Positions 1 through 64,000 of a stretch of DNA of 64,000 nt are shown here, piece by piece. Positions within the stretch are counted from its first letter, which is position 1; the number at the start of each line of letters is the position of its first letter. Position numbers and translations under genes: made by a program. The DNA is from Spirochaetales bacterium. Its GTDB lineage: Bacteria; Spirochaetota; Spirochaetia; UBA9216. Under the pieces are notes generated by a model. That model did not search any database, was not told where the DNA came from, and saw only the letters and a program-made list of their open reading frames with translations. The stretch is from assembly GCA_016839055.1 (NCBI GenBank), contig JAEKNX010000014.1, forward strand, positions 1 through 64,000. Reading direction: 5' to 3'.

Positions 1-114
1 CAGAATGGGCTCAACCCTTATGAATATCTAAGAAAGATTTTTACAAAGGCTCCGTTAATGAATTGCCGTGAAGATTGATATCGGCTACTTGCCTGGAATA
101 TTCATCTCGATTGA
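1..114 (+). pseudogene. IS66-family transposase, decayed C-terminal end
   Basis: Frame 1 encodes a peptide containing NGLNPYEYLRK, which matches the conserved C-terminal region of IS66-type transposases (family pattern NGL-PYxYLR, then a short tail of the form REDWxxLLPWNIDLD). The tail continues past a TGA at 76-78 as YRLLAWNIHLD and ends at a second TGA at 112-114. The first stop sits exactly where the family has tryptophan, so a TGG-to-TGA change is the simplest reading and this copy is probably inactive. The rest of the element lies left of the window. Family assignment rests on motif memory. Confidence 0.72.
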
Positions 115-119
115 TTTTT

Positions 120-145
120 CAGGGTGTGGTTGTTTTGACGCTTAC
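120..145 (+). repeat. IS66-type terminal inverted repeat (element right end)
   Basis: Read on the minus strand from 145, the sequence begins GTAAGCGTC, the typical outer end of IS66-family elements, and it lies 5 bases after the transposase stop codon as expected. The element therefore ends at 145. The matching left end and the expected 8-bp target duplication cannot be checked here. Confidence 0.65.
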
Positions 146-149
146 TTTT

Positions 150-177
150 TTATTGTATTTTCTACATTATACAATAA
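150..177. other. AT-rich inverted repeat beyond the operon terminator
   Basis: TTATTGTA (150-157) pairs with TACAATAA (170-177) around a 12-base loop. It lies between the IS66 end and the ribosomal operon terminator and may back up termination. No other function is visible. Confidence 0.35.
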
Positions 178-210
178 AAAAAAGAGGTGCGTCTGCACCT
201 CTTTTTTTTA
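174..210 (-). terminator. Intrinsic terminator of the S10-alpha operon (bidirectional)
   Basis: AGAGGTGC (183-190) pairs perfectly with GCACCTCT (195-202) across the 4-base loop GTCT. A-runs on the left and T-runs on the right give a U-tract on both strands. It lies 15 bases past the rplQ stop and ends the long minus-strand ribosomal transcript. It would also stop transcription entering from the IS66 side. Confidence 0.9.
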
Positions 211-224
211 TTGTACTGAATAAT

Positions 225-800
225 TTACTCAGCTGATTCTTCAGTTGCTTTCACTTCTTCGGAATCCGCAGTTTTTTCTTTTTCTTTTTCTTCAGCAGGG
301 GCGGCATCTTTAGCATTTTCCGTAGGGACAGCTTCTTCAGAAACCTCAGCTTTAACCGCCTTTTCTTTCTTTACTTCAGGAGCCTTTTCAGTTTTCTCAG
401 CTTTCTTTTTTGGTTTTGCCGCTTTCTTCTTTGGCTCTTCTTTAGCGTCAAAAACGAGCTCGAGAATTACCATTTCAGCAGCATCACCTTTTCTGAGACC
501 GGTTTTTAAAACTCTCGTATATCCTCCCGGTCTATCCTTGTTTACAGGACCGAGTTCAGTAAAAAGCTTGTTAAGAATTTCAGCATCTTTGATATCCCTG
601 TTGATTATTCTTCTGTTATGAACAGAATCAATTTTCGCACGGGTTATCATTTTCTCAGCTGTCCTACGTATTTCAAGAGCTTTAGCCTTTGTCGTAGTTA
701 TTCTTTCATATCTGAATAGAGAGGTAACCATATTTCTGGTCATGGCTTTTCTATGGCTTGTTTTCCTGCTGAGCTTATTACCACCAAGTCTATGCTTCAT
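225..800 (-). CDS. rplQ: 50S ribosomal protein L17 with long charged tail
   Basis: Large-subunit protein near the exit tunnel. Residues 1 to about 117 are a standard L17 (starts [12 protein letters not shown], ends with LELVF). Residues 118-191 form a low-complexity tail rich in Lys, Glu and Ala, first basic ([10 protein letters not shown]) and then acidic, which most L17 proteins of about 120 residues lack. The ATG has an AAGGAAG ribosome binding site. The rpoA stop overlaps the first codons by 11 bases, indicating translational coupling at the end of the alpha operon. Confidence 0.97.
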
Positions 801-1845
801 TTTCTTCTTCCTTCTTTGATTGTAATTTTCGTGAAGTCTTCAGCACGCTGTAATCTGTCATACCAAGGCTCAAACCCCACTCGCTCAGTTTTTCCTTAAT
901 CTCAAGAAGTGATTTCTTACCGAAATTCCTGGTCTTAGCAATTTCATCTTCACTTCTTCTTGTAAGGTCACCTATGGTTTTAATGTTAGCATTCTTAAGA
1001 CAGTTACTAGATCTCACAGACAGCTCAAGTTCTTCAACAGGCGTATCAAGTATGGTCTTAATACGTTCTTCTTCCTCATCAACTTCTTCATCTCCCCCAA
1101 TCGTGTCTTCATCGAAATTGATGAAAATAGTAAAATGGTCCTTTGCAATCTTTGCCGCTTCGGCAACTGCATCTTCAGGAGAAATGCTTCCGTCTGTTTC
1201 TACATCAATAATAAGTTTATCATAGTCATTTCTCTGACCAATTCTAGTGTTTTCAATTTCATAACTAACCTTAACTATTGGAGAAAAAACAGAATCTATA
1301 GCTATTGTACCAATGACTTCGATATATTTTTCATTCACCTCAGCCGGAACATATCCGCGTCCAAGGTCTATCTGAACCTCGATATCAAGATTCGCTTTAT
1401 CCATCATTGTAGCTATTTTAAGATCTTGATTTATAATCTCGATCTCTTCATCAACATTAAAATTAGCTCCGGTTATTTCACCGCTGCCTCTCAGTTCAAA
1501 ATTGATGACTTTTTGTTCAATATCTTCGGGCAACTTTATTCTAAGCTGTTTGAGATTATTTATAACTTCAGGAGTATCTTCAACTATTTCAGGGATAGCT
1601 TCAAACTCACTTGAAATCATATGAGGAGTTCCTTCCTCATCATAACTCGTGATCTTAATTGCAGAAACTGCATATCCCTGAATAGAGGAAAGTAATATTC
1701 TTCTCAGCGTATTCCCGATGGTTGTTCCGAATCCTCGTTCAAATGGATAAGCAACAAATCTTCCGACATTGCTGCTTATCTCACTGTGCTCAAAGGATAT
1801 ACCTTTCGGCTTCTTAAATCCCTTTAAAAGATTTTTCCGCGCCAT
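790..1845 (-). CDS. rpoA: DNA-directed RNA polymerase subunit alpha
   Basis: Alpha subunit: the N-terminal domain (to about residue 230) dimerises and assembles beta and beta-prime, and the C-terminal domain contacts UP elements and activators. The helix-hairpin-helix core [12 protein letters not shown] is visible in the C-terminal domain. The linker is strongly acidic (DEEVDEEEE). I start at the ATG at 1845 ([10 protein letters not shown]), which follows a GGGAG site by six bases, rather than the in-frame ATG at 1896. Product 351 residues. It lies between rpsD and rplQ, the usual alpha-operon order. Confidence 0.97.
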
Positions 1846-1861
1846 GTGCACTCCCTGTTTT

Positions 1862-2497
1862 TTATCTTGAATATAGCTCAACGATAAGCTGTTCATTCAG
1901 ATCCGCAAGATCAGCTACATCGCTTCTCAGCGGCAATGCCTTAACTGTTCCTTTCATTGCATCAGGATCAACGTCAAGCCATGGATAAACACCTGATTTG
2001 GTGTATTCCTTTAGACTTTCCTTGATCACAACCAGCTGCTTGCTGCTCTCTTTAACTTCTACAACATCATTCTCTTTAACAACGTATGACGCAATAGTGA
2101 CTTTCTTACCGTTCACACAGACATGTCCGTGTGATACCAGTTGTCTGGCCTGGTTTCTAGAAGATGCAAATCTCATTCTGAAGACAATGTTATCAAGCCT
2201 TCTTTCAAGAAGCACTATAAGATTTTCACCGGTTTGACCCTTCATCTTGTCTGCTTTTGTAAAGAAGATTTTAAATTGCTTTTCAAGCATTCCATAAGTT
2301 CTTTTAAGTTTCTGTTTCTCTCGGAGCTGGATTCCATAGTCAGACATCTTTCCCTGTCTTGTTCTCGGACCCTTTCCGGGAGGATTTCTTTTCTTTGTAA
2401 TCGGGCATTTGCTGCTTTTGCATCTTTCGCCCTTCAAATAAAGCCTTTTCTTTTCAGCTCTGCATAGTCTGCACTGAGGGCCTGTATTTCTTGCCAT
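1862..2497 (-). CDS. rpsD: 30S ribosomal protein S4 (zinc-binding form)
   Basis: 16S rRNA-binding assembly protein, and in many bacteria the translational repressor of the alpha operon. The N-terminus carries four cysteines (C9, C12, C26, C31) arranged as a zinc site, the C+ form of S4. The S4 RNA-binding domain follows ([19 protein letters not shown]). Start chosen at 2497 (MARNTGPQ) behind a GGGAGA site. An upstream in-frame ATG at 2542 would overlap rpsK. Product 211 residues. Confidence 0.97.
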
Positions 2498-2507
2498 TAT
2501 TGTCTCC

Positions 2508-2888
2508 CTATACCCTTCTGCTCTTTCTCGGTCTGCATCCATTATGAGGGATAGGAGTCATATCAACAATTCCTTTTACCCACAGTCCAAGATTACCAAG
2601 AGAACGTATAGCTGATTCCCGGCCAACACCAGGACCTTTAACGTAGACATGTACTGACTGTAAACCGTAATCCATTGCCTTCTTAGCGGCTGTTTCAGCT
2701 GTAGTCTGAGCAGCATAAGGAGTAGATTTTTTAGCTCCACGAAATCCGAGTCCGCCGGCGCTTGCCCACGATACGGCATTTCCGTTTAAATCGGTAATGG
2801 TTACTATAGTATTATTGAAGGTAGCCTGAATATAGACGTTGCCTTCCTGTACCGTCTTCTTTTCTTTCTTTTTCTTAACCTTAGCCAA
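2508..2888 (-). CDS. rpsK: 30S ribosomal protein S11
   Basis: Platform protein of the small subunit. The typical core ([12 protein letters not shown], then [14 protein letters not shown]) and the conserved C-terminus [16 protein letters not shown] are present. The start codon is TTG (2886-2888) behind a GGAGG site nine bases upstream. Product 126 residues. It lies between rpsM and rpsD. Confidence 0.96.
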
Positions 2889-2905
2889 TGCGATTTACCT
2901 CCGAC

Positions 2906-3280
2906 CTATTTTGTTGCTTTCTTTTTACCGGCAACGGTCTTCTTTTTACCCTTTCTAGTACGAGCATTGGTTTTAGTCCTCTGCCCCCTAACGGGTAATC
3001 CTCTTCTATGCCTAAGCCCTCTGTAACAACCTATGTCCATCAGCCTCTTAATATTAAGAGCTGTTTCAGTTCTTAGCCGACCTTCAACCTTGTACTCATT
3101 ATCAAGAATCTGACGTAGCTTAGCTACATCATCGCTTGATAAATCATTCATCCTGCTGTTCGGATCAACACCGAGCTTCGTACAAATATCGACAGCCGTT
3201 GTTCGACCGATTCCGTAGATATATGTCAATGCGATCTTAATCTGTTTATTAGGAAGGTCTACACCTGCAATTCGTGCCAT
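2906..3280 (-). CDS. rpsM: 30S ribosomal protein S13
   Basis: Head protein that contacts the P-site tRNA and bridges to the large subunit. The family start [13 protein letters not shown], the helix-two-turn-helix region and the basic C-terminal tail ([16 protein letters not shown]) are visible. ATG at 3280 is preceded by GGGGGAT. The codon just before it is TTG and could extend the frame by one residue, but the spacing favours the ATG. Confidence 0.96.
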
Positions 3281-3290
3281 CAATATCCCC

Positions 3291-3404
3291 CTATTTCTGT
3301 CTCTGCTTATGTTTCGGGACAGTGCAGATAATTCTCAGCACTCCCCTTCTTCTAATAACCTTGCATTTATCACACATGGGTTTAACACTTGCTCTAACTT
3401 TCAC
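3291..3404 (-). CDS. rpmJ: 50S ribosomal protein L36
   Basis: Tiny zinc-ribbon protein of 37 residues. I read [20 protein letters not shown] through to a stop at 3291, with the CxxC pair (CDKC) and a later Cys and His completing the zinc site of the C+ form. The start codon is GTG (3402-3404) behind AAGGGG. Position between secY and rpsM is the usual one, but infA and map, often found here, are missing. Confidence 0.95.
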
Positions 3405-3417
3405 TGTTTACCCCTTA

Positions 3418-4740
3418 TTATAGATTCCTGGATTTAATCTTACCCTTCTTAACAAAGCCTTCTTGATGATGCATTCTCATATGCCCTTCAATCTGTGACA
3501 TTGTATCGAGGTCTACTCCAACCATAATCAAGAGCGATGTACCGCCTAGCAGCATTGCTGCTGTTGCCGGAAAATTAAACAACGCCTGTAGTATAGTAGG
3601 AATAATTGCTATAAAAGCAAGAAATATTGCTCCAGGTAATATTATTCTATTCAAAATCCGCAGTAGGTGTTCTTCAAGTTTATCTGATCTTACCCCGGGT
3701 ATTGAACCGCCGTTTTCCCTGATCTGCCTTGCAATTTCCGCAGGATTAAGTGTTGCCTGTGTATAGAAATATGCAAAGAAAATAATCAGTAAAGTATATA
3801 TTATCAAATAAGCGGGACCACTAGGTCTCAGCCAGTAAGAGAAGTTGGCAAGCCACTTAATATCTCCACCAAGACTGTTACTTATCTGAAGTAAAAATGT
3901 AAGTATGGAAGATGCGAATATTACAGGAATAACTCCTGATGGATTGATTTTAAAAGGAATGTATGTGCTCTGTGCACCGTACATTTTTCTTCCTACAACC
4001 CTCTTCGCGTAGTGCACCGGAATCTTCCGCTGTCCTTGCTGTTCGTAGATTACAAGAGCCACGACTACAACAAACATAGCCAGAACGATAATAACAAATA
4101 CAGGGTTAAGTGCATCTTCCCGGACAGCCCTTAATATAGAAGCAAAGGCGTTCGGCATCCGTGCAACAATACCGGCAAAAATTATTAACGAAATACCGTT
4201 ACCTACTCCACGCTGGGTAATCTGTTCACCCATCCACATCAGGAAAACTGTTCCTGCAGTTACTGTCAGCATCGCTATAAACGTGTAGGGAAGCCTGGCA
4301 ATCGAAATTGCATCAGGTATCTGATCAGCGTAAACAGTAACAACATATGACTGTATAAGACATACTACAACAGTTCCATACCGTACATATCTTTGTATTT
4401 TCTTTCTGCCGCCGTCTTCTTCTGATATTTTCTTAAGAAAAGGAAATACCATCAGAAGAAGCTGCATTATTATAGACATCGAAATATAAGGCATAATACC
4501 AAGCATGAAGATGGAGAAGTTTTTAAAACCTCCACCTGAGAAAAAATCGATATACTCAGTTATTCCAATAGCATTTGCACCTTCCTGCGCCATAAAATAC
4601 AACTTAAGAGCATTCATATTAATTCCAGGAATAGGAATAGAAACTCCAAGTCTGTACACTATAAGCATAAGAACAGTAAAAAGGATCCTATCTCTTAAAT
4701 CCTTAACACGCATCATATCTGCAAGCTTATTACTGGCCAT
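3418..4740 (-). CDS. secY: Protein translocase subunit SecY
   Basis: Channel-forming subunit of the SecYEG translocon in the inner membrane. The 440-residue protein shows about ten hydrophobic segments, the early SIPIPGIN region after TM1, the cytosolic loop with QQGQRKIPVHYAKR and the C-terminal RGGTSLLIMVGV-type segment. secE lies at 27.6 kb in the same supercluster. The secY ATG follows the rplO stop by a single base, so translation is probably coupled. Confidence 0.97.
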   Translation of the reverse strand: MASNKLADMMRVKDLRDRILFTVLMLIVYRLGVSIPIPGINMNALKLYFMAQEGANAIGITEYIDFFSGGGFKNFSIFMLGIMPYISMSIIMQLLLMVFPFLKKISEEDGGRKKIQRYVRYGTVVVCLIQSYVVTVYADQIPDAISIARLPYTFIAMLTVTAGTVFLMWMGEQITQRGVGNGISLIIFAGIVARMPNAFASILRAVREDALNPVFVIIVLAMFVVVVALVIYEQQGQRKIPVHYAKRVVGRKMYGAQSTYIPFKINPSGVIPVIFASSILTFLLQISNSLGGDIKWLANFSYWLRPSGPAYLIIYTLLIIFFAYFYTQATLNPAEIARQIRENGGSIPGVRSDKLEEHLLRILNRIILPGAIFLAFIAIIPTILQALFNFPATAAMLLGGTSLLIMVGVDLDTMSQIEGHMRMHHQEGFVKKGKIKSRNL

Positions 4741-4741
4741 T

Positions 4742-5188
4742 CTAACCTTCTTTAACTACGATATTTCCACCGGCTTTTTCAATTTTCTCTTTTGCTCCGG
4801 CAGATACCTTTTCTACATCTATAGTAAGTTTCTTGGTAACTTCTCCATCACCAAGGATTTTGACCCTTATGTTTTTCCCTTTCACAATACCCTTATCTTT
4901 AAGGGTCTCAAGGTTAACAGTGTCTCCATCGGAAAACTTATCTTCAAGCTCTCTGAGATTAACGGTTTTATAATCAATTTTAAAAGGGTGATTAGAAAAA
5001 CCACGTCTGGCGACTCTTCTGTAAAGAGGCATCTGTCCGCCCTCAAAGCCTAGTCTTACACCACCACCAGATCTGGCATTCTGCCCGTTCGAACCTCTTC
5101 CGCTAGTTCCGCCTCTTGTAGAGCCGTTTCCGCGTCCGACTATTCTTTTCTTTTTTGTTGCGCCTTTCGGTGCTCTGATTTCATCCAT
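4742..5188 (-). CDS. rplO: 50S ribosomal protein L15
   Basis: Late-assembly large-subunit protein of 148 residues. The glycine/arginine-rich N-terminal arm (GRGNGSTRGGTSGRGSNGQ) and the GGQMPLYRRVARRGF motif are diagnostic. The extreme N-terminus (MDEIRAPKGATKKK) differs from the common MKL start. ATG is preceded by GGAG. It lies in the conserved rpmD-rplO-secY order. Confidence 0.96.
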   Translation of the reverse strand: MDEIRAPKGATKKKRIVGRGNGSTRGGTSGRGSNGQNARSGGGVRLGFEGGQMPLYRRVARRGFSNHPFKIDYKTVNLRELEDKFSDGDTVNLETLKDKGIVKGKNIRVKILGDGEVTKKLTIDVEKVSAGAKEKIEKAGGNIVVKEG

Positions 5189-5190
5189 AT

Positions 5191-5388
5191 TTAGCTTATC
5201 TCCTCAACTTTCACAAGGTGTGAGACAGTATTTACCATACCCAATATTGCAGGATTTGCATCCTTAATAACTGACTGGTGTATTTTCCGGATTCCAAGAG
5301 CTTTAAGCGTCTTAACCTGATTAGGTTTTCTACCGATAAAACTACGAACCAGTTCAATCTTTATCTGTTTTCCCGTCTTGTTGGCCAT
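5191..5388 (-). CDS. rpmD: 50S ribosomal protein L30
   Basis: Small ferredoxin-like-fold protein of 65 residues, recognised by [16 protein letters not shown] and [13 protein letters not shown]. The first of two adjacent ATGs (5391) is only three bases from the GGGG site, so the second (5388, MANKTG) is preferred. The reading frame abuts the rpsE stop codon. Confidence 0.95.
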
Positions 5389-5390
5389 CA

Positions 5391-5885
5391 TTATCCCCAC
5401 ATGTCAGCGAGAGTTTTGCCTCTGCCTTTTGCTATATTTCTGGCGTTCATCATATTCTCAAGTCCGTTGAATACAGCTTTTGTAATATTCATTGTATTTC
5501 CCGAGCCTAAAGACTTGCTGAGAATATTATTGATTCCGCTTACTTCCATTACAGCACGAACAGGACCGCCTGCAATAATTCCAGTTCCGGGCGCTGCCGG
5601 TTTGAGAATTACCTTAGCGCTCTTATACTCGCCGATATATTCATGCGGTATAGTGCTGTTTTTAATAGGAACAGTAATCATGTTTTTCTTAGCTTTTTCA
5701 ACAGATTTTCTGATTGCTTCAGAAACATCGTTAGCCTTACCAAAACCATAGCCGACTTTTCCGTTCTTATTGCCTACAACTACCAGCGCTGAGAATGAGA
5801 ATCTTCTACCGCCCTTTACAACTTTGGCAACCCTGTTGAGTTTTACAAGCTTTTCAACATATTCTTTATCGTTTGCAGCTTCCAA
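5391..5885 (-). CDS. rpsE: 30S ribosomal protein S5
   Basis: Decoding-fidelity protein. The N-terminal dsRNA-binding fold ([28 protein letters not shown]) and the C-terminal domain ([19 protein letters not shown]) are present. The start codon is TTG (5883-5885) preceded six bases upstream by a perfect AGGAGG, and no ATG is available nearby. Product 164 residues, the usual length. Confidence 0.96.
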
Positions 5886-5895
5886 ATTCTTCCTC

Positions 5896-6255
5896 CTAGA
5901 TGGTTATACCGGTTTTTCTGGCACCGTCAGCTATTGCTTTTACTTTACCGTGATAGATATATCCGTTTCTATCAAATACAACCCTGGTAACCTTCTTTTC
6001 TTTAAGACGCTCACCGATAAGTTCGCCGAGTTTCGCAGCACCTTCAACAGTTGAAGCAATCGCTTTATTATCTTTTTCAAGATTATTTGCGTAAGCAATT
6101 GTCTTTCCGCTCTGATCATCAATGACCTGAACATAAAGATACTTGCTGCTCTTAAAAACACTCATTCTGGGTCGTTCAGCAGTTCCATGAACAGTCTTTC
6201 TAACGTGCTTCTTCCTGCGAACTCTTCTATTTGCTTTCTCTATTAGCTTCTTCAT
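5896..6255 (-). CDS. rplR: 50S ribosomal protein L18
   Basis: 5S rRNA-binding protein of the central protuberance, 119 residues. It has the basic N-terminal arm (RRVRRKKHVRKTVHG), the RPRMSVFKSSKYLYVQVIDD core and the FDRNGYIYHGKVKA C-terminal motif. It sits between rplF and rpsE in canonical spc order. L5, its assembly partner on 5S rRNA, is encoded a few genes upstream. Confidence 0.96.
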   Translation of the reverse strand: MKKLIEKANRRVRRKKHVRKTVHGTAERPRMSVFKSSKYLYVQVIDDQSGKTIAYANNLEKDNKAIASTVEGAAKLGELIGERLKEKKVTRVVFDRNGYIYHGKVKAIADGARKTGITI

Positions 6256-6264
6256 TTAAATACC

Positions 6265-6801
6265 CTACTTAATACCAGATTTACCAATCTTACGTCTGAT
6301 ATTCTCATCTTCATACCGGATACCTTTGCCTTTATAAGGCTCAGGTGGTCTGAGCGATCTTATTTCTGCACTAACCTGACCTACTCTCTGCTTATCAATA
6401 CCTGAGACCGTCACCTTAGTGCCTTCACAGACGATAGTGATTCCCTCTCCGATATAATAATCAATCGGCTGAGAAAAACCCAGGTTAAGAGTAAGGACAT
6501 CATTGTTAACTTCAGCCCTATAACCAACTCCATTGACAATCAGACTCTTTGAGAAGCCTTTTGTTACTCCATCAACCATGTTACTGATCAAAGATCTGTA
6601 AAGACCATGGTATGAGTGTGCGACCTTGGTGTCTTTCATCGGGCTAACTAGAACTACGTTCTCTTCAACCTTGACTTCAACTTCGGGCTTGTAATCCTGC
6701 TCCAGTTTTCCTTTAGGGCCTTCAACAGTAATAAGGTTGCCATTGACACTGACCTTAACACCCTGAGGAATCTCTACTGGTAATTTTCCTATTCGAGACA
6801 T
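6265..6801 (-). CDS. rplF: 50S ribosomal protein L6
   Basis: Large-subunit protein near the factor-binding site, 178 residues, two repeated alpha/beta domains. Starts MSRIGKLPVEIPQGV and ends with the conserved PEPYKGKGIRYEDE segment. ATG behind a GGGGAAG site. Position between rpsH and rplR is standard. Confidence 0.97.
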   Translation of the reverse strand: MSRIGKLPVEIPQGVKVSVNGNLITVEGPKGKLEQDYKPEVEVKVEENVVLVSPMKDTKVAHSYHGLYRSLISNMVDGVTKGFSKSLIVNGVGYRAEVNNDVLTLNLGFSQPIDYYIGEGITIVCEGTKVTVSGIDKQRVGQVSAEIRSLRPPEPYKGKGIRYEDENIRRKIGKSGIK

Positions 6802-6816
6802 CGTACTTCCCCTATT

Positions 6817-7215
6817 CTACCAAACTGAGCAAATAAGCTCGCCACCGACTTTCTTCTCAGCTGCTTTCTTGCCTGTTGTAACACCCGTAGAAGTAGACAC
6901 TATTAAAGTTCCATAGCCGTTGAAAATTCTCGGCATTTTTTTGTAACTGGAATAGATTCTTCTTCCCGGTTTTGAAATTTTCTTTATACCATGAATGATA
7001 GGCTGATCTTCTTCAGCATATTTTAGAAATATTCTGATAAAGTTTATCCCATCAATCGTAGTCTTCTTAAAATTCTTAACATAACCTTCATTCTTCAGAA
7101 TCTTGACTATTTCAAGCTTCAATTTTGATGTAGGTATATCAACCCTGTCAAATTTCGCACTGTTTGCGTTTCTTATTTTAGTTAACATATCAGCTACAGG
7201 ATCTGAAACTGCCAT
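6817..7215 (-). CDS. rpsH: 30S ribosomal protein S8
   Basis: Central-domain 16S rRNA-binding protein and, in enterobacteria, the repressor of the spc operon. The 132-residue protein begins with [14 protein letters not shown] and ends with the conserved [12 protein letters not shown] motif and [13 protein letters not shown] is preceded by GGGAGA. Whether S8 autoregulates here cannot be judged from the sequence. Confidence 0.97.
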
Positions 7216-7225
7216 ATTATTCTCC

Positions 7226-7411
7226 CTACCAGCTGGATTTTGTTACGCCCGGAATAAGACCTTCACTGGCGTATTTTCTGAAACAAACTCTACACATTTG
7301 AAACTTCCGCATATAGCCCCTAGGTCTGCCACAGACTCTGCATCTGTTCACTTTTCTCGTACTATATTTCGGAGTCCGGTTAGCTTTTACAATCATCGAT
7401 TTTTTAGCCAT
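7226..7411 (-). CDS. rpsN: 30S ribosomal protein S14, zinc-binding (type Z)
   Basis: Short 61-residue S14 with a zinc knuckle: C24-x2-C27 and C40-x2-C43 (CRVC ... CRVC). This is the C+ paralogue. The longer zinc-free form of about 100 residues, used under zinc limitation by some bacteria, is not in the window. ATG preceded by GGAG. Located between rplE and rpsH. Confidence 0.96.
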
Positions 7412-7420
7412 TATCTACTC

Positions 7421-7978
7421 CTATTTCCTGAACGGCATGCCGAGCTTCTGCAGAAGACTCTTGGCTTCCTGGTCAGTCCTGGCTGTTGTAACGATCGCTA
7501 TGTTAAGGCCACTGACCCTTTCAATCTTATCGTAATCAATTTCAGGAAAAATAATCTGCTCAGTAATTCCAAGAGAGTAATTTCCATTACCGTCGAATGC
7601 GTTTGGATTTGTTCCTCTAAAGTCTTTTACTCGTGGAAGAGCTACACATGTGAATCTTTCATAAAACTCCCACATATATGTACCTCTAAGAGTAACCTTA
7701 GCACCAATTTCCATTCCTTCACGCAGTTTGAAGTTTGATATAGACTTTCTGGCCTTTGTCTTAACAGCCTTCTGTCCAGTTATCAGTTCTATCTCATTAA
7801 CCGCAGATTCAAGAAACTTCTTATTAGCAATAGCGTCTCCGCATCCAATACTCACTACAATTTTCTCAAGTGTGGGGATCTGCATGGGAGAACTGTATCC
7901 AAATTCTTCCAGAAGTTCTTTTGCTATTTTTTCTTTATAGAACTTCTTCATTGTTGGTACGTATACATTTACTGCCAT
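7421..7978 (-). CDS. rplE: 50S ribosomal protein L5
   Basis: 5S rRNA-binding protein of the central protuberance. I take the ATG at 7978 ([16 protein letters not shown], 185 residues), whose A overlaps the rplX TAA stop as TAATG, behind a GGGGAT site. An in-frame ATG further upstream (7996) lies inside rplX. The motifs [11 protein letters not shown] and [21 protein letters not shown] are conserved L5 segments. Confidence 0.96.
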
Positions 7979-8289
7979 TAGATCGTATCCCCGCATTTCT
8001 TACAAATTCTCGTCTTTTCTTTGCCGTCAACTTTAAAACCAAGTCTGGTTGGTCCACATTTCTTGCAGATCATCCTGACATTGGATATATCCATTGCCGC
8101 TTCAATACTGACGATTCCGCCCTTCTCGTTCTGGCTTTTGGGTTTCATGGCTTTTTTGACAAGATTCACACCCTGTACGACAACACGGCCTTTATTACTG
8201 TCAATTTTGACAACTTTGCCGGTCTTGCCTTTATCTTTTCCACAAACGACCTTAACGGTATCGTTTTTTTTAATCTTATATTTGACCAT
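7978..8289 (-). CDS. rplX: 50S ribosomal protein L24
   Basis: Assembly-initiator protein with an N-terminal KOW motif ([17 protein letters not shown]). Two CxxC pairs near the C-terminus (ICKKC twice) mark the zinc-binding form. Two adjacent ATGs exist (8292 and 8289). The second has better spacing from the GGAG site. The product is about 103 residues and the gene is coupled to rplE by a one-base overlap. Confidence 0.95.
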
Positions 8290-8301
8290 CATTGAACTCC
8301 T

Positions 8302-8670
8302 TTAAAGAACCTCAGGGGCAAGAGAGACAATCTTCATAAATCCATCGTCACGAAGCTCTCTGGCTACTGGCCCAAAAATTCTTTTTCCTTTTGGAGCCTG
8401 GTTGGCATCAAGGATAACACAGGCATTATCATCAAATCTGATATAAGTTCCATCAGGTCTTCTAAATTCCTTACTGACTCTGACAATAACCGCACGCTGT
8501 ACATCACCCTTTTTAATAGCCGCGTTAGGCAAAGCATCTTTTACAGCTACGACGATTATATCTCCAATTCCTGCTACCATCTTGTGACTTCCGCCAAGAA
8601 CCTTAATACACTGAACTCTTTTTGCTCCGCTGTTATCCGCCACATTCAGATACGTTTGCATCTGGATCAT
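8302..8670 (-). CDS. rplN: 50S ribosomal protein L14
   Basis: 122-residue beta-barrel protein at the subunit interface, next to the L19/L3 cluster. The conserved start [17 protein letters not shown] and the [16 protein letters not shown] segment identify it. ATG behind GGAG. About 50 bases separate it from rpsQ upstream. Confidence 0.97.
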
Positions 8671-8724
8671 ATCACCACTCCTTTAAGCAAAATTACTTAA
8701 GTTAATTGCTTTAGCAATCAAATG

Positions 8725-9000
8725 CTATTTTGCTCTTTCCACTATCTCAACAAGACGCCAGCACTTATCTCTACTGATAGGTCTGGACTCTATCACACGG
8801 ACAGTATCTCCGATATTGGCTTCATTCTTCTCATCGTGCGCTTTAATCTTCTTGCTTCTTGCAAGGTATTTCTTATAAAGCTTATGAAGCTTCCTAGTAC
8901 TTACCTTGACGACGATTGTTTTTTCCATCTTATCGCTGACAACTACACCTGTATATGTCTTATTGTAACCCTTGGTCTTTTCTACCGCACTAGTATCCAC
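8725..9000 (-). CDS. rpsQ: 30S ribosomal protein S17
   Basis: Primary 16S rRNA-binding OB-fold protein, 91 residues. [18 protein letters not shown] and the [20 protein letters not shown] region are diagnostic. The start codon is GTG (8998-9000) with a GGAGAG site. It carries a short extra N-terminal arm ([13 protein letters not shown]) compared with the 84-residue E. coli protein. Confidence 0.95.
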
Positions 9001-9009
9001 AATTCTCTC

Positions 9010-9213
9010 CTACTTAGCCTTACGTATTCCGAGTGCATACTCATGAATAATCGTATTAAGCCTTGCTATATTTCTTCTGAGAGTTCTTAACTCAATTGGA
9101 CTTTCAACATGACCAAGTACCCTGCTGAATCTGGTGTCCATGGACTTCTTCTTAAGCTCTTCGCGCTTATTCTTGAGTTCTTCGTATGTTAAATCACTAA
9201 ATGAATCTTTCAT
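9010..9213 (-). CDS. rpmC: 50S ribosomal protein L29
   Basis: Helical hairpin protein near the exit tunnel, a docking site for trigger factor and SRP, 67 residues. Recognised by the charged helix [20 protein letters not shown] and the [13 protein letters not shown] helix. Its ATG overlaps the rplP stop by four bases. Confidence 0.94.
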
Positions 9214-9635
9214 GATTTTTCAAGACCCCTTCTTTCAACAAATTTCACTTGTATAGGAAGCTTATTCCCAGCAAGTCGCATTGCTTCACATGCAAGCTCT
9301 GAGGTTACACCTGCCATTTCAAACATTACTGTTCCAGGCTTAACTTCTGCTACCCAGTGATCGGGAGCTCCCTTACCCTTACCCATTCTCGTTTCAGCAG
9401 GCTTTTTTGTATATGGAATGTCAGGGAAAATTCTGATCCATACTTTTCCGCCTCTCTTAATATGCCTTGTCATGGCAACACGAGCGGCTTCTATCTGCCT
9501 GTCTGTAATCCATTTATTTTCAAGAGAGACTAAACCAAAGTCACCGAAAGCTACGGTATTACCTCTGTTGGCGACGCCTCTTAAGCGCCCACCTCTCTGC
9601 CTCTTCCTGTATTTCGTTCGTTTCGGACTAAGCAT
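9210..9635 (-). CDS. rplP: 50S ribosomal protein L16
   Basis: Late-assembly protein that organises the A site of the peptidyl-transferase centre, 141 residues. [45 protein letters not shown] and the WVAEVKPG segment are classical L16. ATG preceded by AAGGAG. Four-base overlap with rpmC downstream. Confidence 0.97.
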
Positions 9636-9640
9636 CTCGA

Positions 9641-10342
9641 CTAACTCCTTGCAGAGGACTTATCTCTCTGTTTCTTAACGAGAAGACCCGCATCCTCTTT
9701 CCGATCTTTTTTATAAACTTCACCGGTGAAGACCCAGACCTTGACGCCGATAAGACCAAAAGTTGTATCAGCTTCAGCAAAACCATATTCAATGTTAGCC
9801 CTGAGGGTATGCAGCGGAACTCGTCCCGCTTTGTACTGCTCAGTTCTCGACATTTCTGCTCCGCCAAGACGTCCGGAAACTTTAACCTTGATACCCTGAA
9901 TGCCGGTCTTCATCGCATTATTGACAGCCATCTTAAGGGTTCTTCTGAAAGAAGATCTTGACTTTAGCTGTCTTGCAATATTAAGCGCCACAATCTGAGC
10001 ATCACCTTCGGGCTGCTTGATTTCCTTAATCTTAATCTGTATTTTCTTACCGGCAATAGTCTGGAGCCTAATTCCAATTTTCTCGATATTAGAACCCTTT
10101 GCACCGATAATAATTCCAGGCCTGGACGTCTGTATTACGACAGTAATCCTCTGTGGATGCCTAATGATCTCGATATCAGAAATATCTGCGCCTTTAGTTT
10201 CGGGACAATTAAGAAGAGTTTTTCTGATCGCCAGATCTTCATGAAGTGTATCAGCATACTCTCTCGGGTCCACATACCATTTAGATTTCCAGGTTTTGTT
10301 TATACCGAGGCGTAAACCTATTGGATTAACTTTTTGACCCAT
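9641..10342 (-). CDS. rpsC: 30S ribosomal protein S3
   Basis: Head protein at the mRNA entry site, part of the ribosomal helicase activity. The KH domain with its GxxG loop ([12 protein letters not shown], near residue 80) and the C-terminal domain ([24 protein letters not shown]) are visible. The rplV stop directly precedes its ATG. Product 233 residues. Confidence 0.97.
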
Positions 10343-10705
10343 TTATTCCCCCACGCTCGCGATTTCATCTACAACAACTGTTATGTGACTCATTCTTTTC
10401 AACAGAATGTCTCTTCTACCTCTACCTCTTGCCCATACTCTTTTCATTCTTGGACCATCATCAATCATAAGAACCTTAATGTACAGCATCTCTTCATCAA
10501 GGTTTTTATTCTGAAAAAGGGCATTGGCTGCTGCTGACATAATTGTCTTTCTTAAATACACAGCACCCTTCTGCGGTAAACTCTCGAGTATCGCAACAGC
10601 TTCAGTATAAGGTTTCATTCTTATGACATTAGCCACTCTTCTCAGTTTCGTAGGAGAGATCATGAGGTGTGTAGATTTTGCTTTATATCCTTTCTTTGCT
10701 TCCAT
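10343..10705 (-). CDS. rplV: 50S ribosomal protein L22
   Basis: Exit-tunnel protein. Its extended beta-hairpin lines the constriction (MKRVWARGRGRRDILLKRMSHITVVV is the hairpin/tail). Two adjacent ATGs occur, and the one at 10705 is seven bases from the AGG site and is preferred. About 120 residues. Lies between rpsS and rpsC. Confidence 0.95.
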   Translation of the reverse strand: MEAKKGYKAKSTHLMISPTKLRRVANVIRMKPYTEAVAILESLPQKGAVYLRKTIMSAAANALFQNKNLDEEMLYIKVLMIDDGPRMKRVWARGRGRRDILLKRMSHITVVVDEIASVGE

Positions 10706-10713
10706 CATCTTAC

Positions 10714-10995
10714 CTATCTCTTAGAAGATTTCTTATCTGACCCTGCGTGACCTCTGTAAAATCTTGTGGGAGAAAACTCACCGAGTTTATGTCCTACAAG
10801 GTTCTCAGTAATATAAACCGGCACCCAGGCTTTTCCGTTATATACAGAAATTGTAAATCCAACCATTTCCGGAATGATAGTAGATGATCTTGAAAAAGTC
10901 TTAATCATCTTCTTATCACCGGCTTTAGCCATTTCTACAACTTTTTTGTAAAGTTTCCTTTCAATAAAAGGACCTTTTTTTATTGACCTAGCCAC
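10714..10995 (-). CDS. rpsS: 30S ribosomal protein S19
   Basis: Head protein that forms a complex with S13, 93 residues. [18 protein letters not shown] and [19 protein letters not shown] are diagnostic. The start codon is GTG (10993-10995) six bases after AGGAG. Follows rplB by nine bases. Confidence 0.97.
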
Positions 10996-11004
10996 TACCT
11001 ACTC

Positions 11005-11829
11005 CTACTTCCGCTTCTTAACAATAAACTTGCTAGAAGATTTGCTTTTCTTTCTGGTTTTGTATCCCTTAGTCGGAACACCCCAAGGCGTTACAGGATG
11101 ACGTCCACCGGAGGTCTTTCCTTCACCACCACCATGCGGATGATCATGCGGGTTCATTACAACACCTCGAACCTTAGGTCTTCTACCAAGCCATCTGGAG
11201 CGGCCAGCTTTTCCGAGAGTCACATTCATGTGATCCTCATTACCAACCTCACCGAGTGTAGCATGGCACTTCTTAAAGACCATCCTCATCTCGCCGGAAG
11301 GAAGCTTAAGGGTTACATAGTCGCCTTCTTTAGCCACAATTGATGCACGCATTCCGGCTGAACGAACAAGCTGTCCGCCCCTTCCAAGCTGCAGTTCTAC
11401 ATTATGAACCATCATTCCAAGAGGGATATTCTCAAGCGGAAGAGTATTTCCAATTTCGATGGGAGCTCCGGGTCCGCTTATTACGGTTGTGCCGACAACT
11501 AATCCCTTCGGAGCAAGGATGTATCTCTTCTCACCATCCGCATAGATTACCAATGAAATATTGGCAGATCTGTTCGGATCATATTCTACGGACGCAACCT
11601 TTCCAGGAATACCGTATTTATCTCTCTTGAAATCAATAACTCTATATTTTCTTTTATGTCCGCCACCGCGTCTTCTAACTGCAATTCGTCCACCGGCACC
11701 ACGTCCGGCATGTTTACTGATACCACTAGTAAGCGACTTTTCAGACTGCTTTGTAGTGATCTCTTCGAACGTAAGTCCAGTTTTATATCTTAGACTCGGT
11801 GTTCTAGGATTATATTTCTTAATACCCAC
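11005..11829 (-). CDS. rplB: 50S ribosomal protein L2
   Basis: Large rRNA-binding protein required for subunit association and peptidyl-transferase activity, 274 residues. The OB/SH3 core ([17 protein letters not shown]) and the C-terminal [17 protein letters not shown] segment, which carries the conserved histidine near the catalytic centre, are both visible. Start codon GTG (11827-11829) behind a run of G. Confidence 0.97.
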
Positions 11830-11852
11830 GTTAGCCCCCTAAATCCTTCTGC

Positions 11853-12155
11853 CTAAACGCCGTCTACCGCGGCGATTTTCTCGCCGGGTTTCAGTGTAAC
11901 AATAGCTTTTTTCCAGGGAGTTGTTTTACCATGTCTCATACCTGATTTAGTTCTTGCCATTCTCGGTTTTGATTTAACATTAACGATTTGGCAGGAAACA
12001 GGCTGAACGTTAAAAAGATCTTTTACCGCTCCCATAATCTGGACCTTATTAGCACGTCTATCGACTTTGAAGACATACTTCTTGGTTTCGCCTTCTCTCA
12101 TAATATTGGTTTTTTCGGTTAGCACGGGTTCAACAATAATTGTCATTGCATCCAT
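11853..12155 (-). CDS. rplW: 50S ribosomal protein L23
   Basis: Exit-tunnel rim protein, docking site for trigger factor, 100 residues. PVLTEKTNIMREGETKKYVFKVDRRANKVQI is the family core. The annotated ATG immediately follows the rplD stop. A second in-frame ATG at 12146 is possible but less well placed for the GAGGG site. Confidence 0.95.
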   Translation of the reverse strand: MDAMTIIVEPVLTEKTNIMREGETKKYVFKVDRRANKVQIMGAVKDLFNVQPVSCQIVNVKSKPRMARTKSGMRHGKTTPWKKAIVTLKPGEKIAAVDGV

Positions 12156-12791
12156 TTATTTACCCTCACCCTTTCCGTAGAAATCATTAAGATTCCCGGC
12201 TGCTGTTTCAAGAAGAACTATCTTCTTGCCGTAAAACATATCATGCGCATTGAGTCTGTTGAATGACAGGATTTTCAGTCCCGGAATATTTCGTCCGGCA
12301 CGTCTTACCATCGCATCATCATCTTTAAGAACTACAACAGTTCTTCCGTCTACAGATAAACTCTTAAGAATCTTAATGAGATCCTTGGTTTTGCCCGAGT
12401 CGATGCTGAAATCTTCAACTACTACAAGTGATTCATTCTTAACTTTAAGGCTAAGAATAGACATCATTGCCGCTCTTTTCATCTTGCGCGGCATAGTATA
12501 TGAATAATCTCTCGGCTTCGGACCAAAAACTGTTCCTCCGCCTACCCAAACCGGAGACTTCTTGCTTCCGGCTCGTGCATGCCCTGTACCCTTCTGGGCC
12601 CATGGCTTAGCACCGCTTCCCCGTACTTCAGATCGACCCTTAGTACTGGCAGTTCCTACCCTTCGATTAGCCAGTTCATTTCTAATTGCATAGTAAATTG
12701 AACCTTCGCTAACCTCACGGCCAAAAACATCATCACTCAGAGTTATATCTTTTATCTCTTCGCCGTTTATCGAAAAGACCTTTGCTTTCAT
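12156..12791 (-). CDS. rplD: 50S ribosomal protein L4
   Basis: Tunnel-constriction protein. In enterobacteria it also autoregulates the S10 operon. The tunnel loop [34 protein letters not shown] is conserved and the Rossmann-like globular part follows. 211 residues, ATG behind AAGGGT. The leader structure that L4 uses in E. coli would lie upstream of rpsJ, where I see only a short hairpin. Confidence 0.97.
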
Positions 12792-12805
12792 ATTCTTACC
12801 CTTTA

Positions 12806-13426
12806 CTATTTCTTCTTGGCACGTCTAACCAGTACAACACTGTTACGTGTTCCCGGCACCGCGCCTTTAACAAGAATAATCTGCTTTTCTGCATCAACCC
12901 TGACAACTTTCAGGTTCTGCACCGTTTTCCGCTCACCGCCCATTCTTCCAGCCATCTTCGTTCCCTTGATGACTCTGGATGGATAAGCAGCCATACCAGT
13001 TGAACCATTTGCTCTATGAAACTTTGAACCGTGTGTTGCGCGTCCACCGGAGAATCCGTGACGTTTCATTACACCCTGATAACCCTTACCCTTTGTAGTA
13101 CCTATTACGTCTACAAATTTAAGTTCATCAAGTAATTCAACTCCATACTTCTGACCAATTTCTGCTTCTAAGTCAAAATCTCTCATCTCATACAGAAACT
13201 GCTTTGGTTCAATTCCTTCAGGAAACTGTCCAGCATAAGGCTTTTTCACCTGTTTGCTTTTCTTGTCAACAGTTCCCATGACACAGGCTTCGTATCCGTC
13301 TTTTTTGACGTCTCTTTTGCCTACTATTACGTTATCTTCAAACTTAATTACTGTAACAGGGGTCATTACACCCTGCTCATCATAAACCTGTGTCATTCCG
13401 ACTTTCTTGCCGATTAGCCCTAACAT
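12806..13426 (-). CDS. rplC: 50S ribosomal protein L3
   Basis: Early-assembly protein whose long loop reaches the peptidyl-transferase centre. MLGLIGKKVGMTQVYDEQG and the loop HGFSGGRATHGSKFHRANGSTG are diagnostic. Start placed at the ATG at 13426, six bases from GAGG. Two other in-frame ATGs just upstream (13429, 13438) are closer to or before the site. About 206 residues. Confidence 0.96.
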   Translation of the reverse strand: MLGLIGKKVGMTQVYDEQGVMTPVTVIKFEDNVIVGKRDVKKDGYEACVMGTVDKKSKQVKKPYAGQFPEGIEPKQFLYEMRDFDLEAEIGQKYGVELLDELKFVDVIGTTKGKGYQGVMKRHGFSGGRATHGSKFHRANGSTGMAAYPSRVIKGTKMAGRMGGERKTVQNLKVVRVDAEKQIILVKGAVPGTRNSVVLVRRAKKK

Positions 13427-13456
13427 CATATACCTCAAATCAAACTAAAATTGTCG

Positions 13457-13768
13457 TTACTGCTTAATCTCTACATCAACGCCAGCGGGAAGCTCTAATG
13501 TCATTAAAGCGTCCATGACCTTTGAAGTAGGGTCTAAAATGTCAATAAGTCTCTTGTGTGTTCTCATCTCAAACTGTTCTCTGGACTTCTTATTAACATG
13601 AGGAGACCGCAGAACAGTGTATTTATTAATCCGCGTAGGCAGAGGTATCGGACCAGCAACCTTCGCACCAGCCTTACCAACTGTCTGCACAATTGATTTT
13701 GCACTCTGATCAACAAGTTCAACATCGAACCCTCTGAGCCTTACTCGAATCCTATCATTATTGGCCAT
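13457..13768 (-). CDS. rpsJ: 30S ribosomal protein S10
   Basis: Head protein that also acts as NusE in antitermination with NusB. The 103-residue product shows [18 protein letters not shown] and the conserved [35 protein letters not shown]. Start at 13768 (MANNDRIRV) behind AGGAGG. The in-frame upstream ATG at 13798 lies in the tuf-rpsJ hairpin and is rejected. First gene of the S10 part of the cluster after tuf. Confidence 0.97.
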
Positions 13769-13788
13769 TATTCCTCCTGACAAATAGA

Positions 13789-13809
13789 GTCCCGACATTC
13801 AGTCGGGAC
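13789..13809 (-). other. Hairpin between tuf and rpsJ
   Basis: GTCCCGAC (13789-13796) pairs perfectly with GTCGGGAC (13802-13809) around a 5-base loop. No U-run follows on the minus strand, so it is more likely an mRNA processing site, a pause site or a 3' stabiliser for tuf mRNA than a full terminator. The rpsJ ribosome binding site lies just downstream. Confidence 0.6.
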
Positions 13810-13820
13810 CCCTGCCTTAT

Positions 13821-15005
13821 CTACTCTATTACCTCAGTTACCTGACCACTGGCAACTGTTCTACCACCCTCGCGGATAGCATATCTGAGACCTTTATCCA
13901 TTGCTATTGGGTGAATAAGTTCAACTATAAGCTCAACATTATCACCGGGCATAACCATCTGCTTATCTTCAGGAAGCGTTACCGAACCTGTGATATCAGT
14001 TGTTCTAAAATAGAACTGAGGTCTATAGCCTGAAAAGAATGGGGAGTGACGTCCGCCTTCCTCTTTACTAAGAACATAGGTTGCAGCCTTGAACTTGGTA
14101 TGAGGATGAATTGTTCCCGGCTTAGCAAGAACCTGTCCTCTCTCAACCGCTTTCTTGTCAATACCTCTAAGAAGAGCACCGATATTATCACCAGCCTGAC
14201 CATCATCAAGAAGTTTATTAAACATCTCAACACCGGTACAGACAGTCTTCTGAGTATCTTTAATACCTACGATTTCAATTTCATCACCGACATGCACAAC
14301 ACCGCGCTCAATACGACCGGTAACTACAGTTCCACGACCCTGAATTGAAAAAATATCTTCAATAGGCATAAGGAAAGGTTTATCGACATCCCTTTCGGGG
14401 ACAGGAAAATATGTATCCATTGCCTCAAGAAGCTCTACAACACACTTCGTCTTTTCCGCGTCATCGGGATTTGACATTGCATCGAAAGCTGAACCTTTAA
14501 TAAAAGGACAATCTGAAGGAAAATCATAAGTTTCAAGAATTTCCTGAACCTCAACCTCGACAAGCTCAACAAGTTCAGGATCAGCAAGATCCATCTTGTT
14601 AAGAAAAACGATAAGCTTAGGTACACCAACCTGCCTTGCAAGAAGGATGTGCTCTCTTGTTTGAGGTTCCGGACCGGAATCTGCAGCAACAAGAATTATA
14701 GCGCCGTCCATCTGGGCAGCACCTGTGATCATATTCTTGATATAGTCAGCATGGCCCGGACAGTCTACATGGGCATAATGCCTTGTTGCTGTCTCATACT
14801 CAATATGCCGAGTATTTATCGTGATACCTCGCGCTTTTTCTTCAGGTGCATTATCAATATCTTCGTAATTCATCACCTTACCGCCCATTTTCATTGAGCA
14901 GTACATTGAAATAGCGGCAGTAAGAGTAGTCTTACCATGGTCAACGTGACCAATTGTCCCAACGTTAATATGGTCCTTCGTTCTTTTAAATTTTTCTTTA
15001 GCCAT
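13821..15005 (-). CDS. tuf: Elongation factor Tu
   Basis: GTPase that delivers aminoacyl-tRNA to the ribosome. G-domain motifs: GHVDHGKT (18-25), RGITIN (switch I), DCPGH (near 81), NKMD (near 136), followed by domains II and III. 394 residues, the standard length. ATG behind AAGGAGG. It precedes rpsJ directly, and fusA, which usually separates rpsG and tuf in other bacteria, is absent from the whole window. Probably transcribed from the promoter near 15320-15348. Confidence 0.98.
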
Positions 15006-15403
15006 TCATTCCTCCTTACTACGACCCAAACGGCTGTAAATCATATGACAATATACATCTACCGTCACGGCAGTCTACCGCAATGGGTGCTTACATGTAT
15101 GTCAGCAATATAATAAACAATATCCAGGTATTAACCTGGGTTATCACCAAACTTCGCCTGTATAACTGTAATTTAGATAAAATGATACGTCACAATGTTT
15201 AAGATAAAACACGTATAATAGACAGCACCACCTTATCATCCATTTGACAGCTCGAAAGGACGATTGGTTTGGTAACAAAACCCGGACCGATTATGCATCA
15301 GCCCCAATCAAGTAAAAGCACTATAATAATTATAGCCTTTTAAGTCAAGCACTACATAGCCACAAAGGGGCTCAAGCAGGCTTGTTTAGAAAAAAATCAG
15401 AAA
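15006..15403 (-). other. 398-base gap: tuf leader and promoter region
   Basis: No gene is visible. The minus strand holds a good promoter (15320-15348) and, downstream of it, a leader of about 300 bases before tuf. The leader has a short hairpin, CCAGGT/ACCTGG around ATTA (near 15132-15147). I see no convincing terminator between rpsG and the promoter. The leader is long enough for regulatory structure, but I recognise no known motif. Confidence 0.5.
15320..15348 (-). promoter_or_regulatory. Promoter for the tuf-S10-alpha operon
   Basis: On the minus strand TTGACT (15348-15343) and TATAGT (15325-15320) are separated by exactly 17 bases, a near-consensus housekeeping promoter. Transcription would start near 15313, giving a leader of roughly 300 bases ahead of tuf. 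Confidence 0.7.
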
Positions 15404-15883
<480 letters not shown>

Positions 15884-16258
15884 CTAAGCCTTAGGCCTTT
15901 TAGCACCGTATTTAGAACGGCCCTGTTTTCGATCATTTACGCCAAGTGTATCCTTGGCTCCTCTAACGATATGATACCGTACCCCTGGAAGGTCCTTAAC
16001 TCGACCTCCGCGTAACAGAACAACTGAGTGCTCCTGAAGATTGTGACCTACACCGGGAATATACGCCGTAACTTCTATTCCATTGGTCAATCTTACTCTT
16101 GCAACCTTACGCAAAGCTGAATTAGGCTTCTTAGGAGTCACAGTCATCACACGGGTACAAACCCCTCTTTTCTGAGGGCAGGCATCAAGAGCGGGTGCAG
16201 TTGTCTTCTTCTTCACCAGCTTTCTGCCTTTTCTTACAAGTTGATTTATTGTAGGCAT
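15884..16258 (-). CDS. rpsL: 30S ribosomal protein S12
   Basis: Decoding-centre protein, site of streptomycin-resistance mutations. [30 protein letters not shown] (Lys 43 region) and the loop [14 protein letters not shown] (Asp that is methylthiolated in some bacteria) are conserved with the sensitive-type lysines. 124 residues. A possible promoter lies just upstream. Confidence 0.98.
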
Positions 16259-16301
16259 TTACGTGTCTTACTCCCTAATATACCACTAACTAATATGTGG
16301 A

Positions 16302-16335
16302 CTTGACTCTAACAGTCAGCCTGAAAAAAGTCAAG
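16302..16335 (-). promoter_or_regulatory. Possible rpsL promoter within an inverted repeat
   Basis: On the minus strand TTGACT (16334-16329) and TAGAGT (16311-16306) are 17 bases apart. The -10 matches only four of six consensus bases. CTTGACT (16302-16308) and AGTCAAG (16329-16335) form a 7-bp inverted repeat spanning the site, so it could also be a hairpin in the rpoC-rpsL transcript. Confidence 0.4.
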
Positions 16336-16376
16336 CCCATCGCCTCATCATACTCAAAGGCGTGAAAAATTTCTAT

Positions 16377-19300
16377 TTATTCCGCGTCATCAGCGGGGCT
16401 GTTATCACTGAAAATTCCAGCCTCTGTTAACGCCTGCTCAATTCCGGTTCCAGCAAGAGACAGATTATTCTTATCCGGCACCACGCCACCTGCAGCCTCT
16501 TCGGCTGCCTGCTCGGCTTTTCTGTTTTCCAGAATCTGATGGATAGAGGCATCGAGATCCTCACTTGTATCGTCAAAGAGTCTTACATTCTTGTAAGCCC
16601 TCATCCCTGTACCGGCCGGAATAGGATGACCGATGACTACATTCTCTTTCAGTCCGCGAAGATTATCTACACTGCCGGCAATTGCCGCATTCGTAAGAAC
16701 CTTGGTAGTTTCCTGGAATGAAGCGGCAGACAAGAACGAATCAATATTCAGCGATGCGCGGGTAATTCCGAGCAGCAGAGGCTGAGCCACGGCGGGCTGG
16801 CCACCCTCCCTGATTACTTTTTTGTTCTCTTCATGAAACTTGTATTTATCAACCTGCTGGCCATAGATAAAGTTCGTATCGCCGACCTGGCAAATTTCAA
16901 TCTTCCTCATCATCTGTCTTACTATTACACCGATGTGCTTATCGTTGATAACAACACCCTGCATTCGGTAAACTTCCTGAACTTCATCAACAAGGTAAGA
17001 CTGCAGCTCATTTTCACCGAGTATATCAAGGATATCATGCGGATCAATAGCGCCGTCACAGAGGGGCTCGCCCGCCTCTACTAGGTCTCCGTCCCGAACC
17101 AGAAGATGCTTACCCATTGGAACAAGATGCTTGAATATCCGGGCACCGCTACCGTCAATGACTGAAAAATCATCTTCAATCTCGACAACACGCTTACCCT
17201 TAACAATACCCTTCAAATGAATAGTACCGCCTATCTGGGCAAGGACGGTTGGAGTCTTGGGCCTTCTTGCCTCAAAAAGCTCACCAACCCTAGGCAGACC
17301 TCCGGTAATATCTCTTGTTTTTACAGATTCTTTGAGAAGCTTGGCAAGTGTCTTACCAATATTTACCCGTTCACCATCTTCTACATTAAGATAGGCGTTT
17401 CCGGGCAGATAGTAAGACCCAATCGGCTCACCGTCATCATTAACAACGAGAAGCATCGGCTGAAGGGTCTCGAGAGCATGCTCTGTAATCTTCTTATCAA
17501 TATTTCCAGTATCCTCATTAACTTCTTCTTTAAATGTAGTGCCGAGAATAATATCCTGATACCTGACGATACCCTCGCACTCTGCGATTATCGGTTCAGA
17601 GAAGGGGTCGAAAACCGCAATTGAGTCTTCGGCTTCCACTACAGAATCAACACCGACCATGAGCTTTGCACCGGTTCTGATATCAATCCTCTGATCCTGG
17701 GCTACAACAACAACCTCTCCATCAAGAACGGATGCAAATCCGATCTCCAACGCTTCCAAGTCACCGGATTTCCCTTTAACAACAATCTCGCCCGGAACGA
17801 CTTTCACCCCGTTTTCTATCACGGCCTTGCCGCCGGCTTCTATCGGAATTCTCTGAAGAACCTTAGCTAGAACAATATTTCCCTTTCTTGTGTAAAGGAC
17901 GTCTCCGTTCTCGAGAGTTACAGTAGTACCGTTAATCTCTTTAATTAAAACCGGATAACGAAGATAAGTTCTGTTTTCCTCGCTCACCTTTGTCGCGGCT
18001 CCGCCGATATGGAAGGTTCTCATCGTAAGCTGCGTACCAGGCTGTCCAATAGACTGTGCCGCAATAATTCCTACCGCCTCACCTATTTCAACAGTCTTGT
18101 TGTTCGCAAGATTCCTTCCGTAACACCTCTGACATACTCCATGCTCGGCTTCACAGGTAAGCACGGTTCTTATTCTGACCGATTCAACTCCCGACTCTTC
18201 GATCGCGAGAGCGGCCTCGTCAGAGAGTTCCTCGTTAACATCAATCATAATCTCGCCGGTTATAGGATGTTTTACTCTCTCAAGAGTAAAACGTCCGGCA
18301 ATTCGGTCACTGAGTGACTCAACAACCTCTTCACCGTCCTTGATAGCCCGGATTTCAATACCGTTAATAGTACCGCAGTCATATTCGTTAATAACCACAT
18401 CCTGGGCTATATCAACCAGACGACGAGTAAGGTAACCCGCATCAGCTGTTTTAAGCGCTGTGTCAGCGAGTCCCTTACGGGCACCGTTTGTTGAAATAAA
18501 GAACTCGATAATAGAAAGACCCTCTTTGAAGTTCGATCTAATAGGAAGTTCAATAATATCACCGGACGGCTTGGCCATAAGTCCACGCATTCCGGAAAGC
18601 TGCCTAATCTGAGTCCGGCTACCTCTGGCTCCTGAGTCTGCCATCATGTAAACCGGGTTAAAACCAGCACGGTCTTCCTTGAGGGTCTTCATCAGAACAT
18701 TTGTAAGGTCTTCATTTATCTTACTCCAGACCTCAATAACACGGTTATATCGTTCTTCAGTTGTTATATGACCCTGCTGATATTGTTCCTGAATTACCGC
18801 AACTTCCGTATTAGCCGATTCGATCATCTCTTTTTTCTCTATCGGAATAATAATATCCTGCATACTTATAGTAGCGCCGAATATGGTTGCATACTTAAAG
18901 CCGGTATCTTTAATGGCATCAAGCATTGTGACAGTGACAGACGGTCCGTTCTTCTTTATGCTGTCGGCTATGAGGGCTCTCAGCTCTTTATCACCAAGAG
19001 ACCAGTTAACATATCCAAGCTCTTTCGGCATCGCGTTATTAAAAATAACGCGTCCCGCAGTCGTCTCAATATACTCACCGTTTATCTTGACCTTACACAT
19101 GGCCTGGTAATCAACAGCGCGGGCTTCCTGAGCAAGAACAATCTCATCGCCGCTGCCGAACCACTTACCTTCACCCGGAGCTCCAGGCCTGTTTCTCGTC
19201 AGATAGTTGATTCCAAGTACCATATCCTGTGAAGGAAAAACAACAGGGCTTCCGCTTGCAGGGTTCAGAAGGTTATTTGTTGAAAGCATAAGCGTCCAAC

Positions 19301-20705
19301 ACTCTATCTGAGCCGCCTGAGTGAGCGGAACATGGACTGCCATCTGGTCTCCGTCAAAGTCGGCGTTATACGCGTGACACACGAGAGGATGCAGCTTTAT
19401 AGCCTTTCCCTGAACCAGAACCGGCTCAAAGGCCTGAATGCCGAGCCGGTGAAGTGTCGGCGCTCGGTTTAAAAGAACCGGATGTTCGCGAACGACTTCA
19501 TCAAGAACCGCCCAGACTTCGGGAGTTTCCTGCTCAACAAGATTCTTTGCTTTCTTGATATTATAAACCACGTCTTTCTCAACGAGTTTTTTCATTATAA
19601 AAGGCTTGTACAACTCCAGAGCCATCTTCGTCGGAAGTCCGCATTGGTGCATCCTGAGTTCAGGACCGACAACGATAACCGAACGTCCGGAATAGTCAAC
19701 ACGTTTTCCAAGCAGGTTCTGCCTAAAACGTCCCTGCTTTCCTTTAAGAAAGTCAGAGAGAGACTTTAGCGGCCTGTTTGACGCACCCTTAACAACTCTC
19801 TTCTTCTTGGAGTTATCAAATAGGGCATCAACCGCTTCCTGCAGCATCCTCTTCTCATTACGGATAATGATATCGGGAGCGTTAAGCGACATGAGCCTCT
19901 TGAGCCGGTTATTCCTGTTTATGACCCTACGATACAGATCATTAAGGTCAGATGTAGCAAAACGTCCTCCGTCCAGCTGAACCATAGGACGCAGTTCTGG
20001 CGGAATTACCGGAATAACATCAAGAATCATCCATTCGGGCTTATTCTTGGAATCACGAAAGTTTTCTACTATCTCAATTCTCTTAAGGAGCCTCTTGTCC
20101 GCTTTCGCGCCCTTCTCAGCCATCTTAACCCTAAGTTCCACCGAAAGTACATCAAGATCGATTCTTTCCAGCAGGCTGCGGATAGCCTCGGCACCTATTC
20201 CGGCAGAAAAACTCTGGCCGTAACGTTCGCGCGCAAGGTTGTAATCTTCTTCCGTGAGAAGATCCATCTTCTTGAGGTCGGTATCACCCGGATCAATTAC
20301 TATGTATTTCTCGTAATACAGTATCGATCTGAGCGCCGCGACCGACAAATCCAGCAGTAAACCCATTCGCGACGGAACAGATCTATAATACCAGATGTGA
20401 GAAACCGGTGAGGCAAGTTCAATATGCCCCATTCGCTCACGCCTAACCTTAAAATGAGTAACTTCAACCCCACAACGGTCACAGATCACACCCTTATAAC
20501 GGATGGATTTGAATTTTCCGCAGTAACACTCCCATTCCTTGGTTGTTCCGAAGATTCGCTCACAGAACAGCCCATCCTTTTCAGGCCTCAGGGTTCGATA
20601 ATTGATCGTTTCAGGTTTCTTTACTTCACCGTATGACCACGCCCGAATTTGTTCGGGAGAGGCCAGCATTATTTGTATATGATCAAAATCCTGTATTTCT
20701 CTCAT
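16377..20705 (-). CDS. rpoC: DNA-directed RNA polymerase subunit beta-prime
   Basis: Catalytic subunit of RNA polymerase, 1442 residues. The N-terminal zinc site is C60, C62, C75, C78 (CYCG ... CDRCG). The active-site loop [12 protein letters not shown] (near residue 460) holds the three Mg-binding aspartates, and the second zinc ribbon ([11 protein letters not shown]) is present in the middle. Trigger-loop motif [10 protein letters not shown] is visible. The C-terminal extension after about residue 1390 is acidic and Ala-rich. Begins 110 bases after rpoB, past two hairpins. Confidence 0.98.
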
Positions 20706-20724
20706 CTATTATCTCCTATAATAG

Positions 20725-20742
20725 CCCGCCATGGAAGGCGGG
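20725..20742 (-). other. rpoB-rpoC intergenic hairpin 1
   Basis: CCCGCC (20725-20730) and GGCGGG (20737-20742) pair around the loop ATGGAA, which is UUCCAU in the transcript. It sits 20 bases before rpoC and has no U-run, so it is unlikely to be a terminator. The loop sequence is identical to that of hairpin 2. Confidence 0.6.
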
Positions 20743-20785
20743 TTAATAGAATGAAGATTGAAAGGCTTCGCCCGACAAACTTCAA

Positions 20786-20817
20786 AATATAATTAAACAT
20801 GGAAGTTTAATTATATT
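20786..20817 (-). other. rpoB-rpoC intergenic hairpin 2, overlapping the rpoB stop
   Basis: A 13-bp uninterrupted AU-rich stem (20786-20798 with 20805-20817) closes the same six-base loop ATGGAA as hairpin 1. Its 5' arm on the transcript includes part of the rpoB stop codon. A role in mRNA processing or in setting the rpoB/rpoC ratio is possible. Confidence 0.6.
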
Positions 20818-23800
20818 AGAACTGACTGCCCTGTCGGGTTATCAGCTCTTCGTCCCTTTCTGTAAGCGGTACCCGCTTACCCTTCGAGTCATAAATTGTC
20901 AGATCAAGAGCTAAACCACGAAGCTCCTGAACAAGAACGTTGAACGACTCAGGCACTCCGGCGCTTGATGCCGGCTCACCCTTAACTATGCTCTCGTATA
21001 TCTTGGCACGTCCTGCCATATCATCTGATTTGATTGTCAAAAGCTCCTGAAGCGTATTGGCTGCGCCATAAGCTTCGAGCGCCCATACTTCCATTTCTCC
21101 GAGTCTCTGACCACCGAACTGAGCCTTACCGCCCAGGGGCTGCTGGGTTACCAGCGAGTAAGGTCCGGTTGATCTTGCATGCATCTTATCATCAACAAGG
21201 TGATGAAGCTTCAGCATGTAAACCATCCCGCAAAATACGTCATTCTCGAACAAAATACCGGTTCGACCGTCGCGAAGAGGTGTTTTCGAACTCGTCGGCA
21301 GTCCCGCATCCACAAGCTTCTGCTCTATCTGCTCATTCGACGCAGACTGGAAAACAGGGGTTGAATACCACTCTCCAAGTTTAGAACCGGCCCAGCCGAG
21401 CTCGGTTTCAAGAATCTGACCAAGGTTCATTCGTGACGGAACACCGAGAGGATTCAAACAGATATCAAGCGGAGTACCGTCCGGCATATAAGGCATGTCC
21501 TCTTCAGGAAGAACACGGGCTACGACACCCTTGTTTCCATGGCGGCCAGCCATCTTGTCACCCTCACGCAGTTTACGCTTTGTGGCGATAAGTACCTTCA
21601 CAACTTCATCGACACCGGGGGAAAGATCGTCTCCCTCGGAACGCTTCAAACGCTGTACATCTATTACCGTCCCCTCAACGCCGTGAGGCAGTCTAAGGGA
21701 TGTATCTCTGACTTCTTTTGCTTTTTCACCGAAAATTGAGTTAAGAAGTTTAAACTCCGGAGTCGTCTCGGTCTCTGATTTAGGAGTTACCTTTCCAACA
21801 AGGATGTAACTCGATCCAACCTTTGCTCCGACACGAATAATCCCCTCTTCATCAAGTTGATCGAGAGCCTTCTCATTAACATTCGGGATATCACGGGTCA
21901 ACTTCTCGGGACCGAGCTTTGTCTCCCTGACATCTATACTGAATTCTTTTATATGTATAGAGGTAAAAATATCCTCTTTTACTACCTTTTCAGATATAAG
22001 TATAGCATCCTCAAAGTTGTAACCGTTCCAGGGAACAAATCCAAGAAGCACGTTCCTACCTAGCGCCAGCTCACCCTGAAAGGTAGCCGGGCCGTCAGCA
22101 AGAACAGTTCCGACCTCAACCCTTTGACCGAGCTTAATAAGCGGCCTCTGATTGAAACATGTATCCTGATTCGTACGCTGATACTTAATCATAGTATATT
22201 CGTCTACTTCATGGGCAGCACCGTCATCCGGCTTAACAATAACCTTCTGCGATGTTACGTAAACAACCTCACCCGCCCTCTTAGCCTTGGCAAGAACGCC
22301 TGAATCATAGGCAGTCTTGGCTTCCATTCCCGTGCCGACAATCGGCGGCTCCGGAAAGACAAGAGGTACAGCCTGTCGTTGCATATTCGAGCCCATCAAC
22401 GCCCGGTTTGCATCATCATGCTCAAGAAACGGAATTAGTGATGTGGCAACAGAGATTACCTGTTTCGGCGAAACATCCATATACTGAATGTCTTCAGCCG
22501 GCTTTGCTACATAGTCACCGGCCTTTCGGACCGACACGACCTCATCCTTGAAATTACCTTTACTGTCAATCCTGGCATTACCCTGAGCAATATAGTATTT
22601 TTCCTCATCCATGGCCGAAAGGTATTCAACCTCTGCGGTAGCCTTACCCTTTATAACCTTCCTATATGGCGTCTCAAGAAAACCGTAATCATTTACTCTG
22701 GTATAATTTGCCAGAGAGACAATCAGACCGATATTCGGGCCTTCAGGAGTCTCAATAGGACACATTCTTCCGTAATGAGTATAATGTACGTCACGCACCT
22801 CAAATCCGGCGCGATCTCTCGAAAGACCTCCAGGTCCCAGCGCATTAAGGCGCCTCTTATGAGTAAGTTCGGAAAGCGGATTTACCTGGTCCATGAACTG
22901 AGACAGCTGTGATGAGCCGAAAAACTCCTTCACCGCCGCTACAATCGGCTTTATAGAGATAAGATCCTGAGGTTTGACCGTATCGGTCTCTTTCAGCGAC
23001 ATTCTCTCTTTGGCAATTCTTTCCATTCTGGTAAAGGCTGTCTTAAGCTGATTTGCAAGAAGCTCACCTACCGATCTGATACGTCTGTTGCCAAGATGGT
23101 CAATATCATCGACATTGGATTCACCGATATACACCTTAACGAGAAAAGCCATTGTATTTACTATGTCTTCCCTCGTCAGGACTGATTCCAAAAGAGGAGT
23201 TTCATAATCAAACTTTTTATTAAGCTTGTAACGTCCTACACGGCCGAGATCGTACCTTCTGGTTGAGAAAAACATTGTTTCAAGATCTTTCTGAGCGCTT
23301 TCTATTGTGATAGGCTCACCAGGCATAAGCACAGAATAAACCGAAACTATCGCATCTTCCCTGGTGGGTTCATCTACACCGGGGTCATCTCTCGTAAACT
23401 TGGAATCTTCCCGCTCAAAACAGTTAAGAATAATCTGTGAATGAAGCGAATTCGGGTCACTGTCATCAATAACCTCTACCTCTATAACGCCCGAGTGCAG
23501 AAGCTCATCGATATCATGCGGATGCAGTTTTTCACCAGCGCGATAAATCTTCTTAGTCTCACCATCAACCTCAATAAAAACAGCCCTGGAAAGAACTTTT
23601 CCAACAAGCTGTTCCTTCTCGGCCTTATCGGCGGAAAAAGCCATTTTAATTGACTTATAGAAAAGATCAATTATCTCCTCTCGACTCGAATATCCGAGAG
23701 CCCGAAGGAATAAAGATCCGAGGATCCTCTTTTTCCGGTCTATCTTAGCGTAGATTAATTCTTTTTTCTGATCTATTTCAAACTCGAGCCAAGATCCCCT

Positions 23801-24313
23801 GTAAGGAATGATTCTCGATGAATATATACCCTTCTCATGAGAGAAAATTACACCGGGCGAACGGTGTATCTGACTCACGACAACGCGCTCGGCACCATTA
23901 ATAATAAAGGTGCCCCGCTCTGTCATCAGGGGTATATCTCCGATATAAATATCCTTCTGACGAATTTCACCTGTTTCCGTAAAAAGCAGATTTATTCTCG
24001 CCTTTATTGGAACCGCAAAGCTTATTCCCTTCTGCTTGCATTCCGCTTCAGAGAACTTCATGTTCCCTGCATCGAGAAAATATCTGTCGTATTCCAGAAT
24101 CATGTCACCATTTGGACTTTCAATCGGAAAAACCGTCTGAAAAACTTCTTCGAGACCCGTTTTCGTAGGCAGTTTTCCGCTTGCGACCAGTTCTTTCTGA
24201 AGAAACTTTTCATACGATGATAGTTGAATATCAACAAGATTCGGAAGATCCAGAACCTCGTAATATTCCATTCCTATATATGTTCTCTCTATGGTTTTGC
24301 CACTACTTAGCAT
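20816..24313 (-). CDS. rpoB: DNA-directed RNA polymerase subunit beta
   Basis: Beta subunit, 1165 residues, the compact form without the large lineage-specific insertions of E. coli (1342 residues). The rifampicin region [39 protein letters not shown] shows the wild-type residues Q, D, H, R and S that bind the drug. C-terminal [19 protein letters not shown] is conserved. I place the start at the ATG at 24313, five bases from a G-rich site. GTG codons lie immediately upstream. Confidence 0.98.
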
Positions 24314-24631
24314 CACCACCCCCCTGATTTAAGAAGCTGTTAAGCCAATTTTACAATTGGTCATATTAAAATTGGCATTGGAGTTTTTTATAATCTGAAA
24401 CTAAATATTTACAATATTTAATCTGCACCAAAACCCCACCTACATCCAAGGCCACTCTTGAGAAAATTGAAATCACCGATTCCATTTTTCAACAAAAGCT
24501 TCCGTTATAAAATTTATCTAAAATGTTTCGGAATCATTTCAACCCGAAACAGCTTTATATGCAGCAAACCCACCGGAAGAATACCTTCCGGTGGTTTTTT
24601 GAGTATTTTTTGAATTTTAACCGGCAAACAA
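24314..24631 (-). other. 318-base rplL-rpoB intergenic region
   Basis: No gene is visible. It contains a strong attenuator-like hairpin (24570-24594), a small hairpin CCAATT/AATTGG (24345-24360) close to rpoB, and a weak promoter-like pair on the minus strand (TTGTAA, 16 bases, TATAAA) between them. This matches the known role of the interval in other bacteria, where partial termination lowers rpoBC expression relative to rplJL. Confidence 0.5.
24570..24594 (-). terminator. Attenuator hairpin after rplL
   Basis: CCACCGGAAG (24570-24579) pairs perfectly with CTTCCGGTGG (24585-24594) around a 5-base loop. On the minus strand only three U follow, so termination is probably partial. On the plus strand six T follow. 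It stands 38 bases after the rplL stop, the position of the rplL-rpoB attenuator known from E. coli. Confidence 0.7.
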
Positions 24632-25009
24632 CTATTTAACTTCAACAGTTGCGCCAGCCGCCTCGAGTTTTTCTTTAATCGCAGTAGCTTCATCTTTAGA
24701 AACTCCTTCTTTAAGAACTTTCTCTCCAGCTTCAACGATTTCTTTTGCTTCTTTAAGGCCGAGTCCGGTAATAACGCGAACTTCCTTGATTACAGGGATC
24801 TTCTGACCATCTGCAAAACCCTTAAGAACTACATCAAACTCAGTCTGCTCTTCGACAGCTTCAGCAACAGCACCAGGTGCGGCTGCGGCAGCAGCTACGG
24901 GTGCAGCGGCAGTAACTCCGAATTTCTTTTCCATGTCAGAAATAAGCTCAGAAAGCTCAAGAACTGTCATGCCGGCAATTGCCTCTAAAATTTCATCTTT
25001 TGTAGCCAT
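24632..25009 (-). CDS. rplL: 50S ribosomal protein L7/L12
   Basis: Stalk protein that recruits translation factors, present in several copies per ribosome. N-terminal dimerisation helices (1-32), an Ala/Gly-rich hinge (about 36-52) and the factor-binding C-terminal domain ([12 protein letters not shown]-like start, [17 protein letters not shown]). 125 residues. ATG behind GGAG. A 183-base structured leader separates it from rplJ, so its synthesis may be tuned separately. Confidence 0.97.
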
Positions 25010-25039
25010 ATTATCTTCTCCTTATATTTATTTTTTGTT

Positions 25040-25081
25040 AAACAGTAATAGCATGTGCTACCATGAAGACTAATACTGTTT
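25040..25081 (-). other. Structured leader between rplJ and rplL
   Basis: AAACAGTA (25040-25047) pairs with TACTGTTT (25074-25081), and a nested hairpin TAGCA/TGCTA (25049-25053 with 25056-25060) sits inside. It ends about 30 bases before the rplL start, well placed to influence rplL translation or mRNA processing. Confidence 0.5.
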
Positions 25082-25192
25082 ATATTTAGATATTAAAAAC
25101 CTGAGTTTTCAATATTACTAACTGTTCAATGAATGAAGCATCCAGCCCTGCCGGATACTTCAAATAATATCTAAAATTACTGATTTTAAATA

Positions 25193-25729
25193 TTATTCAG
25201 CTGCCTTCTGATCTGCTACAGCCTGGAGTGTTCTAACGAACTTCTCAGGCACAGCGTTCAGTATGTATACAAAGTTCTGAATAGGTGCGTTCATTGTAGC
25301 CATAAGCTTGGAAATAAGCTCCGGCTTTGAAGGAAGCATTGAATACGCCTCCATCTCACTGCTGTCAAAAACATCAGAGCCTATTATTCCGCCCTTGATA
25401 TCGACTGGTGCCACTTTAGCAAAACTGAATAGTGTTTTTGCAGCAGCACCGGCTTCCTCTCCGGAAATAACAACGGCTGTAGGGCCTATGAGCATATCGC
25501 CTACTTCAGGCTTATCGAGTTCTCGAAGCGCAATCTTTGCAAACCTGTTCTTTACAACCTTGTAAGTAGAACCGGATTCGCGAAGCTGAGTTCGAAGCTC
25601 GGTTATCTGCTCTACGGTCAGGCCACGATAATCTGTAAAGATAAAATTCTCAACGCCTTTAAACTCTTCTTTGAGAGCATTAATCGCCTCGACCTTCTCC
25701 GGCTGTATTTTAACTGTATATTCGGACAT
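25193..25729 (-). CDS. rplJ: 50S ribosomal protein L10
   Basis: Base of the L7/L12 stalk and, in E. coli, the autogenous repressor of rplJL. The core NFIFTDYRGLTVEQITELRTQLRESG and YKVVKNRFAKIAL is typical. 178 residues. The C-terminal helix that binds L12 dimers is present. It follows rplA by 17 bases with a GGAGATAGG site, leaving no room here for the long autoregulatory leader known from E. coli. Confidence 0.97.
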   Translation of the reverse strand: MSEYTVKIQPEKVEAINALKEEFKGVENFIFTDYRGLTVEQITELRTQLRESGSTYKVVKNRFAKIALRELDKPEVGDMLIGPTAVVISGEEAGAAAKTLFSFAKVAPVDIKGGIIGSDVFDSSEMEAYSMLPSKPELISKLMATMNAPIQNFVYILNAVPEKFVRTLQAVADQKAAE

Positions 25730-25746
25730 TTCCTATCTCCTTCAGC

Positions 25747-26427
25747 CTAAAGCTGGTCTTTAATGTCCACTCGGACACCCGGACCCATGGTAGATGATAA
25801 TGAAACCGACTTAACGAAGTCACCCTTGACTTCTGAAGGCTTCTTCTTCGTTATTTCAGAAACTACATGCACAACATTCTCTCGAACCTTGTCAGGATCC
25901 ATTGACACCTTGCCGATTGCAAGGTGAACAACACCTGTTTTATCGGAACGATACTCAACACGACCCTTCTTGAGCTCAGCAAGAGCACCTTTAATGTCGA
26001 AAGTTACTGTCTGTGTTTTAGGATTTGGCATCAGGCCTCTTCTACCGAGTATAGGTCCGAGACGGCCGACATCTTTCATCATGTCCGGCGTGGCAACGGC
26101 TACATCAAAATCAAGCCATCCACCCTTGATTTTCTCAATCAGGTCATCGTCTCCAACATAAGCAGCGCCGGCTTCTTTAGCTTCTTCAACCTTAGCGCCC
26201 TTGGCAAAAACAAGAACCTTCTTTTCTCCGCTGAATTGTTCAGGAAGAACGGTAGTATCTCTAACCGTCTGGCTCTTCTTCAGATTCAGCTTAACTGATA
26301 GTTCTACTGTTTCATCAAATTTAGCAAAAGCCATCTCTTTTACAAGTTTAATAGCATCAAGATAGGCGTAAACCTTTGTCTTATCGACTTTCTCTACAGC
26401 TTGTTTGTAATTTTTACCGCGTTTCAT
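25747..26427 (-). CDS. rplA: 50S ribosomal protein L1
   Basis: L1-stalk protein that guides E-site tRNA release and represses the L11 operon in many bacteria. Start at 26427 ([15 protein letters not shown]). The longer in-frame start at 26475 lies inside rplK. The 226-residue product shows [17 protein letters not shown] and the C-terminal [11 protein letters not shown]. Two hairpins before rplK are candidate L1 targets. Confidence 0.97.
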
Positions 26428-26428
26428 C

Positions 26429-26860
26429 CTAGCCCTCCACTTCGACGCCCATACTTCGGGCAGTTCCGGCAACAATTTTTATTGCGGCATCAATGTCATT
26501 CGCATTCAGATCAGGCATCTTGAGCTCAGCAATTTCCCTAAGCTGTGAACGCTTAATCTTCCCGACTTTCACCTTGTGAGGTTCGGCTGAACCACTTGCA
26601 AGATTAATTGCCTTCTTGATTAGAACCGCAGCCGGCGGGGTCTTTGTGATAAATGTAAATGATTTATCAGTATACACCGAAATAACAACCGGAATAGTAA
26701 GCCCCGGCTCGTAGTTTTTGGTTCTCTCATTGAACTGCTGACAAAATGTAGGCGCGGATACACCATGCGGTCCCAGTGCGGGTCCTACAGGCGGAGCCGG
26801 AGTAGCCTTTCCAGCAGGTACCTGGAGCTTAATTAAGCTCTTAACCTTCTTCTTAGCCAT
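26429..26860 (-). CDS. rplK: 50S ribosomal protein L11
   Basis: GTPase-centre protein, target region of thiostrepton and required for the stringent response through Rel[25 protein letters not shown] is the diagnostic N-terminal segment. C-terminal rRNA-binding domain ends [11 protein letters not shown]. 143 residues, ATG behind GGAG. Confidence 0.97.
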
Positions 26861-26891
26861 TTAAATCTCCTTCGTGGTATTAACGCGCAAT

Positions 26892-26948
26892 TTGCCGTCT
26901 GCGGCAATCACACTCCCATCTTCGTAATTCAAAAACGCAGTTTTTGAA
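26892..26948 (-). promoter_or_regulatory. Two hairpins in the nusG-rplK interval
   Basis: TTCAAAAA/TTTTTGAA (26928-26935 with 26941-26948) and TTGCCG/CGGCAA (26892-26897 with 26902-26907) form two consecutive hairpins directly after the nusG stop and before rplK. They may attenuate transcription or form the L1-binding leader of the L11 operon. I cannot align them with the known L1 site by eye. Confidence 0.5.
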
Positions 26949-26952
26949 CCCT

Positions 26953-27507
26953 TTATAATTTCTCAACCTGCAAAAAATCAAGCTCAACAGGCGTAGCACG
27001 GCCAAAAATGCCGACCATAACCTTGAGTTTTCCTTTCTCCAGATTTATTTCTTCAATTGCACCGGTAAAAGTATCAAAAGGACCGTCGATGATTCTAATT
27101 GTTTCACCAGTAGCAAAACTCTGCTTAGGCTTAAGAACCTTGTCAGATTTAATCTCTCCGGTTTTTTGCAGAATAGCCCTAGCCTCATCAGAACTTATCG
27201 GCTGAGGCTTAAACCCCTTCCGCGCTCCAACAAAGCCGGTAACACCCTGTATCATTCTGATTTGCGAACAGGCGGCTTCCCATCTAATCTCAGGAAGATC
27301 CATCTCTACCAGAATATAACCCGGCAGAAACTTCTTTGAAGATATTTTCTTTTTACCGTCTTTTACTTCAACAACATCTTCGGCAGGAACCTTGATATCA
27401 AGGATAACCTCGGCCAGCTCAGGCTCTACCATAAGAAGCTTTATATACCTTTCCACTTTATTCTCGTACCCGGAGTACGTATGAATAACATACCAGCCTT
27501 TAGCCAT
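26953..27507 (-). CDS. nusG: Transcription elongation factor NusG
   Basis: Spt5-family factor that binds the clamp of RNA polymerase, supports processivity and, with Rho or S10, links transcription to termination or translation. N-terminal NGN domain (WYVIHTYSGYENKVE, FLPGYILVEM, GVTGFVG) and C-terminal KOW domain (RIIDGPFDTFTG ... VELDFLQVEKL). Start at 27507, behind AGGAAAGGTG. 184 residues, the normal length. Confidence 0.97.
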   Translation of the reverse strand: MAKGWYVIHTYSGYENKVERYIKLLMVEPELAEVILDIKVPAEDVVEVKDGKKKISSKKFLPGYILVEMDLPEIRWEAACSQIRMIQGVTGFVGARKGFKPQPISSDEARAILQKTGEIKSDKVLKPKQSFATGETIRIIDGPFDTFTGAIEEINLEKGKLKVMVGIFGRATPVELDFLQVEKL

Positions 27508-27572
27508 AATCACCTTTCCTTAAAAGATTAACGCTTTCGGGTAAAACCCGCATATGGGCTGCAAAATCGTTT

Positions 27573-27755
27573 TTAACTGAAAAGCTTATCTATTCCTGTA
27601 ACAAGTAGAAAATCAACCAGACCGAGTATAGCTGCAAAGATAAAGACCGAAACAACAACGACTTTCGTTGATGAAATAACCTCATCTTTGCTTGGCCAGG
27701 ATACCTTCTTAAGCTCAGAAATACTCTCCCTAAAAAACTGAATAATCTTTTTCAT
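27573..27755 (-). CDS. secE: Protein translocase subunit SecE
   Basis: Small single-pass clamp of SecY, 60 residues. Amphipathic helix with the family motif ELKKVSWPSKDEV followed by one transmembrane segment. ATG behind GGGAG. The secE-nusG-rplK order is conserved across bacteria. A short hairpin CGGG/CCCG lies between secE and nusG. Confidence 0.96.
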   Translation of the reverse strand: MKKIIQFFRESISELKKVSWPSKDEVISSTKVVVVSVFIFAAILGLVDFLLVTGIDKLFS

Positions 27756-27786
27756 TTTGAGCTCCCGTTTCTTATAAAAAAAAATA

Positions 27787-27860
27787 CAGGCCAGGTAGGA
27801 TTCGAACCTACAACATCCGGTTTTGGAGACCGGCGCTCTAGCCGTTGGAGCTACTGGCCT
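27787..27860 (-). tRNA. tRNA-Trp (CCA)
   Basis: A complete cloverleaf on the minus strand: acceptor AGGCCAG/CTGGCCT, anticodon stem CCGGT/ACCGG with loop CTCCAAA (anticodon CCA), T-arm GGTTCGAATCC, discriminator G as expected for tryptophan. No CCA is encoded. tRNA-Trp next to secE is a widespread arrangement. Confidence 0.96.
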
Positions 27861-27869
27861 GTATATAAT

Positions 27870-28046
27870 TTACTTTATTTTAGTTTCTTTATGCAGGGTG
27901 TGCTTATTGTCCCACTTACAGTACTTCATAAGCTCCATCTTTCCCTGCATGTTCCGCCTATTCTTCTGAGTTGTGTAATTACGGCGGTTACATTCGCTAC
28001 ACTTTAACGCTATTTTCTCAATAGCGCCCTTACCTTTTTTTGCCAT
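27870..28046 (-). CDS. rpmG: 50S ribosomal protein L33
   Basis: 58-residue protein read from the ATG at 28046 ([20 protein letters not shown] ...) to TAA at 27870. The first zinc pair CSEC (C16, C19) and [12 protein letters not shown] are typical. The second pair is incomplete: the usual YCPxC appears as YCKWD, leaving one Cys (C43). Zinc binding may therefore be altered or use the aspartate. It is flanked by the two tRNA genes. Confidence 0.93.
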
Positions 28047-28100
28047 TTTAAAACTTCTCCTAACACATCATCATTTGACAGGCCAATTCAATCAATGCAA

Positions 28101-28173
28101 AGCCTCCGACCGGATTTGAACCGGTGACCCCCTCCTTACCATGGAGGTGCTCTACCGACTGAGCTACAGAGGC
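28101..28173 (-). tRNA. tRNA-Thr (GGT)
   Basis: Cloverleaf on the minus strand: acceptor GCCTCTG/CGGAGGC, D-arm AGCTCAGTCGGTAGAGC, anticodon stem CCTCC/GGAGG with loop ATGGTAA (anticodon GGT), T-arm GGTTCAAATCC. No encoded CCA. It is the first gene of the minus-strand block. Confidence 0.96.
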
Positions 28174-28189
28174 ATGACACAGTTGCCTG

Positions 28190-28218
28190 AAGGTAACAAA
28201 GATATTTTTTTTTGTCAA
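28190..28218 (-). promoter_or_regulatory. Promoter for tRNA-Thr-rpmG-tRNA-Trp-secE
   Basis: On the minus strand a perfect TTGACA (28218-28213) is followed after 17 bases by TACCTT (28195-28190), a weak -10. The pair lies 17 bases upstream of tRNA-Thr. Confidence 0.5.
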
Positions 28219-28287
28219 TAGGATTTAGCTTGTTTCTCTCTACCCTGTTGCAGAAAATATTAGTATAATCAAAAGAAAGGAGCAAGC

Positions 28288-29088
28288 ATGAAATCACCGC
28301 TTGAGTTCACATTAGAAAAAAAACTTCTTAAACAACTAACCGGCAGAAGCAGCCAGGCAGTGCTGTACATGATCGAGGATCCGGAAATAAAATATCTTCA
28401 GGATTATGCTAATACTGTTTCAATAAAAAGACTCAACTACAACGATCATGGACCGGTACACATGAAAAAAGTCGCAATTAACGCCTTGAAAATGGCAGAA
28501 ATACTTAAAAACCGGGGGATTAAATTCAACCTTGAAGCCGAAGAATGCGGCACATACGAAGACAGCCTGATCTCTATACTGACAGCTGCCCTACTTCACG
28601 ATATAGGGATGTCTGTAGGCCGGACTGACCACGAAAAATCATCGATAACTCTGGGCGTTCCGATAATAGACCGCGTAATGCTACATGTTTACGGCGACGA
28701 TCTAGAGCGCAGAATTATTGGGCGCTCCCTTGCCGTGGAATGCATTAGCGGACATATGGGAAACAGCAAGATCCACTCACTGGAAGCTGGTCTGCTGCTT
28801 ATTGCCGACGGCCTCGATATGGAAAAAGGTCGGGCACGAATTCCTCTGATGATGGAAACAGAGTCAAAGGTAGGGGACATACATAAATATTCGGCATCGG
28901 CTATTCAGAAGGTAATCATAGCCGAAGGAGAGGACAACCCCCTCAACATCCAGGTAACAATGTCCGAATCTGTCGGATTCTACCAGATCGAAGAGGTCCT
29001 TTTCAGTAAAATAAACTCAAGTCCGCTGAAGCCCTACATAGAACTGTATGCCGGAGTAATAGGCGAAAAACCGAAGCGGTATTTATAA
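28288..29088 (+). CDS. HD-domain phosphohydrolase
   Basis: 266-residue soluble protein with a metal-dependent HD fold: early histidines in NDHGPVH (54 and 58), the HD pair at 104-105 (LLHDIGMS) and a later Asp in IADGLDMEKGRAR (about 173-176) complete a metal site. Such proteins hydrolyse phosphate esters or cyclic/di-nucleotides. The substrate cannot be told here, and no HD-GYP motif is present. ATG behind AAGGAG. Transcribed away from tRNA-Thr and ends four bases from the convergent PRPP synthetase gene. Confidence 0.85.
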   Translation: MKSPLEFTLEKKLLKQLTGRSSQAVLYMIEDPEIKYLQDYANTVSIKRLNYNDHGPVHMKKVAINALKMAEILKNRGIKFNLEAEECGTYEDSLISILTAALLHDIGMSVGRTDHEKSSITLGVPIIDRVMLHVYGDDLERRIIGRSLAVECISGHMGNSKIHSLEAGLLLIADGLDMEKGRARIPLMMETESKVGDIHKYSASAIQKVIIAEGEDNPLNIQVTMSESVGFYQIEEVLFSKINSSPLKPYIELYAGVIGEKPKRYL

Positions 29089-29092
29089 AATC

Positions 29093-30325
29093 TTACGGGC
29101 TCAAATGCCTGCTGATTATTTTAGAATTGTCAAGAAGTGAACTGAGAGAATTGCCGTGATGTACTCTTGATATAGTTCGGGCAAAAAGCTCGCTGATACA
29201 GGCCGACACATACCACTCACGGCTCAGCAGCTCATCCGTATGAAAGACCGAATTCGTACCGATTATCCGATGAAAAAGGCCGTCATTGAAAGCTTTATCA
29301 AAACTTTCTTTCGCATTTCCAGTAAAAAGCGGCAGACTCACAGCACAGATAATCTTCTCGGCACCCTCACTCTTGAGCATCTCCATGGCCTTAATCAGAG
29401 TTCCGCCGGTTCCGAGCATATCATCGGCCATGAAGACATTCTTACCCTTAACATCTCCAAGGAGGCGCATATGCGTAATATTATTCTCATCGGCATTGGA
29501 GGTGACGCGTGAATAATCACGCTCCTTATACATCATAGCAAGCGGCTTCTTGAGCGTTCCAGCAAAAAATTTATTCCTGTCAACAGCCCCGGTATCGGGA
29601 GAAACAACGACAAGATCATCACTGTCAAGGTCAACTAGTTCACTAAGTTCTCTTATTATCTGATAGGAGGCATGAAGATTTTCAAGATGAAGAGAGCTAA
29701 AAGTATTCTCTATCGCCTTGGAATGAATATCCAGGGTAATAATCCTTGAAACTCCCATCCTTTCACAGGTACGTCCGAACCAGGCAGCTGTAAGAGCTTC
29801 ACGACCCTTCTTCTTGTGCTGACGACTATATGGATATACAGGGATAACGAGGGTAACACTATTGGCTCCGGCGCCTATTACGGCATCTATTGTAGTAAAA
29901 AGAACCATCAGATGATCGTTAACCGACATTGAACAAGGGATTCCGTTATCATTGATATCAAGCGGATAATGATTTGCAGTATCCTGAACAATATAAATAT
30001 CCATGTCGCGAACCGAAGTCTGAATCTCAGACTTGACTTCACCGTTTGCAAACCGGGTAAATTTGACCGGAATCTGATATGACGGAGCCTTATACTTTGT
30101 GACGTCCTTAGTCCTAGGCCCCTTCGTGGATGTAAGCTCGTTTATAAAATTAATATTTTTCATAACTTCATCCCTGGTATAATCATACCTGGAAACAAGC
30201 GAATCAGCCGTTTTTTTATAATACTTAAGATAAATAGATTTCAAGTTAGAAATGATGTCACCCGAGATACTCTCAGCACCGGGACAGGCAACAACTCCTA
30301 AAAGAGACGATCTTGTAAATACCAT
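29093..30325 (-). CDS. prs: Ribose-phosphate pyrophosphokinase (PRPP synthetase), long form
   Basis: Makes PRPP from ribose-5-phosphate and ATP for nucleotide, His and Trp synthesis. The PRPP loop DDMLGTGGTL, the flexible-loop region RFANGEV and LDIHSKAI are visible. At 410 residues it is about 95 longer than the common enzyme. The extra residues lie mostly between the first helix and RFANGE (about 35-90), plus a C-terminal extension. This may be a lineage form with changed regulation. A promoter TTGAAA-17-TAAAGT lies upstream. Confidence 0.9.
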   Translation of the reverse strand: MVFTRSSLLGVVACPGAESISGDIISNLKSIYLKYYKKTADSLVSRYDYTRDEVMKNINFINELTSTKGPRTKDVTKYKAPSYQIPVKFTRFANGEVKSEIQTSVRDMDIYIVQDTANHYPLDINDNGIPCSMSVNDHLMVLFTTIDAVIGAGANSVTLVIPVYPYSRQHKKKGREALTAAWFGRTCERMGVSRIITLDIHSKAIENTFSSLHLENLHASYQIIRELSELVDLDSDDLVVVSPDTGAVDRNKFFAGTLKKPLAMMYKERDYSRVTSNADENNITHMRLLGDVKGKNVFMADDMLGTGGTLIKAMEMLKSEGAEKIICAVSLPLFTGNAKESFDKAFNDGLFHRIIGTNSVFHTDELLSREWYVSACISELFARTISRVHHGNSLSSLLDNSKIISRHLSP

Positions 30326-30349
30326 AGAACCACCAGAATTTGATGACTG

Positions 30350-30378
30350 ACTTTAACATAAAGGTTAACCGGTTTCAA
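30350..30378 (-). promoter_or_regulatory. Possible promoter of prs
   Basis: On the minus strand TTGAAA (30378-30373) and TAAAGT (30355-30350) are 17 bases apart, placing the start about 15-20 bases upstream of the prs start codon, just ahead of a GGTGG site. Confidence 0.5.
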
Positions 30379-30501
30379 TATGCCGAATGAATTAAAACAA
30401 TAACTTTTTCAAAGCAGTTTTTTTCCACTAAATGAAGATAATACAAACACCTTATTGCTATAAATCGCGGGCGTTTTCGCCGCTCGTGGTTAATACGCCT
30501 A

Positions 30502-30536
30502 AAGAACCTTAAAAAGCTATGCTCTTTAAGGTTCTT
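30502..30536. other. Long palindrome upstream of the Na/Pi transporter gene
   Basis: A 12-bp perfect stem (30502-30513 with 30525-30536) continues after one mismatch into AGC/GCT with a three-base loop. It is followed by no T-run, so it is not a clear terminator. It lies 45 bases upstream of the transporter start and could be an operator, an mRNA stabiliser or a repeat. Confidence 0.5.
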
Positions 30537-30581
30537 CTACCTTTACTTATTATCAAATTACTGTTAGAAAACAATTAAGAT

Positions 30582-32252
30582 ATGGTTATATATTCAATAC
30601 TGAAAATAGCAGGAAGCCTCGGCCTATTTCTCTACGGCATGAAGGTAATGAGTGACGGAATTCAGAAGACCGCCGGAGACGGACTACAGAAAATTCTGAA
30701 TTATATGACAATTAACCGCTTCGCGGCTGTATTTACCGGATTCGCGGTTACGACTCTTATTCAATCATCATCAGCTACTACTGTTATGGTCGTCTCTTTT
30801 GTAAACGCCGGCCTGCTGACTCTAACACAGTCCATAGGCGTGATAATGGGTGCAAACATCGGAACAACCGTTACCGGCTGGATAGTCGCGCTAATCGGGT
30901 TCAAGTTCAGCATCACGACAATTGCCCTGCCTGCCATAGGAATAGGACTGCCCCTGGTTTTTTCTAAAAAACTAGGAAAACAGGATCTCGGTGAAGTACT
31001 CATCGGGTTTGGAATCCTGTTTCTCGGACTAGATTTTCTTAAAAACTCGGTTCCGGACATAAAACACCATCCGGAATATCTCGAGTTTCTAACCCATTTC
31101 ACAAATCTCGGATTCTTATCCTATTTAATTTTCGTGGCGGTCGGAGCTCTTCTCACCCTCGTAATCCAGTCTTCGTCGGCCTCGATGGCCATAACCCTTA
31201 CGATGGCTTATTCGGGATGGATTGATTACCCGACAGCCGCAGGCATAATAATAGGAAGTAACATCGGAACCACGGTGACAGCCTATCTGGCCTCAATCGG
31301 GGCAAATACCAGCGCGAAGAGAGCCTCCCTGGCACATATTCTATTTAATATAATGGGAGCGGTACTGATCACCATTGTTTACAATCCTATTCTAAATCTC
31401 GTAGACATAATAATCCCCGGAGATCCTGCAGCAGGAACAGCGATTCCTGAGCACCTGGCAATGTTCCACACCCTCTTTAATATCATGACTACCGCTGTTT
31501 TTATTTGGTTTATTCCTCAGTTCACGAAAATTGTCGAGAAACTCATACCTGAGTCAAAAGATGATTTTGATAAAAAATATGAGCTGAAGTACATCTCAAC
31601 CGGAATTCAGGACACGGCGGAAATAAATCTGCTGAAAGTCAAGTCAGAGATTTCAAAAATGGCCGGCATTACCGAGGAAATGTTTCAGAAATTCCTGAGC
31701 ATTTTCAGTGAGCCTGATAAAAAACTCGGTGCAGAAGTCAAGAAACTAAAAGACATGGAAGATGTCACCGATCAGATGCAGGAGCAAATTACAGCCTATC
31801 TGATTGAATGTTCCGCTGAGGGCTTAAACGAGTACGGCATGAAGACTTCAACGGCGATGATTAGGGTTGTAAATGAGCTGGAAAGTATAGGCGACAGCTG
31901 CTACAACCTGATTCTCCTCTCCGAACGGAGACATAATAAGGGCATTGCTATTGAAAAAACAGCACTAGATGCTCTTGACCCCATGACCAAGACGGTCTCA
32001 GATTTTCTTGCGTTTATTCGAACAAGCATTGGTCATCGCTTTTCCGAGGAAGATCTAGCCAAGGCCATTAAATTTGAGGCTAAGGTAGATCAAGAACGCA
32101 AATCCCTGAGAAAGAAGTCTCAGAAAAGAATACAAAAAGGTTCCGATGTAAAATCAGAGCTGCTTTACCTTGATATAGTTAAACATCTTGAACACATCGG
32201 CGACTATTCACTGAACATCGCCGAAGCATTCAAACAAATTTATCAACATTAG
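30582..32252 (+). CDS. Na+/phosphate cotransporter with C-terminal PhoU domain
   Basis: Inner-membrane SLC34/NptA-type transporter. The two inverted halves each carry the QSSSA signature (LIQSSSATTVMV near residue 62 and VIQSSSASMAIT near 200) within hydrophobic segments to about residue 320. Residues 340-556 are helical and PhoU-like, a domain found in this subfamily that probably senses or regulates phosphate. 556 residues. Starts MVIYSILKIAGSLGLFLYGMK with a weak ribosome binding site. Ends at a bidirectional terminator. Confidence 0.92.
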   Translation: MVIYSILKIAGSLGLFLYGMKVMSDGIQKTAGDGLQKILNYMTINRFAAVFTGFAVTTLIQSSSATTVMVVSFVNAGLLTLTQSIGVIMGANIGTTVTGWIVALIGFKFSITTIALPAIGIGLPLVFSKKLGKQDLGEVLIGFGILFLGLDFLKNSVPDIKHHPEYLEFLTHFTNLGFLSYLIFVAVGALLTLVIQSSSASMAITLTMAYSGWIDYPTAAGIIIGSNIGTTVTAYLASIGANTSAKRASLAHILFNIMGAVLITIVYNPILNLVDIIIPGDPAAGTAIPEHLAMFHTLFNIMTTAVFIWFIPQFTKIVEKLIPESKDDFDKKYELKYISTGIQDTAEINLLKVKSEISKMAGITEEMFQKFLSIFSEPDKKLGAEVKKLKDMEDVTDQMQEQITAYLIECSAEGLNEYGMKTSTAMIRVVNELESIGDSCYNLILLSERRHNKGIAIEKTALDALDPMTKTVSDFLAFIRTSIGHRFSEEDLAKAIKFEAKVDQERKSLRKKSQKRIQKGSDVKSELLYLDIVKHLEHIGDYSLNIAEAFKQIYQH

Positions 32253-32258
32253 TATATA

Positions 32259-32306
32259 AAAACCATAGAGCCTAAGATTTACAAAGCCGGGAGGCTCTGT
32301 GGTTTT
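32259..32306. terminator. Bidirectional terminator between transporter and argH
   Basis: A 15-bp stem with one G-T pair (32259-32273 with 32292-32306) flanked by A and T runs. It serves both the plus-strand transporter gene and the minus-strand argH. Confidence 0.88.
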
Positions 32307-32319
32307 CCTTCATTCAAAA

Positions 32320-33684
32320 TTAAATCAGTCTTATACCATCACCGACGAGGGCCGCTACGGCCTTATTCAGGATATCCTCTTCCGCCGAAGTCATTTCATC
32401 TATTTCACAGACAGCCGCTTCCGTTAACGATAGGTTGAGCTTTCCGCTGGTGCCGGTTGATGTCCTGCTTTCATTGACCTCAGAAGGCTCTCTGCTGCCG
32501 AGCGCATCAAGATTCAAGCCTATTTCCTTATATGCATCGCGGAAGCTCATCCCGCCGGCAACGAGCTCAATAGCAGCATCAGTCGCCCAAATCTCGGGTG
32601 TAAATCCTTTTTCAAGCCCTTCCCTCTTAACTTCAAGCCTGGAAAATGTAAGTTCCATTATATCCATGCACTGGCCGCCAAGCTCGAGTCCCTTCATATA
32701 AGGCTCTTTCGTCTCCTGAAAATCACGGTTATAACCTGACGGGAGAGACCGTACCACCTGTTTAATATTCATCACGTAACTGGAGATAGTCGCCGACTTT
32801 GCCCTCATCAGCTCAAGGCCATCCGGATTTTTCTTCTGCGGCATAATGCTTGAACCGGAGCATAGTTCGGCGGGAAGACCAAAATATCCGAACTCGGGCA
32901 GTGAGAAGAGGATTAAATCCTGTGCCACACTGCTTAAAATCAGGCTGATATGCTCAACAGCATTCAATACAAGAGATTCGAGCCTGCCACGGGAATTGTT
33001 CACATAGAGGACGTTATTCTGTACCTTCGCGAACCCCATCAGCTGGGAGGTCATCTCCCTGTTCAAGGGAAGCGGAGTACCGTAGCTTGCCGCGGCGCCG
33101 AGGGGACACTGATTAACCAGGGAGTAAACCGACAGTAGATTCTTCAGGCTGTCGGCAAGCTCTTCGGCCCATGCCCCAGCCCAGAGTCCGACTGTTGACG
33201 GCATGGCAATCTGCATATGGGTGCGTCCGGGCATCGGCACATCTTCATTTTCCCCAGCAAATTTCAAGATTGAAGAAACAAGGGCTGTTCCCTTACCCAG
33301 AAGTCTCAGAATCGACGCCCGGCTATAGAGCCTGAGAGCCGTTGCAACCTGATCATTCCTGGAGCGGCCTGTATGTATCTTCTTGCCGGCTTCCCCGGTT
33401 TTTTGAGTCAGATAGTTCTCGATGGCCGTATGGCAGTCCTCATCCGACTGTTTTATCTCGAAACTTCCGCTCCTGAAATCACTAATTACTTCCTTCAGGG
33501 CAGCTTCCAGCGCCTGTAGCTCCTCTGCGGTAAGAAGCTCGATAGAATTAAGCATTCTGGCATGGGCAACTGACGCAGCGCAGTCTGAAACAACAAGCCC
33601 CTTATCAAGGATGTAGTCCCGGCCTACTGTAAATTTTTCAACCAGTTCATTAAGTTCATAGTCCTTCTGCCATAATTTTGCCAT
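32320..33684 (-). CDS. argH: Argininosuccinate lyase
   Basis: Cleaves argininosuccinate into arginine and fumarate, the last step of arginine synthesis. The fumarase/aspartase signature GSSIMPQKKNPD holds the catalytic serine loop, and TGRSRNDQVAT and GRTHMQIAMPSTVGLW are visible. 454 residues, normal length. No other arginine gene is nearby, so argH stands alone downstream of clpB, with 66 bases containing an imperfect inverted repeat (TTTTCCGG/CCGGAAAA) between them. Confidence 0.96.
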   Translation of the reverse strand: MAKLWQKDYELNELVEKFTVGRDYILDKGLVVSDCAASVAHARMLNSIELLTAEELQALEAALKEVISDFRSGSFEIKQSDEDCHTAIENYLTQKTGEAGKKIHTGRSRNDQVATALRLYSRASILRLLGKGTALVSSILKFAGENEDVPMPGRTHMQIAMPSTVGLWAGAWAEELADSLKNLLSVYSLVNQCPLGAAASYGTPLPLNREMTSQLMGFAKVQNNVLYVNNSRGRLESLVLNAVEHISLILSSVAQDLILFSLPEFGYFGLPAELCSGSSIMPQKKNPDGLELMRAKSATISSYVMNIKQVVRSLPSGYNRDFQETKEPYMKGLELGGQCMDIMELTFSRLEVKREGLEKGFTPEIWATDAAIELVAGGMSFRDAYKEIGLNLDALGSREPSEVNESRTSTGTSGKLNLSLTEAAVCEIDEMTSAEEDILNKAVAALVGDGIRLI

Positions 33685-33750
33685 TGTAGTCCCCTTTTCC
33701 GGATTTATTCGTGAATATTACCGGAAAAGAAGCTTTTCTTCAACGCCGAA

Positions 33751-36336
33751 TCAAACAGAACCGACGGTCTTAAACACAAGCCCCTCAGCCCCCCTCTCAA
33801 CTTGAACCTCATCGCCTTCCTTAATCTCCCCGGCAAGCATCATCTTTGCCATCGGGTTCTGCACAAGGTTCTGAATTGCACGTTTCAGGGGCCGTGCTCC
33901 GAATGCCGGATCGAATCCATTTTCAGCTAAATACTCCTCAGCACCGGAGGTGAAATTGATTTTAATTTTCTTTTTATCAAGTCGTGTCTTAAGTATTTTC
34001 AGCTGAATATCGGCAATATGGGTAATCTGTTCACGTCCGAGCCGCTTGAAAGAGATAATCTCATCAATCCGGTTAAGAAACTCAGGCTTGAAGGTAGAAT
34101 GAAGAAGCGAAGTAATCTCCACCTTCACATCGGCCGGATCATCACAATGCAGAAGAAACTCTGATCCAAGGTTGCTCGTCATGATGATGATGGTATTCCG
34201 AAAATCCACCACCCTTCCCTGACTGTCAGTAAGCCTTCCATCGTCGAGTATCTGGAGGAGGATATTAAACACATCAGGATGAGCCTTCTCTATTTCATCA
34301 AAAAGAATTACCGAGTAGGGCCTTCTCCGGACCGCTTCAGTCAACTGACCGCCTTCATCATAGCCCACATAGCCCGGAGGTGCTCCGACAAGGCGTGAAA
34401 CCGAAAACTTTTCCATATATTCACTCATGTCTAACCGGGTCAGAGCTTTTTCATCGCTAAAAAGGAATTCTGCAAGAGTCTTGGCCAGCTCTGTTTTCCC
34501 GACTCCAGTTGGTCCGATAAAAATAAACGAGCCCAGAGGTCTATCCTCATCCGAGATGCCTGTTTTATTTCTCCTGATCGCATTGGAAACAGCGATAATT
34601 GCATCATCCTGACCTACGACCCTCTCCTCAAGAATCTGCTCCAGTTTGAGATATTTTTCCATCTCGGAGGCAAGCATCCTGGAAACAGGTATGCCAGTCC
34701 AGGTTGATACAACCCTGGCAATATCCTCCTCCTCCACTTCCTCACGAAGAAGACTTGTGCCAGACTGAACCTCTTCAAGCCTCTTGCTTTTAGCTGCTAC
34801 CTGCGCCTGTCTTTCAGGAATTAGTCCATGTTTAATCTCGGCAGCCCGGCGGAGATTGCCTTCACGTTCACTTACCGCCTCCTCTGCCCGAAGCTCTTCT
34901 ATCCCCGCTTTCAGGTTCCGGATTTCCTCGATGACATCCTTCTCATTTCTCCATTGAAGATGCATCGCATTTCGTGAAGTCTGGAGGCCGGAAAGTTCCG
35001 TCACAATATTTTTAAGGCGTTCTGCGGAGGCATCATCATCCTCTCGTGAGAGAGCCTGCTTTTCAATATTGAGCTGAAGAATTTTTCTTTCAATTTTATC
35101 AAGCTCGGTAGGCTGACTTTCAATCTCCATCTTCAGTCTGCTTGCAGCTTCATCGACCAGATCAATCGCCTTATCAGGAAGAAACCGGGATGTAACATAT
35201 CGGTCTGAGAGCACTGCAGCCGCGATAAGCGCTTCATCCTTAATCCGGACGCCGTGATGAACCTCATAGCGCTCCTGCAGCCCTCTGAGAATAGAGATTG
35301 AATCTTCAACTGACGGCTCTTTTGTAAACACAGGCTGAAAACGCCTCTCAAGAGCGGGGTCTTTTTCAATATGCTTCCGGTATTCATCAAGAGTTGTAGC
35401 ACCTATGGCATGAAGCTCCCCACGGGCCAGCGCCGGTTTGAGTAGATTCGACGCATCAGTTGAACCTTCAGCAGCGCCCGCTCCAACAAGAGTGTGGAGC
35501 TCATCGATAAACAGTATAATCTGACCGTTTGCCGCTTCAATTTCGGAAATAACCGCTTTCAGCCGCTCCTCGAACTCTCCCCGGAATTTTGCACCGGCAA
35601 TGAGTGCGCCGAGATCCAGGGCAAGCAGCTTCTTATTTTTAAGAGAATCAGGGACATCACCCGCGACAATCCGTCTGGCAAGCCCCTCGGCAATTGCAGT
35701 CTTTCCGACCCCCGGCTCCCCAATTAATACCGGATTATTTTTAGTTCGCCGGGAGAGAACCTGCATAACCCTGCGGATTTCCTCATCACGCCCTATTACC
35801 GGATCAAGCTTATCACGCCTGGCTAGTTCGGTGAGATCCTTACAGAATTTATCGAGAACCTGATACTTTCCTTCCGGATTCTGATCAGTCACCCGTTGAT
35901 TACCGCGTATCCCCTGCAGCGAGCTTAGTACTCCGCTGCGTGTTATTCCGTTGTGCTTCAAAACTTCGGCACCTGAAGTATTAGTATTTAATATGCTCAA
36001 GAATACATGTTCAGTACTTACATAATCATCTTTCAACCCATCAGCTTCTTTTGATGCCGAGTTTAAAATGTTTGACAGATTAGGGGTAAGACCAACCTGG
36101 GCATTACTGCCGAAGACCTTAGGGAGGCTGAAAAGCAAATTATCGAGCTCTGCGGATAGTTGCTTCCTGTCAGCTCCGAGCCTGTCAAGAAGCGGAGGAA
36201 TTACACCATCCTGCTGCTCAAGCATTGCTTTTAGAAAATGTGGGACGTCAACCCCCGAGTGGTCGTAATTTCGCGCTATAGAATCCGCTTCCTGGAGTGC
36301 TTCCTGTACTTTTAGGGTAAATTTATCGTATCTCAT
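33751..36336 (-). CDS. clpB: ATP-dependent chaperone ClpB (Hsp104 family)
   Basis: Hexameric disaggregase working with DnaK. N-domain repeats (1-145), first AAA+ module ([15 protein letters not shown]; Walker B ILFIDELH), the coiled-coil M-domain (about 410-525) that separates ClpB from ClpA/ClpC, and the second AAA+ module ([19 protein letters not shown]). 861 residues. The ATG lacks a Shine-Dalgarno sequence, and a TTGACG-17-TATTTT promoter would start transcription at or beside the ATG, so the mRNA may be leaderless. No CIRCE element seen. Confidence 0.97.
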
Positions 36337-36342
36337 GCTAAT

Positions 36343-36371
36343 AAAATAATTAGATTATCGTCACTCGTCAA
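36343..36371 (-). promoter_or_regulatory. Possible leaderless promoter of clpB
   Basis: On the minus strand TTGACG (36371-36366) and TATTTT (36348-36343) are spaced 17 bases, with only six bases between the -10 and the clpB ATG. Confidence 0.4.
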
Positions 36372-36419
36372 ATAGAAAAAATGCTATACAAAGCAGAAGT
36401 CATGTAATATCTTTCTACT

Positions 36420-37088
36420 ATGATATTTCTTCTAGTAAACATACTATGTGCCGTCGTTCCTGCGCTCCTGCTGGTTTTCTATTTTTACAGAAGGGATAGC
36501 CAGAAAAAAGAACCGGCGATGCTCATCTGGAAAATATTCATCCTCGGATTCTTCTCGGTTATTCCAGCCGTAATTATAGAACTCTTTCTGGAACCATTCA
36601 CCGCCCTCTCAAATCCGCTCCAGAGCATCTTCGCAAGAGCATTCATAATTGCCGCCCTCGTCGAGGAAGGAATAAAGCTGACAGTTGTAAGACTTTTTAT
36701 TTACAAAAGGGTCGAATTCGATGAGATAACCGATGGAATCATCTATACAGTCACCGCCGCCATGGGGTTTGCCTGTTTTGAAAACATCCTCTTCAGCACT
36801 GGAGGCCTGTCGACCATACTCCTAAGAGCCGTCACTGCGGTGCCACTTCATGCGCTTGCATCGGGAATAATGGGATACTATATTGGACTCTCCCGTTTCA
36901 ATAAAACCGGAGGAATGATGAAGGGCCTGGCAATTGCAGTTTTAATTCACGGCCTCTACGATTTCTTTCTTTTCACAGACACGATACTCGGCTTCCTCGT
37001 GATACCAATTCTAATAATAAGCTGGATTATACTTAAAAGGTTACTGGATAAGGCATTATTCCTTGACAGAGCCAGTGGAAGAAGCTAA
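36420..37088 (+). CDS. PrsW-family intramembrane metalloprotease
   Basis: Membrane protease of the CAAX/ABI superfamily. PrsW in Bacillus cleaves the anti-sigma factor RsiW. The 222-residue protein has about seven hydrophobic segments and the family motifs ALVEEGIK (E82, E83, K86), TDGIIYT, FACFEN (E121, N122) and VPLHALASG (H144), giving a full predicted active site. No anti-sigma/sigma pair lies nearby, so its substrate is unknown. Divergent from clpB. Confidence 0.85.
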   Translation: MIFLLVNILCAVVPALLLVFYFYRRDSQKKEPAMLIWKIFILGFFSVIPAVIIELFLEPFTALSNPLQSIFARAFIIAALVEEGIKLTVVRLFIYKRVEFDEITDGIIYTVTAAMGFACFENILFSTGGLSTILLRAVTAVPLHALASGIMGYYIGLSRFNKTGGMMKGLAIAVLIHGLYDFFLFTDTILGFLVIPILIISWIILKRLLDKALFLDRASGRS

Positions 37089-37133
37089 ATAATCACGCCG
37101 AAAAATAAAAGGTAAAAATGTTTTCCAATGATG

Positions 37134-37162
37134 TTGACATAAACGCCGATTACGACTATATT
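37134..37162 (+). promoter_or_regulatory. Consensus promoter of the initiator tRNA gene
   Basis: TTGACA (37134-37139), 17-base spacer, TATATT (37157-37162). Transcription would start near 37169, a few bases before the mature tRNA. Confidence 0.85.
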
Positions 37163-37175
37163 CTCAACACAACGA

Positions 37176-37248
37176 CGCAGGGTAGAGCAGCTGGCAGCTC
37201 GTCGGGCTCATAACCCGGAGGTCGCAGGTTCGAATCCTGTCCCTGCTA
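37176..37248 (+). tRNA. Initiator tRNA-fMet (CAT)
   Basis: The cloverleaf has initiator hallmarks: an unpaired first base (C1 opposite U72), three G-C pairs below the anticodon (GGG CTCATAA CCC) and the AGCTCG D-arm. T-arm GGTTCGAATCC. CCA is not encoded; AAG follows. The 3' end from 37231 is repeated three more times downstream in the array. Confidence 0.95.
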
Positions 37249-37254
37249 AGTAGA

Positions 37255-37292
37255 AGATGTTATTCGGTTTATCCGGATAACATCTTTTTTTT
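37255..37292 (+). terminator. Terminator A, copy 1 (tRNA-fMet terminator)
   Basis: AGATGTTAT/ATAACATCT extended by TCGG/CCGG with one wobble closes the loop TTTAT and is followed by eight T. A strong intrinsic terminator seven bases after the tRNA. Confidence 0.93.
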
Positions 37293-37420
37293 GCCCAGAT
37301 GAAGGGATAGGATTCGAACAGTAGCTCTCGCCGAGCTGGCGAGGATAAGCGCCCACGATGGGCGCGGCAGAGAGCGCAGGCGGCCTGGAGGTCGAAGACA
37401 GGATGTCTGAGATCGGAAGG

Positions 37421-37440
37421 CGAATCCTGTCCCTGCTAAG
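37421..37440 (+). repeat. tRNA-fMet 3' tail, second copy
   Basis: 20 bases identical to tRNA positions 37231-37250 (T-loop end, acceptor 3' strand, discriminator and the next two bases). Further copies are at 37602-37621 and 37792-37811. All four are followed by a terminator. Confidence 0.93.
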
Positions 37441-37441
37441 T

Positions 37442-37482
37442 AAAACACCATTTGGACTTTAGTCCTGATGGTGTTTTTTTTT
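37442..37482 (+). terminator. Terminator B, copy 1
   Basis: AAAACACCAT/ATGGTGTTTT with an inner GGAC/GTCC and loop TTTA, ending in nine T. Its sequence is unrelated to terminator A. Confidence 0.92.
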
Positions 37483-37663
37483 GCCCGAATACAAGGACAG
37501 GATTCGAACTGAATGAGCGCGCGAAGCGGAAGCGAGGCAGGAAGCCGAGCGCCAGCGAATGAGGCGGCTCGACGAGTCCGCACGATGCGGACGACAGAGA
37601 GCGAATCCTGTCCCTGCTAAGTAGAAGATGTTATTCGGTTTATCCGGATAACATCTTTTTTTT
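37483..37663 (+). ncRNA. Candidate structured unit 2 of the tRNA-derived array
   Basis: Same plan as unit 1 with a different interior. A 12-bp closing stem (37495-37506 with 37602-37613), a hairpin CGAGCGCC/GGCG-CTCG (37546-37571, one bulge) and GTCCGCA-CGA-TGCGGAC (37576-37592), again followed by CAGAGAGCG and then terminator A. Relative to unit 1, three pairs of the CGA-loop hairpin change on both sides. The 18 bases at 37519-37536 recur at 37936-37953. Confidence 0.4.
37626..37663 (+). terminator. Terminator A, copy 2
   Basis: Identical to 37255-37292. It ends unit 2. Confidence 0.92.
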
Positions 37664-37853
37664 GCCCAGATGAAGGGATAGGATTCGAACAGTAGCTCTC
37701 GCCGAGCTGGCGAGGATAAGCGCCCACGATGGGCGCGGCAGAGAGCGCAGGCGGCCTGGAGGTCGAAGACAGGATGTCTGAGATCGGAAGGCGAATCCTG
37801 TCCCTGCTAAGTAAAACACCATTTGGACTTTAGTCCTGATGGTGTTTTTTTTT
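37664..37853 (+). ncRNA. Candidate structured unit 3 (duplicate of unit 1)
   Basis: Identical to 37293-37482, including terminator B. After it an inverted T-arm (37864-37880) begins a fourth unit that has no matching tail further on, so the array is truncated there. Confidence 0.4.
37813..37853 (+). terminator. Terminator B, copy 2
   Basis: Identical to 37442-37482. It ends unit 3 and lies about 150 bases before the nucleotidyltransferase start codon. Confidence 0.92.
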
Positions 37854-37882
37854 GCCCGAATACAAGGACAGGATTCGAACCA

Positions 37883-37954
37883 TGCAGTGCGAAAACGTGA
37901 AGCACTGCAGCCCCCCTGCTTTTACCCGATATGCGGCGCGAAGCGGAAGCGAGC
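37883..37954 (+). other. GC-rich hairpins between array and nucleotidyltransferase
   Basis: TGCAGTGC/GCACTGCA around an 11-base loop (about 37883-37909), and GCGGC/GCCGC enclosing the 18-base motif shared with unit 2 (37936-37953). These probably belong to the truncated fourth unit or to a related GC-rich repeat. Confidence 0.45.
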
Positions 37955-38006
37955 CGCTCACCTCTGCTATTTGCATTTCTTTTACCAGCGGATTATATTA
38001 ACGACT

Positions 38007-38774
38007 ATGGATATCAAAAAAACTATTATAACCAGACTCCACGAGATTGAAGCCGAGCATAGGGTCAAAATTCTTCTTGCCGTCGAAGCCGGCTCGAGAG
38101 CATGGGGTTTTGAATCCTCTGACAGTGATTACGATATCCGATTCATATATAAGCACGAACTTTCATGGTATCTAAACGTTTTGCCCAAACGGGATGTAAT
38201 CGAATACCCAGAGGCCAATCTTCTTGATATTTCGGGTTGGGATCTGAGAAAAGCCTTGTTTTTACTTAACAAATCCAATCCGGCACTATTTGAGTGGTTG
38301 AACTCTCCCATTGTCTACATCAAGGACGCGGAGAGCTTCAAACGACTCTCTGAGTCCGCAAAGGACTATTTTTCACCAAAATCATCGATTCACCATTACC
38401 TTCATATGGCCGGAGGAAATTTCCGTGACTATCTTCAGCGCGACATGGTTAAAATCAAGAAATATTTCTATGTATTAAGGCCGCTGCTTGCCTGCATGTG
38501 GATTGAAAAGTATTCGAGTGCGCCCCCGATGAACTTTCAGGACTTACTCGTGGATCTACAGATAGGCGGCAGGCTTAACGATTCAATCTCCACCCTGCTT
38601 GAGAGGAAAAGATCCGCAGTAGAGCTGGGTCTATCACCCATTATTCCTGAAATAAATAACTTCATACAAGAAAAAATTGAATATTTCGCAGATAAATCAG
38701 CAAACTTAAATCCCGCAGCCAAACCGCCTGCAGGGAATTTGGATAAACTGTTTTGTTCTCTGCTCTTCAAATAA
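38007..38774 (+). CDS. Predicted nucleotidyltransferase (COG3541/RlaP-like)
   Basis: 255 residues from the ATG at 38007 (MDIKKTIITRL). The frame is open upstream to 37839 but that part lies in the array and is not coding. The polymerase-beta-type motif GSRAWGF ... SDSDYDIRF gives the GS and Asp-x-Asp metal site, and the downstream WDLRKALFLLNKSNPALFEWL is typical of this family, some members of which sit beside RNA ligases. No RNA ligase gene is near. The substrate is unknown, although its position behind a tRNA-derived array is suggestive. Confidence 0.8.
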   Translation: MDIKKTIITRLHEIEAEHRVKILLAVEAGSRAWGFESSDSDYDIRFIYKHELSWYLNVLPKRDVIEYPEANLLDISGWDLRKALFLLNKSNPALFEWLNSPIVYIKDAESFKRLSESAKDYFSPKSSIHHYLHMAGGNFRDYLQRDMVKIKKYFYVLRPLLACMWIEKYSSAPPMNFQDLLVDLQIGGRLNDSISTLLERKRSAVELGLSPIIPEINNFIQEKIEYFADKSANLNPAAKPPAGNLDKLFCSLLFK

Positions 38775-38843
38775 CATCAAGAGAAACCACATTCTCTTGA
38801 TACTAATAGCCTTCTAATCAGAAGTGAACGATTGCAGAATCAA

Positions 38844-38947
38844 CAATTCTAATTTGGCTGCTTTTGTATGCCGCCGCTAATGGCACCGAGGTCAGCAAGG
38901 GCCGACATTCGGGGAGGGGGGGGGAATTGCAGTCAAATTCAGAATTG
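38844..38947 (-). repeat. Dispersed repeat with terminal inverted repeats, copy 1
   Basis: About 104 bases with imperfect 19-base terminal inverted repeats (CAATTCT-AATTTGGCTGC and its complement). Read on the minus strand it shares a 20-base block (38893-38912) and the AGCGGCGGCATA end with the copy at 50125-50266. It contains a G4-A-G9 tract. GCAGAAT occurs on both sides (38834-38840, 38953-38959). Looks like a small non-autonomous element. Confidence 0.75.
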
Positions 38948-39010
38948 CTGCTGCAGAATAATAACATTTGCATTCGACTAACCAATCCTCTATAATCAGA
39001 GAGTAATATT

Positions 39011-40738
39011 ATGATAAATAAGACTGCGCCCCTTGATAGGATATTATTTAGCTTCATGTTTCATAATGAAAATGGAATAATAGTCTCAGATGAAGATGGA
39101 AATATTCTCTGGGCCAATCCCGAATCATGCCGGATTTACGGCTACACGACAGACGAGATGTCCGACCTATCTATCGGATTCTTCGGACTGTCGTTAAATA
39201 CCGTCGCAATATCTGATTTCTCGAAAAGAGACGGACAAAAGGTCACTGTCAGACATAGTGCTCAGACTACTTACTGCGACGAGACACCCTCGTATCTGAT
39301 TACATTAATCGATATTACCGCAGTAAAACCTCTGGCAATCTCCCGAAAACAGGAAAATATTAATACTCCGGTAAAAACTGACTCCGCCGCTGTCAATGCC
39401 TGGTCTATTGACAGCAACTTTAACTACACTTTTTTTAACGAGAATCATAAGGCCGCGATGAAAGAAATCTGGGAAGCCGAAATATCCCTGGGTTCCCACA
39501 TCCTCGATTATATCGGCGACTCCAGTTACAAAAAACAGGTAGAAGCGAATTACATCAAGATGCTCAGGGGCAAGTCCCATCGCAGTGTTGATCATTTCAC
39601 AAATCAATCAGGAGAAGAAAAGTATTTTGAAAATTTCGGGCACCCTATCAGAAACATAAAAGATGAAATCACAGGCATCATGTTCTACACAATCGATGTA
39701 ACAGGTAAGACAGAAATAGAAAAACGTTTGAATCTGACAGTTTCCCTGCTTGAATCGATAGTGAACAGCCCCGAAGATATTCACATCCACTCTGTAGATA
39801 ATGAATATCGATATATGTTTTTCAATAATGCTCATAAAAACTCCATGGAGAACACCTGGCAGACTACACCTGAACTCGGCAGGAATATATTTGAACTACT
39901 TCCGGATCCTGAACATAGAAAAAGAGTAAAACTTCTTTATGACAGATCATTAAAGGGTGAGATTCTAACTGATGTTAGTGAAATCATTGATATACACGGC
40001 AATAAAAAATATTACAGCAGTATATCAGCACCTATAAAGGGGCCTGAGGGAGAGATTGCTGGAATCACAATATTTATTTTGAATATAACAGAACGGATGT
40101 CAGCCGAGCAGAAAACAAGGAAATCCCTAGAGGAAAAAGAGATCCTCCTTAAAGAAATACATCACAGGGTGACAAACAACATCCAGATGATCTCCAGTAT
40201 GATCAATCTTCAGATGGATAATGTTGAGGATAAAAATGCCAGGCATATTCTCGAAGACAGTCTGAGCAGAATCAACACGATGGGACTGATTCATAAGACC
40301 CTATACCAGGGTGATGATCTGTCGAAAATCAATATGGCAGAGTACTGTGGAAACCTACTTGATTCCATCCTGGAATTTTATCATCCCGATGGGAAAAAAA
40401 TCAAAATCAATTCCCAATTTGATGACATTCAGCTAGATATCCACCAGGCAATCCCGGTAGGCCTGATTGTGAACGAACTCGTTACAAACAGCATGAAGTA
40501 CGCTTTCACCGTCGGAGACAGTGGTGTTCTTTCTTTAAGTATGACGGCCGGTCAAAATGGGAAAATACACCTCCAGGTAAAAGATAACGGACCAGGTATC
40601 CCGGAAAATCTCAGCTCTGCCGGTTCTAACAGCCTCGGGCTGAAACTTCTTAATATCTTTACCAGCCAGTTAGGAGGAACAATAGAATTCACATCAGACT
40701 CAGGGCTCACCGTCGATATATTCTTTCAGCCGTCATGA
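39011..40738 (+). CDS. PAS-domain sensor histidine kinase (HisKA_2/LytS-like type)
   Basis: Soluble 575-residue sensor kinase. Three PAS-like domains (about 20-105, 130-240, 250-365) precede a HisKA_2 dimerisation domain with the phospho-acceptor motif EIHHRVTNNIQM (near residue 385) and an HATPase domain (VNELVTNSMKYAF N-box; DNGPGIP G-box). No transmembrane segment, so it senses a cytoplasmic signal. No response regulator adjoins it. Preceded by the repeat at 38844. Confidence 0.9.
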   Translation: MINKTAPLDRILFSFMFHNENGIIVSDEDGNILWANPESCRIYGYTTDEMSDLSIGFFGLSLNTVAISDFSKRDGQKVTVRHSAQTTYCDETPSYLITLIDITAVKPLAISRKQENINTPVKTDSAAVNAWSIDSNFNYTFFNENHKAAMKEIWEAEISLGSHILDYIGDSSYKKQVEANYIKMLRGKSHRSVDHFTNQSGEEKYFENFGHPIRNIKDEITGIMFYTIDVTGKTEIEKRLNLTVSLLESIVNSPEDIHIHSVDNEYRYMFFNNAHKNSMENTWQTTPELGRNIFELLPDPEHRKRVKLLYDRSLKGEILTDVSEIIDIHGNKKYYSSISAPIKGPEGEIAGITIFILNITERMSAEQKTRKSLEEKEILLKEIHHRVTNNIQMISSMINLQMDNVEDKNARHILEDSLSRINTMGLIHKTLYQGDDLSKINMAEYCGNLLDSILEFYHPDGKKIKINSQFDDIQLDIHQAIPVGLIVNELVTNSMKYAFTVGDSGVLSLSMTAGQNGKIHLQVKDNGPGIPENLSSAGSNSLGLKLLNIFTSQLGGTIEFTSDSGLTVDIFFQPS

Positions 40739-40843
40739 TGTGCAGCCCCTTCTGTCGGGCATATTTCTCATAACCGACTGGAATATGAGTGTATTTCTAA
40801 ACTTAGCATAGACTATATACTTTTTTGATTATATATTCAAATC

Positions 40844-41428
40844 ATGAACAACAAAGCTATACCAATTTTTTTAATTACTCTGGCCTATTTTCTGCTTCCG
40901 TTTGTAAACATTCTCTTTGCCCTAACCGCGATAGCTTGCATGGCATTGCCTTTTATCATTCTCAGAATAACCAGAAAAAAGACCTGGTGCAGAGGGCTCT
41001 GCCCGAGAGCGGACTTTTTCACAAAACTTCGACCGGCAAATATTGGATTTAGACAGCCTAAATGGTTCAATTTGAAGAAGATAGCGATAATTATGCTATA
41101 TTACTTCGGGATAAACATTTTCTTCATCACAATGTCGACTATTATGGTCGGACTCGGGAGAATTAATCCGATAGACAGAATCAGGCTGCTTATAATGTTC
41201 CAGCTTCCATGGGAACTGCCGCAGTTATTCACAATCGCGGCAATTCCGGCGCCGCTGCTGCACCTGTCTTACAGGTTTTATTCTCTGATGCTGACCTCGA
41301 CCCTGCTCGGATCAATTCTTGCCGTTTTATTTAAACCAAAGACATGGTGCGCAGTCTGTCCAATCAACAGCATCAGCGAAGGCATGCTATCATCAATGAA
41401 GAGGAAGGAGATAATTACCAATGAATAA
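40844..41428 (+). CDS. Membrane protein with CxxCP Fe-S-type motifs (NapH/Fer4_5-like)
   Basis: 194 residues with about five hydrophobic segments. Two cytoplasm-side motifs, TWCRGLCPR (near 48) and TWCAVCPI (near 168), resemble the CxxxCP pairs of NapH/NosR-type membrane iron-sulfur proteins that pass electrons across the membrane. Classical 4Fe-4S ferredoxin repeats are absent, so cofactor binding is uncertain. It overlaps the following methyltransferase gene by eight bases, suggesting coupled expression. Confidence 0.65.
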   Translation: MNNKAIPIFLITLAYFLLPFVNILFALTAIACMALPFIILRITRKKTWCRGLCPRADFFTKLRPANIGFRQPKWFNLKKIAIIMLYYFGINIFFITMSTIMVGLGRINPIDRIRLLIMFQLPWELPQLFTIAAIPAPLLHLSYRFYSLMLTSTLLGSILAVLFKPKTWCAVCPINSISEGMLSSMKRKEIITNE

Positions 41429-41984
41429 TCGATTTAACCCGAAAAAGCTGGACAAACTCAACAACCCGGAAAGGCTGAAAGACATTCCGCCTGAGTATAT
41501 CTGGCAGAAACTCGACATGGCTGAGACGGGAACACTCGTGGATATCGGCGCGGGAACAGGGTTCTTCAGCATCCCGTTTCAGAGCCTATCCGGCGGAAAA
41601 ATTTATGCCTGTGACATCTCCGAAACAATGATTAACTGGATGAAAAAAAACATCACGCCTGATCATCCTGAGATAATTCCGGTGCAGATGAAGAGCGTGA
41701 AAGTACCTCTCCCAGATTCAAGCACAGATCTTGTTTACATGATAACGCTTCATCACGAACTTGAGTATCCATTAGAAAACTTAAGGGAGGCTCACCGCCT
41801 GCTGAGGAAGGGTGGGAAAATTTTTATTGTCGACTGGAAGAAGATAGAAATGCAGACGGGCCCATCAATTGATATCAGATGCACCGCGGAAGATGTTTCA
41901 ATACAGCTTAAGGATGCTGGATTCAGGAACATCAGCATTGATGAGAGTCTTCCGAAGTTTTTTCTAATAATTGGAGAGAACTAA
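41421..41984 (+). CDS. Class I SAM-dependent methyltransferase
   Basis: 187 residues. Motif I LVDIGAGTGFFSIPF binds SAM, motif II/III region KIYACDISETM and the PDSSTDLVYMITLHHE segment follow, the last resembling UbiE/Methyltransf_11 proteins acting on small molecules. Start overlaps the preceding gene. Substrate unknown, but coupling with a Fe-S membrane protein suggests a redox or metal/metalloid-related role. Confidence 0.8.
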   Translation: MNNRFNPKKLDKLNNPERLKDIPPEYIWQKLDMAETGTLVDIGAGTGFFSIPFQSLSGGKIYACDISETMINWMKKNITPDHPEIIPVQMKSVKVPLPDSSTDLVYMITLHHELEYPLENLREAHRLLRKGGKIFIVDWKKIEMQTGPSIDIRCTAEDVSIQLKDAGFRNISIDESLPKFFLIIGEN

Positions 41985-42317
41985 AAAACTGGTAGAAAAG
42001 CTATACTTCCCAGTACAGGATACGTCTTCTAAAAATGGCCCCACCAACTATTCTCCTCTCCGGCTGCTTTAAAGTTCTAAGGCTCGCTGATGAGTCAGCG
42101 CCGACAATCTGACCATCTATAGAACATATTCATATTTTGGCCCGGCCCGGGTCAAAATACTGTTCTCTCTCAATACAAATTCAACAAAACGCACACTCCT
42201 GTCAGGCTCACAAATAATGCCCCCCCTGCTTGAACGGAGAACTCAAAATATTACTTGAATTGCTGCTCACACTAATGTACGGTAACAGTATCATAAGCTT
42301 ATTAAAACGGAGAAAAA
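41985..42317. other. 333-base gap with two palindromes
   Basis: No gene visible. CGCTGA-TGAG-TCAGCG (42085-42100) is a perfect hairpin. A larger one has outer arms AGAACA/TGTTCT (42121-42126, 42161-42166) and an inner 13-bp stem (42133-42145 with 42147-42159, one wobble). Neither is followed by a T-run. They may be a regulatory site or repeat remnants. Confidence 0.5.
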
Positions 42318-43100
42318 ATGAAAAAACTCATGCCCCTCGTCCTGATTGTACTGTTTATTCTTGCAGTATCAGGCTGCGCATCAAACGAAAATTCAATTAT
42401 ATCAATAACTCTCGACGGCGCAGTTCTCATCGGTGAGCCTGTAATCGACGAGGCGGCAAAAACAATTACCGCGTCAATTGAACCGGCAGATCTCAGCACG
42501 ATTACACCTACTTTCGTCTTATCAAGCAATGCAGAAGCCGGTGAAATCACACTTGAAGACGGTGAAGCTTGTATATGTACAGTAACAGCGGAAGACATGA
42601 CGAGCTCGGAATGGACAATAACCGTTACCGTACAGCCGGGGGCTTCTTTTGTATACGAAGATACGTCAATATCTTTTCTTCATGGCTGCATCAACAGCCT
42701 CGATGGAGATTTAAACAATAATTACGGCGATGGAGTTCCATACGCGATTGATTATGAAAATGAACAATCCTCTTTCACCGGTGCATGTGCATATAAAAAA
42801 GTTTGGGATTATTCTACAGAAGAAACTCCCACTTCAGAAAATATGTCGCTTCAATTCTCCAATGCCGGTATTGGCTTTTTTGGGTATATAGATCCGACAG
42901 GCTCTGAGAACATAACATTCTTTGGCCCTGGAACTCTCGATGTCATTTCCTTCGGTAAGATTGGAGAATATATAACCGGAACATTTTCCGGAACATACGA
43001 AAAAAGAGTAGGCTCAGACACAGAACCTACAACAACTGTAAAAATAACTGAAGGATTTTTCAAAGTGTTACGACTGCAGGATAATTTATCTACTCCCTAA
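42318..43100 (+). CDS. Lipoprotein with Ig-like/DUF5018-type N-terminal region
   Basis: 260 residues. A type II signal peptide ends in LAVSGC (Cys near 20), so it is lipid-anchored outside the inner membrane. The next 80 residues (VIDEAAKTITASIEPADLSTITPTF) resemble the beta-sandwich repeats of DUF5018-type surface proteins. The remainder is unrecognised and predicted beta-rich. ATG behind GGAG. Stands alone between the palindromes and the AraC gene. Confidence 0.75.
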   Translation: MKKLMPLVLIVLFILAVSGCASNENSIISITLDGAVLIGEPVIDEAAKTITASIEPADLSTITPTFVLSSNAEAGEITLEDGEACICTVTAEDMTSSEWTITVTVQPGASFVYEDTSISFLHGCINSLDGDLNNNYGDGVPYAIDYENEQSSFTGACAYKKVWDYSTEETPTSENMSLQFSNAGIGFFGYIDPTGSENITFFGPGTLDVISFGKIGEYITGTFSGTYEKRVGSDTEPTTTVKITEGFFKVLRLQDNLSTP

Positions 43101-43140
43101 GTAAACTAATAAGTTTATATGGCGGAGAAGTTTCATTAAA

Positions 43141-43971
43141 TCACCCGAAGGGTATCAGTATTTCGGTACCCCCGGAGCCTTTATATAGCTCTATGTCCCA
43201 GGCCTTCGTGAGGCGGTAATCGCTCTTTGGCAGAAAGGTTTCAAAGATATATCGATAGGTTGACGCGATGGTCCGAACATCACCCTTGTGAACAAACTTC
43301 AGATAGCGGCTTGGGGGAATATTTTTCATACAAAGAGGACCTGAAGGCTCAAAACCCGAAGGAACCGTGCATCCGCACATCAGATAGAATCCTCCTACAT
43401 CATAGTCATCGGGCCAGAATGACAGGCCGTAGAATGTACGGCCTGTCTCAGGAAACCTTTTGAGCTCATTTGCAAGAAAGCCCCACATCTCTTCAATGAT
43501 TTTCTTATCCGACCTTATAAGATTCACAACCCCGGCCAGGTTAAACGCATCGAGAAAGACTTCCTCTACCGGTGTTTCAAGTATATTCTCAACGTGCCGG
43601 ATGGAATCTTCATCAATGCGGGACAAAAGTTGTTTCGAATCATAATACCCGCATTTCCTCATCTCGGCAGGGCTTATCCCTGCGATCTTTTTAAATGCCC
43701 TCGAGAAGGCCTCAGGCGATCCGAACTGATAATCGAAACAAACATCTATTATCTTCTTCGAATTCTGCCGGAGTTCAGAGGCTGCCTCTGCAATTCTGCG
43801 CCTGAGAATGTAGTCTTTAGGGGTATGTCCGGTAAATCCTTCGAACAGGCGGATGAAATGATACAGCGAATAACAGGCCTCGGATGCCGCGTCACCGACG
43901 GCTACCGGATTCTGGAGATTATCTTCTATGTATTCAACAGCCCGGAGAATTGCCGAGAGGGTATTGGACAT
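43141..43971 (-). CDS. AraC-family regulator with GyrI-like effector domain
   Basis: 276 residues. Two helix-turn-helix motifs at the N-terminus (about 1-105: YSLYHFIRLFEGFTGHTP and SPEAFSRAFKKIAGISP) and a C-terminal GyrI-like domain (about 120-276) that in Rob/BmrR-type proteins binds drugs or other small molecules. It starts seven bases after the stop of the TrmO-UvrA fusion gene and is probably co-transcribed with it, giving a possible drug-responsive operon. Confidence 0.88.
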   Translation of the reverse strand: MSNTLSAILRAVEYIEDNLQNPVAVGDAASEACYSLYHFIRLFEGFTGHTPKDYILRRRIAEAASELRQNSKKIIDVCFDYQFGSPEAFSRAFKKIAGISPAEMRKCGYYDSKQLLSRIDEDSIRHVENILETPVEEVFLDAFNLAGVVNLIRSDKKIIEEMWGFLANELKRFPETGRTFYGLSFWPDDYDVGGFYLMCGCTVPSGFEPSGPLCMKNIPPSRYLKFVHKGDVRTIASTYRYIFETFLPKSDYRLTKAWDIELYKGSGGTEILIPFG

Positions 43972-43977
43972 GAGAAA

Positions 43978-46900
43978 TTATACAATGCTTTTAAGAAAAC
44001 TTCCCGTGTAACTTTCCGGTATTCCTGCAATTTCAGCCGGCGAGCCCTGCCCTATCAGATCTCCGCCCTCCTCTCCTCCTTCAGGACCGAGATCGACAAT
44101 CCAGTCGGCACTGCGAATGATATCAAGATTATGCTCAATGATAATTACCGTATTTCCGGCATCAGTCAGCCTTCGGAAAACCACACAGAGCTTCTCGATA
44201 TCCGAAAAATGAAGCCCGGTAGTAGGTTCATCAAATATGTAGAGGGTCCTTCCGTTATCGGTCCTCTGAAGCTCGGAGGCTAGCTTTATCCGCTGAGCCT
44301 CTCCACCGCTTAATGTTGCCGAACTCTGACCGAGCTTCAGATACTCAAGCCCGACATCGCTCATCGTCCGGAGGGCGGAGGTTATCCCGGCCACTCCGCT
44401 GAAGAAATCAAGCGCTTCGAGAACGTCCATCTCAAGCACGTCGAAGATTGTTTTTCCGGCAAGCCTGACTTCAAGGGTTTCGGCATTATACCTCCTGCCG
44501 CCGCATTCAGGACACTGCATCCAGGTATCCGGCAGAAAACTCATATCAATCCTGCTCTTACCAAGCCCTTCACAGGCGGAGCATCTACCGGCTTTATCAT
44601 TAAAGCTGAACCGGCCGGCCTTATACTTCCGCTTTTTAGCCTCCGGCGTCCGCGCAAAAAGGTTCCGGATTTCATCGAAGAACCCGATGTATGTAGCCGG
44701 TACTGAACGGGAAGATCGCCCAATTGGAGACTGATCAACATGGATGACACGGTCCACGTTCTCCACTCCCTCGAGGTTCCGGACTTCTCCATTTTTCAAT
44801 GCCACCAGCATCCGCGGCACGAGAATCCCGAGCACCAGGCTCGTTTTGCCCGAACCGCTGACCCCTGTGACACAGCTGAGCTTCCCTGCCGGAAACCAGA
44901 CGTCGAGACCCCTGAGGTTATTCAAATCCGCTTCCATCACTCTCAGAAAAGGCGCATCCGGGGCAAGTGTACTCGACGTGGAATCAGGAACTGCGGTCTT
45001 AATGCCGCTAAGGTAGGGGCCCGTTACCGATTCCGGATTGGCCATGAGCTGCTCCGGACTTCCTTCAGCTACAAGCTTACCTCCATGAGCGCCCGCTCCC
45101 GGCCCTATGTCAATTAGATAATCCGCGGCAAGTATGGTCTGTGCGTCATGCTCGACTACGACGATGGTGTTACCCTCATCCCTAAGCTCCTTCATCACTT
45201 CGATGACCTTCTGGTGATCACGGGGATGAAGGCCGATAGACGGCTCATCGAGAATATAAAGCAGTCCTGAAAGCCCGCAGCCGAGCTGCCCGGCAAGTTT
45301 AATCCTCTGTCCTTCTCCGCCAGAGATCGTCGTGACCGGACGGTCGAGGGTAAGATAATGCAGACCCGTTCCGATCAAAGCCTCAAGATGCTTCTTAAGC
45401 TCAAATATCAGCATGCCCGCGGCAGAGGCTGAGGAAGGATCGAGCCCTCGCGCTACCTCATCAGCCCAGCTTAACGCCTCTGAGATGCTCATTGAGGCCG
45501 CCTCAGGATAAGATTTACCTGTCAGAAAGACAAACCGTCCTTCGGGGGCAAGCCGCTGCCCTCCGCAGTCGGGACACTCGACCTCTGTTAGAAACTGTTT
45601 ATAAAGCTCATGGCTGTTTCCCGACGACGAGTTTGAAAAGAGGCGCTTGATATGATTTACCGAGCCTCCGACAGGACGTTTAATCGTCCCTGTTCTGCCT
45701 GTCTTCTTTGAACTGTATGTCAGGGTAAACTCCGTATCTCCGCTGCCGTAGAGGGCTGCCTGCCGAAAGTCTTCAGGCAGATCCTGCCAGGGAATCTCGA
45801 GATCGACTCTCATCTTATCGGCGAGGGCTACGATCTCGCCCCTCATCCAGTTGGCATTCATGTTCTGCATATGAGTTCGGAGGTCTCCATACCATGGAGA
45901 GGCACCGTCAAGAAGCGACAGATGGGGTTTATTAATCACCCGAACAGGGTCTACTTCAAGCTTCCGGCCGAGCCCGCTGCAGGTCCGGCACATACCCGAA
46001 GGACTGTTGTAACTGAAGATCGAAGGGCTCATCTTCATTACTATTCTATCGCAGCCGGTACAGGCTGTCCTGTCGGTGACTCTAACCGGAGCACCGTTTA
46101 CCTCCAGGCCAATAAATCCGCTCCCACTCTCATAGGCCTGATGAAATATTTCAGTTAACTCGCTTCGGGTTTTGCCTGAGAGCACCTCCCGGCCGGGCAG
46201 AAGCAGGACCTCGGCTCCCTCTGCGAGATTTGAAATAATTTCGGCAAGCTTTCCGGCGGAAACCGGCTTAATCTCGCTGCCGCAGAAGCTGCAGTATCTT
46301 GTACCGAAACGAGCGAAGAGGGTTCGCAGATATCCGTAAACCTCAGAAATGCTACCGACTGTCGAGCGGGGATTACGCGAGATATTCTTCTGATCCACCG
46401 CGATTGCCGGAAACAGGTTGCTTATCCGGTCTACATCGGGCTTTTCCAGCTGCTCTGAGGCCGAGCGGGATGCGGCCGACATGCTCTGTACAAACCTGCG
46501 CCTGCTTTCGGCGTAGAGGGTATCGAAGGCCAGACTCGATTTCCCGGAGCCCGATACCCCGGTAATAACTGTTAGAGCGTTTACAGGAATAGAAACATCT
46601 ATATTTTTAAGATTGTTCTGGCGGACTCCGACAAGTTCAATCCTGTCCGGCCGGCCGTGTCCCGCACCGAACGCCCCGGAGACCGCAGGGCGCTCCTCCG
46701 CCGGCTCCCCGCGGGGCAGCTCAGATTCGAGCCTCCTGATATCAGCGGGTTTAATTCGCCCTGAAAAAGCAGGCTGAAGAGAACCTCCGGCCTGCTTCGG
46801 CCAGTGAGACAACCATTTGGGCAGCCTGCACGCGTCTATCCTGTGAATCTCAGGTTTATAAACCTCCAGAGCGAGTACGGGCGTTCCTTCGAAGGCATCG

Positions 46901-47574
46901 GTATCATCAATCTCGATAACTCCGGAAGCAGAGTCTACTTTCTCAACCTTTACTGTCGTGAAGCCCAGCGGATTAGGCCTCACAGGGCTCCTGCACGCAA
47001 AGACACCGGTCTCAGGCGCATCATAAGGCGGCCTGCAGACGAGAATTTTCCGAAGCTGCTCCATGTTGGAGCGGCTGAAATACCAGAGGATATTGACATA
47101 GCCGTTAAATGCTTCCGATGCTGACAATAGCATGGCCGGATCATCGAGAATTATCCTGGGCCGTCCCTCATTAATCGATATTCTACCGATTACAGCCGCC
47201 ATCAGCCCATCCTTCTCAGCAACAATCTTCGGCGCCAGCTTCAGCAGGTCCGCAGCACCTGCAACATCTGCGTCCTTTGTAAACCTGTCCTCTGAGGGCA
47301 TATAGGGCTTCAGATCAAGGAGAATCGCGCCGCCGGGCAGTCCGGGGCCAGTTTCGATGATGCCGGCCTTCTGGTTAATCCGGATAATATCTGTGATAAA
47401 ATGCCCTACCTCCTGCTGCCCATTCACAGCAAAAACATGGAGATGACTGAAATGCTCAAGCTGCCGGAGTCCGCGGATATAATTATCATCAAGCAGGATC
47501 CTGCATCTGGCTTCATTATTACCCGCCTCAATCAGCCCGATTTTTCTAAGATGATATGCTTTAATCTTTTCCAT
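43978..47574 (-). CDS. Fusion of TrmO-like domains to a UvrA-type ABC ATPase
   Basis: 1198 residues. Residues 1-95 look like a half TrmO/TsaA domain (LRQLEHFSHLHVFA, ILLDLKPYMP). Residues 120-245 look like a fuller one (GVFACRSPVRPNPLGF, DAFEGTPVLALEVYKP); TrmO methylates t6A37 in tRNA. From about 310 a complete UvrA follows: Walker A GVSGSGKSS (339-347) and GVSGSGKTS, signatures ISGGEGQR and LSGGEAQR, and four cysteine pairs including CSFC and CPECGG. UvrA is the damage-recognition ATPase of nucleotide excision repair. Some UvrA paralogues confer drug resistance. No uvrB or uvrC nearby. Confidence 0.88.
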   Translation of the reverse strand: MEKIKAYHLRKIGLIEAGNNEARCRILLDDNYIRGLRQLEHFSHLHVFAVNGQQEVGHFITDIIRINQKAGIIETGPGLPGGAILLDLKPYMPSEDRFTKDADVAGAADLLKLAPKIVAEKDGLMAAVIGRISINEGRPRIILDDPAMLLSASEAFNGYVNILWYFSRSNMEQLRKILVCRPPYDAPETGVFACRSPVRPNPLGFTTVKVEKVDSASGVIEIDDTDAFEGTPVLALEVYKPEIHRIDACRLPKWLSHWPKQAGGSLQPAFSGRIKPADIRRLESELPRGEPAEERPAVSGAFGAGHGRPDRIELVGVRQNNLKNIDVSIPVNALTVITGVSGSGKSSLAFDTLYAESRRRFVQSMSAASRSASEQLEKPDVDRISNLFPAIAVDQKNISRNPRSTVGSISEVYGYLRTLFARFGTRYCSFCGSEIKPVSAGKLAEIISNLAEGAEVLLLPGREVLSGKTRSELTEIFHQAYESGSGFIGLEVNGAPVRVTDRTACTGCDRIVMKMSPSIFSYNSPSGMCRTCSGLGRKLEVDPVRVINKPHLSLLDGASPWYGDLRTHMQNMNANWMRGEIVALADKMRVDLEIPWQDLPEDFRQAALYGSGDTEFTLTYSSKKTGRTGTIKRPVGGSVNHIKRLFSNSSSGNSHELYKQFLTEVECPDCGGQRLAPEGRFVFLTGKSYPEAASMSISEALSWADEVARGLDPSSASAAGMLIFELKKHLEALIGTGLHYLTLDRPVTTISGGEGQRIKLAGQLGCGLSGLLYILDEPSIGLHPRDHQKVIEVMKELRDEGNTIVVVEHDAQTILAADYLIDIGPGAGAHGGKLVAEGSPEQLMANPESVTGPYLSGIKTAVPDSTSSTLAPDAPFLRVMEADLNNLRGLDVWFPAGKLSCVTGVSGSGKTSLVLGILVPRMLVALKNGEVRNLEGVENVDRVIHVDQSPIGRSSRSVPATYIGFFDEIRNLFARTPEAKKRKYKAGRFSFNDKAGRCSACEGLGKSRIDMSFLPDTWMQCPECGGRRYNAETLEVRLAGKTIFDVLEMDVLEALDFFSGVAGITSALRTMSDVGLEYLKLGQSSATLSGGEAQRIKLASELQRTDNGRTLYIFDEPTTGLHFSDIEKLCVVFRRLTDAGNTVIIIEHNLDIIRSADWIVDLGPEGGEEGGDLIGQGSPAEIAGIPESYTGSFLKSIV

Positions 47575-47643
47575 GATCTGATATTAAACCCTGTAAGTAC
47601 TTCTTTCTTGATAAAATTTGCTATTTCCCGGATAATACCTGTT

Positions 47644-48075
47644 ATGGAATATCAACTCAGAGACGCAGTCTCCGAAGACGAGCAGTGGGTAAACAGTCTG
47701 ACTGAACAGACTATGGGCTCATATATCAGGGAGACATGGGATACCGACAGTGAATACAGACATTATCTGGATCTCAACTGCTTCGATCTCGGGACCACAA
47801 AAATAATTATAGCTGACGGGAAAAAGGCGGGGCGAATAAGTTACTGCCGTGACGGACAGACTTTCCACCTAGACAACCTCCACCTCGACTCTGATTTTCA
47901 CGGCAGAGGGCTTGGAACCAGGATAATCCTCGACACTTTGGAAATTGCCCGCGCTGAGTCTTTGCCGCTGGAGCTGAAATGCCTGAAAACTAATCCGGTG
48001 CAGACTCTCTACATCAGGATGGGTTTTACGCTGATAAAAGAAGATGAAAAAAGATTATACTACCGGATATACTGA
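47644..48075 (+). CDS. GNAT-family N-acetyltransferase
   Basis: 143 residues from the ATG at 47644 (MEYQLRDAVSEDE). The open frame continues upstream inside the UvrA-like gene and is not coding there. The acetyl-CoA site is visible as HLDSDFHGRGLGTRII and the C-terminal CLKTNPVQTLYIRMGFTLI is typical. Substrate unknown. Divergent from the fusion gene with a weak ribosome binding site. Confidence 0.85.
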   Translation: MEYQLRDAVSEDEQWVNSLTEQTMGSYIRETWDTDSEYRHYLDLNCFDLGTTKIIIADGKKAGRISYCRDGQTFHLDNLHLDSDFHGRGLGTRIILDTLEIARAESLPLELKCLKTNPVQTLYIRMGFTLIKEDEKRLYYRIY

Positions 48076-48175
48076 AGCAGCCTCTGATATAACTTCCACC
48101 CCAGGTTATGCCGCGATACTTCATTTTGATAAATGCCGCCCTTGAGACTCTGGTCGGCTGAGGAGCTGAACTAAG

Positions 48176-48994
48176 ATGATAATTTTACTCACAAATGATG
48201 ATGGAATTCGTTCCCCCGGGCTATGGGCCGCGGCCGAAGAGCTGGCAAAAATAGCCGAGTTATGGATAGTCGCCCCCGACAAGCAGTGTACCTCCGCCGG
48301 ACGAAGTCACGGCCGGGATACAAGCGGTAAGATCACCGAACTTGTTTCGGCCGCTCCTGGAGTGAGAGCTTTCTCGGTAGAATGCACCCCGGCGCAATGC
48401 ATTCATCATGCAATGCTTAATATTATGCCCGTCCTGCCTGACCTGGTTGTTTCAGGCATAAACTCGGGAGCAAACATCAGCATAGACATCACCCGCTCCG
48501 GAACCGTAGGCGCGGCCCTGGAAGCCGCAAATTACGGCATACCCGCCATGGCTGTCTCGCTCGAGACCGAAGAGTCGGAGGTTTTCTCATCAGAACCTAA
48601 GGCCGACTTCCGTGCGGCAGCCTATTTCTGCCGGAAGTTTGCCCCGGCAGCGGCAGGCGGGGGCCTTGGAGGAGATGTCCATGTACTTAAAATTGAGGTG
48701 CCGTCTGATGCCGGGATGGACACCCTCTGGAAGCTTACAAGCCTTGCCCGAAGGCCCTACTACCTTGTCAGTAAACCAGAAGGAAGCTCGTGCGGACATC
48801 ACAGTGGTCTGGCCTGGCATACTCAGGATGATTATTCTGTGTTTCAAGATGGAACCGATGCACACACCCTCCTTGTTGAACGGAAGGTCGCAGTTACGCC
48901 CTTAAGCCTCGATCTCACCTCCCGGATATCGCTTGGAGAACTTAAAGCTGCTATGGAAAAAGAATTACCGGCAGATAATAAGGATTTTAATTAA
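48176..48994 (+). CDS. surE: 5'/3'-nucleotidase SurE
   Basis: Metal-dependent nucleoside-monophosphate phosphatase. The N-terminal motif ILLTNDDGIRSPG carries the metal-binding Asp pair, and SGINSGANIS and SGTVGAALEA complete the site. 272 residues. A GAGGAG site precedes the ATG. The stop TAA overlaps the next start as TAATG. Confidence 0.94.
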   Translation: MIILLTNDDGIRSPGLWAAAEELAKIAELWIVAPDKQCTSAGRSHGRDTSGKITELVSAAPGVRAFSVECTPAQCIHHAMLNIMPVLPDLVVSGINSGANISIDITRSGTVGAALEAANYGIPAMAVSLETEESEVFSSEPKADFRAAAYFCRKFAPAAAGGGLGGDVHVLKIEVPSDAGMDTLWKLTSLARRPYYLVSKPEGSSCGHHSGLAWHTQDDYSVFQDGTDAHTLLVERKVAVTPLSLDLTSRISLGELKAAMEKELPADNKDFN

Positions 48995-50115
48995 TGAGCG
49001 ATGAACAATACCAGGGCTACGAGCTTGGCCCTATCCGCCCCCCAAGTGAGGCGGGCAGCCTTCTTCTTAGAATTACCAGGAACTGTCCGTGGAATAAATG
49101 CAGGTTCTGCGGCCTCTACAAGGGCGAAGGTTTCAGCGCGAGATCGGTCGAACATATAAAACGGGATATTGATCAGATAAAGAGCTGGACCGATTACTTC
49201 AGAACAAAGGCAGCTGGAACTGATGCAATCAGGCCTGAAAACGAAGGCTCAATGGCACTGAGCATGGCCGAAAACTGGACCCACAGCGGAATGCGGTCAA
49301 TCTTCCTCCAGGATGCTAACAGCCTGGTAATAAAACCTGAGCATATGATAGAAATCCTGACTTACCTCAGATTGAACTTTCCTGATACAGAGAGAATTAC
49401 CTCCTACGCGCGCTCCCAGACTATCTCACGGATAAGTGATGAGGATCTCTCGGCGATAGCTGCAGCCGGACTCAACCGTATTCACATAGGGCTTGAAAGC
49501 GGCTGCGACGCGGTACTCGATTTGGTGAGAAAGGGTGCCGACAAAAAGACCCACATCATCGCCGGACAGAAAGTGAAGAAGGCAAAAATAGAGTTATCAG
49601 AGTATTTCATGCCGGGACTCGGAGGGAAGGAGTACTCGCATCAGAATGCCGTTGAAACCGCCGACGCACTCAACCAAATAAATCCTGACTTCATTAGAAT
49701 CCGGACCCTCGCAATTCCGGACAGTCTCGAAATAACATCCGACTACCGGAACGGGATCTCGACCCGGACAAACGATGTAGAGATGGCGGAGGAACTGCTT
49801 CTCCTGATACAGAACCTTGTCGGGATAACGAGTTTCCTTAAAAATGATCACATCCTCAATCTTTTCCCTGAAGTTCAAGGCCGGTTTCCGGAGGACAAGG
49901 CAAATATGCTCGCCGTAATTGAGAAGTTTCTAAGCCTGCCGGAGGAGGACCAGATGATTTTCCGGATTGGAAGACGAACCGGCACCATGGTACTGCTTAA
50001 AGGACTCGAAAATGAGGACAAAAGGGCCCCTATACAGCGAATAATCGAGCAGAACGATATAAACAAAGACAGTATCGACGAAATCTGTGACGAGCTCATG
50101 AAGAGGTTCATCTGA
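48994..50115 (+). CDS. Radical SAM protein
   Basis: 373 residues. NCPWNKCRFCGLYKG near residue 31 is the cluster-binding motif in the CxxxxCxxC variant, followed by GLESGCDAVLDLVRKG (typical of radical SAM/elongator-like proteins). No methylthiotransferase TRAM or cobalamin domain is seen. Reaction unknown. Translationally coupled to surE. Confidence 0.85.
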   Translation: MSDEQYQGYELGPIRPPSEAGSLLLRITRNCPWNKCRFCGLYKGEGFSARSVEHIKRDIDQIKSWTDYFRTKAAGTDAIRPENEGSMALSMAENWTHSGMRSIFLQDANSLVIKPEHMIEILTYLRLNFPDTERITSYARSQTISRISDEDLSAIAAAGLNRIHIGLESGCDAVLDLVRKGADKKTHIIAGQKVKKAKIELSEYFMPGLGGKEYSHQNAVETADALNQINPDFIRIRTLAIPDSLEITSDYRNGISTRTNDVEMAEELLLLIQNLVGITSFLKNDHILNLFPEVQGRFPEDKANMLAVIEKFLSLPEEDQMIFRIGRRTGTMVLLKGLENEDKRAPIQRIIEQNDINKDSIDEICDELMKRFI

Positions 50116-50124
50116 CCATCAGCA

Positions 50125-50266
50125 GTTCTGAATTTGGCTGCAATTCCCCCGAATGTCGGCCCTTGCTGCCCCCGATACCATCAGAAAAAGGTTCGGAAGA
50201 CCTCAATTTTTCCTGACGGCACCGGGCCCCCCAGCGGCGGCATAAAAAAGCAGCCAAATTCAGAAC
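50125..50266 (+). repeat. Dispersed repeat with terminal inverted repeats, copy 2
   Basis: 142 bases with perfect 17-base terminal inverted repeats (GTTCTGAATTTGGCTGC at 50125-50141 and its complement at 50250-50266). Shares the 20-base block 50149-50168 and the far end with copy 1 (38844-38947) but has an extra internal hairpin (about 50179-50216). Lies ten bases after the radical SAM gene. Confidence 0.78.
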
Positions 50267-50269
50267 CAC

Positions 50270-50293
50270 TTAATTCCCGGAAGCGGGAATTAA
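50270..50293. other. Perfect palindrome after the repeat element
   Basis: TTAATTCCCG (50270-50279) pairs with CGGGAATTAA (50284-50293) around GAAG. No T-run follows. Possibly a terminator-like or stabilising hairpin for the surE-radical SAM transcript. The rest of the gap 50294-50482 shows nothing recognisable. Confidence 0.55.
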
Positions 50294-50518
50294 AACTATT
50301 CAACTCGCAGCAAAGAGGAATGGTTTAGATATTTAGACATTTTTAAGATTATTCAGATGCTTCCGGAGATTAAATCTGGAATTGCTGTCTGACCATCAGA
50401 TCTCATATGTAATCGGCATTATTACTTATCCTAATGAAGCAGCTCTACCCTCCATAATTTATCAATAATATTAATTCATTCGATGAATCAGCAAGAAATT
50501 TTTCTGTTATATGTTTAT

Positions 50519-51199
50519 ATGACTGATAAAACATACTATGAAAATATAACAAGGCTTCCAAAGGCAGAACGACCCAGAGAGCTTCTGTTTGAACACGGCC
50601 CGGAATACTTGAGTGATCTGCAGCTCATAGCGATAATGCTGGGATCAGGCTCCAGGGGAAATGATGTGATGAAGCTGTCGCAGGCAGTTCTGGAACTTTA
50701 TCAGCAGCATCCGGTTGAGCTGATTGAGCCTGCAAAGTTCATCGAAATTGTGGGTCTGGGCACGGCCAAGGCGGCGCAGCTCTCGGCAGCGCTTGAGTTT
50801 TCAAGAAGAAGAATAACTCCGACCGTAAGACGGATAAGTTCGCCGTCCGATGCCGTTCCGATTCTTTGCCACTATGCCTCAAGCAAGAGGGAGCACTTTC
50901 TCAGCGTTTCGCTTAATGGTGCGCATGAGGTCATGGCCCTGCGTGTCGTCTCGATAGGCACGCTTAACCGCACTATTGTGCATCCCCGCGAAGTCTATTC
51001 TGAACCCATCGCCGAACACGCTGCTGGTATTATCTGCGCACACAACCATCCGTCCGGAAACACCGAGCCAAGCCGTGAGGATATTGAGCTCACCGAGCGC
51101 CTCCGGGATGCGGGCAAGATCCTCGGGATAAATATGCTCGATCACCTGATAATCTCGGAGACCGGTTATTTCAGTTTCCTCGAACACGGGCTGCTTTAA
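50519..51199 (+). CDS. radC: RadC-family protein (JAB/MPN domain)
   Basis: About 226 residues. N-terminal helix-hairpin-helix region (RPRELLFEHGPEYLSDLQLIAIMLGSG; VGLGTAKAAQL) and C-terminal JAMM-type metalloprotease fold with ICAHNHPSGNTEPSREDIELT. The DNA-repair role of the name is disputed. Start uncertain: ATG at 50519 fits the family length, an in-frame ATG at 50483 adds 12 residues, and neither has a clear ribosome binding site. Convergent with the GGDEF gene. Confidence 0.9.
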   Translation: MTDKTYYENITRLPKAERPRELLFEHGPEYLSDLQLIAIMLGSGSRGNDVMKLSQAVLELYQQHPVELIEPAKFIEIVGLGTAKAAQLSAALEFSRRRITPTVRRISSPSDAVPILCHYASSKREHFLSVSLNGAHEVMALRVVSIGTLNRTIVHPREVYSEPIAEHAAGIICAHNHPSGNTEPSREDIELTERLRDAGKILGINMLDHLIISETGYFSFLEHGLL

Positions 51200-51206
51200 G
51201 ATGAGA

Positions 51207-52208
51207 TTATAGGGGTAAAAAAGTCCTGACAGCAATGCAGTCCCGGCCCTTACCCTTGGCTTCATACAGGGCCCCGTCCACAGAGTTTAAAAAATCAACG
51301 AACGAGTGATCCGCATCAGGAATTGCCGTACAGACTCCAAGACTAATGGTAAGCATCCTGCCGTTAATCGAGCTTGTTTGCTCAATTCCGGCATTCCGGA
51401 CGGCTGATAGAAGATTTGAGGCAATCCGCGTCACCCCTTCGCTGTCTGTCTCGGGGAGAATTGCTATGAATTCCTCCCCGCCGAACCTGGCAACTTTGTC
51501 TACCCTTCTCTGGATTACCTCTGTGAAAATTCCCGCAATCCTGATGAGGCATTCATCTCCAGCCAGATGCCCATAGGTATCATTGTACTGTTTAAAGAAG
51601 TCGACATCACCCATAATTAGAGAGATAGGATGCCCGGTCCGAAGTCCGCGGCTCCATTCTTCCTCAAGAATATTATCAAAAAATCTCCGGTTAAAAAGAC
51701 CCGTAAGCCCGTCCTGATCGGAGAGAATCCTCAGTTGATCATTCTTCTCTTCAAGCTCCTGCTGAAGCTCTTCGAGCTCCGAAATTGTGCCGTTAAGCTC
51801 TTCAGTCTTTCGAATGAGCTCATATTGCTGTCTGTACAGAGTCTTGAAGACCGATATCTTGCCTAGAAGAATTCTGGGGGCAATCGGTTTTACCAGGTAA
51901 TCGACGGCTCCCGCGTCATAGCCCATGAAGAGCTGTTCGTCCTCCCTGCTGTTCGCCGTAACAAAGATTATAGGGATACCGCGGGTCTTGCTGTTTCCCC
52001 GGAGAAGCTCGGCAGTCTCATATCCGTGCATCCCCGGCATCTCGACATCCATCAGGATCAGAAAAAAGTCATGGTCGAGGGTCTTCTCAAGGGCCTCCGG
52101 ACCTGATTCGGCGGTTATTATTTCGATCTCTTCATCCTCCAGAAGATATTCAAGTGAAAGAAGATTTGCTTTTATGTCATCCACGACGAGAATGTTCATT
52201 TTATCCAT
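51207..52208 (-). CDS. Response regulator-diguanylate cyclase (receiver-GGDEF)
   Basis: 333 residues. Receiver domain (ILVVDDIKANLL, phospho-acceptor in LILMDVEMPG, KPIAPR Lys), a coiled coil (about 125-165) and a GGDEF domain with active motif GGEEF. RRVD five residues before it matches the RxxD inhibitory c-di-GMP site. It probably makes c-di-GMP upon phosphorylation. Start overlaps cheB by eight bases; last gene of the four-gene signalling operon. Confidence 0.93.
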   Translation of the reverse strand: MDKMNILVVDDIKANLLSLEYLLEDEEIEIITAESGPEALEKTLDHDFFLILMDVEMPGMHGYETAELLRGNSKTRGIPIIFVTANSREDEQLFMGYDAGAVDYLVKPIAPRILLGKISVFKTLYRQQYELIRKTEELNGTISELEELQQELEEKNDQLRILSDQDGLTGLFNRRFFDNILEEEWSRGLRTGHPISLIMGDVDFFKQYNDTYGHLAGDECLIRIAGIFTEVIQRRVDKVARFGGEEFIAILPETDSEGVTRIASNLLSAVRNAGIEQTSSINGRMLTISLGVCTAIPDADHSFVDFLNSVDGALYEAKGKGRDCIAVRTFLPL

Positions 52209-52782
52209 TCGGGTTTTCCTCAGCTAGCTTATTTAACAATTTTCCTATCTCATTGAGCGGAATTATATAATCGGCCCCTACATTATCAATTACCGACTTA
52301 GGCATTGTCTCAGCCTCCGCGGTCGCCGGATCCTGGACAATGACAAGGCCTCCGAAATTCTTAATCTTCAGGCAGCCCATTGTCCCGTCATTATTCGCGC
52401 CTGTCAATACAACCGCGGCAAGCTCGTCGCCATAAGCCTCGGCGGCAGTTTCAAACATTACATCTATAGAGGGACGGGAATAGTTCACCTTTGGATCGAC
52501 AGAAAGCCCGATTGTATGATCAGGTTCAAGAAGAAGATGATAATTCGGAGGGGCAATGTAGACCTTCCCCGGCAGAAGAGGTTCTTTATCATCACATTCC
52601 TTTACCTCAAGCCGGCAGATCCTATCAAGCTGAGCAACTGAAAGATTCATACTTTCAGGACTAAGGTGCTGTACAATGACTACCGGAACCGGAAAGTTCT
52701 CTGAAAGTGAGGACAGGAGCTGCGACAATGCTCTAAACCCGCCGGCGGATGCGCCTACTACGACAGCCGATAATCTTCTCAT
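52201..52782 (-). CDS. cheB: CheB-type protein-glutamate methylesterase domain protein
   Basis: 193 residues, a stand-alone CheB catalytic domain with no receiver. Catalytic residues fit GASAGG (Ser 12), VQHLSP (His 39) and LTGANNDG (Asp). It would demethylate or deamidate receptor-like glutamates. It overlaps cheR by four bases. Without a receiver its activity is probably set by complex formation with CheR or the neighbouring kinase. Confidence 0.92.
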   Translation of the reverse strand: MRRLSAVVVGASAGGFRALSQLLSSLSENFPVPVVIVQHLSPESMNLSVAQLDRICRLEVKECDDKEPLLPGKVYIAPPNYHLLLEPDHTIGLSVDPKVNYSRPSIDVMFETAAEAYGDELAAVVLTGANNDGTMGCLKIKNFGGLVIVQDPATAEAETMPKSVIDNVGADYIIPLNEIGKLLNKLAEENPNG

Positions 52783-53615
52783 CTTTTTTTCCTGTAGATT
52801 TTCTCTCTGGGAGATACTATCTCAAAATAGTCCTCAACATCTGAAAACTTCAGGGTCTCCTTGGTTCCAAGGCAGAGAAATCCTCCGGGAACCAGGCTGT
52901 CACAAAACAGCCGGAGAACCTTGTTCTGAAGATCCTTATTAAAATATATAAGCACATTCCGGCAAAAAATGACATTCATCTCACCGAATACACCATCAGT
53001 TACAAGGTTGTGAAATGAAAATAAGATATTGTCTTTCAGTCTCTGCTTTATAATAACAGATTCATACTGCGCGGTATAATAATCTGCAAAAGAAGCCTTC
53101 CCTCCGGCCTTCTGGTAGTTCTCGGTATAGCTCTTGATGTTCTCAACCGGGTATATTCCGTTCTTCGCCTTGTCCAGAATCATCTCATTGAAATCTGTCG
53201 CGTAAATCTGCATTCGCGGCAGAAGGCCCTCTTCTTCAAGCAGGATGGCAGTGGAATAAACCTCCTGTCCTGCCGAACAGCCTGCATGCCATATTTTCAC
53301 AAAGGGATAAGTATGAAGGTAGGGAACAATCTCCTTACGGACTTCTTTATAGAAAGGCGGATCCCTGAACATTTCAGTTACATTGATCGAGAGGTCTAAA
53401 AGAATGGATTTAAAGAACTCCTCGTCATAGATAATCCGGTGCAGTATCTGGGTAAAGTTCTTGAGCCCTGATATCGCGAGTCTGTGATCGAGTCTCCGTT
53501 TCAGGTGCACCGAGGAGTAATCCCTGAAATCAAATCCGTATTTACGGTAGATACCTTCCATCAAAAGCTCAAGTTCGAGATATTCGTTATCTATTTCCCC
53601 TTTATTCGTACTCAT
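52779..53615 (-). CDS. cheR: CheR-type protein-glutamate O-methyltransferase
   Basis: 278 residues. N-terminal helical CheR domain (DYSSVHLKRRLDHRL) and SAM-binding domain (IWHAGCSAGQEVYS, ATDFNEMILDKAK, VIFCRNVLIYF). The start is fused to the kinase stop as TGATG. In this four-gene arrangement CheR/CheB may modify the hybrid kinase or another sensor rather than chemoreceptors, since no receptor gene is nearby. Confidence 0.93.
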   Translation of the reverse strand: MSTNKGEIDNEYLELELLMEGIYRKYGFDFRDYSSVHLKRRLDHRLAISGLKNFTQILHRIIYDEEFFKSILLDLSINVTEMFRDPPFYKEVRKEIVPYLHTYPFVKIWHAGCSAGQEVYSTAILLEEEGLLPRMQIYATDFNEMILDKAKNGIYPVENIKSYTENYQKAGGKASFADYYTAQYESVIIKQRLKDNILFSFHNLVTDGVFGEMNVIFCRNVLIYFNKDLQNKVLRLFCDSLVPGGFLCLGTKETLKFSDVEDYFEIVSPREKIYRKKR

Positions 53616-56600
53616 CAGTACAGCCAGACACGGAGCATCGAGATAAGCTTCTCGGTGTCAACCGGTTTTGCTAGATAATCGCTAGCTCCGGCCTCGATGC
53701 ACAGGTTTCGATCTCCCGCCATTGCCTTCGCCGTCAACGCTATGATCGGCAGCTTCTTCAGCTTCTGGTCTTTCCTTATCTCGGTCATTGCCTCATATCC
53801 GCCCATCCGGGGCATCATGATGTCCATCAGCACGAGGTCAATTCCAGGCTCAAGATCAAGCTTCTCCAAAGCTTCAATACCATCCCTGGCAACAATCACC
53901 TTCATATCCTTATCCTCAAGGATATTAGTCAGCGCAAAGACATTACGCATGTCGTCATCGACAAGCAGAATTGTCTTCCCATATAGGACAGCCTCCTTGT
54001 TATGAACTTCACGAATCATCTTCTGTTTATCATCAGGCAGTTTCGACTCAACCCGGTGTAGGAACAGGGCTGTCTCATCAAGAAGCCTCTCGGGCGACTT
54101 TACGCCCTTGATGATAATACTCTCCGCATATTTATTCAGCGTATCTTCTTCCTCCCGGGAAAGCTCGCGCCCGGTATAAATAATGATCGGAATTCGGGAG
54201 CAGTCCTGATCATTCCGGATCTTTTCGAGAAGATCTAAGCCGGACATATCCTTCAGCCCAAGATCGAGGATCATGCAGTCAAAACATTCTTCACGTAGAA
54301 GGCTGAACGCCTCTGTCCCATTTGAAACATCGGTAATCTCAACATCTCCGTCACCGATGAGTTCACGTATGCTCTCACGCTGGATGTCATCATCCTCTAC
54401 AACAAGAAGCCTACTTATGGAGGAGGAAAGAATACGATCAAGCTTACTGAGCGCCCCGTTTATGTCACTGAGGCTGACCGGCTTGGTTAGATAGCCAGCG
54501 GCCCCCATCCGCATTGCATTGAGGGAATCATCATGGCCTGACATGAAGTGCACGGGAATGTGGCGAAGATCAGGATTATTCTTCAGCCGCTCCATTACCG
54601 TCCAGCCGTCTATTCCCGGAAGCCCGATGTCCAGAATTATTGCGCTGGGCCGGTAATAATCGGCAAAATGCAGCCCGGTCTCACCGTCTTGGGCGATGAG
54701 AACCTTAAATTCTTTCTCTCTGACCAGATCAGCAAGTATTTCCAGAAATTTAATATCATCCTCGATTATAAGAATGCTGCGATCGCCATGGGCTAAGTTA
54801 TTCCGGTCATCCGGGAATACGCTCTCAACCTCGGTGCGAGCCGCCGGAACGGCAGCTGAACCTGAGGCCGGGATAGGCCCAGACTCAGGTTTGATCTGTA
54901 CTATCTCAGAAAACACGGGGTGAGCAGCCGGAAGCAGCAGAGTAAAGGTGCTTCCCTTTCCTTCGACACTCTCAAGCTGTATTTCACCACCGAGAAGTTT
55001 TGCGAGCTCGCGTGATATGGAGAGCCCCAGGCCTGTCCCTCCATATTTCCGGATAGTACTTCCATCAGCCTGCCGAAAGGCCTCAAAGACGGCTGCCTGC
55101 TTATCGGAAGAAATACCGATGCCGCTGTCTTCAACCCTGAAGGCAATATAATCGCCGTCTAAGGTTTTCTTCCTGTTTTCATCAGGCTGGGTGATAATGA
55201 ACTTAACAAAACCTTCTTCGGTAAATTTAACCGCGTTTGTCAGTAGATTTCGCAAAATCTGCTGCAACCTGTGGCTGTCGGTCAGAATCTCTTCCGGAAG
55301 CCCGGGTGATAGGCTGAAAGTAAGTTCAAGCCCCTTCTCCTCCGCGCTGCCGCGGAATATTCTTTCAAGATCATCCTCGAGTCTTGAGAGCCTGACATTC
55401 TCATAATGAATTTCAATCTTACCTGCCTCAACCTTGGACAGATCGAGTATTTCATTGATGAGTTTCAGAAGATCGGCACCCGAAGCATGAATGGCGGAGG
55501 CGGACTTCATCTGCTTTTCAGTCAGGGTTCCTTCCTTGTTAACGGCGAGAAGCTGAGCGAGAATAAGGATGGAGTTAAGCGGAGTCCGCAGCTCATGCGA
55601 CATGTTCGCGAGGAACTCTGATTTATACTTGCTTGCCTGTTCGAGGTCATCAGCCTTCTTCTCAACTTCCTTCTGAGCCCTCTGAAGTTCATCATTCTTG
55701 ACTCTTATAGAATCACGCTGCTTCTCTATAGCCTCGGTACGTTCCTCCAGTTCCTCATTTGTAACCCGGAGTTCTTCCTGCTGAGCCTGCATTTCAGCCT
55801 CAGATTCTTTGAGCGCATTTGTCTGCGCTTCAAGTTCAGTATTGATTTCCTTGAGTTCCTCCTGCTGATGCTGTGCCTGAATGTAAAGAAGGTTTATAGT
55901 TTTCCGTGATATCGCGGCGTTGAAAAGTACCGCGATATTAGATAAATTAAATTCAACGAAATCCTTCTGCTGTTCGGAAAAACCGGAAAAAGAACCTATC
56001 AGAAAGGTACCAATCAGATCATTTTTAAAAACCAGAGGAGCGGCAAGCATATTCGGCGGAACCATCTCATCAACTCCGTAATTATAAGCCGGTCCGTCCT
56101 CGACAGATGAAAAATAGAGGATTTCCCTATCCTTCGCAGCCTGCCCGACGAGTCCTTCACCTATTTTAATTTCACTAAAATTACCGGATTGGTCCTTGAA
56201 CGCGTATGATGCGACAAGTTCCAGCGACTCTTTGCCGTCATATTGATAAAAAGCTCCAAGCTGTGCCCCGAGGCGACGCGTCATGTATCTTATAAATTTC
56301 TCGGCAAGCTCCTCCAGGCCCTGATCACCTCTGAGTTCATCATCCAGACCTTCCTTGCCCTGCCGCTGCCACTGCTGAACGTTAAGACTCTTGGACATCT
56401 TATCCAGAGCCCTGGCAAGATCACCCAGCTCATCTCTGCGTTCCAGGTCAAGCTCGACAGCATCCAGCCTTCCGTCGGCTATGTGCCCGGCAACAATGGT
56501 GCCCTTTATAAGCGAATCGGTTATATCACGCGATAACAACACAGCAATCAAAATGCCAAGAAGAAAAGCCAGACCCAGAAGAATTAACATTGTCACTGTC

Positions 56601-57487
56601 ACTTTTATTGTTACATCGACTATTTTGTCGTTAACCCCATTCCTTACCTTGTCACCCTGAGCTATGACTATGACGGCAGCATCCCGCTGTCTGCCCTGAA
56701 GCTCCCATTGCTCCATGCTCAACCGGTGAAATATATCTACATTAGCCGAATAATTTTCGAATGAATTAACTGACATTTTAACAATAGAGAATATCTGATC
56801 AGATTTCGAGATCTCTTCAAACATTTCCAAATCTTTTTTAATAAAATTAAGCTCTTCATTCCAGGTGACATAAGCCTCTATTCTGCCTGCGTCAGTTCTT
56901 TCCAGGATATAATTCAAGGCTATTGTCCGCAGTGAATTAAGCCTGGTCTGGATATCCTGAACAATTTGGATTTTCCTTAAATAATCCCTTTTTTCGAATG
57001 GAGTACTCTGCGGATTTCCAATTCTGTTATTATAAGATTCAACAATATTGCCAATATTCTCCATCAAATCGAGTCCATCAGTCAATCGATTTGCCTGAGC
57101 TTCCTTTTTCTTGTTTTCCAGAATTCGGAAATTTTCGATAAGATTTCGATAATCTGCAGATTTCGACAAAAGCTCCGCAGTTTTCTCGCGATTCCCCTCA
57201 ACCCTCATAACTCTTCCGGCTGCTTCCGCCTTCACAATTACGCTGTTGATGAATTTTAATGCCAGATCATAATAATCGTCATCCTCATATATCATAAACC
57301 TGAGCGCCGCAGCCTGGGCAGCCTGCGCTTCGGCAAGAATCTCATTCACCATTTCGCCGAGTTTGTTCTGATAATTAATCTGCTGAACTCCGCTTATTCC
57401 GGTAAACCCCGCAAAACCCGCTATCAGCAATATTCCAATGAAACCACAGAGAAGTTTCACTCTCACCTTGATAAATCTTTTAAGCAT
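53615..57487 (-). CDS. Membrane hybrid sensor histidine kinase with three receiver domains
   Basis: 1290 residues from the ATG at 57487, chosen because GGAG sits five bases before it; the longer start at 57502 would include that site in the gene. Transmembrane helix near 10-30, an extracytoplasmic helical sensor region, a second helix near 300-325, HAMP, GAF (about 385-545), coiled coil (550-630), HisKA (MSHELRTPLNS), HATPase (YGGTGLGLSIS) and three receivers (IIEDD, VVEDDD, LVDDD). It heads the operon with cheR, cheB and the GGDEF gene, and multi-step phosphorelay is likely. Confidence 0.94.
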   Translation of the reverse strand: MLKRFIKVRVKLLCGFIGILLIAGFAGFTGISGVQQINYQNKLGEMVNEILAEAQAAQAAALRFMIYEDDDYYDLALKFINSVIVKAEAAGRVMRVEGNREKTAELLSKSADYRNLIENFRILENKKKEAQANRLTDGLDLMENIGNIVESYNNRIGNPQSTPFEKRDYLRKIQIVQDIQTRLNSLRTIALNYILERTDAGRIEAYVTWNEELNFIKKDLEMFEEISKSDQIFSIVKMSVNSFENYSANVDIFHRLSMEQWELQGRQRDAAVIVIAQGDKVRNGVNDKIVDVTIKVTVTMLILLGLAFLLGILIAVLLSRDITDSLIKGTIVAGHIADGRLDAVELDLERRDELGDLARALDKMSKSLNVQQWQRQGKEGLDDELRGDQGLEELAEKFIRYMTRRLGAQLGAFYQYDGKESLELVASYAFKDQSGNFSEIKIGEGLVGQAAKDREILYFSSVEDGPAYNYGVDEMVPPNMLAAPLVFKNDLIGTFLIGSFSGFSEQQKDFVEFNLSNIAVLFNAAISRKTINLLYIQAQHQQEELKEINTELEAQTNALKESEAEMQAQQEELRVTNEELEERTEAIEKQRDSIRVKNDELQRAQKEVEKKADDLEQASKYKSEFLANMSHELRTPLNSILILAQLLAVNKEGTLTEKQMKSASAIHASGADLLKLINEILDLSKVEAGKIEIHYENVRLSRLEDDLERIFRGSAEEKGLELTFSLSPGLPEEILTDSHRLQQILRNLLTNAVKFTEEGFVKFIITQPDENRKKTLDGDYIAFRVEDSGIGISSDKQAAVFEAFRQADGSTIRKYGGTGLGLSISRELAKLLGGEIQLESVEGKGSTFTLLLPAAHPVFSEIVQIKPESGPIPASGSAAVPAARTEVESVFPDDRNNLAHGDRSILIIEDDIKFLEILADLVREKEFKVLIAQDGETGLHFADYYRPSAIILDIGLPGIDGWTVMERLKNNPDLRHIPVHFMSGHDDSLNAMRMGAAGYLTKPVSLSDINGALSKLDRILSSSISRLLVVEDDDIQRESIRELIGDGDVEITDVSNGTEAFSLLREECFDCMILDLGLKDMSGLDLLEKIRNDQDCSRIPIIIYTGRELSREEEDTLNKYAESIIIKGVKSPERLLDETALFLHRVESKLPDDKQKMIREVHNKEAVLYGKTILLVDDDMRNVFALTNILEDKDMKVIVARDGIEALEKLDLEPGIDLVLMDIMMPRMGGYEAMTEIRKDQKLKKLPIIALTAKAMAGDRNLCIEAGASDYLAKPVDTEKLISMLRVWLY

Positions 57488-57502
57488 CATTTCTCCGATC
57501 AA

Positions 57503-57878
57503 TAAAGTTCAACTCAATGTACAGTATAATTATAATTATAATTAAAAAATCGAATTTAACAATTATCAAAGCAAAAAAACCAGCTTTGCAACCTATAATC
57601 TATATATCTGCGAGGAATATAATGTAACCGAAAATCAGGGCACCGACTAAAACTTAGTGGCACCCTTGGGGTTTTTTCCTGACATCGTTGGATGAAATGG
57701 TGAGGTCAGAGCTTAGGAGGTTGTCCCCTTCCGGGATTTACCCAGAAAGGGGGGGGGGATTTCGCCGAAAAGGCTTAAGCTAAGCTGCGTAAGAGCCAGA
57801 ATAGTAGAGGGGATGATTTTCGTCGGCTACAACTCCCTATTCCAGCGGAAGATGCTAACAAACCATATTCATTACATA
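57503..57878. other. 376-base gap with hairpins and a G10 tract
   Basis: No gene is recognised. Contents: TAATTA-type short repeats (57524-57543), hairpin CAAAGC/GCTTTG (57567-57588), ACTAA/TTAGT, a hairpin formed by CCCCTT and AAGGGG (57725-57754) adjoining a run of ten G (57749-57758), and GCTTAAGC. The 57600-57860 part is richer in G and C than its surroundings and looks like inserted or decayed material. The kinase promoter should lie in the first 100 bases, but I cannot fix it. Confidence 0.45.
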
Positions 57879-58307
57879 TCAATATGGTTTTATGAATGTT
57901 TCATTCAGCGTTATATAACTATCGGTAATAGTCCAATGACCGTTGATCGTAAGTTGCCCGTCAATTTCATTGATTGATATTATATATCCCTTTTCATCTT
58001 CGTTTTCATTCCACCTAACACTATAAGGGAACATCGGCATATCTTCAGTATTCTTCCAGATCCCCGTATATACAGTACCTTCTTTTTCTAATTCAAAAAT
58101 TCCATTTTCTAAAAACCGGAATATTATTCCAGCAGAATCACCTTCACCGACAAGGTCCTTTCCTATTACATAATCAAGTTCTACTGCGACAACATCAGGT
58201 AACTGAAATGTTGCTTCCCCTGTGTTTTTTGTCTTTTGTGTTGACATACAACCAACAAAGCTTATTGTTGCGAGTATTATAAAAAAAGCAATTATTCTCT
58301 TTTTCAT
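57879..58307 (-). CDS. Small lipoprotein, unknown function
   Basis: 142 residues. Signal peptide ending FVGC (Cys near 20) gives a lipoprotein. The mature part is acidic and probably beta-rich (IIFRFLENGIFELEKEGTVYTGIWK), like lipocalin-type or DUF folds, but I do not recognise a family. Good ribosome binding site (AGAGGTGGGG). One of a run of lipoproteins downstream of the large right-edge gene. Confidence 0.75.
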   Translation of the reverse strand: MKKRIIAFFIILATISFVGCMSTQKTKNTGEATFQLPDVVAVELDYVIGKDLVGEGDSAGIIFRFLENGIFELEKEGTVYTGIWKNTEDMPMFPYSVRWNENEDEKGYIISINEIDGQLTINGHWTITDSYITLNETFIKPY

Positions 58308-58340
58308 TTCCCCACCTCTTTGCTATATTTTTATCTATAT

Positions 58341-59387
58341 TTACTGATTCGATAACATGACTGCTATATCCAGGATTCTTTGCAGATCACGCTTCGCGAG
58401 AATACCAACTTCAGTTTCCGATACCTCAGATTGTTCGAGTATCCCTGACTCATTAAGCTCATTGATGACCGCTTGAGCCAGTTCAACTTCACCATGAAAT
58501 AAGTGGTACATAAAAAGCTGCATTCTGGCAAAAACCTTACCGATCGGTTTAATCTCATCTCTTGTTATTATTTCTGTTAAAACGGGTAAAACTTCAGCAT
58601 CGTTATCTAAATTTCCATCACGGAGCCAATCATCAGTTAAATTCAGTTTTTCAAAATCATCGTCGACAGAAGAGAATAACGGCAAATCTTTTCCTACAGC
58701 CCCTGAAGCTGTCATAAAACCATCCTCCAACCACGACATTGAATAAGAGTCCATAAATTCCTGTAGAAATTCACCCTCAGGTGTTTTTAATCTCGGATAC
58801 TCATAGACAATTCCGGCTTTCTTGATTAAAGGAAGTCCGTATTTACGTAAATTGTTCCAGGTATTAAACATAAATACTACTATCGGGTTTTTATTACCTG
58901 AATAAGCACGTGTTACATTGATAACAAGCGGGGAACCATCATCATACCAGTCGGATACAACAATACTTTTTACAAGTGAACCAGTTTCAACATCGGTCGG
59001 CATATCATCAAACAATGCCCGGATAAACAGATATATTTCGTCTGTCGAAAAATCTGAATCCAAACCAAGCAGAGATGCCATCCTGAAGCCTTCATAGCTT
59101 GCAATCCACGGATTATAGATACGGGGCAAGTTATCGTCTGTAGGTTCTAAATGATTCTGAGTAAATATTGCCAGTTCAGTAGATTTCCAGAGGGCAATAT
59201 CTGCCAACTCTTCACCATTTAATTTTTGTTCTTTCAGTTCCAGCTTATTAAATGCTGATCCTGCAGTATTGGCGGTGTTTCCCTGTGAAGTTCTTTGCGA
59301 ACTCATACATGAAGATAACGCAATCACAATGATAAGAACAAAAAGTAAGCCTCCAACTGTCATTTCTCTGAATTGTAATTTTTGCAT
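58341..59387 (-). CDS. Lipoprotein, unknown function
   Basis: 348 residues. Signal peptide (GGLLFVLIIVIALSSC) with the lipobox ALSSC. The mature protein is helical and acidic, without recognised motifs. The segment DVETGSLVKSIVVSDWYDDGSPLVINVTRAY is the most structured-looking part. AAGGAG site seven bases before the ATG. Probably in one transcript with the 142-residue lipoprotein, 33 bases away. Confidence 0.75.
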   Translation of the reverse strand: MQKLQFREMTVGGLLFVLIIVIALSSCMSSQRTSQGNTANTAGSAFNKLELKEQKLNGEELADIALWKSTELAIFTQNHLEPTDDNLPRIYNPWIASYEGFRMASLLGLDSDFSTDEIYLFIRALFDDMPTDVETGSLVKSIVVSDWYDDGSPLVINVTRAYSGNKNPIVVFMFNTWNNLRKYGLPLIKKAGIVYEYPRLKTPEGEFLQEFMDSYSMSWLEDGFMTASGAVGKDLPLFSSVDDDFEKLNLTDDWLRDGNLDNDAEVLPVLTEIITRDEIKPIGKVFARMQLFMYHLFHGEVELAQAVINELNESGILEQSEVSETEVGILAKRDLQRILDIAVMLSNQ

Positions 59388-59570
59388 TAATTAATCTCCT
59401 TTATAATATTATTTTTTAAAAATATTTTTGCTCTTGCTGATGATATTTTAATTTTACCCCCCTTTGCGATATTACGTATTACAAGTTCATTTTTTCATTT
59501 TATAACTACATGATGATATCAAATATTCTTCAATGATTCGTCAGCTACATCGCCCCTATTCCGTCGGGAA

Positions 59571-59651
59571 TTATTCTGCATTACGCACAAGACGTATACC
59601 TGTCATTCCGATGTTTATAGGTGACATGGAACCGATATCAAGGATGAATTC
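59571..59651 (-). pseudogene. Remnant of a formylglycine-generating-enzyme-like C-terminus
   Basis: Directly after the stop of the 134-residue lipoprotein and in the same frame, the sequence reads ILDIGSM then SPINIGMTGIRLVRNAE and a stop. GIRLVRNAE matches the end of the intact gene at 61007 (GIRLARNAE). The 22 bases 59625-59646 are identical, also in reading frame, to 63511-63532 inside the large right-edge gene. A chimeric scar of rearrangement. Confidence 0.65.
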
Positions 59652-60056
59652 TTATCTAAAGATGTTTTCATTCTTTTTCTTGTAATAGCTTTCCATCGAT
59701 TCTATGGGAATAATTTTAAATGCCACATATTTCCTTTCAACAACCGGGTCGATAATATATTCGTTTCCACTCTCAAACTCGTATGTTAGTGACACCAGAC
59801 TAGACGTCCAATTTGTAGAACGAAACCATACTTTAAAAGTATGCTCTCCTGGCGGAAGCAATACTTTGGCGGGGGAAAACCAATTAAAAATGGTTACATT
59901 TTCACCATCAATTTCACGTACCCTAACAGTAGAAAGGATATGCAGGACATTTAATTCTTCTTCGCTAAGTGAGTTGGGATTAAAAACGGTTGTTGTACTG
60001 CAAGAAGTTATTATCATAAGAAAACCGATAGATAAAACAAAAAATATTTTTTTCAT
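59652..60056 (-). CDS. Small lipoprotein with PEGA-like segment, unknown function
   Basis: 134 residues. Lipobox IITSC (Cys near 19). The segment VLLPPGEHTFKVWFRSTNW resembles PEGA-type beta repeats of surface proteins. No enzyme motif. AGGAG site. Followed in frame by the SUMF1-tail remnant. Confidence 0.72.
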   Translation of the reverse strand: MKKIFFVLSIGFLMIITSCSTTTVFNPNSLSEEELNVLHILSTVRVREIDGENVTIFNWFSPAKVLLPPGEHTFKVWFRSTNWTSSLVSLTYEFESGNEYIIDPVVERKYVAFKIIPIESMESYYKKKNENIFR

Positions 60057-60238
60057 GACTACTCCTAAAATTATTTTTTACTTGAATAAGCATCGCCGAA
60101 AACTACGGAGCCTGAGGGATCCATTTTGCAATTCTGGAAATTTTCTACTTGTAAAAAACAAGACCATTTAAAAGAACAATATCATTATCAATCTTTATAA
60201 AGAAAATGCATTCCGTTCCTCTTTTGAAGTTAGGAATC

Positions 60239-60802
60239 TTAGTTATATATTATTTTAAGCATATCATTATCAATACTAATTATCCCTTCGATATTTTTTT
60301 GTGAATAAACTTTTTCTACCCACTCAGGTAAATCAGGTTTTTCCTCTCCACCATAGACTGCAGCCAATACTCTCATCATATTATCAGTGGAATTCTGATA
60401 GGAACCTTGATTTGTTCTTCCACTTCCAGACATATTACAGATTGCAGTCAAAACAATCAGTGAATAAATTGACCTGTCATCTCCTTCAACACCTTCTATT
60501 AATTTTGTATTAATCTTTAAAAATCTGCCTTTTTTTTCAACAAAATCAACTCTGGCTATAACTTGTGGCAACTCTTCATTAAGATCTGTAACGGTATCTT
60601 TTCCAATTCGCAGACGAAATGCCGTATCTTCTCCGGATTGACTTCCACTGTTATATAGTCCTAAAAGAATCCCATTCGCATCTATCTTATTTTCTGTACA
60701 AAAAGAGTCGAAAACTGGATTTGACTCTGAGAGTGGCACACTCATACACCCCGAGAAAATTGAAGTTATCACAATTATTAAAATCCAAAATTTTTTATAC
60801 AT
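60239..60802 (-). CDS. Small lipoprotein, unknown function
   Basis: 187 residues. Lipobox IFSGC (Cys near 19). Mature sequence unrecognised, with a conserved-looking NGILLGLYNSGSQSGEDTAFRLRIG region. AAGGAA site. Gaps of about 180-200 bases on both sides are AT-rich and empty apart from a possible remnant at 60895-61006. Confidence 0.72.
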   Translation of the reverse strand: MYKKFWILIIVITSIFSGCMSVPLSESNPVFDSFCTENKIDANGILLGLYNSGSQSGEDTAFRLRIGKDTVTDLNEELPQVIARVDFVEKKGRFLKINTKLIEGVEGDDRSIYSLIVLTAICNMSGSGRTNQGSYQNSTDNMMRVLAAVYGGEEKPDLPEWVEKVYSQKNIEGIISIDNDMLKIIYN

Positions 60803-61006
60803 TTTTCATTCCTTATTATTTTATTTTTTTTGATTGCCAAAAAGTTATTTTATACTGTCAATATTTACATTTAAAGCCTCCTAATTTAAATTTTATTGAG
60901 AACATCTAACACACGAATTAACAAAATTGAGCTTCACTGATTGCCCTTTCCACTCGCAGGTGGCGACTGCTCCAACGTCTATTCCGGCGGTTGTTACGTA
61001 TGAATT

Positions 61007-61858
61007 CTATTCAGCGTTACGTGCTAATCGGATTCCTGGCCCGCCTGCACCTATACTCAATTCGTATAAACCAGCTCTATCATATGTTGTGAAGAAAAAT
61101 TCCTCAGAACCGCCAACAGAACCTCCCCTTGAAATACGAAATTGATGTTTTTCAATAAGTAAATAATCATTTATTGAAGGTCCAGTTGGATTATCTAATG
61201 ATAATTCTGGAGAATATGGATATTCCCATGATAAATCCCAACACCACTCATCTGCATTTCCACTCATATCATATAAACCCAATTCATTGGCTTTTTTTGT
61301 TCCGATTCTTTGAGCAATACTTTCTGAATTCCACCATGTCCAAGCAACGTCATCAAGAATATTACTACCTGAGTAAATATAATTTTTTGATTTATTACCA
61401 CCTCGAGCAGCGTACTCCCATTCTGCATCAGTGAGAAGACGATATCCATTAGTGGAAAGATTCCAATCTACAGAATCACCATCTATGACGTAACATTCTT
61501 CTAAGCCGTACTTTTTGCTTACCCAGTTCGCATACATTATTGCTTGTTTCCAATTTACTCCGATTGGTGATTCTGGATAAGGACTCTCCTCTCTAACATC
61601 GGTAAATTCATCTTTCCACAAATACGGCATTCCTGTTTCCTGAAGAAATTGTTCCCATTGTTCAACTGTAGTTTCAAATTTAGAAATATAATAATCATCA
61701 AGTTGTACTTTTACTAAGTGAGATGTTTTTCCTTCTCTACCAAAAAGGAATTCTCCACCTTCTATAAGAACCATATTACTAGCTATTGATAAATCATCTG
61801 AACTACAAGCTGTTATGAATATAAGCAATAAAAATATTATAAGTATTCTAATCTTCAT
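61007..61858 (-). CDS. Lipoprotein with formylglycine-generating-enzyme (SUMF1) fold
   Basis: 283 residues from the ATG at 61858. Lipobox FITAC (Cys near 18) gives a membrane-anchored form. The SUMF1 fold is recognised by VLIEGGEFLFGREG, GYRLLTDAEWEYAARGG, DMSGNADEWCWD and the end GGPGIRLARNAE. These domains can act on sulfatases or bind C-type-lectin-like ligands; in lipoproteins the role is mostly unknown. It overlaps the large upstream gene by one base (TAATG), so the two are coupled. Confidence 0.87.
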   Translation of the reverse strand: MKIRILIIFLLLIFITACSSDDLSIASNMVLIEGGEFLFGREGKTSHLVKVQLDDYYISKFETTVEQWEQFLQETGMPYLWKDEFTDVREESPYPESPIGVNWKQAIMYANWVSKKYGLEECYVIDGDSVDWNLSTNGYRLLTDAEWEYAARGGNKSKNYIYSGSNILDDVAWTWWNSESIAQRIGTKKANELGLYDMSGNADEWCWDLSWEYPYSPELSLDNPTGPSINDYLLIEKHQFRISRGGSVGGSEEFFFTTYDRAGLYELSIGAGGPGIRLARNAE

Positions 61859-64000
61859 TAAAAATCCATCCATTCTAAACCCCGAAAACGGTACTTTTCG
61901 ATTTCTTGCCATGATAGCGGATATGGATAGGGATCTATAGCATCATAACCATTTCTGTATAGTGTATGATGTTCATTATCATCCTCTCCGTATATTCCGT
62001 AATCTGCCATTGTATAATCAGACTTTAAATAATCTTTTAAATTAGAAAAATCTGAGCCTTGCTTAAGGTATTGTGAAGAGCCTAATCCTTTACCAAGTGA
62101 TTTTAAATATTTATTGTATTCTCTAATATATCCATCTTTTCTTATAATCTTGTTAGAAAATGCAGATGTCACAGTATCTGCAACCATATCCAAACTAATA
62201 GAAGGATCTCTCAGCTGATATAAATTCACCGGTACGGTTCCATAACATAATGCATTTTTACCGAATCCTACTACATTCTCTATTTCGGTCTGAGAAAATA
62301 GATGTTCTGTTGCTGTACCAGCCTCAAATCTCGCAGAAAAGTCTACTGCTTTATCATACTTATCATTAAGGTATTTTTGTCTATCACTATAGTCAACACC
62401 GTATTTTTCTGAAATATTCATATATTTTAGCTTCTCGATCATGGTATCCATATTACCATCATTGCGCCAAGCATCTACAAACATCCGATCATAATCTAAA
62501 GCAGCACCCATACGATCAGACCATTCACCAGTTAAATCTATAGAGATTTGATTACCTTCTTCATCAAGGAAGTGTCCATCTTTATATCGCTCTGCCAAAC
62601 CTTGCGTTACAAGCATTTCGGAATTCAAACGAGTTTTTTCTTCATCTGTTAGATTTAAACCTAAAACAGTCTGTAAATGACTGGTTCTACTACCACCTAT
62701 AAAGTGTCCTATCTCATGCTCCTCTCCATTTTCATCAGTGTAGAAGACTCCGCCACGGCCGTCATCGTGAAGAGTCAATGATCCATCTGGATTTTCAACC
62801 AACTTCCAATAATCCGCACTTGAGTCATAAGCCCCTGCCACATAATCCGAAAAAAGGCTCATGTCTCCTAACTGAAGAGCAGCCATATAGACACTTATAT
62901 CTCCAATCAGGTTATTATCTCCAGACATGAAGTCAAATCCGTATGCATTACCGAGAGCCTCGATCATCTGAGTATGCGAGAGAACAGCGCGGAGGGTTTC
63001 AGAATCATTATTACTGCCGAGCATTCCGTCGCGGTGGGCTTCATGCTGCAGCACAATAGCCGCTTTAAGGAGTTCGTTGCCGTCTGCGTTGTTGTATTCC
63101 GAACTGAGGTGAATACCACGTCCTCCGCCTGTTTTCTTTATGGTCTGAGCCTCTTCACTGCCGTCCGCGTCAAAATGCAGGCTGTCTTTTCCTGTAAGAA
63201 GCCGCCAGATTGTGTCTTCTGCGCTCTGATCACCGAATGTGTATCCGGTTCTAAGCAGGCCGGCATTGCCGTTTTCCCTGCTATAGTTCTGGATAGCGAG
63301 ATCAGCGATGGTGCCTTTTCCGAGATTATAGAGACTGCTTCCTATACCCAGGCCTCCTGTTGTGATCTCCCCTGTTATTCCATTCGAGTTAAAGTTGAGT
63401 GCAAAAAGGCCTGTTCCTGTCAGGTTCTTGGAGACTTGTTTAAGTCCGCCTAGGTATTCGTCATTATGATCATTGGCCCCGGTGGCAGCGAAAAGACGCC
63501 CGAGATCCAGCATGGAACCGATATCAAGGATGTTAACCGATAATCCCATCTCATCAAAAGCCGCGGCCATGCTGCCGCCAAAGTCATCAAAACCGTCCTC
63601 TGCAAGCTGATACCCGGCATATACCGCATATTTTGAGGCCTCACTTGCAGCCATGTTCCCAATATTACCAAGTGAGCCGTAGAAGCCCTTTGTCGTCGCA
63701 TCCATAGTGCCGCTTATAAGATCTCCGGCGGCAAGCCCCGCTGCGCTACCGACATAGCCTGCAATTGCGTCCTTTCCGAGGACTCCTTCATCGAAAGCCG
63801 CTGCATTAAAACCGAAGCCTCCATCATTACTATATGTGATGGATTCAACCATGCTTCCGGTTATATTGCTGTAGGTCTGATTAGCCGAATTATATAAAAT
63901 CTGATCAAATAGTCCCGCATCAGCACCGAGTCCGTTAAATAGTTCACCGCCAAGAGTTCCGAGGGCGGCGCCTGCAGTCTTCTTACTGAAGCTGACAAGC
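61858..64000 (-). CDS. Large secreted-type protein, C-terminal part (5' end beyond window)
   Basis: The frame is open to the right edge with no stop, so at least 713 residues of a bigger protein are present. The first part is Gly/Ala-rich (GYVGSAAGLAAGDLISG), like spirochaetal giant surface proteins and polymorphic-toxin bodies. LQHEAHRDGM and EEHEIGHFIGG are histidine motifs that might bind metal but do not form a clear HExxH site. The base composition changes from about 52% GC near 63.0 kb to 17-32% near 62.1-62.4 kb. Specific function unknown. Confidence 0.7.
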   Translation of the reverse strand, partial: LVSFSKKTAGAALGTLGGELFNGLGADAGLFDQILYNSANQTYSNITGSMVESITYSNDGGFGFNAAAFDEGVLGKDAIAGYVGSAAGLAAGDLISGTMDATTKGFYGSLGNIGNMAASEASKYAVYAGYQLAEDGFDDFGGSMAAAFDEMGLSVNILDIGSMLDLGRLFAATGANDHNDEYLGGLKQVSKNLTGTGLFALNFNSNGITGEITTGGLGIGSSLYNLGKGTIADLAIQNYSRENGNAGLLRTGYTFGDQSAEDTIWRLLTGKDSLHFDADGSEEAQTIKKTGGGRGIHLSSEYNNADGNELLKAAIVLQHEAHRDGMLGSNNDSETLRAVLSHTQMIEALGNAYGFDFMSGDNNLIGDISVYMAALQLGDMSLFSDYVAGAYDSSADYWKLVENPDGSLTLHDDGRGGVFYTDENGEEHEIGHFIGGSRTSHLQTVLGLNLTDEEKTRLNSEMLVTQGLAERYKDGHFLDEEGNQISIDLTGEWSDRMGAALDYDRMFVDAWRNDGNMDTMIEKLKYMNISEKYGVDYSDRQKYLNDKYDKAVDFSARFEAGTATEHLFSQTEIENVVGFGKNALCYGTVPVNLYQLRDPSISLDMVADTVTSAFSNKIIRKDGYIREYNKYLKSLGKGLGSSQYLKQGSDFSNLKDYLKSDYTMADYGIYGEDDNEHHTLYRNGYDAIDPYPYPLSWQEIEKYRFRGLEWMDF

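Follow-up and report, generated by a model that had tools for sequence, protein, structure and literature searches.

Structured repeats behind tRNA and tmRNA genes carry arms that match the local tRNA

The tRNA-linked repeats (TLRs) of Escherichia coli were seen as early as 1978 and, to our knowledge, have no agreed function to date. Their hallmark is an 18–19-bp copy of the 3′ end of the upstream stable RNA (PMC8144298). At rrnB, read-through of the terminator T1 produces RrB, which lies between T1 and T2, has its end 3 nt beyond the tail copy and binds both Hfq and CsrA (PMC8144298). No CsrA binding is predicted for the TLRs of tyrT, whose loops read GCA (PMC8144298); such binding therefore cannot be a function common to all TLR-like units. 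The motifs of CsrA sites include the CsrB element CAGGA(U/A/C)G and the RsmE loop ANGGAN (PMC7652899). In the literature searched, which did not reach most subscription papers, we found no TLR-like repeats outside enterics.

An array of repeats follows the initiator tRNA gene in the window, by which we mean the whole 64-kb stretch of Spirochaetales DNA that was analysed. By the published hallmark, these units are tRNA-linked repeats. All features of the array lie on the + strand. The tRNA-fMet gene (initiator tRNA-Met(CAT), no encoded CCA; 37176–37248) is preceded by a sigma-70-like promoter, TTGACA-17-TATATT (37134–37162), called solely by its match to the consensus (11 of 12 positions); it is the one promoter-like site ahead of the array. 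Behind the tRNA come three complete units and a fourth that is probably decayed, on a common plan of terminator, inverted T-arm, folded interior and tail copy. Terminator A, a hairpin with a T run (37252–37292), leads into unit 1 (37303–37438), composed of an inverted T-arm (37303–37319), an interior and a tail copy (37421–37438). The interior contains hairpin P3, with apical CACGATG (37349–37365), and arm P4 (37384–37420), which has GGA/GGA and GA/GA internal loops and a CsrB-type motif, CAGGATG, at its apex (37399–37405). Terminator B (37442–37482) separates unit 1 from unit 2 (37492–37619), a B-type unit with an inverted T-arm at 37492–37509, a CAGGAAG loop at 37538–37544 and a tail copy at 37602–37619. 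Then follow a second copy of terminator A (37623–37663), unit 3 (37674–37809; tail copy 37792–37809), which is the same as unit 1 in sequence, and a second copy of terminator B (37813–37853). The fourth unit (37863–37969) retains its inverted T-arm (37863–37881), a hairpin ATGCAGTGC..GCACTGCAG, the segment GCGCGAAGCGGAAGCGAG and a tail-like CACCTCTGCTA, and ends near 37969. The covariance model R1, described below, scores units 1 and 3 at 127.5 bits (37307–37430 for unit 1) and unit 2 at 56.5 bits.

The repeated 18-mer, CGAATCCTGTCCCTGCTA, has its source in the tail of tRNA-fMet (positions 56–73; 37231–37248), and all 18 bases recur in each of the three complete units, at 37421, 37602 and 37792; the 64 kb contain no further copy, even with 3 mismatches tolerated. 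A 13-base inverted T-arm occurs in the 64 kb at 37307, 37497, 37678 and 37868 only. Inverted arm and tail pair into a closing stem, and units 1 and 2 fold far more stably than shuffled sequence (z −3.8 and −4.6, respectively). The alternating terminators were revealed by direct folding (A, −20.4 kcal/mol, z −7.5; B, −19.2 kcal/mol, z −5.9), the built-in terminator scan having missed these A/T-rich structures. The sequence-only reading that preceded this work had described the anatomy correctly, from the three further tail copies and terminators A and B to the inverted T-arms and the closing stem. The stretches 37231–37509 and 37602–37880, 279 nt each and spaced by 371, are identical, the second terminator A being part of the repeated sequence; the array is therefore of the form ABA′, with A′ a recent tandem copy. 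Its exact copy number depends on a single assembly of 43 contigs.

Among the closest counterparts are the TLRs of E. coli tyrTV (RtT RNA, RF00391). Like the units described here, they form a tandem array in which the tail copy extends from T loop to discriminator; they also open with an inverted T-arm (GGGGAAGGAT..ATCCTTCCCC) and fold into strong hairpins with a tandem G-A arm, CUC-GA-GC..GC-GA-GAG. Unlike our units, which have GGA or CGA loops, they have GCA loops, and no obvious terminator lies between their copies. The earlier statement that the plan matches nothing known by name is right only in part, as the E. coli TLRs have this plan too (PMC8144298). Rfam offers no matching model. At the gathering score and at E ≤ 5, Rfam yielded no usable family for the units; a match to MIR7994 was at chance level, below that family's cut-off, and was rejected. 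The RF00391 model had no match in 60 genomes of the class, and the units fail its gathering score. Conversely, R1 and R2 give the E. coli repeats (loci L052 and L348) 9–13 bits, which is not significant genome-wide. Given these scores and the lack of RF00391 matches, common descent of the units and the E. coli TLRs is unproven; the shared design was recognized by eye.

RrA, RrB and RrF, which lie behind 5S rRNA in E. coli, resemble the units in being placed between two terminators, in ending on a copy of the 3′ end of the upstream stable RNA and in carrying a hairpin, GGCGGGCAGGACGCCCGCC, with the same CAGGACG apex; the CsrA binding on record is theirs (PMC8144298). They differ in having a 5S tail instead of a tRNA tail and no matching inverted arm, and R2 gives this type of repeat only 9.6 bits. 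The RrB repeat (L348, 700–830) does hold an orphan sequence resembling an inverted T-arm, GCGGATTTGAACG, which suggests that RrB descends from a tRNA-linked unit. CsrB, CsrC, RsmY and RsmZ share with the units hairpin loops of the CAGGA(U/A/C)G or ANGGAN type (PMC7652899), except that they have many such hairpins where the units have two; the units, moreover, are tRNA-linked and lack a promoter of their own, and their CsrA binding is putative. Finally, Islander-type islands at tRNA and tmRNA genes also duplicate the tRNA 3′ end, starting in the T loop and taking in the rest of the gene (PMC4383910), whereas the units are tiny, lack an integrase, have a conserved RNA-like fold and carry an inverted arm re-fitted to the target.

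When the host genome was searched with the array, similar interiors turned up behind further tRNA genes, each with the tail of the tRNA in question. Because RNAalifold recovered only part of the structure from the mixed alignment A1, R1 was built from 12 units of the class with a hand-made structure, later checked on unfitted columns. With R1, the host genome has 13 units: three behind fMet, three behind a tRNA-Leu 3′ half, two behind elongator Met, and single ones behind Pro-CGG, tmRNA, Gly-CCC and Leu-CAG, plus a weak one in a Ser cluster. In the covariance-model search of related genomes that the sequence-only reading had proposed, units are widespread: with 17 candidates scored per genome, at least 83 of the class's 198 genomes and at least 43 of its 92 genera bear them. 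Over the whole family, a genome has up to 19 copies. A motif scan of contigs named as carriers Spirochaetaceae and Treponema metagenome-assembled genomes (MAGs), an Elusimicrobia MAG, a marine bacterium and three Deltaproteobacteria MAGs, one of them with a unit at 108 bits; matches of the scan are mostly due to chance in GC-rich genomes, and only matches that R1 confirmed were retained. The scanned motif contains no tRNA sequence, and 9 of the 10 loci confirmed at E < 1e-5 adjoin an upstream tRNA. One of the Deltaproteobacteria MAGs belongs to a phylum in which units occur in 8 of 148 genomes. Nine of ten bystander genomes had none and the tenth had one weak match; R2 run over 229 Gammaproteobacteria gave a single weak match, with no tRNA nearby, which we judged to be chance.

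Linkage was analysed for 122 units in 95 loci, with tRNAs called by ARAGORN. Directly 3′ of a tRNA or tmRNA and on the same strand lie 115 of these units, covering 28 labels (27 tRNA types and tmRNA), mostly 40–70 nt from the tRNA end. Of the other seven, two start close to a contig end, at distances of 5 and 105 bases, and five follow tRNA-Leu 3′ halves that start at the anticodon loop (three at L084, one each at L105 and L108) and were apparently displaced by an integrated element. Two of these displaced halves (L084/L002, L105 and L108) have common ACAACATAAGC/GACGACATAAGC repeats just upstream, and these surroundings are probably the ends of an integrative element, with the linked units still behind. 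In general, the tail copy runs from position 56/57 (T loop) of the local tRNA to discriminator 73 with an identity of about 0.92–1.00, reaching about 0.99 over positions 57–68 (93 units). Its edges are sharp, identity being 0.05 at positions 54–55 and 0.62 at position 74. Tails match their own tRNA at 16.1 of 20 positions on average, compared with 9.7 of 20 for the tails of other tRNAs. The inverted arm corresponds to positions 54–65 of the local tRNA, in a profile drawn from units picked for good match.

Units at the same tRNA are conserved within a genus. Across families, which tRNA a unit follows bears no relation to its interior (mean identity 0.533 at the same tRNA versus 0.535 at another). 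In one genus, the interiors at Leu-CAG (genome G112) and Pro-GGG (G145) are 85% identical and each has the arms of its own tRNA; units have thus moved between tRNAs and been re-fitted. The arms also stay in step with a tRNA that changes: in G002, the T-stem of the tRNA is altered, and both the unit tail and the inverted arm show that alteration. Behind tRNA-fMet, where the sequence-only reading had proposed to check for variation in copy number among relatives, there is no unit in G001, one unit each in G002 and G003, and three or more in the present genome, all within one genus; the empty site of G001 retains a flank homologous to 37867–37890. Arrays grow through tandem duplication. We regard it as established that these are structured mobile elements behind tRNAs; retargeting and patchy occupancy give good support to the earlier suggestion of a tRNA-borne mobile repeat. 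In L145 (G143, contig C13), the sequences on either side of the unit agree exactly over the tail and 32 nt or more of the terminator region that follows it, in the manner of a long target duplication.

Units share a conserved interior fold, in which tandem G-A motifs accompany two main hairpin arms (P3 and P4). In the 122-unit alignment, standard pairs fill 90.6% of cells and double changes occur at 35 of 35 modelled pairs; covariation scores 0.605, compared with 0.157 after column shuffling and at most 0.069 after sliding, in an alignment that was fitted to the structure. An unfitted MAFFT alignment of 12 sequences gives the same picture (0.399 versus 0.168). Recurrent elements are the tandem G-A steps CC-GA-GC..GC-GA-GG and GGA/GGA internal loops, and the apices of P3 and P4 read CA(N)GGA(N)G or CASGANG. 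Only the tRNA-sense strand can form sheared G-A pairs. G-U pairs are scarce in unit helices (1.9%), 3–5 times below their share in tRNA stems at these loci (5.8% and 9.0%), a scarcity that hints at selection or repair acting on DNA rather than on RNA alone.

A terminator-like hairpin precedes 65% of units and follows 45%, whereas 13% of random stretches have one. Loops of the CsrB/RsmE type number 155 in the 122 units versus 11.3 in dinucleotide shuffles; 107 units have at least one and 49 have two, the window's units having one each. In P4, about 30% of loops have CGA in place of GGA; in P3, 11% do. The host genome encodes CsrA, as do 148 of the class's 198 genomes, and genomes with the gene bear units more often (odds ratio 3.4, p 0.0009, uncorrected for phylogeny). 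Units are not confined to CsrA carriers: 11 unit-bearing genomes, several of them incomplete, have no CsrA match. In view of the frequent CGA variants and of these 11 genomes, we put forward CsrA binding by the units as a tentative possibility.

We favour, at roughly even chances, the reading that the units are mobile, structured tRNA-linked repeats that are transcribed by read-through and possibly titrate CsrA. On this proposal, mobile structured units of about 130 nt would settle behind tRNA and tmRNA genes, and leaky read-through of the tRNA terminator would give a longer transcript; its tail would be trimmed like a tRNA 3′ end, freeing a folded small RNA whose level would track tRNA synthesis. 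The GGA-loop hairpins would then bind CsrA and titrate it, like CsrB and in line with the role proposed for RrA, RrB and RrF. We infer such an RNA from a promoter located only ahead of the tRNA, the flanking terminators, the RrB precedent, the CsrB-type loops, and the presence of CsrA and its association with units. We consider an RNA function of some kind likely. The earlier guess of a family of small RNAs gains from same-strand placement, covariation and flanking terminators, expression itself being presumed. Our simplest guess is that, after a move, the arms are rewritten by gene conversion from the tRNA, together with selection or template-switch repair on the stem.

A different reading, which we consider rather unlikely, takes the units for selfish DNA elements or transposition intermediates, whose fold is recognized by a recombinase or template-switching machinery that inserts at tRNA 3′ ends, the RNA being incidental. 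Patchy occupancy between congeners, retargeting, high copy number, the near absence of G-U pairs and the sharp edges at positions 56/57 and 73 all fit this reading. However, no companion enzyme is known, the sheared G-A motifs and purine loops are confined to a single strand, which is always the transcribed one, the terminator–unit–terminator layout recurs, and a selfish element would not predict CsrB-type loops. It is improbable that the units are instead a local cis device whose inverted T-arm and additional terminators affect the tRNA ahead of it, by fail-safe termination, as a 3′ processing aid or through antisense control of the T-arm. The arms do match the local tRNA, and the fMet inverted arm can also pair with the T-arm of the tRNA itself around terminator A (−51.8 kcal/mol, z −10.8), but such a device leaves the conserved multi-arm interior, with its independence of tRNA identity across families, unexplained, and units are absent from most tRNAs.

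The sequence-only reading had also considered remains of repeated integration, here by tRNA-targeting tyrosine integrases. Tail copies that run from the T loop to the discriminator do resemble att sites, and an integrase-like ORF (judged by eye) lies about 115 nt behind tRNA-fMet in two relatives (L175, in G003:C41, and L180, in G006:C73), where fMet may also serve as an integration site. The units of about 180 bp (between tails) nevertheless have no integrase ORF or cargo, their interior is conserved, structured and covarying, their inverted arm matches the new tRNA as well, and E. coli has such repeats behind 5S rRNA, an unusual integrase target; we therefore abandon this idea as highly improbable. 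An assembly artefact or chance palindromes might be suspected from two identical 279-nt copies in a 43-contig assembly. For the family, this is refuted, with next to no probability left to it, by the same architecture across 28 tRNA and tmRNA labels and more than 80 genomes and by overwhelming covariation.

The TLR plan is now found in a different phylum and in dozens of genera, with a covariance model and a defined architecture, and congeneric empty and filled sites together with clear cases of retargeting make questions about TLRs testable: whether the units are RNAs, whether they titrate CsrA and how both of their ends are rewritten to match the gene. An unlikely and more far-reaching reading is that the units are previously unrecognized, multi-phylum mobile RNA genes that re-fit both ends by direct and inverted copies of the tRNA 3′ end and couple the activity of CsrA, or of another RNA-binding protein, to tRNA synthesis. 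If so, targeting by a structured RNA or single-stranded DNA that rewrites its arms from the target tRNA would be a new mechanism.

Several further arrangements were seen. In a genome of another phylum, a unit lies behind the selenocysteine tRNA, tRNA-Sec (L338). The host genome also has simpler tail-plus-terminator direct repeats with neither inverted arm nor folded interior: three of about 100 bp behind Thr-CGT on contig C33 (L006) and two short ones behind Cys-GCA on C5 (L026). Finally, a hairpin, CCATGC..CGAAAACGTG..GCAGCC, is common to window positions 37878–37908 and to L002 (1872–1904), after the arrays behind fMet and the tRNA-Leu half, respectively, and is possibly a further unit type or the end of the array.
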